From NCBI GenBank assembly GCA_020846885.1, contig JADLDC010000055.1:1-32541 (forward strand): a DNA stretch of 32,541 bases, given 5' to 3'. Position numbers and translations under genes: made by a program. The stretch is from Acidobacteriota bacterium (GTDB lineage Bacteria > Acidobacteriota > Blastocatellia > Pyrinomonadales > Pyrinomonadaceae). The notes under the pieces were generated by a model, which worked only from the letters and a program-made list of their open reading frames with translations, was not told where the DNA came from and searched no databases. Shown here piece by piece: positions 1-32,541 of this stretch; position 1 is the stretch's first letter, and each line of letters begins with the position of its first letter.

Positions 1-182
1 AACGAGAGGGAGAATGACGCATCTGGCTTCGTGACGGTTTCAAAAGAACCTCTACACGACCGAGCTGCCATTCTCCTTTTCTATATCCAAATCTATACGA
101 ATTGGATACTTTTTTGAACATACAAATACACGAAACAAGACCCCGAAGCCGACGAAACAGATGCCTTTGTCGGCTGAAAGTG

Positions 183-329
183 GTCAGCGCCAGCGTGAAA
201 GTGCCCAGCGCCAGCGTGAAAGTGCCCAGCGCCAGCGTGAAAGTGGTCAGCGCCAGCGTGAATGTGCCCGGCGCCAGCGTGAAAGCGGCCATCTCCGGCG
301 TGAAAGTGCCCAGCGCCAGCGTGAATGTG
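183..329. repeat. Tandem repeat, about 7 copies of a 21-bp unit (consensus cccagcgccagcgtgaaagtg)
   Basis: Seven contiguous 21-bp units read directly. Units 1-5 and 7 are near-identical; unit 6 (gccatctccggcgtgaaagtg) is divergent. Open in two + frames (VSASVKV / SAQRQRE periods). Confidence 0.93.
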
Positions 330-587
330 GACGATCCCGGCCCGACATCACCACGAACAATACGAACCGGAACTAAATACTCGAAACAAGAGTCCGCGGC
401 GGCGTGATCCGACGGCTTATCGTTAGGTCCGCACTCACGCTGGCCGTGCCACTATACTCGTCGGCTTTTACATTGGGGGCAAAACGGATAATATCGACGT
501 GCACCTGCGGTTTTTTTGTGGGCCGGGCGGTTTGGGCCTACGGCGGCGGGCGGCAAAGACGATGTCAGACGGCGATAGTAGAACGAG

Positions 588-1895
588 ATGCTTTTTTCAC
601 GGCTTGCCCCAAAAAGGTTGGTTCGGGAAGCGCGCGGGATGTATTCGCGCGAAGGGCGGCGGTTGTCCGATCACCGTTTGTTTGCCTACCTTGCGATCCT
701 CGGGCCGGGACTGATCGCGGCGAACGCCGGCAACGACGCCAGCGGCATCGCCACCTATTCCAGCGCCGGGGCCACCTACGGTTATTCCCTTCTATGGACA
801 TTTATCCCGATGACGATCAGCCTGATCGTCGTACAGGAAATGTGCGTTCGGATGGGCGTGGTCACGGGCCAGGGCCTGGCAGATCTGATACGCGAGCAAT
901 TCGGCGTCAGGTGGACGGCACTGGTCATGCTCGCCTTGCTGATCGCAAATACGGGCGTGATAATCTCGGAATTTGTCGGCATCGCGCAAGCTTCGGAATT
1001 GATGGGCGTGCCGCGTTGGGCCTCGGTCCCGGCGGCGGCGGCGTTTATCTGGTGGCTGGTCGTAAAAGGTTCGCAGCGGCGTGTCGAACGCGTTTTTCTG
1101 GCGATGTCGCTCGTGTTCTTTGCCTATGTGCTCGCGGCGTTTCTCGCCCGGCCTGATTGGGGCCAGGCCGCGGCCGGTTTTGTCGAACCACAGTTTGAAT
1201 TTACCTCCGCCTATCTTTTTACGACCATGGCGCTGATCGGCACGACCATCACGCCGTTCATGCAGGTCTATGCCCAATCGGCCGTGGTCGAAAAAGGCAC
1301 CGACACCGACGATCTGACGATCGCGCGTGTGGATGCGGTCTCGGGAACGCTGTTCGCGAACACGATCGCCGCGTGCATTATGATCGCCACGGCCGCAACG
1401 CTGCATGTTCACGGAGTTTTTGAAGTAGATTCGGCGCGGACGGCCGCGGAATCGCTGGCGCCGATCGCGGGGCAGTACGCAAAGTATCTTTTCGCTATCG
1501 GATTGCTGGGCGCGGCCATGCTGGCGATGGGCGTGCTGCCGCTTTCGACGGCGTATTCCGTCAGCGAAGCGCTCGGGTTTGAAAAAGGCATTTCGCGGTC
1601 GTTTCGCGAAGCGCCGATCTTTCTCGGCATTTTTACGGGCCTGATCGTGATCGGCTGCTTTGTCGCCTTGATCCCCGGCATTCCGCAGATCAAACTGCTG
1701 CTCCTGACGCAATGCGTCAACGGCCTGCTGCTGCCGATAATTCTCGCCGCGATCGTTATCCTCGCAAGCAACGAGGAAATAATGGGCAAATACAAGAACT
1801 CGCTGGTCTTTAATCTGACGGCCTGGACAACCGCCGCGGTCGTCTCCATTCTGTCGGTTCTGTTGATTGGAAAAGCGATAGCTGATATGTTTTAG
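588..1895 (+). CDS. Nramp-superfamily divalent metal ion transporter (start uncertain; alternative ATG at 639)
   Basis: 435 aa, about 11 hydrophobic segments. TM1-like GPGLIAANAGNDASGIATYSSAGATYGY and TM6-like ALIGTTITPFMQVYAQSAVVEKG are Nramp-like. Confidence 0.85.
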   Translation: MLFSRLAPKRLVREARGMYSREGRRLSDHRLFAYLAILGPGLIAANAGNDASGIATYSSAGATYGYSLLWTFIPMTISLIVVQEMCVRMGVVTGQGLADLIREQFGVRWTALVMLALLIANTGVIISEFVGIAQASELMGVPRWASVPAAAAFIWWLVVKGSQRRVERVFLAMSLVFFAYVLAAFLARPDWGQAAAGFVEPQFEFTSAYLFTTMALIGTTITPFMQVYAQSAVVEKGTDTDDLTIARVDAVSGTLFANTIAACIMIATAATLHVHGVFEVDSARTAAESLAPIAGQYAKYLFAIGLLGAAMLAMGVLPLSTAYSVSEALGFEKGISRSFREAPIFLGIFTGLIVIGCFVALIPGIPQIKLLLLTQCVNGLLLPIILAAIVILASNEEIMGKYKNSLVFNLTAWTTAAVVSILSVLLIGKAIADMF

Positions 1896-1905
1896 CAGCT
1901 AATAT

Positions 1906-3414
1906 ATGCCGCCATCCGAACTTCAGAAACGCACAGTTTATTTCCTGATATTTGCCGGAGTGATCGTCCTCATTCTGATACTCCTGCCGTTCATAGAATC
2001 TGTTCTGCAAACTTCTGTCCTTGCGCGGTTCGGCGTTCAGGTCGTGGAGGAACGCCTGGTGTCGGTCGAGGGCGGCGAACCGAGCATGATGTCGCATACT
2101 CTGTTCGCCCTGGCGGTAAATCTATTTCACATCGCCAAGATCATTCTGTGGATGGCCCTGATGGTCGCGGCCGTGCGGTTTGTTGCATTTCTATTGTTCA
2201 AAACCGCGCTTCGCGGCGTTCAGTCGGAAAGCTCGACACTGCTGCGAACGGTCGTCTCGATCATTGTTTACATCGTCGCGTTTTTTATAATCTTCCAATC
2301 ACAATATCCGAACGTGCAGCTTGCACCGCTTTTTACCGGCTCAACGATAATCGGCATCGTCGTCGGCCTTGCGCTGCAGGATACGCTCGGAAACCTGTTC
2401 GCCGGCATCGCGATCCAGGCAGATCAGCCGTTTCAGGTCGGCGACGTTTTGACATTCGAGAATAAAACCGGCGGCGTTGTCGAAGCCGTCTCATGGCGCG
2501 GCATAAGGATCAGGACGTTTCAGAACAAGCTTCTCGTTTTGAGTAATTCCGATCTGGGGAAACGCCCGCTGGAAGTCGCGCCGAAAGGCAATCTGAACGC
2601 GCGGATAGTTTTTTTCAGTACGCTTAATTCAAATTCTCCGGCGAAGACCATCCAGGTCGTCCGCGAGGCCGTGCGGCAGGTCGATAACGTTTCTCCCAAG
2701 ATCCGGCCTATCGTCAGGATAAGGAATCTTGGCGAAAACGGAATTGACTGGGAAATTAAATATTGGGCCGAGGATTATACAAAATTCAACGATACTGACG
2801 CTCTTATCCGCCAACGCATCTGGTACGCGTTCCATCGAGAGAATATACACTTCCCCTACCCGACGCGCACGGTCTATATGCACGGCGCCGAACATGCGGA
2901 AGGTGAGGACGAGATGCTGGATGCGGCCGTCGAACGCCTTAGCGGTATTCCGATATTCACGCCGCTGTCGGACGAGGAATTACAAAAGCTGGCCGGGGCC
3001 GCAAAGAATCGGGTATTCGCTCCCGGCGAGGCCATCGTCAGACGCGGACGCGAAGGAAATTCGATGTTCGTGATAACGCGCGGTTCGGTGGAGATACAGA
3101 TCCTTCAAGGAAGCGAGGCCAAAACCATAAACACACTCCGCGAAAGCGATTATTTTGGCGAAATGAGCCTTTTGACCGGCGAACCGCGGACAGCGACAGT
3201 CATCGCGGCCGAAGAAACGCAGGTCCTTCAGATCGGCAAGGGCGCTTTGAAACCGATATTCGAAGCAAATCCGGAACTGGTGGATTCGATCTGCAGGATG
3301 ATCGAAGAAAGGAAACTGGCCCTGGACGAGGTGGCGGAAGGCGGGACTGTATCGGAATCAGCACCGGATAAAGGCGTGCTTGCCTCAATTAGAAAGTTTT
3401 TTGGTATCAGATGA
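1906..3414 (+). CDS. MscS-family mechanosensitive channel with C-terminal cyclic nucleotide-binding domain
   Basis: 502 aa. MscS pore/beta region (GSTIIGIVVGLALQDTLGNLFAGIAIQADQPFQVGDVL) followed by a cNMP fold (FAPGEAIVRRGREGNSMFVITRGSVEI...DYFGEMSLLTGEPRTATVIA). Begins 10 nt after the transporter stop. Confidence 0.9.
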   Translation: MPPSELQKRTVYFLIFAGVIVLILILLPFIESVLQTSVLARFGVQVVEERLVSVEGGEPSMMSHTLFALAVNLFHIAKIILWMALMVAAVRFVAFLLFKTALRGVQSESSTLLRTVVSIIVYIVAFFIIFQSQYPNVQLAPLFTGSTIIGIVVGLALQDTLGNLFAGIAIQADQPFQVGDVLTFENKTGGVVEAVSWRGIRIRTFQNKLLVLSNSDLGKRPLEVAPKGNLNARIVFFSTLNSNSPAKTIQVVREAVRQVDNVSPKIRPIVRIRNLGENGIDWEIKYWAEDYTKFNDTDALIRQRIWYAFHRENIHFPYPTRTVYMHGAEHAEGEDEMLDAAVERLSGIPIFTPLSDEELQKLAGAAKNRVFAPGEAIVRRGREGNSMFVITRGSVEIQILQGSEAKTINTLRESDYFGEMSLLTGEPRTATVIAAEETQVLQIGKGALKPIFEANPELVDSICRMIEERKLALDEVAEGGTVSESAPDKGVLASIRKFFGIR

Positions 3415-3426
3415 GCGCGTGCTCCT

Positions 3427-4296
3427 CTATTGGACATTCTTATCGTAGATGTCATGAAGCACTTCGACGATCGGCTTGCGGTTGGCGTACGGATCTTTCT
3501 TTTCCTTCCTCGGCGGCTCTCTTCGCGGCCGTGCCTCGGATGATATCAGCGGTTGAGGGGCCGGTGCGGGCTCGCCGTCGGCACTGTGGCCGCCCGCCGA
3601 TGGCGATGTGCCGTTAGACCGCTGGCTGATAGCGAGATCGACCGGCGATGCGCCGTTCTGGGTAAGCTGCGCCGCCGCGGCCTTCTGTTCGGATTGTTTG
3701 AGATATTCCGCCCGGCTCTCGTCCAGCAACGCCTTCCCGCGAAGCCGCCGCGCACGCTCCAGCGCCCGGATGGATGCTGAGGTCAAGGGAGCCTCGGTCG
3801 GCTCACGTTCGATCTTCCGCAGCACCTTTACATAGCTTCGAAGTTCCGGTGTCGGGTAAACGTAGGCCGATTCGCTTCCGCCTTCGCTTTCGACGACCCT
3901 GGTCAGAGAATTGATAGCGGACTGATGCTCGCCGGCCTTATTATAGAGCGCGCCGAGCGCAAAATAGACCAGCGGCGGTGCGGTGGACATTCGATCAACT
4001 ATCGCCTCGCCGCGGCGGACCGCGTCCCGCACCTCAAAACCGAACCAGTTGCGTCCGTCATCACGCAGTATCTCGTTCGCGCTCAAATAGAATTCGAATA
4101 TCTCGCGGGTCTCGTTCCTTGATCCGGAAGCAAAAATGCGGAACAGGAAATAAGCGAAGATTCCAAAGAAAAAGACAACAAAGGCCGGGAAACCAGCCAC
4201 AAGCAGCATCGAGCCCACAACGCCAAACGCCAGCAAATATTGCCCTCGCTCCTTTATCGCGTTCGCGGGTCTTCTTTGGATCTTGTTATCGCTCAC
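3427..4296 (-). CDS. Hypothetical membrane protein with a possible TPR-like segment
   Basis: 289 aa. Hydrophobic N-terminal region (YLLAFGVVGSMLLVAGFPAFVVFFFGIFAYFLFRIF), TPR-like stretch LVYFALGALYNKAGEHQSAINSLTRVVE, disordered C-terminus. Confidence 0.7.
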   Translation of the reverse strand: MSDNKIQRRPANAIKERGQYLLAFGVVGSMLLVAGFPAFVVFFFGIFAYFLFRIFASGSRNETREIFEFYLSANEILRDDGRNWFGFEVRDAVRRGEAIVDRMSTAPPLVYFALGALYNKAGEHQSAINSLTRVVESEGGSESAYVYPTPELRSYVKVLRKIEREPTEAPLTSASIRALERARRLRGKALLDESRAEYLKQSEQKAAAAQLTQNGASPVDLAISQRSNGTSPSAGGHSADGEPAPAPQPLISSEARPRREPPRKEKKDPYANRKPIVEVLHDIYDKNVQ

Positions 4297-4337
4297 AATC
4301 CTTTGATCTAAGCACCGTCGTGCGCCGAAAATACTGC

Positions 4338-4979
4338 TTACGGATTACTCTCCGCCGGTGCCTCACTCGTGCTTTCCTCGGCATTTACGGCCGCGTCCGG
4401 CGCGCTCGAACCGTTTTCCTTCGAGGCATGTTCGGCGGGACGCGCCGATTGCTTGTCCCTTTCTTCTTTCTTTAGGCCAAATTCGGCCATTACGTCGAGC
4501 GCCTTGTCAAATATAAGAAACGGCGAATTGATAACAAAAGACATCGTTTCGCCAAGCGCTATTGCCTCAAGCTGCATCAACTGCGCGATCTTTTTTTCAA
4601 GCGGCAGTTCTGAGAACTCTTTCGTATATTCCTTTGCCGATTCCTCAGCTTTTTCTTCCGCGGATGCTTCTTTTGTTTCCATGGTCATTACAACAATGTC
4701 TCCGGCCTCAGTTATTTTTGTCTGGCAGCCCAGCCTATCGTCCGTTCCGGCCGGTTCGGCGGCAAGGAATTCGGCCTCGTGCTCGGTCTGCGGCGAAAGC
4801 CGATCGGCCCCGGACACGACCGAAAGCCGGCAAAAATGTATATTCTCAAACGGGACGCATTTCCGTTCTGGGCGAATGCCGAGACGTCCGGCCGCTTCGG
4901 AAAGATATGTCCCGACCGGGATAACGCCATCGCGCTCTTCCCGCTTGAACGTCAAATTTGCTTCCCACATGTCGTTCAT
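4338..4979 (-). CDS. [2Fe-2S] ferredoxin-like domain protein (one canonical Cys missing) with acidic/Ala-rich C-terminal extension
   Basis: GTYLSEAAGRLGIRPERKC...FCRLSVVSGADRLSPQTEHEAEFL...RLGCQTKITEAGDIVVMTME follows the plant/adrenodoxin-type ferredoxin pattern, with Cys at C1, C3 and C4 positions only. Confidence 0.7.
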   Translation of the reverse strand: MNDMWEANLTFKREERDGVIPVGTYLSEAAGRLGIRPERKCVPFENIHFCRLSVVSGADRLSPQTEHEAEFLAAEPAGTDDRLGCQTKITEAGDIVVMTMETKEASAEEKAEESAKEYTKEFSELPLEKKIAQLMQLEAIALGETMSFVINSPFLIFDKALDVMAEFGLKKEERDKQSARPAEHASKENGSSAPDAAVNAEESTSEAPAESNP

Positions 4980-4986
4980 CCTCTTT

Positions 4987-5511
4987 TTAGCTTCCCGTTA
5001 CCGATCTCATTCGCACCTTTGGCTGCGCGCCTGACGCAACGGCGTGGCCGCTGGTCTCAACCTTTTGGCAGCTCTTGCACAAACCCCATATACGCAAACT
5101 GTGATGCGTAGGCCGAAACCCGAGTTTGTCGGCCATTTTATCCTGCAGCGATTCGATCTCGGGCGAAAAGAACTCGAATATCTCCCCGCATTCGGTGCAG
5201 ATCATATGATCGTGATGTTCGTGATTGTAATGGTGCTCGTAATACGTCTTGTTGTCGCCAAACCGGACCTCGCGCGCCAGGCCGGCCTCGGTCAGCAGCT
5301 TGAGCGTGCGATAAACCGTCGTATTTCCTACGCTTGGATCCTCTTTTTGCACCAGCCAATAAAGGTCTTCACTGGTCAGGTGATCTTCGGTCCGGAGAAA
5401 GATATCCATGATCAGATCGCGCTGCGCCGTCCGGCGCAGGCCTGATCTTTGAATATGCTCCAGAAAGATCTCGTGCTCTTTCTTGAATTCGTCCTTCTTG
5501 GCAGCCATCAC
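4987..5511 (-). CDS. Fur-family transcriptional regulator
   Basis: 174 aa. Winged-helix [53 protein letters not shown], His-rich [24 protein letters not shown], and a C-terminal CKSC zinc pair. Confidence 0.95.
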
Positions 5512-5524
5512 ATCCTCGTAAGTT

Positions 5525-6418
5525 CTATTTTAGCACTTTGCGCGCCTTGCGTGCGAACATCATTATATCGCGGATCTTCGCAAGATTCGCCGCATTGCCG
5601 CCGAGCTCACCAGCCAGCCGGAGTGCCTCGAACCCCAGGCAGATGTATATCTCCTTTTCGATAACAAGGCCCGACTTCTCGAAAGCGTCCAGGTGGCGGC
5701 TAACCGCCTCAGGATCAACACGCGCAAATGGGCCTGTAAGTGCCGCGGAAAGTTCCTGGGCCTGTGCATTTGCTACCGAACTTTTAACAAGCGGAGTTAG
5801 GATCTCCTTGGCGAGGGCTGCTTCTATCCCGCAGGCGGACAGTGTACGGACGGCAGCCGAGAGGAGGGCGGCCAAATGTCCGGATGCGAGGACGGCCGAT
5901 GCGTGATATAGCGGCTTGTATCCCTTTTCAATGACGAACGGATTTCCACCTAATGCGGCCGCAACTACGCGTGCGGCCGCCGCTGCTGGCGGAGTTCCCT
6001 CAACGCAAAAGTACGAACCGGCAAAGCTTTCCGCGCCGAGTTCAGGATCACTGATCGAGACAAGAGGATGCATCGATCCGGTCGCCACGCCGCGCGCCGC
6101 GGCCTTTTCAAGCACGTCGGATGTCAACGCACCGCTTGTGTGAAGCAAGACCGCGCCGTCCTTCATCAGCGGAGCGGCAAGATCAGCAGCATCCGCCAAT
6201 TCCATGTCGCCGGCCGTCAGCAGCACGATATCTGAATCCAGGCCGGCAAGTTGATCTGAGCTGATGACCGCCGGCGACGGCCGGATCGCGGCGACGATCG
6301 TCTGCGCCGGTACCGCCGACCGATACACCAATCGTTCAACACGAAAGCCAACACGCGAGAGTGCGATAGCAAGTGCACCGCCCATCCGTCCGACGCCAAT
6401 GACTGAAACAGTATTCAC
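5525..6418 (-). CDS. DUF2520 / Rossmann-like NADP-binding oxidoreductase
   Basis: 297 aa. N-terminal [31 protein letters not shown] Rossmann motif; SMHPLVSI... and [19 protein letters not shown] are typical of DUF2520 proteins. Confidence 0.85.
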
Positions 6419-6534
6419 TTAGACGAATATAGTCCAACTTGCCGCGGCTTTCTAGGCAACCGGCGTACGACCGGTCTTGAACTGTCCCAGTGACTTGCTA
6501 ATTTCTCCCGACGGGATCGGAAACGCCGCCAAGG

Positions 6535-9500
6535 CTATACATTGAGCAAGATCGGGTCGTCCGTATGTTCGGGTGTGATCACCTCTCGAAAGCTTTGGGA
6601 CGGATCGGTTATCTTTAGTGTAGAGCTTGGTTCGCTGCGTGCCGGCGGGCGTTCTTCGGACGCATTGTCGGTAAGGACCTCGACCAATATCTTTAACTGA
6701 AGGTCATTGAATCGGGGGATCTCACGGCCGGACCGAAGCGACGCCGCAACTTCGTGGCACGCCGCCTCAAGGTCCGCGTCATTTTTCTTTTCAGCGAGTC
6801 TTTCTATAGACCTCGCCAGGTCCTCGCCGTTCTTGCCAAGAATGCGGCGGAATGACGCAAGCCCGGCCCGCAAATTGTCGTTGAACGCGGCCGGAAGAAG
6901 CTCCGCTTGAGAAGTGCCGTTGAGCGAAAACCGGCAATTACAGTAAGGCTGTCGTTCGAGAAGAGGTAGGGGATCGACCGTGCAATCGAGTCCGGCGATC
7001 TCGACCCGAAAGAGTGCGGAAGCGGCCGCGAACCGCTGATCAAATCCCGGAAGCTTTGAAAGAATGTCGAACTCGGCCCATTCCTCGCTCTTTAGTGTTT
7101 CGTTCAATTTTGCTTTCCGCTCGGGCGAGTTCATTATCTTATTGTGCCGTGCCTGAAAATGCTCGGCGTAAGCACGTCGGAATTTGTCCCATGCATAGCC
7201 CAATTCCCTGTTAATGTTCTCATTCGGATCGGCGTTTGCGGCATCTATCAATGAGAGAAGTCGCTCACGCAGGCTTTCGATCTCTTCTACTTCGGTGGCC
7301 TCGCTCGCGGCCACATAGATCCGCGCCTCTTCCCGCAGGCCGGCCGTCCGCACAAAACTTGTCAGCGTATCGATCTGCCTTTCCACCTCGACAAAATCGG
7401 ACTCGGATCCGCCGAACGCTTCAGCGACGCGTTCGAGACAATCTTCAAGCGGAGCTGTTCCGGCTGCCGCTTTGCGTATCGTTTCCGCGACCGCACCAAA
7501 CGATCTTGTGATCCGAGAGGCAAGTCTCCAGGTCTGGACATTCAGAATATCCTCAGGAAGCTCTTGAAATCGCTCCAGTATCCTGGCGCTTTCCCATTCG
7601 GCGGCCCATGCCGCGAAGGCGTTCGTCAGTTCTTCACGGTCGCTGGGGCGATTTAGAGATTCGAACGGGGCATCCTTAACAAAAAGCTTCGCCCAACGTT
7701 TCAGGCTTTCACCCGAAGCCGATGTCTCGACCGGCTTTGCAACGCCGACGATGTCTTCCCAAATGATCTTCAGGTCCAAAGAACGCCTGTTGATCCTGTT
7801 CCCGGTCGCGGTGACGAACTCAATATAGCGTTCGGCAACCAAAGCCGTTATCAGCATTTGCTGGGCGGCGAGACCGAGGCCGTAGGGAGGCTGTTTTAGA
7901 GCTGAATAAATATCTGAAAGCCCGACTGGCGCATCGCCCGATGCCTCGACCAGGGAAAGCACTTCGCGCGAAATGGCCAGCGCCCCAAGCCTTTCGTGCG
8001 ATTCGGGGACGAACGACGTTCCCTCGAGCTGGACCAGCCCGAGCGGGAAAGCGAAAGTCTGAGCCCGGCTTTGAACATCTGCAAGTACACGCCGCGTTCC
8101 GTTGTAAACGTCCGTAACGATGGACGCCACATCGTCGGTCTCGATCTCGCGAGTGAAATACGGGTGTGACGGATAACGGGTCTCGAACAACGGTTCAAGC
8201 ATCGATGCAAAAACATCCGACAGCGCCTGCGCGGCCCTCGCTTCTTCGGTGAAGTTGTAGTCAAATCCGTCGATCGTGATCTGGCCATCTTCAAGAAAGC
8301 TGCGGGTGAGAATTTTCTCCGCGGCCATTGAATGCGCGTGTACCGAGGCCCTTATCTGCTCGCTGTACTTTTCGCGCAGATCGGCATTCGAGACGAGGAC
8401 ATGATAGCTTCGCAGCTTATCGACCTCATCGGGCCGCAGCGGGTCCGGTTTCCAGATCACCCGGGCAATATCACCTTGTCCTGCACCATCTGCGGCGGCG
8501 GCTCCGTCAAACTGGATTGCGACTTGCCAATCCGCCCACGGGCCGAGCCCGTCGATCGAGCTGCCCGGCCAGACGATCGCACCTTTGCGGCGCGCTCCGC
8601 GCCATGTGAGTTCGAGTTCGATGACGCCTTCTTTCTGCTCAGACCCCTCGCCGGCCGGAGCCGCTTCCGGAAAACGTTCCTGAAAAACACGGCGGAGTAC
8701 GTTTGGTACGGTGTCCGCGGACACCTGCATCACCGCCTCGGTCAATGCGTTGTTGAGATTTTCCTTACTGCTGACCTTAAAGCTGTAGCGCGGCTCCAGG
8801 CCATCCTCGGCGACAACTCTAAAATCGTTCGGCAAGGCTTCGGCAAATGTCCGCAGCAATTCGTCCACCGTCGCGATCGCCCTGTCCGGGTCCGATTCGT
8901 CAAAGATCAGTTCCGACGCACAGATATCGCTGGCCGTGCCGCCCTGGCCGTCAAGAGAAAGCAGCAGCAGGGCTTTCAGGATCAGTTTTGCCTGCAAACG
9001 CTGCATTACCGGGATCTTGTTGACCACAGTAGTGTTTATCGCGTCATAAGCGGCAAAGGCCTCTTGAAGATCATCGATCTTTCGGAGGCCGTTCTCAGCG
9101 TTGTCGTAAACCTCGTCAAGCGCGATAAGCGAATTTGCCGGGCGGCCAAGGATCTTTTCCCCGGCCTCCGACGCAAAGCCAAGCAGGGCAAAATCGTGTA
9201 CGTAGAGCCGCACATACGGGGCAACCTCAAGTATCGCGGGATGCAGCGGATAAAGAGCGCTGAACTTTTGCTCGCTCCACCGAAAACTCGGCAGGACCTC
9301 GCGAAAATAGCCGTATATGTCATGAAGGATCGCCTGTTTCTGGCTGTCCTTTGGAAAAACATGGGCGTTGACGACCTTATACAAGTGTGCCTGGTCGAGG
9401 TAGTCGATGGCGTATGAGCGGACGATCGCGGCATTGGAGCCATCAGCGCCGGCGATATCGTCATCAAGAGCAACGCCGACGAAAATATTGTTCGAGCGCG

Positions 9501-10068
9501 CAGCTTCGGCGATCAGGCTTAGATTCGGCCCGTCATCCCGAGTCACCCGCGAGCCGCGTTCCAGCGCCGTATCTATCAGGAGTATCCACGGTGTATCGCC
9601 TGACCGCTCAAGCGCGGCACCGATGACCGATTCAAAACTATCAAGCGGATCAAGCGAGTCTAACTGAAACGTTTTTCCGACGGCAGCCTTCAGCTCCTCA
9701 AGCAGCGTTCCATGCGTGCCTCGACGAAGATGGGAGACCGGATAATGCCTTCGCTGAAGCCTCTGGGCGCTGAATTCAACATGCGATTCGGAAACACGGC
9801 CGCGAAGATCGGGGCTTGCGGCCAAACCGCCCAGCGTTGCGAGAAAATGGCTTTTCCCAACGCCTCGATAACCGGCCAACGCATAGGCAACACCGCGGCG
9901 CGACTGGACCGACGCAATGCCGTCCAGCCATTTGGCCATCAGGTCAGCGGTCGCATCCGTAAAATAATAATTATTCAGCGTTTCCGCCGGGTCCGCAGTA
10001 AAATCACGGATGCTCCGAAACGGACGGACCTCAACGATGTCCTTGACCTTTTCCTGAATACGTTTCAT
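6535..10068 (-). CDS. Large P-loop ATPase, BrxC/PglY/DUF6079-like
   Basis: 1177 aa. Walker A AGYRGVGKSHFLATLGGL, candidate Walker B WILLIDTALE, conserved-looking YPLHPAILEVAPYVRLYVHDFALLGF, helical C-terminus with YCNC motif. Family placement is by motif/architecture recall only. Confidence 0.65.
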   Translation of the reverse strand: MKRIQEKVKDIVEVRPFRSIRDFTADPAETLNNYYFTDATADLMAKWLDGIASVQSRRGVAYALAGYRGVGKSHFLATLGGLAASPDLRGRVSESHVEFSAQRLQRRHYPVSHLRRGTHGTLLEELKAAVGKTFQLDSLDPLDSFESVIGAALERSGDTPWILLIDTALERGSRVTRDDGPNLSLIAEAARSNNIFVGVALDDDIAGADGSNAAIVRSYAIDYLDQAHLYKVVNAHVFPKDSQKQAILHDIYGYFREVLPSFRWSEQKFSALYPLHPAILEVAPYVRLYVHDFALLGFASEAGEKILGRPANSLIALDEVYDNAENGLRKIDDLQEAFAAYDAINTTVVNKIPVMQRLQAKLILKALLLLSLDGQGGTASDICASELIFDESDPDRAIATVDELLRTFAEALPNDFRVVAEDGLEPRYSFKVSSKENLNNALTEAVMQVSADTVPNVLRRVFQERFPEAAPAGEGSEQKEGVIELELTWRGARRKGAIVWPGSSIDGLGPWADWQVAIQFDGAAAADGAGQGDIARVIWKPDPLRPDEVDKLRSYHVLVSNADLREKYSEQIRASVHAHSMAAEKILTRSFLEDGQITIDGFDYNFTEEARAAQALSDVFASMLEPLFETRYPSHPYFTREIETDDVASIVTDVYNGTRRVLADVQSRAQTFAFPLGLVQLEGTSFVPESHERLGALAISREVLSLVEASGDAPVGLSDIYSALKQPPYGLGLAAQQMLITALVAERYIEFVTATGNRINRRSLDLKIIWEDIVGVAKPVETSASGESLKRWAKLFVKDAPFESLNRPSDREELTNAFAAWAAEWESARILERFQELPEDILNVQTWRLASRITRSFGAVAETIRKAAAGTAPLEDCLERVAEAFGGSESDFVEVERQIDTLTSFVRTAGLREEARIYVAASEATEVEEIESLRERLLSLIDAANADPNENINRELGYAWDKFRRAYAEHFQARHNKIMNSPERKAKLNETLKSEEWAEFDILSKLPGFDQRFAAASALFRVEIAGLDCTVDPLPLLERQPYCNCRFSLNGTSQAELLPAAFNDNLRAGLASFRRILGKNGEDLARSIERLAEKKNDADLEAACHEVAASLRSGREIPRFNDLQLKILVEVLTDNASEERPPARSEPSSTLKITDPSQSFREVITPEHTDDPILLNV

Positions 10069-10407
10069 TTCTTGCTCAGTTCAACTATGAGGGAGGCAAA
10101 GAGTGCCCAGCGGACAAAGCAGCGTTGGCAGGTAGAGAATAGATACAAAATTGGCCATTCAATCGATGGCATTGCCATTTTACCAGCTTTTTTGGGTAAA
10201 CGAAAGAGTTTTCTGGTTGATGGCACTATAAGGAACCCTTGGATCCGATCCCGTGGACCTAAGTTGCAGATCCGCACTCAAGATAGAGCAAGTTTTTTCG
10301 CTTTTCGCAACTTTTTTGTCCGAGTACGCATCATAAAGGCGTTGATTTCTATACATGTTAGGTTTAAGGTTAAGGTGAGGCGCCGAAAAGCCGCCATTGG
10401 AGGCAAA

Positions 10408-11583
10408 ATGATCCAGGAGCAATCAATTCGCAAGTTGTTATCTTCCTTAGTGCTCAGCACGCTCATGCTGGGCACTTTTTCACTGCTTCCAACGGCCGTT
10501 TCGGCTCAGCAGAAGGACAAGAAGCCGGCAAAGGCATCAGCCAAATCCGGCCCCAAAGCTCCTGAGACGGCCCCAACGCCTGAACCCGCAAAGCCGCTGT
10601 CAGACAAGGAGAATCCGGCGTTGATCGGTAAGCGTAAGATCAACAGCGGGACCGACAAATTCTTTGGCTGGCTGGGCGGATCGCAGGAGAAAGAATTGGC
10701 GATCGGGCGGCAGCTTGCGGCCCAGGTCGAACAGCAGGCAAAGATGGTCGAAGATCCGATGATCACCGAGTATGTGAACCGGGTCGGCCAGAACATCGTC
10801 CTTCATTCTGACGCAAAAGTGCCGTTCACCATCAAGGTCATTGACAGCGACGAGGTGAACGCCTTTGCACTCCCCGGCGGATTCTTTTTTGTCAACAAAG
10901 GCCTTATCCTGGCTGCGGACAACGAAGCCGAACTTGCCGGCGTGATGGCACACGAGATCGCCCACGTGGCGGCCCGGCACGCTATGGAAAATCAGGGCAA
11001 AGGCACGTTTATCAACTACGCGTCGCTGGCTGGAATAATTTTTGGCGGCCCGATCATCAGCCAGGTACTCTACAACGGCGGCGGTATTATGTCCGCATTG
11101 GCAGGCCTGAAGTTCACGCGCGGAGCCGAGACCGAAGCTGACAGCCTGGGCGTGCAGTATCTTTATGCCTCAGGCTACGACCCGCAGGCGATGTCAACGA
11201 TGTTTGAGAAGCTCGCATCCAAGAACAAGAAGAAAGCAGGCACGATCCAAAAACTGTTCTCGACGCATCCACAGTCGCTCGATCGCCGCGATGCGAGCAT
11301 GGCCCTTGTCGCGAGATTCCCGGAAAAGGAAGAATATGTGATAAGCACCTCGGAATTTCAGCGTGTCAAGGCCCATCTGCTAAAAGTCACCAACGCGAAG
11401 GCAAATATTATTGCGGACTATGACGAAGAGGACAACGCACGGCCAACCCTGAAAAAACGTCAGCCGGATGCCCCGGATGCTGATACTGATTCTGGAAGTT
11501 CAAGCTCTTCGTCTTCGGATGGGCCGCCCAAGCTAAAGCGACGCGACGTCGAGCCGCAGGCGTCCCCAACACCGGAGCAATAG
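10408..11583 (+). CDS. M48-family metalloprotease, exported
   Basis: In-frame ATG at 10408 preceded by ggaggc. N-terminal signal peptide (...LSTLMLGTFSLLPTAVSAQQ), HEIAHVAARHA (HExxH), downstream EtEADSLGVQY. The 623-aa ORF from 9712 is an over-extension. Confidence 0.92.
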   Translation: MIQEQSIRKLLSSLVLSTLMLGTFSLLPTAVSAQQKDKKPAKASAKSGPKAPETAPTPEPAKPLSDKENPALIGKRKINSGTDKFFGWLGGSQEKELAIGRQLAAQVEQQAKMVEDPMITEYVNRVGQNIVLHSDAKVPFTIKVIDSDEVNAFALPGGFFFVNKGLILAADNEAELAGVMAHEIAHVAARHAMENQGKGTFINYASLAGIIFGGPIISQVLYNGGGIMSALAGLKFTRGAETEADSLGVQYLYASGYDPQAMSTMFEKLASKNKKKAGTIQKLFSTHPQSLDRRDASMALVARFPEKEEYVISTSEFQRVKAHLLKVTNAKANIIADYDEEDNARPTLKKRQPDAPDADTDSGSSSSSSSDGPPKLKRRDVEPQASPTPEQ

Positions 11584-11599
11584 TTCCCGATCATGCTGA

Positions 11600-11641
11600 T
11601 CAAATAGAAAAGGCCGCCGCAAGACGGTCTTTTCTATTTGA
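11600..11641. terminator. Bidirectional intrinsic terminator hairpin
   Basis: tcaaatagaaaaggccg (11600-11616) pairs with cggtcttttctatttga (11625-11641), 16/17 bp plus one G-U, 8-nt loop, between convergent genes. Confidence 0.85.
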
Positions 11642-11664
11642 CAAAATGAAAAGCGAACTTGAGT

Positions 11665-13728
11665 TCACCGGCCGAGTTTCTTTTTTATCCGGCCGGCATC
11701 ATCTGCGTCCGCTGACATTCGGAGGGCCGCCTCCCACATCATCTTCGCCCTTTCCAGGTCCTTCTTTTGCCGGTAGAGGTCGCCCAGGTGTTCGCGGATA
11801 GTTCCGGAATCGGGATCCATCCTGGCCGCCTCCAAGAGATACTTCTCAGCCTCATCAAGCCGGCCAAGTCCGAAATAGGCCCAGCCGAGGCTGTCAAGAT
11901 AGGACGGATTCTCAGGGTCAACCTTCAACGCCTTCGAGATCATACGCACCGCCTCGTCTAATTTCTCGCTGCGTTCGGTGAGAAAGAATCCAAGGTTATT
12001 GAGCGCCATCGGGTTGCCCGGCGTTTCGGCCAGGACCTCTCGCAGAACCCGCTCGGCGGCCGCGGTATCACCGCTTGTCTGAAGCGCGGTTGCGAGTGTT
12101 GTTTTTGCTATTTGCCGTCGCTCTGCTCCGGCCGCCGCCGACAATGCCTGGTTTGCGGCCGCTATCGCGTCACGGCCACGCTTGGCACGAGTGTAAAGAT
12201 TCGAAATGAACAGCAGGTCCGAGAATTCGTCAGCGGGCGACACGATAACGGTTTCGCCTCCGCCGGCCGTTTCAGTCGTGGCCTTTGGCCCTTTGCTTTT
12301 CTTTATCAGTTCAACCGCCGCATCGACTTGGCCAAGATCGACCAGCAACGTCGCCTCCATCCGCATCAGGCTGACGTCGTTCGGCCTTCGCGTCCTGGCT
12401 CCCCGTATCACTGAGAGTGCCTCGCGGACCTCGCCCTGCTTCCAGAGGAACATCGCCAATTGACTATCCGCAAAAGCATCGTCTTTCCCGAGCAGCTTTC
12501 GCGCCCTTTCAATGTACGCCTTTACGTCTGCGGGCTTGTTGGCCAGCTTGCTAACATGGATCAGCTTTTCAAAAACAAGCTGGACAAAATCTCTGTCCGC
12601 ATCCCTTACCGGCCCCAACGCCGGGATCGAGCGCAGGGTCAGAGCATTTTCGAGTGCCGCCGTAGTGTCGGCATACCTGTCTTTTTTCAAATACAGGTCA
12701 GAGAGCGAAACGGCCAATGTCGAGGCTGACCTAGCGTCACCGTTTGCGAGAGAGGCGATGTTTCGCTTTAGCAGCGCGACCGCATCATCAAAATGCCCGA
12801 CGCGCCCCTGAAGCCGTGCAAGCGTATCAATAAGCGATACATTCTTTGGGTTGGCATAGATCGCCTGCTGCAGTGCTCCGATGGCGGCCGGAGCCTTGTC
12901 CGCTTCGATCGAACCGGCAATATCACTCAGTAAAGTGATCGCTTCCGTATTTTCTGGATCATCGGCGATGAGATCGCTCAGAATGCCGGCGGCCTCTCCC
13001 TGCCGTTCCGCCTTTGTAAGCGTGGCCGCAAGTTTAAGGTTGGCCGTTTCCGGCGAAAGGCTAGTCCCGCCCATCGTGCCTTCGTAAAACCCGACATCGG
13101 TCGGCGTAAAGGCCGAAACCCATTGCCGTAATGCGCTGATCTGTTGGTCAAGATCATTGCGCGCATCGGCAAATGCCGCAAGGAATGCCCATGCTTCCGC
13201 GCTTCGCGGGTCCAGCCGTGCGACCTCGCGCCATTCCGCCCGGGCCTTGTCGGCAAATGCGCTATCCATCGGGCCGTTATTCAGACGGCTCTTGGCGGTG
13301 TACAGGCGGGCGAGGATGCGATGGCCGCCTATGTTGTCCCGGTCGGCCTTTACCGCCAGGCCGCCCTGCAGTATTCCTTCTTCGATATCGCGCGGAGGCA
13401 CGGCGACAGCAAGCTGTGCAAGTGCTGTATGGCCCTCGGCAAGCGTCGGGTCCAATGTGACCGAAGCCTGAAACGCATCCATCGCGAGCTTTCTCGCGTT
13501 TGCCCGACCGGCCTGAGATTGCATCCGCTGGAGCCGCCACATATGCCGCTGGCCCTCGAAAAGCTTTGTAAGGGCCTGTTCCCGCCGCACGCGCGCGTCG
13601 GCCGAGGGCTGGGCGACTTGCGTTTCAGGCGTTGGTGACGGAGATTGTGCCGCGGCGGCACCATTGCCTACGATGGCCGTCACTAAGAAACAAAATGAAA
13701 ATGCCTTTGTCATAAAAAAGCGGCCCAC
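11665..13728 (-). CDS. Exported TPR-repeat protein (start more likely at MTKAFSF, 13713)
   Basis: 687 aa. Signal peptide MTKAFSFCFLVTAIVGNGAAAA, many TPR motifs (PGNPMALNNLGFFLTERSEKLDEAVRMISKALKVDPENPSYLDSLGWAYFGLGRLDEAEKYL). Confidence 0.9.
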   Translation of the reverse strand: MGRFFMTKAFSFCFLVTAIVGNGAAAAQSPSPTPETQVAQPSADARVRREQALTKLFEGQRHMWRLQRMQSQAGRANARKLAMDAFQASVTLDPTLAEGHTALAQLAVAVPPRDIEEGILQGGLAVKADRDNIGGHRILARLYTAKSRLNNGPMDSAFADKARAEWREVARLDPRSAEAWAFLAAFADARNDLDQQISALRQWVSAFTPTDVGFYEGTMGGTSLSPETANLKLAATLTKAERQGEAAGILSDLIADDPENTEAITLLSDIAGSIEADKAPAAIGALQQAIYANPKNVSLIDTLARLQGRVGHFDDAVALLKRNIASLANGDARSASTLAVSLSDLYLKKDRYADTTAALENALTLRSIPALGPVRDADRDFVQLVFEKLIHVSKLANKPADVKAYIERARKLLGKDDAFADSQLAMFLWKQGEVREALSVIRGARTRRPNDVSLMRMEATLLVDLGQVDAAVELIKKSKGPKATTETAGGGETVIVSPADEFSDLLFISNLYTRAKRGRDAIAAANQALSAAAGAERRQIAKTTLATALQTSGDTAAAERVLREVLAETPGNPMALNNLGFFLTERSEKLDEAVRMISKALKVDPENPSYLDSLGWAYFGLGRLDEAEKYLLEAARMDPDSGTIREHLGDLYRQKKDLERAKMMWEAALRMSADADDAGRIKKKLGR

Positions 13729-13740
13729 GGCCGGAGACTA

Positions 13741-13773
13741 AGCAAAAAGAGCGGCCCGAATCGAACCGCTCTT
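13741..13773 (-). terminator. Intrinsic terminator downstream of the BamD-like gene
   Basis: aagagcgg (13747-13754) / ccgctctt (13766-13773). On the minus strand the hairpin is followed by a T-tract (ccgctctttttgct). Confidence 0.75.
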
Positions 13774-13800
13774 GCAATAGAAGCTGTCCGCGTTCGTCAG

Positions 13801-15345
13801 CTACTGTTTCTTTTCGGGCGGCCCCGCGGACGCCTTTGGCTGTGTTGACGCCTGCCGCTGCGATATCACAGTCGTTAAGGCCTGCGGTATTTGATTGACC
13901 AGAATATCACCTTGATTTTCAATGATCTGATCGATAAGTTCAAATTTCTCTTCATCAAATTTGCTTGTCATCAGGACCCCGTTTTTGTCGATAGTCATTG
14001 GATAGATGCCGAAAAGCTGATTTTTGAAATTGGCAAAGAACGATGCCTTTTCCGGGGCAAGCACCTTTGCACGCACGGGGTCCGGTTCCGGTATATCGGC
14101 ACCTATCAATTTCAGCTGCTCCTTCGACTTATCTACCCATTCGCTGTTCGGGAAATCGCGAATTATCCGCTGAAAGTATCGTGCGGCCTGATCGGTCTCT
14201 TCTTCGACCAGATAGGTATTTGCCAGTTTATACAGGGCTTCGTCCATAAAGCTGAAATTCGGGTATTTGTCGAGTATCTCCCGATATCGCGACTGCGAGC
14301 CCTTCAATCCGCTCTTTCCCTGTTCAACCGACTGAGTGTAGTAATAGTTGGCAATATACAGATTGTGCAGCCCAAGATTGTCCTGAACTTCCATCAGCCG
14401 CCTTTCAGCTTCGTCCTTGAGGATCGAATTCGGATATTGTTGAAGAAGCGCCTTCAATTTTATCTCGGCACGCTTGGCCCGTGTCGCATCGCGGTCCGGA
14501 AGCCCGATCTGGCGCATTTCGGATTCGGCTATTTTCAGGACGACCCGATCGGCCAGCGGATGGGTCGGGAAGAACGTCAGCCAATCCTGATACGCGGCGA
14601 TGGCCTGAATAAGAGCGCTGGTCGAGCCTTCAAGATAGAATGAATCCGCAACCGCCAGCTTTGCCATCGGCAAATAAGGAGAATCCGGATATGTGGTGAT
14701 GATCGTCTGGAACAAAAGCCGGCCTACATCATAATTCTTCTTCCGCACTTCGCGGGTCGCCACAATAAATAGTTCGCGGTCGCGTCCGGGCGTGACCGCA
14801 CCGATCAATTCTTCGTACTCGTCCGGCCCACCGCCGCCAAAGATGCCCAAGAATTTTTTCTTTTTCTTCTTCTCGCGCGGTTTGCCGACCAATGATTCCG
14901 GATTGGCCCTGGCATTTGCCGTCTCTACAAGTACCGCATCGGCCCGGACCTGCAGATCGCCCACAGCCGCCTCAAGCTGGTCTATCTCGCTTGCCTCATA
15001 CTTTTCAGAACGGTCAAGTTTTGCGCGAAGGCCGTTCACATCCGATTGCAGCCGCGATGCTTCCTTTTCGATCGAAAGCAGCCGCGCTAAGGGGGAATCT
15101 GCATTCGCCTTGTCTTCCTTTGCGGCCTTATCGCTGTTCTCTTCTTTCAATACCGAAGCGGAACTTGCGGCCGAGCGGCGAATGGTTTCGAGCTTCTGTT
15201 TCATCACCTCGAGGCGCGTTGCCGGCGAACCGTCTCCCGGTTTGACCTGTGAAAAGCCGGCCGTCACCAAAACTGCTATGACCATAACAGCCGCGGTCAA
15301 ACTCTTAGCTTTCGAATATTTCATAACTTGATCGATCATACCCAA
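13801..15345 (-). CDS. BamD/YbgF-like TPR outer-membrane assembly lipoprotein-like protein
   Basis: 514 aa. Tandem (F/Y)Q..I..YP.SPY...A...(A/L)...Y repeats, e.g. LLFQTIITTYPDSPYLPMAKLAVADSFYLEGS and FPTHPLADRVVLKIAES. N-terminal coiled-coil. Likely start MKYSKAK at 15324. Confidence 0.8.
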   Translation of the reverse strand: MGMIDQVMKYSKAKSLTAAVMVIAVLVTAGFSQVKPGDGSPATRLEVMKQKLETIRRSAASSASVLKEENSDKAAKEDKANADSPLARLLSIEKEASRLQSDVNGLRAKLDRSEKYEASEIDQLEAAVGDLQVRADAVLVETANARANPESLVGKPREKKKKKKFLGIFGGGGPDEYEELIGAVTPGRDRELFIVATREVRKKNYDVGRLLFQTIITTYPDSPYLPMAKLAVADSFYLEGSTSALIQAIAAYQDWLTFFPTHPLADRVVLKIAESEMRQIGLPDRDATRAKRAEIKLKALLQQYPNSILKDEAERRLMEVQDNLGLHNLYIANYYYTQSVEQGKSGLKGSQSRYREILDKYPNFSFMDEALYKLANTYLVEEETDQAARYFQRIIRDFPNSEWVDKSKEQLKLIGADIPEPDPVRAKVLAPEKASFFANFKNQLFGIYPMTIDKNGVLMTSKFDEEKFELIDQIIENQGDILVNQIPQALTTVISQRQASTQPKASAGPPEKKQ

Positions 15346-16016
15346 ACCGTTCCTTTTTCGAGCAGCTCCCGGACGGATCCCGCAGGCGACGGCTTTCCAT
15401 ATATCGCCGAACCTGCAACCAGGATGTCAGCGCCAGCCTCGACGACCTCCAGAATATTGCCCTCATCGATGCCGCCGTCGACCTCGATCCGCGTCGGCAG
15501 CCCGCGGGCGTCTATCATCTGCTTTAGCCGGCGCACCTTTTCGACTGACGTCGGGATAAAAGCCTGACCGCCAAAGCCGGGATTTACCGACATTATCAAA
15601 ACAAAATCCGCAAACGGCAACGCTTCGTCCAACGCTCCCAGCGGCGTTGCCGGGTTGACGGCTATACCGGCCTTCGCCCCAGCCGACCTTATTGACGAAA
15701 GCGTCCGGTGAAGATGAGCATCCGCTTCAACATGGACAGAAACCATATCGGCCCCGGCCTTGACGAACTGTTCGGCGTACGTGCCCGGATCGGTGATCAT
15801 CAAATGGCAATCGATCGTCATTTTCGTCACCCTTCTGAGCGACCGAACGACCGGAAGGCCGATGGTGATATTCGGCACAAAGTGCCCATCCATCACATCG
15901 ACATGGAGCACCGTTGCACCGCCTTCTTCAACAGCGTTGATCTCATCCGCCAGACGCGCAAAATCGGCGGACAAGATGGATGGGGCAATTTCAAACATTC
16001 TGCAGTTATCCTTCAC
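15336..16016 (-). CDS. rpe: Ribulose-phosphate 3-epimerase (start probably MFEIAPS, 15998)
   Basis: IAPSILSADFARLADEI, VLHVDVMDGHFVPNITIGLPVV, SVNPGFGGQAFI, IEVDGGI. Confidence 0.97.
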   Translation of the reverse strand: MKDNCRMFEIAPSILSADFARLADEINAVEEGGATVLHVDVMDGHFVPNITIGLPVVRSLRRVTKMTIDCHLMITDPGTYAEQFVKAGADMVSVHVEADAHLHRTLSSIRSAGAKAGIAVNPATPLGALDEALPFADFVLIMSVNPGFGGQAFIPTSVEKVRRLKQMIDARGLPTRIEVDGGIDEGNILEVVEAGADILVAGSAIYGKPSPAGSVRELLEKGTVWV

Positions 16017-16055
16017 TTTGTTGCCGGTATCTACGCCTCGGTTGCACTGCCCGAT

Positions 16056-16736
16056 CTACTGGCCCGGCTGAATTCTTTTTCGGCTCTCGCCTGCCGTAGG
16101 TTTTGTCTTTGGGGGCGGCGCCGGCTGCTTGGGCTCCGGCTTGACCGAGGTGTTCTTATTTCCCTTTTCGCCGGGTTCTTTCAGCTGTTCTGTGTCCTTT
16201 TTATCGCTATCGGCGGATTTGGTGTTGGACTTTTCATCCGAATCAGCGTCTGGGCTCGACACATCCGTATTCACATCGCGGGTCGTATCGGCCTTTTTCT
16301 TTGTATTTGAGTTTGAATTCGGCCTCTTTTTCGGTTTGTCCGAGATCATGTCCTCGATCGTCTTGGTGTCGTCAGTTTCCAGGTCCTTGATCAACGACTT
16401 GGGGGCATCGTCACCTTCGGCTCCGGCCTTGCTTACAACAACGAAAATCAGTTGGCCCGATTTTACAGTTTCCCCGGCTTTCGGGGCTTGTTCCAGCACA
16501 GTATTTATCCGCTCAGTACTCGGACGGTCCGCGCGCCTTTTGATCTTCAGGCCAAGCGCCGCAAGTTCTTTTTCACTCTCAAAAAAGTCCTTGCCGGTTA
16601 TTTCGGGGACAGTTATCTCCTTGCCGGAGAGCGACATATAGACGACACCGGCCGCCGTTCCGAGAAACGCCGCCAGCAAGGCGGCGACCACCGCCAGCTT
16701 GCCTATCGCTGAAATACCTGCTTTTGCAAATCCCAC
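16056..16736 (-). CDS. PASTA-domain membrane protein lacking a kinase domain
   Basis: 226 aa. N-terminal TM segment, PASTA-like ITVPEITGKDFFESEKELAALGLKIKRRADRPSTERINTVLEQAPKAGETVKSGQLIFVVVSKG-type domain, then a charged low-complexity tail. Confidence 0.85.
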   Translation of the reverse strand: MGFAKAGISAIGKLAVVAALLAAFLGTAAGVVYMSLSGKEITVPEITGKDFFESEKELAALGLKIKRRADRPSTERINTVLEQAPKAGETVKSGQLIFVVVSKAGAEGDDAPKSLIKDLETDDTKTIEDMISDKPKKRPNSNSNTKKKADTTRDVNTDVSSPDADSDEKSNTKSADSDKKDTEQLKEPGEKGNKNTSVKPEPKQPAPPPKTKPTAGESRKRIQPGQ

Positions 16737-16794
16737 GTACGACTGCTCCTAAAAACAACTTTCAAGTCTAGCATTATACGGGAAACAGGCAAAT

Positions 16795-18084
16795 TCAACT
16801 TTGCCTAATGCGTTCTAATGCGGCAATGAAAAATCCATCCATTCCGTCGATGTCGGGCCGCGTTCTGGCATAGCCCGCTTCTGTAATGTGCGACGCCGGA
16901 ACACTCGGCTGTACCAGGCGAAAAGAAGATTCGGCCGCAATGAATTCATCAACAACCTGTTCACCCTCTTCAACCTCGAGCGAGCAGGTCGAATAAATGA
17001 GCGATCCGCCCTCTTTGACGAGGTTGGATGCGTTCTTCAATATCCTGAGTTGTTTCTTCGATAATTCCGCCGGGTCGCCGGGTCGAATAAAGTACCGCAG
17101 TTCGGGGTTGTGCCGGATGGTACCGGTGCCGGTACACGGGGCATCGACGAGAACGGAATCAAACGCCTTCCCTCTGAACGGCATCGTCGTTTCAGCGTCA
17201 TACTGAACGACTGCCGCGTCTGTAACTCCCTGAGATCGCAAATTTTCAAGCAGAAAACGGGTCCGGTGCGAATAAATGTCACCCGCAACGGGAAACACAC
17301 TGGCATTCAAGGCCGCGATCTGCGTCACCTTGCTTCCGGGAGAAGCACATACATCCAAAAAACTTCCGCCAAACGGTATATCGACCGCGGCCGCCACAAG
17401 CTGTGAGCCTTCATCCTGAAAGTAAATAAGGCCGTCAGCAGATGCGGCGGACAATTTGGGAGTCATTTTATCCACAAGGAAGCATCCCGGAACGCTGCTC
17501 GAAGGCCTGGTCCCGGCAAACGAAAGATCAGCGGGCGCACGCGCGGTCAACCTAAACGACAAAGCCGATTCCGTATTGTTAGCTTCGGCAAGCCTGGCCG
17601 TCTCGTCGGCCCCGAATTGATTGGCCCATTTTTCGATCAGCCATCGCGGATGCGAGGACTCAATAGAAATGCGCTCGATCTCGTCCGCAAGGTTTGAGTA
17701 CTCCGGCTTTTGCTTTGCACGACGCAATATGGCATTCACCATTGTGCGGGCTGACGACTTTTTTGCCCGATGCACAAGTTCTACACTCTCGTTCACGGCC
17801 GAGTGTGCCGGAACCTTATCTAAGAACCACAACTGGAACAGGCCAAGCCGCAGGCTGACGTGGACGGCCAGATCGAGGTTCTTTGATCTCGCCGCGCCGT
17901 TGATGTAATGGTCCAAAAATAGCTGCCGCCGCAGTACGCCCAGAGTGAGCCTATGGCAAAGCGCCCGGTCACGCGGAGTAAGCTGCTTTTCGTACTCAGG
18001 GAGTAGAATGGATGAGAACGCCCGGTCTCTTTCGATCTTCAGTAGGATGTCGAATGCCGCCGATCGGGCCGGAGAGATCTTCAT
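16795..18084 (-). CDS. rsmB: 16S rRNA (cytosine(967)-C(5))-methyltransferase
   Basis: NusB-like N-terminus; catalytic VDAPCTGTGTIRHNPELRY and IYSTCSLEVEEGEQVV; SAM motif FLDVCASPGSKVTQIA. Confidence 0.95.
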   Translation of the reverse strand: MKISPARSAAFDILLKIERDRAFSSILLPEYEKQLTPRDRALCHRLTLGVLRRQLFLDHYINGAARSKNLDLAVHVSLRLGLFQLWFLDKVPAHSAVNESVELVHRAKKSSARTMVNAILRRAKQKPEYSNLADEIERISIESSHPRWLIEKWANQFGADETARLAEANNTESALSFRLTARAPADLSFAGTRPSSSVPGCFLVDKMTPKLSAASADGLIYFQDEGSQLVAAAVDIPFGGSFLDVCASPGSKVTQIAALNASVFPVAGDIYSHRTRFLLENLRSQGVTDAAVVQYDAETTMPFRGKAFDSVLVDAPCTGTGTIRHNPELRYFIRPGDPAELSKKQLRILKNASNLVKEGGSLIYSTCSLEVEEGEQVVDEFIAAESSFRLVQPSVPASHITEAGYARTRPDIDGMDGFFIAALERIRQS

Positions 18085-18872
18085 TTCTGATCCTCAACGT
18101 GCCGCTGTGATAGATCGACACCGCTTCCCGGTTCAAGCTTGTCGTTGAGGGTCACCCGTTCGTCGAAGACAAAACATTCTCCCCGCCACATCTGTTCATC
18201 AACGGGAACTTCCTCAAGATACTTTAAGATCCCGCCGCGCAGCTGAAAAACATCGGCGAAACCGCGGGCTTTCATAAACGGCGCAAATTTCTCGCATCGG
18301 ATGCCTCCGGTGCAGAACATCGCGACCTTTTTATGCTTTGCCGGGTCCAAATTCTCTTCCACGAATCGAGGCAGGTCGCTGAACTTCACGGTGTTCGGAT
18401 TTACTGCATTCTCAAACGTACCTGAACGGAATTCGTAATCATTCCGTGTGTCAAGAACGAGAACCTCCGGATCAGAAATTATCTGGTTCCAATCCTTAGG
18501 ATCAATATGCGTGCCGTGTCCGAGCGAAAGATCGACAGCCCGTTTCAGGGTCACGATCTCCGGCTTGATCCGGACCTCGTGTTTGCGAAACGGTGACTTG
18601 TCACTAAACGAGGATTTAGGCATGATCCGCGTATCCAGCAATGTTTCCGCCGCCGCGAGAAACGTTCCGATGCTTTCAGGCGCTCCGCAGAGGCTTGCGT
18701 TAAAACCTTCTTCGGCGATGAGGATCGTGCCGAAAACATGATGCTCCAGCAATGCGGAGGTGAGGTCGATTTTCAACGTCGCCAGCCTATCGGCGGGCCC
18801 AAGCGGCTTGAACTCGTAGAAGCTGATGATCTGGAATCGATTTACCATCTGAGGAATATTGTAAGGCATCAA
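18081..18872 (-). CDS. trhO: Rhodanese-domain tRNA U34 hydroxylase (YceA/TrhO family)
   Basis: Rhodanese active site MFCTGGIRCEKFAPFMKARGF, VLDTRNDYEFRSGTF, N-terminal acylphosphatase-like region. 4-bp overlap with rsmB. Confidence 0.93.
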   Translation of the reverse strand: MMPYNIPQMVNRFQIISFYEFKPLGPADRLATLKIDLTSALLEHHVFGTILIAEEGFNASLCGAPESIGTFLAAAETLLDTRIMPKSSFSDKSPFRKHEVRIKPEIVTLKRAVDLSLGHGTHIDPKDWNQIISDPEVLVLDTRNDYEFRSGTFENAVNPNTVKFSDLPRFVEENLDPAKHKKVAMFCTGGIRCEKFAPFMKARGFADVFQLRGGILKYLEEVPVDEQMWRGECFVFDERVTLNDKLEPGSGVDLSQRHVEDQK

Positions 18873-18933
18873 AGGCAGATCACGTATTGATCGGATCTTT
18901 TATAAATTGGTCGCCGGTGCTGTCCCCTCGGCG

Positions 18934-18994
18934 CTTCTTTGCGGCCTTTGCGTCTTTGCGTGAGATCGGTTTCTTCTAACGCAAACCGCAGAGA
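18934..18994. repeat. Candidate dispersed intergenic TTTGCG-type repeat with imperfect inverted symmetry
   Basis: cttctttgcggcctttgcgtctttgcgtgag...aacgcaaaccgcagaga: internal ctttgcg iterations, and acgcaaa-ccgcagag is a near reverse complement of ctttgcggcctttgcgt. Confidence 0.5.
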
Positions 18995-19026
18995 CCCCAA
19001 ACAGATGTCAAGATCTCCAATTTTGT

Positions 19027-19962
19027 TCAAGAAGTAAATCGCTGGCCGATCTTAAAATGCCCGCCATTCAGAGCATCGCGAACAGCCATCCGCTTTTTTC
19101 CCTCAAGCTGGATCTCATCTATCAATAGTGTTGTTCCGGAACCAGCTTCAACTAGCAGCCTCCCGTCATCAATAGAAACGATCGTGCCTGGAACCGTGGG
19201 ATCATTGTTATCCGCACCCATGGCCCGTACAGACCAGATGTTCAGCCTTTTGCCTTCGTGGAAAGTAAAGGAACCAGGAAAAGGCTGAAATCCACGGACC
19301 CGGGCGGCGATCTCTGCGGATCTCATTGACCAATCGATAAGGCCGTCTTCACGCTTCATTATCGGTGCGAAGGTCGCCTCATCATGGGCCTGCGGGACAG
19401 GTTTGATGATATCTATTTTCTCCAACGTCTCAACCAGAACATCGGCCCCGATGGCCGCCAGTCGATCCATTAATTCCACGGCCGTCGCATCCGCCCCGAT
19501 CTCAATTTCGCGCGAAAGCAGAATGTCGCCGGTATCGAGGCCGGTGTTCATCCTGATCGTTGTCACGCCAGTTGTCGTTTCGCCGTTTACGATCGCCCAG
19601 TTTACCGGTGCAGCACCGCGATATTTTGGCAAAAGCGAAAAGTGCAGGTTCACAGCGCCGTTTTGGAATGCATCAAGGAATCCTTCAGGCAAAATACGCC
19701 CGTAGGCAACCACAACCGTAATCTCGGCGCTTAAGGATTTGAATTCCGCGAGCACCTCAGGCGTCTTTATCTTTGCGGGTTGAAAGAGCCGAAGATCTCG
19801 TTCCAAAGCCAGTTCCTTCACCGCAGAGAAACTGATCCTATTTCCACGTCCCGACGGGCGATCGGGCTGGGTGTACACACCCAACACCTCGTGCCCTGCC
19901 GTGAGCAGACGCTCAAGCGACCGGGCGGCCGCGGGCGGTGTTCCCATAAAAACGATCTTCAT
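19027..19962 (-). CDS. fmt: Methionyl-tRNA formyltransferase
   Basis: MKIVFMGTPPAAARSLERLL, VVVAYGRILPEGFLDAF, NLHFSLLPKYRGAAPVNWAIVNGETTTGVT. Confidence 0.97.
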   Translation of the reverse strand: MKIVFMGTPPAAARSLERLLTAGHEVLGVYTQPDRPSGRGNRISFSAVKELALERDLRLFQPAKIKTPEVLAEFKSLSAEITVVVAYGRILPEGFLDAFQNGAVNLHFSLLPKYRGAAPVNWAIVNGETTTGVTTIRMNTGLDTGDILLSREIEIGADATAVELMDRLAAIGADVLVETLEKIDIIKPVPQAHDEATFAPIMKREDGLIDWSMRSAEIAARVRGFQPFPGSFTFHEGKRLNIWSVRAMGADNNDPTVPGTIVSIDDGRLLVEAGSGTTLLIDEIQLEGKKRMAVRDALNGGHFKIGQRFTS

Positions 19963-21506
19963 TTTTTTCGGGCAAGGCCGAGAGCATCCGCCATGATATA
20001 GAACGTCCAGTTCTCTTCCATCGAGCCTCTGATCAGGTCTGCATTTACTCCGACCGCAAAAATTGCCACGTCTTCGCCGCCGTGAGTTTCGCTCTTGAAC
20101 GGAATGTTCGATTCCTGCAGATAATCAGGGGCAGTGACTTGTTCCTGGGTCAGTTCAGGCCTTTCGCCGGTACGGGCACCTGGGCCATTGGAATATCCAA
20201 GCGTCGTCATTGGCTTCTTATTCTTGTCCAATTTCGGCTTCTCTTCATACTCGCCGTGGTCGCCGATCTCACGTATTAGGCCGAGGATGTTGTTGCCGCG
20301 AGCCGGGTATCCCTGGATGAAGAATGTGTGGCTATGATCCGCTGTCACAATGATCAACGTGTTGTCGAGATCGACTTTGCTAACGGCCGTCCGCACCGCG
20401 TTTGAAAGCGCAATGGTATCGGTCAACGCGTGAAATGCATTGCCGTCGTGATGAGAATGATCGATCCGTCCGCCCTCGACCATCAGCACAAAGCCTTTCT
20501 TGTTCTTCGATAAGATGTCTATCGCCTTGCCCGTCATCTCGGAAAGCGAAGGCTCGCCCGCACCGTCCTTGGCGCGATCATAATCGAACCGCATGTGACT
20601 CGGTTCAAACAGGCCAAGAAGATGATCGGTTTTCTTTGGATCGATGGCAGCAAACTGCTTTTCGTTCCATGCGTAAGCCGAATTTTTATATTTCGATAAC
20701 CATTCCTGCGTCAGGTCGCGGCCGTCAAGCCGCTTGCCTTTTTCGGCGGGATATTCCGGATCGACCGTTTCCTTTGGAATAAAATTCGTTCGTCCGCCGC
20801 CGAGGGCGACCTCAAGGCCGTTTCCATATTTGAATTCGAGAAGCTGACGGGCGATGTCTGGAAATTTCGCCTCCCATGCTTCCTTATTTTTCTTAAAGAT
20901 ATCCTCGTCCGATTCCCAATCGCGAAATGCCGTGTGCGCATAACATGCACCGGGCGTTGCATGTGTCAGGCGTGCGGTCGAAACAACACCGGTTGACTTG
21001 CCTGCTTCCTCCGCGTATTCGATCAAGGTCTTCGTCTCGTTGCCGGCGACCGTTTTGTAGTTTGAGAGCTGGACGTTCTGGTTGACTGATATCGTCCCTT
21101 CGTTCGACTTTACGCCGGTGATTATAGAACTCATCGTCGGTGCCGAATCCGGGGTTTGCTGGTTTGCCTGGTACGTTTTTGACAAGGCAGAGAACGGGAA
21201 TTCTTCAAAACTGAGACGGTTCTCTTCACCGCTCTCGCCGCGGAGCTGGCCTTCAAGTATTCGTGCGGCAGTAAGCGTAGATACACCCATTCCATCGCCG
21301 ATGAACAAAATGACGTTCTTTGCCCGCCCGCGCCGGACTTTGGTTGCACGAGCCCGCGCAACTGCGTTCCAGCCATCGCGCCGCCACGTCTCAGGAGATT
21401 CTTCCCGCTTTACCGGAAAGCGGACGACAGAGGATTGGCCTATGATGTTGCCTGATAAGCAGATCAAACTTATCAGCTGAAGCAATACGATAATTCTTGT
21501 TTTCAT
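19959..21506 (-). CDS. Alkaline phosphatase, exported
   Basis: Signal peptide MKTRIIVLLQLISLICLSGNIIGQ; metal site NVILFIGDGMGVSTLTAAR; nucleophile PDSAPTMSSIITG; VEGGRIDHSHHDG; VTADHSHTF. ORF extends to 21593 but ATG at 21506 fits the signal peptide. Confidence 0.93.
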   Translation of the reverse strand: MKTRIIVLLQLISLICLSGNIIGQSSVVRFPVKREESPETWRRDGWNAVARARATKVRRGRAKNVILFIGDGMGVSTLTAARILEGQLRGESGEENRLSFEEFPFSALSKTYQANQQTPDSAPTMSSIITGVKSNEGTISVNQNVQLSNYKTVAGNETKTLIEYAEEAGKSTGVVSTARLTHATPGACYAHTAFRDWESDEDIFKKNKEAWEAKFPDIARQLLEFKYGNGLEVALGGGRTNFIPKETVDPEYPAEKGKRLDGRDLTQEWLSKYKNSAYAWNEKQFAAIDPKKTDHLLGLFEPSHMRFDYDRAKDGAGEPSLSEMTGKAIDILSKNKKGFVLMVEGGRIDHSHHDGNAFHALTDTIALSNAVRTAVSKVDLDNTLIIVTADHSHTFFIQGYPARGNNILGLIREIGDHGEYEEKPKLDKNKKPMTTLGYSNGPGARTGERPELTQEQVTAPDYLQESNIPFKSETHGGEDVAIFAVGVNADLIRGSMEENWTFYIMADALGLARKK

Positions 21507-21533
21507 TTTCTTTTTGTTAGGGAGAGACAGCGA

Positions 21534-21560
21534 GCATTGACGCACGCGAGGCGTCAATGC
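21534..21560. repeat. Perfect 10-bp inverted repeat (7-nt loop) upstream of the alkaline phosphatase gene
   Basis: gcattgacgc-acgcgag-gcgtcaatgc, 28 nt upstream of the predicted start on the minus strand. Confidence 0.8.
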
Positions 21561-21631
21561 GGAAGCCCGGATATTAATAAGGACGTGATGCATGCGTAAG
21601 CAACATCTTCTCTCGGCCTTCCGCAGCGGTG

Positions 21632-22552
21632 TTAATACGCGCAGTGATAGTTAGCACCTTCGTAGATCCTGGCCCACTTATCTCCCGCACGACGGTAAAC
21701 GTTAAACCCGGCGCCTTCGAATGACTGAATGTAGGTAAAAACCTCGGCAACGCCATCGTGATCTATATCCAGAACATCAAGCAGCCGCTCATGATACACA
21801 CCATCATCCACCGAGCTGATCTCGCCGCCCATTACATCCTTCTCTTCTATCACGCGATAATCGGTTGCACCGAAGGAATATTTTTCGTCCGGCCCCTTGT
21901 CGGCGATAAAAAAAAGTAAAGCACGGCTTTTCGGAGAGGGTTCCGCCCAGAAAGTGCCGACCAATTCTATTTTTCCATCACCATTTACATCGAGCGACGT
22001 CAGGTTGAGATAGTTCATCTTCCTTGCCGCGGCCGGGCTTACCCCTTGCTTTTCGAACTCCTGCCGAACAAGCGCTTCGATCTCGCTGCGTTCAACCGCG
22101 GTTGGCATACGTCGAACGCCGCTGGCCTTTGTACCGAGTACAATATTCGAAGCAAGCGCCATTACATTTCCCTTCAATTTTGCTCGGGTTGATGAGGGGG
22201 TCACAGAAGCAGTACTTGCGCTGCATTCGGCCTTCGGGTCGGCACTCTTGACCGTAACCTTTCCCGATGCCGCGCCGCCGAATATCAGCGGATACGTTGA
22301 ACCAGCCTTATAGTAAGATCGATGAAACGCAGCGATCTTTGCGGGCTCGCTTGCATTGTCGATCGCCTGCGTGATCTTCCCTTTTTCCACGTAGCCGATG
22401 GGTTCAATGACAGACCCGTCGTTGAGCACGGCAAACACTATCGGCCTCTGCTTTGATAAGGCGGCCTTCGGCTTTGCCTTCTGGCCAAAGGATGCCGTCG
22501 CAAGCGCGACACAAAACAGCAGCGAGATGCCGCTAAGCAATGAACGATTCAT
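21632..22552 (-). CDS. Hypothetical exported protein with FG-GAP/EF-hand-like Asp-rich motifs
   Basis: Signal peptide MNRSLLSGISLLFCVALATASFGQ from ATG at 22552; LDVNGDGKIELVGTFW and LDIDHDGVAEVFTY motifs. Confidence 0.75.
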   Translation of the reverse strand: MNRSLLSGISLLFCVALATASFGQKAKPKAALSKQRPIVFAVLNDGSVIEPIGYVEKGKITQAIDNASEPAKIAAFHRSYYKAGSTYPLIFGGAASGKVTVKSADPKAECSASTASVTPSSTRAKLKGNVMALASNIVLGTKASGVRRMPTAVERSEIEALVRQEFEKQGVSPAAARKMNYLNLTSLDVNGDGKIELVGTFWAEPSPKSRALLFFIADKGPDEKYSFGATDYRVIEEKDVMGGEISSVDDGVYHERLLDVLDIDHDGVAEVFTYIQSFEGAGFNVYRRAGDKWARIYEGANYHCAY

Positions 22553-22563
22553 ATTAGATCTGA

Positions 22564-24132
22564 TCAAACCCGCTGCGAAACTAGCTTGGCCTGCATGAAC
22601 TGAAGCAGATACTCGCGTCCGCCGGCCTTTGAATCTGTGCCGCTCATATTGAATCCGCCAAACGGGTGAGCACCGACCAGAGCTCCTGTACATTTGCGGT
22701 TCAGATATAGATTGCCAACATGAAACTCATGCCGTGCCCGTTCAAGCCGGGCCTGGTCGGTTGAATAGACCGCGCCCGTCAGGCCAAATTCGGTATCGTT
22801 CGCGATCTCTAACGCGTGGTCGAAATTGCGGGCCTTGATCACGGCCAGTACCGGTGCAAATATCTCTTCCTGTTCGATCGTCGCTCCTGGCTGAACATTC
22901 GCGATCACGGTCGGCTGAATAAAATAGCCGTTCGTATCATCGCCAGTTCCGCCGATCAGGATCTCGCCACCTTCCTCCGCACCCTTCTTAATATAGTTAA
23001 GCGTGGTGTCAAAAGAACGCTTGTTGATAACCGCGGAAACGTTCGTATCTCCCTCTGTAGGCTGGCCGATCCGCAGAGACTCAGTAAGGCTGACTACTTT
23101 TTCAACAAGCTCGTCATGAACTTTCTCATCAACGATCAGACGTGAACAGGCAGAGCACTTTTGCCCCTGAAACCCGAATGCGGCAGAGACAATTCCGGCC
23201 GCCGCCGAGTCAAGGTCTGCATCATCGGTGACAATGATCGCGTCTTTTCCGCCCATTTCCGCAACTACTCGCTTGATCCATTTTTGACCGTCACGCGTCT
23301 TTGCCGCCTCTTCATTTATGTGCAGCCCGACTCCCTTAGAACCGGTAAACGAAATGAACCGCGTTTTCGGATGGGTGACCATCGCTTCGCCCGTAGCCGC
23401 GCTGCCGGTCAGAAAGTTCAAAACACCGGGAGGAAGCCCGACCTCTTCGGTCAGCTCGACGAATTTCGCGGCAATAGTAGGCGAATCTGATGATGGCTTC
23501 AATACGACCGTATTTCCAGCAACTATGGCGGCGACCGACATTCCGGCCATGATCGCCAGCGGAAAATTCCACGGCGGAATGATGGCCCCAACGCCAAGCG
23601 GCACGTATTCGAGTCGATTGTCCTCGCCGGCGACCTTTGTGAGCGGTTGATGCTCAGACCACCGAAGCATTTCACGGCCATAGAATTCAAGAAAATCTAT
23701 CGCCTCGGCTGTATCACCATCTGCCTCGGCCCAGGTCTTTGAAACTTCATACACCATCACGGCCGAGAACTCGTGTTTTCGCTGCCGCATCAGGTCGGCC
23801 ATCTTGAACAAGTATTCCGCACGGTTTGCCGGCGAGACCTTTTTCCACGATTCGAACGCGTGGGCCGCCGCCTCAATAGCCCTATTCACAAGCGTCGTGT
23901 CCGAATCGACCTCGGAAAAAATACCCACCACCTCGGACTTATTCGACGGGTTATAGCTTTGAAATTTACTGTCGAGCTGAAGCTTTTCGCCTCCGATGCG
24001 GATCGGATATTCGCGGCCAAGTTCGCCCTTTACTTTCACCAGTGCCGCTTCCATTGCGGCGGCATTCTCCGGCACCGAAAAGTCGGTGAACGGTTCATTC
24101 TTAAATTCGTCCATTACACGTTGCGTTTGCAT
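22564..24132 (-). CDS. pruA: L-glutamate gamma-semialdehyde (1-pyrroline-5-carboxylate) dehydrogenase
   Basis: 522 aa. Aldehyde dehydrogenase motifs VIPPWNFPLAIMAG, FTGSKGVG, VAEMGGKDAIIV, GFQGQKCSACSR; P5C-type C-terminus ALVGAHPFGGFNMSGTDSKAGGREYLLQF. Confidence 0.93.
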   Translation of the reverse strand: MQTQRVMDEFKNEPFTDFSVPENAAAMEAALVKVKGELGREYPIRIGGEKLQLDSKFQSYNPSNKSEVVGIFSEVDSDTTLVNRAIEAAAHAFESWKKVSPANRAEYLFKMADLMRQRKHEFSAVMVYEVSKTWAEADGDTAEAIDFLEFYGREMLRWSEHQPLTKVAGEDNRLEYVPLGVGAIIPPWNFPLAIMAGMSVAAIVAGNTVVLKPSSDSPTIAAKFVELTEEVGLPPGVLNFLTGSAATGEAMVTHPKTRFISFTGSKGVGLHINEEAAKTRDGQKWIKRVVAEMGGKDAIIVTDDADLDSAAAGIVSAAFGFQGQKCSACSRLIVDEKVHDELVEKVVSLTESLRIGQPTEGDTNVSAVINKRSFDTTLNYIKKGAEEGGEILIGGTGDDTNGYFIQPTVIANVQPGATIEQEEIFAPVLAVIKARNFDHALEIANDTEFGLTGAVYSTDQARLERARHEFHVGNLYLNRKCTGALVGAHPFGGFNMSGTDSKAGGREYLLQFMQAKLVSQRV

Positions 24133-24141
24133 AACTTTCCT

Positions 24142-24372
24142 CTATCTATATTGCTGCTGTTTGATCTCGTTCAGTTCCCACTCATCAAGAAGTTCGGGCA
24201 TGACAGGTTCTGATTCCTGCTGCCACCCCAGGACAAAGCGCGGTTCCTGTGTATCGCTCAGGTGTTTGACGTAGCTTAGAATGAGCTTCCATCCCGCAAG
24301 CAGGTACAGGTTGAGTTCGCGGATCGAACGGACCTCGGTCGTCAGTCTGGTATCTTCCATACTCATTCCCAT
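24142..24372 (-). CDS. Small hypothetical protein between def and pruA
   Basis: 76 aa, 10-nt overlap with the def 3' end, same strand. Plausible internal starts MSMEDTRL/MEDTRL. Confidence 0.6.
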   Translation of the reverse strand: MGMSMEDTRLTTEVRSIRELNLYLLAGWKLILSYVKHLSDTQEPRFVLGWQQESEPVMPELLDEWELNEIKQQQYR

Positions 24373-24884
24373 TTACCGGTCTTTTTCAAATGCCTGATCT
24401 TTCGTTTTGCCATCTCCCGTTTGAGGACCGTCATCCGGTCGAGGAAAACTATTCCATCGCAGTGATCTGTTTCATGAAGAACACATCGGGCTGCCAAACC
24501 GTCGAGGTCCATTTCAAATTCGTTTCCTGCCACATCCTGCGCCCGCACGATAACGCGCATATCCCGCTTCACCTGTTGATAGAGCCCAGGGAACGAAAGA
24601 CAGCCCTCATCGCCTACTTGCTCACCCTCGACATGAAGTATCTCGGGATTGGCAAAGACCAGTTTGTTCGGTTCGCCGTTCTCGAGCGGTACGTCCATAA
24701 CAAAAAAGCGCTGCGACGACCCTACCTGCGGGGCCGCAAGCCCGACGCCGCCCGCGGCGTACATCGTCTCAAACATGTCCTCGACAGTATGCCGAAAACC
24801 GTTAGCAAATGATCCATCACCAACAGGTTTTCCGACGGCGAGAAGTACCGGTTCAGGATAATGAACGATCTTCAAAAGAGGCAT
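24363..24884 (-). CDS. def: Peptide deformylase
   Basis: GVGLAAPQVG, EGCLSFPG, LHETDHCDG: the three canonical deformylase motifs. Confidence 0.97.
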   Translation of the reverse strand: MPLLKIVHYPEPVLLAVGKPVGDGSFANGFRHTVEDMFETMYAAGGVGLAAPQVGSSQRFFVMDVPLENGEPNKLVFANPEILHVEGEQVGDEGCLSFPGLYQQVKRDMRVIVRAQDVAGNEFEMDLDGLAARCVLHETDHCDGIVFLDRMTVLKREMAKRKIRHLKKTGKWE

Positions 24885-25016
24885 AAGGGATAGTTTATCC
24901 CAAAACCGCCGCTCGTGTAACCTGCCCCTCGCTTGCTACGCAACAAATTTCCAGCATCAACATCTATTTTGGCCGAACAAGTTAACGATGGCCACCGCCG
25001 CAAGCCCTCTAAGGCA

Positions 25017-25481
25017 CTATTCGACCGCGATCTTCGCCCTTTCGGCCTTGGCCCAGTCGCAGAGCATTCGCGATTGATCTGGTGTAAGGGCAGCATCTCC
25101 ATGGACCCACAGATAGGAACTAAGCGGCATGGCTCCACTCTCAATATGCTCACATATTTCCTCGAGCTTGTGCGCCTTCTTCTTGGCGGAATAGGTATTC
25201 CACTCACTAAAATTCAGTTCGCCGCGGCCTTCAGTGATGTGGTCCGAAAGCCACCAGGAAACCGGTGCGATCTGTGTATACCAGGGGTGGGCCGTTTTGT
25301 TTGAATGACAATCGTTGCAGGACCGGGCGAGCACCATTTGAACATCCGCGGGAACATTCATGGATTCCTCGATCGCCTGGCCCGGCACGATAGGCGGATT
25401 CGAAAACGTCGGGCGGAAGAACTGGATGACCACAACGGCGCCGGCCAGGACCAGGAATGCGATCTTAAGAGCTTTTCTCAT
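25017..25481 (-). CDS. Haem-binding domain (Haem_bd-type) membrane-anchored c-type cytochrome-like protein
   Basis: N-terminal TM, SCNDCHSNKTAHPWYTQIAPVSWWLSDHITEGRGELNFSEW. CxxCH plus typical downstream pattern. Confidence 0.88.
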   Translation of the reverse strand: MRKALKIAFLVLAGAVVVIQFFRPTFSNPPIVPGQAIEESMNVPADVQMVLARSCNDCHSNKTAHPWYTQIAPVSWWLSDHITEGRGELNFSEWNTYSAKKKAHKLEEICEHIESGAMPLSSYLWVHGDAALTPDQSRMLCDWAKAERAKIAVE

Positions 25482-25629
25482 GACGATGGAGCGCTTTATT
25501 ATTCTGCGGCACGTGTTTAAAATATGAACGCTAAGATGTTTGCGTTCATCTTACTTGTGATGGCTTGTCATGTCCAGATAAAAATGCCAGCTAACGGCCG
25601 AAGCCCGCGGAGATAACGCAGCCGTTAAT

Positions 25630-26490
25630 ATGTTCAATCCCGTCGTCGTAGCGATACCTTTCTTTGCCGCCGCCATAGCGCTTGAAGCCTGGTGGACGGG
25701 ACGCACAGGCTTTGCCGCCTATAATAAAAAGGACGCATGGAATAATATACTCATCGGTTTCGTCAGTGTCGGATTTGGCTTCTTGTTCGGCCTGTTCATC
25801 GCCGTGATCTATGAGGCGGCCTTTTTGCTCGCCCCGTATAAGTTTCCGGCCGATGCCTGGTGGTCGTGGGCCATATTATTTTTCATTGACGATCTGGCTT
25901 ATTATTGGTTCCATCGGGCGAGTCACGAAATGAGACTGTTTTGGAATTTTCATGTCGTCCATCATTCAAGCGAAGAATACAACCTGAGCGTTGCCGTTCG
26001 ACAGAGCTGGTTTAGCGGGCTGCTCCATTGGATCTTTTATGTTCCGGTAATGTTCCTTGGTTTTGCTCCGTGGATGTTCCTTGTGATGCATGGGTTCAAT
26101 TTGATCTATCAGTTCTGGATACACACAAAGCTGATCGATCGTCTCGGCCCTCTTGAGTTGTTCTTGAACACGCCGTCGCATCACCGCGTTCATCACGGAG
26201 TGAATGAAATGTATCTGGACAAAAACTATGCAGGCGTTCTGATCATCTGGGACCGTATGTTCGGGACCTTTGTGAACGAGGCTGACACACCGCGATACGG
26301 CATCATAAAACCGGTCAATAGTTTTAATTCGATCTGGATCAACACGCACGCCTGGGTCGAAATGTGGCGGGAACTGCGCGGCCGAAATTCTTTGTGGTCA
26401 AAATTGCGATGCGTCTTTGGCCCGTCCAACATGGTTCTGGCATTACACGATGAAGAACGGCAAATGCCGTACCCGCGTCGATCAATATGA
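25630..26490 (+). CDS. Sterol desaturase / fatty acid hydroxylase family protein
   Basis: His boxes HRASH, FHVVHH, HHRVHHG in a multi-TM protein. Confidence 0.93.
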   Translation: MFNPVVVAIPFFAAAIALEAWWTGRTGFAAYNKKDAWNNILIGFVSVGFGFLFGLFIAVIYEAAFLLAPYKFPADAWWSWAILFFIDDLAYYWFHRASHEMRLFWNFHVVHHSSEEYNLSVAVRQSWFSGLLHWIFYVPVMFLGFAPWMFLVMHGFNLIYQFWIHTKLIDRLGPLELFLNTPSHHRVHHGVNEMYLDKNYAGVLIIWDRMFGTFVNEADTPRYGIIKPVNSFNSIWINTHAWVEMWRELRGRNSLWSKLRCVFGPSNMVLALHDEERQMPYPRRSI

Positions 26491-27218
26491 AAAGACAACT
26501 TCTTGCAGGTTTTGTATTTCTCCTCGCACTCTCCTTCTGTGCTCTGGCCCAGGCTGTGACCGTGACGCCGAAGAAAACCGTTTACAAGCGTCCAAGGCCG
26601 ATATCGAAATATAAGCGAACTTTTACAGTCACGTATCCCAGGATCAGAGCCGCGACACCAGCCCTGTCAAAAAAGATCGAGACGGCCATTAGCTATTCGA
26701 AAGTCCTTGGGCTTAATGTTAACGAAGAGATCAACGAAGTGCAGTGGCTTGAAGAAGCAGATTACACCGTTGATTATAACGATCGCGGGATCTTTGTCAT
26801 AACACTTTCAATGAACGGATCGGGCGCTTATCCCGACGGCAGTTCGAAGACCATAGTAATAGATACGAAGACGGGCCATCGGATCGGAACGCCCCAAGCG
26901 TTCAGAGACACGAGCGGCCTGTTAGATCTGATAAGAGAACGACAAAAAGCTGAGATCGGATCAGCGATCGAAGAGATAAAAAAAGATCCGGATGCTGCGG
27001 AATCGGATCCGTCGGGCCTTTTTTCAGAGAAGATTTTTTCGTTGAATGATCTCGATCAGTTTGCGCTCGATGCGAATGGGATCACTTTCATTTATGATTA
27101 CGAGTTCCCGCATGTAATCGAGGCACTTGAACCGGAAGGGCGATACAAATTTACATGGAAGGAGATCGCCAAATTCATTAAACCAGGCGGACCGCTCGCG
27201 AGTTTCATATCAAAATAA
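26487..27218 (+). CDS. Exported DUF3298/RsiV-like domain protein
   Basis: Signal peptide MKRQLLAGFVFLLALSFCALAQA; FVITLSMNGSGAYPDGSSKTIVIDTKTGHRIGTPQAF...; overlaps the desaturase by 4 bp (ATGA). Confidence 0.72.
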   Translation: MKRQLLAGFVFLLALSFCALAQAVTVTPKKTVYKRPRPISKYKRTFTVTYPRIRAATPALSKKIETAISYSKVLGLNVNEEINEVQWLEEADYTVDYNDRGIFVITLSMNGSGAYPDGSSKTIVIDTKTGHRIGTPQAFRDTSGLLDLIRERQKAEIGSAIEEIKKDPDAAESDPSGLFSEKIFSLNDLDQFALDANGITFIYDYEFPHVIEALEPEGRYKFTWKEIAKFIKPGGPLASFISK

Positions 27219-27227
27219 ATTCAGACT

Positions 27228-27632
27228 ATGCACAACAGAAAGATAAGAGTACTTGTTGCAAAGCCCGGCCTCGACGGGCATGATCGCGGAGCAAAAGTAA
27301 TCGCACGCGCGCTGCGTGACGCCGGTATGGAGGTGATCTATACAGGGCTTCGGCAAACACCGGAGATGATCGCGACCGCTGCGCTGCAGGAAGATGTCGA
27401 CGCGGTCGGCATCTCGATACTTAGCGGCGCACATCGAACATTGTGTCCTCGCATCGTTGATCTGCTTCATCAAAATGGAATGACCGACACACTCGTTCTT
27501 GTCGGCGGCATCGTTCCCGAAGAGGACATCGCGCAGTTGAAAGAGAATGGTGTATCGGAGGTATTTCTGCCCGGCACTTCGACTGAAGATATTGTCACCT
27601 TCATCAACGCGAACATCCGTGCGCAAAATTAG
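27228..27632 (+). CDS. Cobalamin-binding (methylmalonyl-CoA mutase C-terminal/small) subunit
   Basis: [64 protein letters not shown]12 motif DxHxxG, 134-aa standalone domain. Confidence 0.93.
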
Positions 27633-27892
27633 CGCAAAAAAAAATTAAAAAAAACTTATCGAAGCTTTGCAAAATTGTAGTAATCATTTCTGCAATATGT
27701 TATTGTGCGCTTACAAGATTTATTTTTGAATCTTGATCGTGTTCGATGTCAGACAGAAAACGTGCGAGACAAACGAACGAAAATCCAATTAACAATTCAG
27801 AAACGAATGCAGTCGATTCGTTAAGAGCCGACCTAACGGTTGCGCTCAGAACAAGAGGGTAAGACCGGAAACATAATTCCATTTGGAGGAAC

Positions 27893-28306
27893 ATGTCAGC
27901 TAAGAAAAAAGTTATGGAAACAAAAACCTCATTTGCAGATGCGAGCGCTTCGCTCACAAGTGTTGCCGATGTTGCCGCGATGGCGGTAAAGAAAGCGGCG
28001 GCGAAACCGGCAGCAAAAAAAGCTGCTACGAAATCCGCGGCAAAGCCTGCGGCAAAGAAGGCGGCGGCTAAACCCGCTGCGAAGAAAGCAGCGGCAAAGT
28101 CGTCTGCTAAACCCGCGGCCAAAAAAGCTGCCGCAAAGCCGGCGGCGAAGAAAGCTACGGCGAAAGCCGCTGCTAAACCTGCGGCAAAGAAAGCCGCGGC
28201 TAAACCCGCTGCTAAAAAGGCGGCTGCGAAACCGGCTGCGAAGAAAGCGGCGGCTAAGCCCGCTGCAAAGAAACCGGCTGCCAAATCAGCGGCCAAGAAA
28301 AAATAA
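27893..28306 (+). CDS. Histone H1-like Lys/Ala/Pro-rich repeat protein
   Basis: Preceded by ttggagg RBS. KKAAAKPAA repeats from 27989 to the end, very basic, no hydrophobic core. Confidence 0.85.
   Translation: MSAKKKVMETKTSFADASASLTSVADVAAMAVKKAAAKPAAKKAATKSAAKPAAKKAAAKPAAKKAAAKSSAKPAAKKAAAKPAAKKATAKAAAKPAAKKAAAKPAAKKAAAKPAAKKAAAKPAAKKPAAKSAAKKK
27989..28303 (+). repeat. Degenerate tandem repeat encoding 9-aa and 13-aa KKAAAKPAA-type units
   Basis: Units parse as 9,13,9,13,9,13,9,9,9,9 residues. Confidence 0.85.
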
Positions 28307-28313
28307 CCTTGAT

Positions 28314-28349
28314 GCGGCGTTGAAGAAATTCGACGCCGCTTTTTCTTTT
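28314..28349 (+). terminator. Intrinsic terminator of the histone-like gene
   Basis: gcggcgttgaa-gaaa-ttcgacgccgc (11-bp stem, one G-U, GAAA loop) followed by tttttctttt. Confidence 0.9.
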
Positions 28350-28473
28350 GGACGGATTTTCACAGCTCAAGCCTTGCCGTTTGTTTTCGTCAGCCGCTCG
28401 CCAGACCCAACAAGTTCACTCGCTCCTGATCACACCATTGCAAATCATTCATCCGTTTGATTAGAATCGGAGA

Positions 28474-28836
28474 ATGATCAAATTAAACAACGTGAATAGC
28501 GCTGGCCGATCGGAAGTTCTGCGGCCGGTAGTGGCAAAGAAGATTACGGCTATCGCGCTTGCTGCGCTGATGATGGTCTCGTTCGTCTTTATCGACAATT
28601 CGATCTCGCCGTCCGGCAGCTCGTTCGCCGCACAGGCACAGACCGTCACCGCAAAGCGGCGTAAGAAAGGCATTATTCGCAAGAGCTACGCCGGAGGAAA
28701 ATGGGTTACACGAAAAGTGTGGCGCGGCGGCAAATGGGTCACAGTCAAAACCTGGAAAGGGACAAAATGGGTAGGCAAAAAATCATGGCGTACAGGCCGT
28801 AAGGTTGTCAGCCGAACGAAGAAGGTCGTTTACTAA
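28474..28836 (+). CDS. Small basic exported protein with three 11-aa Trp/Lys repeats
   Basis: 120 aa. Hydrophobic signal-like N-terminus, then AGGKWVTRKVW / RGGKWVTVKTW / KGTKWVGKKSW. Confidence 0.75.
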   Translation: MIKLNNVNSAGRSEVLRPVVAKKITAIALAALMMVSFVFIDNSISPSGSSFAAQAQTVTAKRRKKGIIRKSYAGGKWVTRKVWRGGKWVTVKTWKGTKWVGKKSWRTGRKVVSRTKKVVY

Positions 28837-28865
28837 TTTTTATGCGCGCGGTCATCGATTGATAT

Positions 28866-28899
28866 GGGCGTTGCTGAAATGCAAACGCCCTTTTCTTCT
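28866..28899 (+). terminator. Intrinsic terminator
   Basis: gggcgttgc-tgaaat-gcaaacgccc hairpin (one bulge) followed by ttttcttct. Confidence 0.75.
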
Positions 28900-29027
28900 A
28901 TCTGCACGGCGACCCTGCCCAGTCGCTAACCGATCGTCCTGTTGAGAGGGCGCTGGCACGATACATGCATACTTATTCGTATCGGGATTCGGATAAGAAA
29001 GTCGAATCGACGATCAGGGAGGAACTT

Positions 29028-29444
29028 ATGAAAATACGGAGTTTAGCAGGTATCGGCTTGTTCTTTGGAATTGTACTATTTTCGTGCGTTACCGCCGAGG
29101 CGCAGGTCGTCGAGGTTGTAAAGGATGCAGCGTCAGCAACCAAAAAGATCTCGAAAAAGACCGCAAATGTGGTTGCGGATGGTGCCGTGCAAGCAGCCGA
29201 CACAACCGCCGACCTCACTGTCGGTGCCGCAAAAAAGACCGGATCGGTCTCGAAAAAGATCGGCAAATATACCGTTAATGTGACTGAAAATGTGGCTGGT
29301 GCAGCCTATGAAGGCGGAAAATATTTTACGGTCAAAACCTGGGACGGCACGAAATGGGTATCGAAACGGGTCTGGTTCGCGACAAAAAAGGCGGCCGACG
29401 CAACGAAAGACTTCGTCGTCGGTGACGGTGAAAAGAAGCCGTAA
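29028..29444 (+). CDS. Small exported protein sharing the 11-aa Trp/Lys repeat
   Basis: ATG at 29028 preceded by agggaggaac. Signal peptide MKIRSLAGIGLFFGIVLFSCVTAEAQ; repeats EGGKYFTVKTW / DGTKWVSKRVW. Confidence 0.8.
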   Translation: MKIRSLAGIGLFFGIVLFSCVTAEAQVVEVVKDAASATKKISKKTANVVADGAVQAADTTADLTVGAAKKTGSVSKKIGKYTVNVTENVAGAAYEGGKYFTVKTWDGTKWVSKRVWFATKKAADATKDFVVGDGEKKP

Positions 29445-29476
29445 ACGCATCGCGGCACAGACATCTCTAATTTTCA

Positions 29477-29521
29477 GGATGGTCAACCAACGGTTCGGTT
29501 GTTGACCGTCCATTTTTTTTG
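29477..29521 (+). terminator. Intrinsic terminator
   Basis: ggatggtcaaccaac / gttgttgaccgtcc hairpin (imperfect) followed by an 8-9 nt T-tract. Confidence 0.8.
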
Positions 29522-29538
29522 TTTTCTAATAACTCCTT

Positions 29539-30960
29539 ATGAAACAAACAGTTCGTGTTGCGGGCGGTCAGGGGTTTTGGGGCGATCTTTTGACGGCGCC
29601 GATCGACCAGGTTCGAAAAGGGCCGATCGATTATTTGATGCTCGACTATCTCGCCGAGGTAACGATGTCTATTCTGCAAAAGCAGCGAAATCGTGACCCG
29701 CAAGCCGGATATGCACGCGATTTTATTTCGCTGATGCAGGAAATACTTCCCGACTGCGTTGAGAAGAATATCAAGGTCCTATCAAACGCGGGCGGCGTAA
29801 ATGTTGCGGGCTGTGCGGAGGCAATTCGACATGCCGCCGTCGAACTTGGCCTGCAAGGCAAAGTGAAGATCGGCGTTGTGACCGGCGACGATGTTCTTGA
29901 TCGGCTCGACGGCTGGATCACCGATGGGATCGAGATCAATTCGATGGACGACGGAACGCCGCTCGCCGCGATCCGCGACAAGGTTCAGGCGGCAAACGTT
30001 TATCTCGGTGCCGAAGCTCTTGTGGAAGCGCTCGGGCGCGGAGCAAGCATCATCGTCGGCGGACGCCTGACCGACACTGGCCTCACCCTCGCACCGCTGA
30101 TGCATGAATTCGACTGGTCGTTCGACGATTGGGACAAGGTCTCGGCCGGCACTATCGCCGGACACATCATCGAATGCGGTGCCCAATCGAGCGGCGGAAA
30201 TTGTCAGTACGATTGGCAAAACATCCCAGACATGGCGAACATCGGATTTCCGATCATCGAAGCCTCACCCGACGGCACATTAATTGTCACAAAACACGAA
30301 GGCACCGGCGGCCGCGTCAATGTTCAGTCCGTCACCGAACAGCTTCTCTACGAAATGGGCGACCCGAAAGCCTATATCACACCCGATGTCGTCGCTGATT
30401 TTTCTTCTATCAATTTAGAGGCTGCAGGCGAAAACCGCGTCCGCGTTTTTGGCATCAAGGGCAACCCGAAAACTGATTTCTATAAAGTCTCGATCGCCTA
30501 TTCCGATGGCTGGAAGTCGGTCGGCACACTGGTCTATTCGTGGCCCGACGCACTTGAAAAAGCACAGGCCGCCGACAAGATCTTGCGTGAAAGATTAGAG
30601 CGATTGGGTTTGAAATTCGATTTGATCCTGACCGAATTCGTCGGCGTCAATGCGACTCACGGGCACCTCGCTCACAGCTCCCCTCGATGGGAGGCCGCCG
30701 CTTCGGCCGGCGGCGCGGCTCTCTCTTCGGGCACGACTCCTGACTATCCCGAGGCCCAGCTCCGCGTCGCTGTCCGCGGCCACGACCGCGCATCCGTCGA
30801 ACGCTTCACCAAAGAGATCGCGCCGCTCATCCTGACCGGCCCTCCCGGTGTAACAGGCTTCGCAGGCGGCCGTCCCAAGGTAGAAGAGATCATGGCCTAC
30901 TTCCCGGCGCTGATACCGAAGTCACTGATCCAAACCAAGGTCGATATTGTCGGGGCATAA
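29539..30960 (+). CDS. Acyclic terpene utilisation AtuA-like (DUF1446) family protein
   Basis: 473 aa. [84 protein letters not shown]. Confidence 0.88.
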
Positions 30961-31082
30961 TGCCAGGACCGGGAGCGGTAGCGACTGGGTGTGTATCTGC
31001 GGGCGTGAATGGCATCGGGATCATCAGCGTGCCAAAGCGTGCCAAGCATATCGGACAGTCACGTGGTGTCGCGGCGGCACAC

Positions 31083-31847
31083 CTACTTCTCCAAAAACTT
31101 GGCAATTCCCTTCTGGCAATCTAGAGTCATCCTCGCCTTTGCGTTCGTGACGACGCCTTGTTCTATGGCATCGGCAAAATTGTTCCCGTCGATCGAATAA
31201 AGCAGATGCTTTGTCATTTCGACGGCTGAGCGGCTGACTTTCGTATAGGTCGACACGTATTCGAGCACAGCGGCCTCAAACGATTCTTCATCGAATACGC
31301 GGTTGACCAGGCCAATGTCAAGAGCTTCTTCTGCAGAGTATTCGAAGCCTTGCGTGAGGAGTTCAAAGCTCTTTTTTTCACCGAGGTTTCGACGCAAAAT
31401 GCCGGCAACCATCGCGGGGACAAAGCCGATCTTGACCTCAGGATAGCCAAATCGAGCGGTTTTTGTCGCGACGACCAGATCACAGGCCGTCGCAAGCCCG
31501 CAGCCGCCTGCAAGAGCTCGTCCGTGAACGGCCGCGACCACCGGAACCCTCACCTGACGAATGAGCTGAAATAGTTCTGCGAGGCTGCGAGCATCGTCAA
31601 CGTTCTCTTCATACGAAGCAGTCGCTATCTTTTGGATCGCAGAAAGATCGGCCCCCGAACAGAAATCCTTTCCCGCCCCGCGAATCACGATCGCACGCAA
31701 GTGTTCGTCAGCATCAGCGTCGGCCTCGCGTAATCCCCTCTTCAGGGCCGCGATCAGTTCATCATTCAACGCATTCCGCTTCTCAGGCCGGTTGAGCGTG
31801 ATCATGCGAACCGAGCTTTCATCGAAGATCTTAAGAATTTCGGTCAT
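31083..31847 (-). CDS. Enoyl-CoA hydratase/isomerase family protein (methylglutaconyl-CoA hydratase-like)
   Basis: ITLNRPEKRNALNDELIAAL, IRGAGKDFCSGADLSAI, VAAVHGRALAGGCGLATACDLVVA. Confidence 0.92.
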   Translation of the reverse strand: MTEILKIFDESSVRMITLNRPEKRNALNDELIAALKRGLREADADADEHLRAIVIRGAGKDFCSGADLSAIQKIATASYEENVDDARSLAELFQLIRQVRVPVVAAVHGRALAGGCGLATACDLVVATKTARFGYPEVKIGFVPAMVAGILRRNLGEKKSFELLTQGFEYSAEEALDIGLVNRVFDEESFEAAVLEYVSTYTKVSRSAVEMTKHLLYSIDGNNFADAIEQGVVTNAKARMTLDCQKGIAKFLEK

Positions 31848-31851
31848 TCAT

Positions 31852-31975
31852 CAATTGTGAATTGTAAATTATCCCATTGTGAATTGGGGACAAAAGTCAT
31901 CCTTTAACCAATTAACAATTCTTCAATGGACAATTTACAATTGACCTCCTTCATTGTTCAATTTGCAATCTACAA
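31852..31975. repeat. AT-rich intergenic cluster of CAATTTACAATTG-like direct and inverted repeats
   Basis: aattgtaaatt (31860-31870) is the perfect reverse complement of aatttacaatt (31932-31942), with additional degenerate copies (gtgaattg, caattaacaatt, caatttgcaatctacaatt). Confidence 0.75.
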
Positions 31976-32541
31976 TTACGGATACAATTTCGAAGCACGA
32001 TCGATCTCTGCCGCAAATCTTTCAATCGTCGCGGCGGCTATGCCAATTTGCTCCTCGGCCTCTTTCCAGTTGCGCTGCTCGATAGCTTCGCGAATACCCG
32101 GCAAAGTTTTTACGCCGTAGCCGGTGTAAAATCCGGGGGCGTAGATCTGGTGCCGGAACCAATCGCGGCGCGGCAGGCCCGCGCTTCGGGTAAGTGCCCG
32201 TTCAGTTTTGTATAGGACCTGGTCGAGTTCGGCGGATGAAGATCCGCCGGCCCTTGACTTGTAATTTGCCGCGCTCGCCTGCAGCTTTTGCACAGCGTTT
32301 TGAAGCGGAGCAAAATTCAGGTAGGGCACAGCATCCTTGACTTTCGGCGTGATCAGCTTTTCCTTAGGATCTTGAACGGCGGGCCACATGCCGTTTGAGA
32401 TCGCGTAATTGCTGGCCTTGGTCTCGTCGCGCATTGTGTCGGCAAGCCGCGTTACTTCATTCGCATACTGCCCAACAGTCTCCGCAAAATTCGAAAATTC
32501 GAACGGTACCGTATCAGAGTCGGCAAGACGCAATGTTGTCC
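31976..32541 (-). CDS. C-terminus of M28-family / transferrin-receptor-like (GCPII-like) peptidase, truncated by the window edge
   Basis: LRLADSDTVPFEFSNFAETVGQYANEV...LTRSAGLPRRDWFRHQIYAPGFYTGYGVKTLPGIREAIEQRNWKEAEEQI resembles the TfR-type dimerisation domain. Frame stays open to 32541. Confidence 0.75.
   Translation of the reverse strand, partial: TTLRLADSDTVPFEFSNFAETVGQYANEVTRLADTMRDETKASNYAISNGMWPAVQDPKEKLITPKVKDAVPYLNFAPLQNAVQKLQASAANYKSRAGGSSSAELDQVLYKTERALTRSAGLPRRDWFRHQIYAPGFYTGYGVKTLPGIREAIEQRNWKEAEEQIGIAAATIERFAAEIDRASKLYP

Follow-up and report, generated by a model that had tools for sequence, protein, structure and literature searches.

The DNA analyzed here, a stretch of 32,541 nucleotides from a member of the Acidobacteriota (hereinafter, the window), encodes two adjacent small proteins, A and B, that are predicted to be exported and that, by their sequences, are related neighbors built of 11-residue units almost throughout. 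With their homologs, these proteins make up an exported, cationic 11-mer family in which B appears to be controlled by sigma54 and which is best read as an envelope coat or protectant, a reading to which we give a rough probability of 45%. The family is unnamed, conserved, under selection and linked to sigma54, and belongs to a poorly studied phylum; a literature search found no publication on this exported 11-mer family. The features of the locus are listed in Table 1.

Table 1. Features of the A/B locus (window coordinates; B is cut at the Trp anchor)
Feature	Position	Strand	Remarks
B12-binding mutase subunit	27228..27632	+	left syntenic neighbor
Sigma70-like promoter, TTGCAA-18-TAGAAT	28438..28467	+	upstream of A; 9/12 matches
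Gene A, basic 11-mer repeat protein	28474..28836	+	120 aa, predicted to be exported
A, KGIIRKSYAGG	28666..28698	+	degenerate first unit, in register
A, KWVTRKVWRGG	28699..28731	+	Trp/Lys unit
A, KWVTVKTWKGT	28732..28764	+	Trp/Lys unit
A, KWVGKKSWRTG	28765..28797	+	Trp/Lys unit
A, RKVVSRTKKVV	28798..28830	+	C-terminal degenerate unit; terminus kept in relatives
Terminator-like hairpin, GGGCGTT...AACGCCC-TTTTC	28866..28897	+	3' of A; 11-nt loop; not called by scan
Putative sigma54 -24/-12 promoter, CTGGCACGATACATGCA	28953..28969	+	60 nt before the start of B; score 22/23 against consensus
Gene B, helical 11-mers followed by Trp 11-mers	29028..29444	+	138 aa, predicted to be exported
B, KDAASATKKIS, KKTANVVADGA, VQAADTTADLT, VGAAKKTGSVS, KKIGKYTVNVT, ENVAGAAYEGG	29121..29318	+	six non-Trp 11-mers
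B, KYFTVKTWDGT, KWVSKRVWFAT	29319..29384	+	two Trp units
B, KKAADATKDFV	29385..29417	+	C-terminal 11-mer
Terminator between B and AtuA	29477..29520	+	13-bp stem, 8 T
AtuA family	29539..30960	+	right syntenic neighbor

Two kinds of 11-residue unit in one register

All five units of A share one 11-residue register, and the last of them is followed by a single final tyrosine. The sequence-only reading had recognized three Trp units and a decayed fourth; these are indeed present, together with one further degenerate unit upstream. The lag-11 self-similarity of mature A (z=6.3) is not reached at any lag up to 25 in any of 20,000 shuffles, and lag 11 is also the strongest period of mature B (z=4.7, p=0.0003 over all lags, 20,000 shuffles), in agreement with the period originally claimed for the Trp/Lys repeat of both proteins. 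The cationic-aromatic character that had been attributed to the repeat is borne out by the isoelectric point of 12 and the charge of about +25 of A, and the signal-peptide-like N-termini of both proteins are consistent with the export that had been proposed. A GTG at 28531 was considered as a downstream start of A and dropped; the codons aligned there in the related locus L033 are GTT TGT. For B, ATG 29028 is the likely start rather than that of a longer frame. Recent tandem duplication at the DNA level was likewise rejected for the units of A: any two of them have 5-8 identical residues, with a shared codon in 4-5 only, so that on this small test the units are not fresh copies.

The part of B that lacks Trp is 11-periodic on its own (best lag 11, z 3.6, p=0.013 over all lags), and its register is the same as that of the Trp units of B. 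Within their own genome, A and B match each other at E 6e-6, and no other copies were found in the (incomplete) assembly. The two proteins had been described as sharing a portable module in otherwise unrelated sequence. Given that the non-Trp part of B is itself an 11-residue array in the register of the Trp units, and that A matches B, this description does not hold: the proteins that carry the Trp/Lys unit are not unrelated, and the unit is not a portable module.

Among the homologs, the residues differ and the 11-residue period is kept: the strongest period is 11 or 22 residues in 57 of the 58 members, and 11 ranks second in the remaining one. When scored on the common positions K1, K6 and T7, the best register (shift 0) is common to 11 of the 18 B-type proteins, that of the window included, against 1.6 expected with random phases, a count that is not a formal probability because these proteins are related by descent. 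The register differs in the other seven, six of which have shifts of 4 or 7 residues, about the size of one or two helical turns. In A-type proteins, the number of units varies and the conserved C-terminus usually stays in register, which indicates that length mostly varies by whole 11-residue units. The slot proteins of four loci (L102, L103, L116 and L130) consist of GSKATASGVKK 11-mers that look intermediate between the helical and the Trp units.

Predicted folds and comparison with known families

The hydrophobic power at 98 degrees (98.2) per residue amounts to 49% of the total in the helical units of B and to 8% in the Trp units. The N-terminal units of the B-type proteins accordingly classify as tandem 11-mer amphipathic 11/3 helices, and the Trp units do not. 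Most of the hydrophobic power of the Trp units lies at 65 and 131 degrees (harmonics 2 and 4), so these are not simple amphipathic helices, which does not in itself prove beta structure. The turn sequence of the Trp units is x-G-[G/T/S]-[K/R], flanked by W or Y on both sides in 111 of 145 turn sites; when positions are counted from the Trp/Tyr after the turn, in 134 turn sites, an aromatic residue occupies -5 in 81% of cases and +6 in 73%. The motif W-x-G-[G/T]-K-W is laid out like a tryptophan-zipper hairpin, and if the strands form an antiparallel meander whose turns are two residues long (G-[G/T]), every Trp would be paired with a Trp of the next strand. The AlphaFold model of A contains predicted hairpin strands at residues 76-84 and 87-95, the extents of which fit the pairs W83:W88 and W77:W94 predicted for the two-unit stretch KWVTRKVWRGGKWVTVKTWKGT. 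The mean pLDDT is 56 for A, rising to about 79 at the center of the hairpin block, and 38 for B; comparison of these weak models with the folds in the PDB gave no match at E<=0.001. A beta-rich module had been suggested; a beta hairpin is predicted, with modest confidence, for the Trp units of A.

The designed peptide trpzip2 contains the sequence W-E-N-G-K-W. The predicted hairpin of A resembles a tryptophan zipper in having Trp pairs around a four-residue turn (W-R-G-G-K-W in this case) but, unlike the designed peptides, A would be a naturally occurring array of tandem units that has two Trp ladders. Trp/Lys hairpins are also a feature of the choline-binding repeats of the LytA type; the choline-binding repeat is about 20 residues long, and the period here is 11. 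On micelles, the Trp-containing hairpin of a LytA repeat peptide becomes a helix (PMC4471590). In Pfam, neither A nor B matched a choline-binding family at E<=1, and no SH3b match was detected for either protein in Pfam or, with the weak model, by fold. Both families had been put forward as possible identities that would undo the novelty of the repeat; neither was matched by A or B, nor does a named repeat of this kind appear among the 25 commonest of the 41 families that are weakly matched by members.

No significant match for the repeat proteins was found in Pfam, NCBIfam, PADLOC or the PDB sequences, and in these resources the repeat is unnamed, as had been anticipated. The subthreshold matches mostly point to helical 11-mers. 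The commonest match of the B profile in the PDB was alpha-synuclein residues 10-89, which are collinear with B (best E 0.02, not significant); the Synuclein family (PF01387) did not match A or B and was matched by 3 of the 42 members (best E 0.022); the relative L108A scores 13.9 bits against a cut-off of 23.3. LEA_4 (PF02987) reached at best 19.1 bits (E 0.0012, cut-off 51.1), in one relative, and matched neither A nor B, and weak matches to Senescence and ApoLp-III occur among the relatives. Archaeal histone and flavodoxin matches of the B profile (E about 0.01) were set aside as noise caused by helix composition. Like synuclein and perilipin, the N-terminal units of B have an 11-residue period, are rich in Lys, Thr, Ala and Val, and combine a weakly hydrophobic 98-degree face with KTKE-like motifs; unlike synuclein and perilipin, A and B are bacterial, carry predicted signal peptides for export and contain Gly-Lys-Trp units. 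Group 3 LEA proteins (LEA_4) share with B the helical 11-residue repeats of Ala, Lys, Thr and Asp, and Trp units are not known to be part of LEA_4. The likeness to synuclein, LEA and perilipin probably reflects convergence of low-complexity sequences.

The Asr proteins are comparable with A and B in being exported, very basic and repetitive; Asr is not known to be an 11-mer protein. By analogy, A and B could be disordered basic chaperones or charge buffers of the periplasm that act through net charge on their clients, with the Trp units as hydrophobic stickers. The small size, predicted export, strong basicity, repetitiveness and low pLDDT of A and B agree with such a role, and the NCBIfam Asr model (NF033636) weakly matches 6 of the 42 members (best E 0.0004). 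This match was not reproduced in the six members that were re-scanned and is lacking for A and B, and the strict 11-residue register with fixed Trp and Gly positions implies an ordered spacing that a charge buffer does not need, so that we regard this explanation as unlikely. E. coli Asr itself is reported to be exported and basic and to act in the periplasm as a disordered chaperone that helps to preserve the integrity of the outer membrane (PMC10746267).

Chromosomal slot, selection and promoters

Clear family members are present in 37 of the 41 searched genomes of the window's genus; no member was found in three of these genomes (G015, G021 and G031), and a fourth, G030, has a weak partial match. 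The family is also represented in 8 further genera, nearly always in one slot, with the gene order cobalamin (B12)-binding mutase subunit, A, B, AtuA. The inspected members (genera g1, g21, g22, g23, g31, g32, g38 and g46) lie between the mutase subunit and AtuA and share their orientation, the g22 contig ending before AtuA; in g33, a member is found about 5 kb away from AtuA, and the mutase subunit is absent. In G021, the mutase subunit and AtuA are about 70 nt apart and the slot is empty of a repeat gene; given that one species lacks the genes, A and B are dispensable. In other families of the class, AtuA is preceded by different genes. The range examined comprises 396 genomes of the phylum, in which matches at 1e-4 are restricted to the window's Acidobacteriota family and one other genus (f16/g83), where the matching proteins are exported and have units like GTKKAYHKTAE and no Trp unit. 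By sequence comparison in these genomes, the family is restricted to a single Acidobacteriota family, apart from the looser relatives in this other genus. The proteins of that genus (L154-L158) are exported 11-mer proteins of the GTKKAYHKTAE / GTKTAADKTAD type that look synuclein-like. Class-wide profile matches in families f2, f6 and f7 were rejected as members, having no Trp unit or lying in other frames. A near-exact-pattern genome scan with A identified one named relative, Acidobacteriota bacterium KLAP106, and searches of plasmids, phages and viral contigs gave no match. With A and B as related neighbors at one syntenic locus, this distribution too is at odds with a portable module. The lack of conservation that had been named as a possible objection to the repeat is not observed, and copy-number variation, which was to be looked for, is seen in the number of units of A-type proteins.

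Strong purifying selection acts on mature A. When the window is compared with L033, dN is 0.007 and dS 1.29 in the mature part, with dN 0.28 in the signal region; dN/dS is about 0.08 overall and about 0.01 in the mature part; all computable whole-gene ratios fall within 0.01-0.08, and several of the dS values are saturated, so the exact ratios should not be over-read. The same slot contains, at 27893-28306 on the + strand, a gene for a 137-residue Ala/Lys/Pro-rich, histone-H1-like protein with AAAKPAAKK repeats; this gene has its own strong terminator (28314-28339) and, among the slots read, was seen only in the window and L033.

The element CTGGCACGATACATGCA upstream of B is the sole site in the window that scores at least 21 against the sigma54 consensus. 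A site scoring at least 19, with the -12 GC located 45-67 nt 5' of the start, precedes 22 of the 23 scored B-type genes (the exception is L063), compared with a background of 0.004 sites scoring at least 21 per 250 nt (1.05 Mb of searched loci, both strands, the B sites counted in). The conservation of this -24/-12 element at a near-constant distance, along with the presence of rpoN in the window's genome, suggests that B is a sigma54-dependent gene. Most A genes of the genus lack such an element; sigma54-like sites are present at the A genes of L094, L098 and L100. No activator palindrome upstream of the sigma54 site is common to the set, and the inverted repeats found upstream of this site in B mostly belong to the terminator of A, which in many genomes directly abuts it. 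The sigma70-like promoter of A has a readable equivalent in L033 (TTGGAA-18-TAGAAT). In A, 6 nt separate the -10-like TAGAAT from the ATG (28462-28474), and the mRNA may be leaderless. Terminator-like hairpins occur 3' of 24 of the 42 members, compared with 5% of shuffled tails. Given these terminators and their own promoters, A and B look like separate transcription units, so that no functional link with the flanking metabolic genes has to be assumed; the mutase and AtuA neighbors give no hint to the function of A and B.

A candidate coat or protectant of the envelope

The combination of predicted export, the two kinds of unit and the putative sigma54 control of B leads us to infer that A and B bind and protect the cell envelope, probably at a periplasmic or cell-surface location. 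After the signal peptide, each mature chain would consist largely of in-register 11-residue units of two kinds: Lys/Ala/Thr/Val units that could form an amphipathic alpha-helix of weak hydrophobicity, like those of synuclein, perilipin and LEA proteins, and Gly-Lys-Trp units in which the Trp residues that flank x-G-[G/T]-K turns could form cross-strand pairs, as in a tryptophan zipper. The chain may be largely disordered until it contacts the envelope, where the helical units would lie along a surface of phospholipid or LPS and the chain would be anchored by its Trp/Lys hairpins through interfacial Trp and the attraction of cationic Lys to acidic head groups. It would thus serve as an envelope coat or protectant and perhaps also as a charge-based periplasmic chaperone, with B switched on by sigma54 and an activator, A transcribed from a sigma70-like promoter, and each gene forming its own transcription unit. 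Amphipathic 11-mer helices of the perilipin type are coats of lipid surfaces (PMC5889406), and sigma54 shows a statistical association with the bacterial exterior and with lipid and LPS genes, and often controls exopolysaccharide and surface genes (PMC3162934).

The sigma54 connection to exopolysaccharide and surface genes would also fit a matrix or surface adhesin that binds an acidic extracellular polymer, such as exopolysaccharide, the LPS core or DNA, in which Trp would stack on sugars or bases and Lys would contact phosphates or carboxylates. Such a binder could make use of the cationic-aromatic ladders, and the stepping of the number of A-type units by whole 11 residues is seen in many surface repeat proteins. 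Given, however, that no carbohydrate-, choline- or peptidoglycan-binding model is among the matches listed, that no sorting or outer-surface signal was seen and that the helical units of B are left unexplained, polymer binding seems improbable; it is, together with the Asr-like chaperone, the main rival of the envelope reading. Still less probable is self-assembly into an amyloid-like, cross-beta envelope fiber through stacking of the hairpins, with the helical units representing the soluble form: the beta-prone Trp units are in register, B resembles alpha-synuclein across its seven 11-mers and the repeat number is variable, but the very high like charge of A opposes stacking and the slot contains no curli-like partner genes. 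A secreted Trp/Lys-rich bacteriocin, which the short, cationic mature chain could bring to mind, is extremely improbable, considering that nearly all species keep A and B in one slot under strong purifying selection, without a recurring partner that could be an immunity gene, without plasmid or phage copies and without a PADLOC match.

A further, more specific scenario is that a single 11-residue register has diversified from synuclein-like, lipid-binding helical units into tandem tryptophan-zipper units, yielding a chain that switches between a membrane helix and a beta meander in the acidobacterial envelope, partly under sigma54 control. We consider this scenario doubtful. If the in-register transition from helix to hairpin is real, the family would provide a naturally occurring tryptophan zipper in tandem form and a bacterial counterpart of the synuclein and perilipin 11-mers, and would bear on the way in which a single repeat register can specify two folds.

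Elsewhere in the window, at the contig start (102-407), there is an open frame with short SASVKVP/SASVKVV repeats, which could be a repeat at the DNA level and not a gene.
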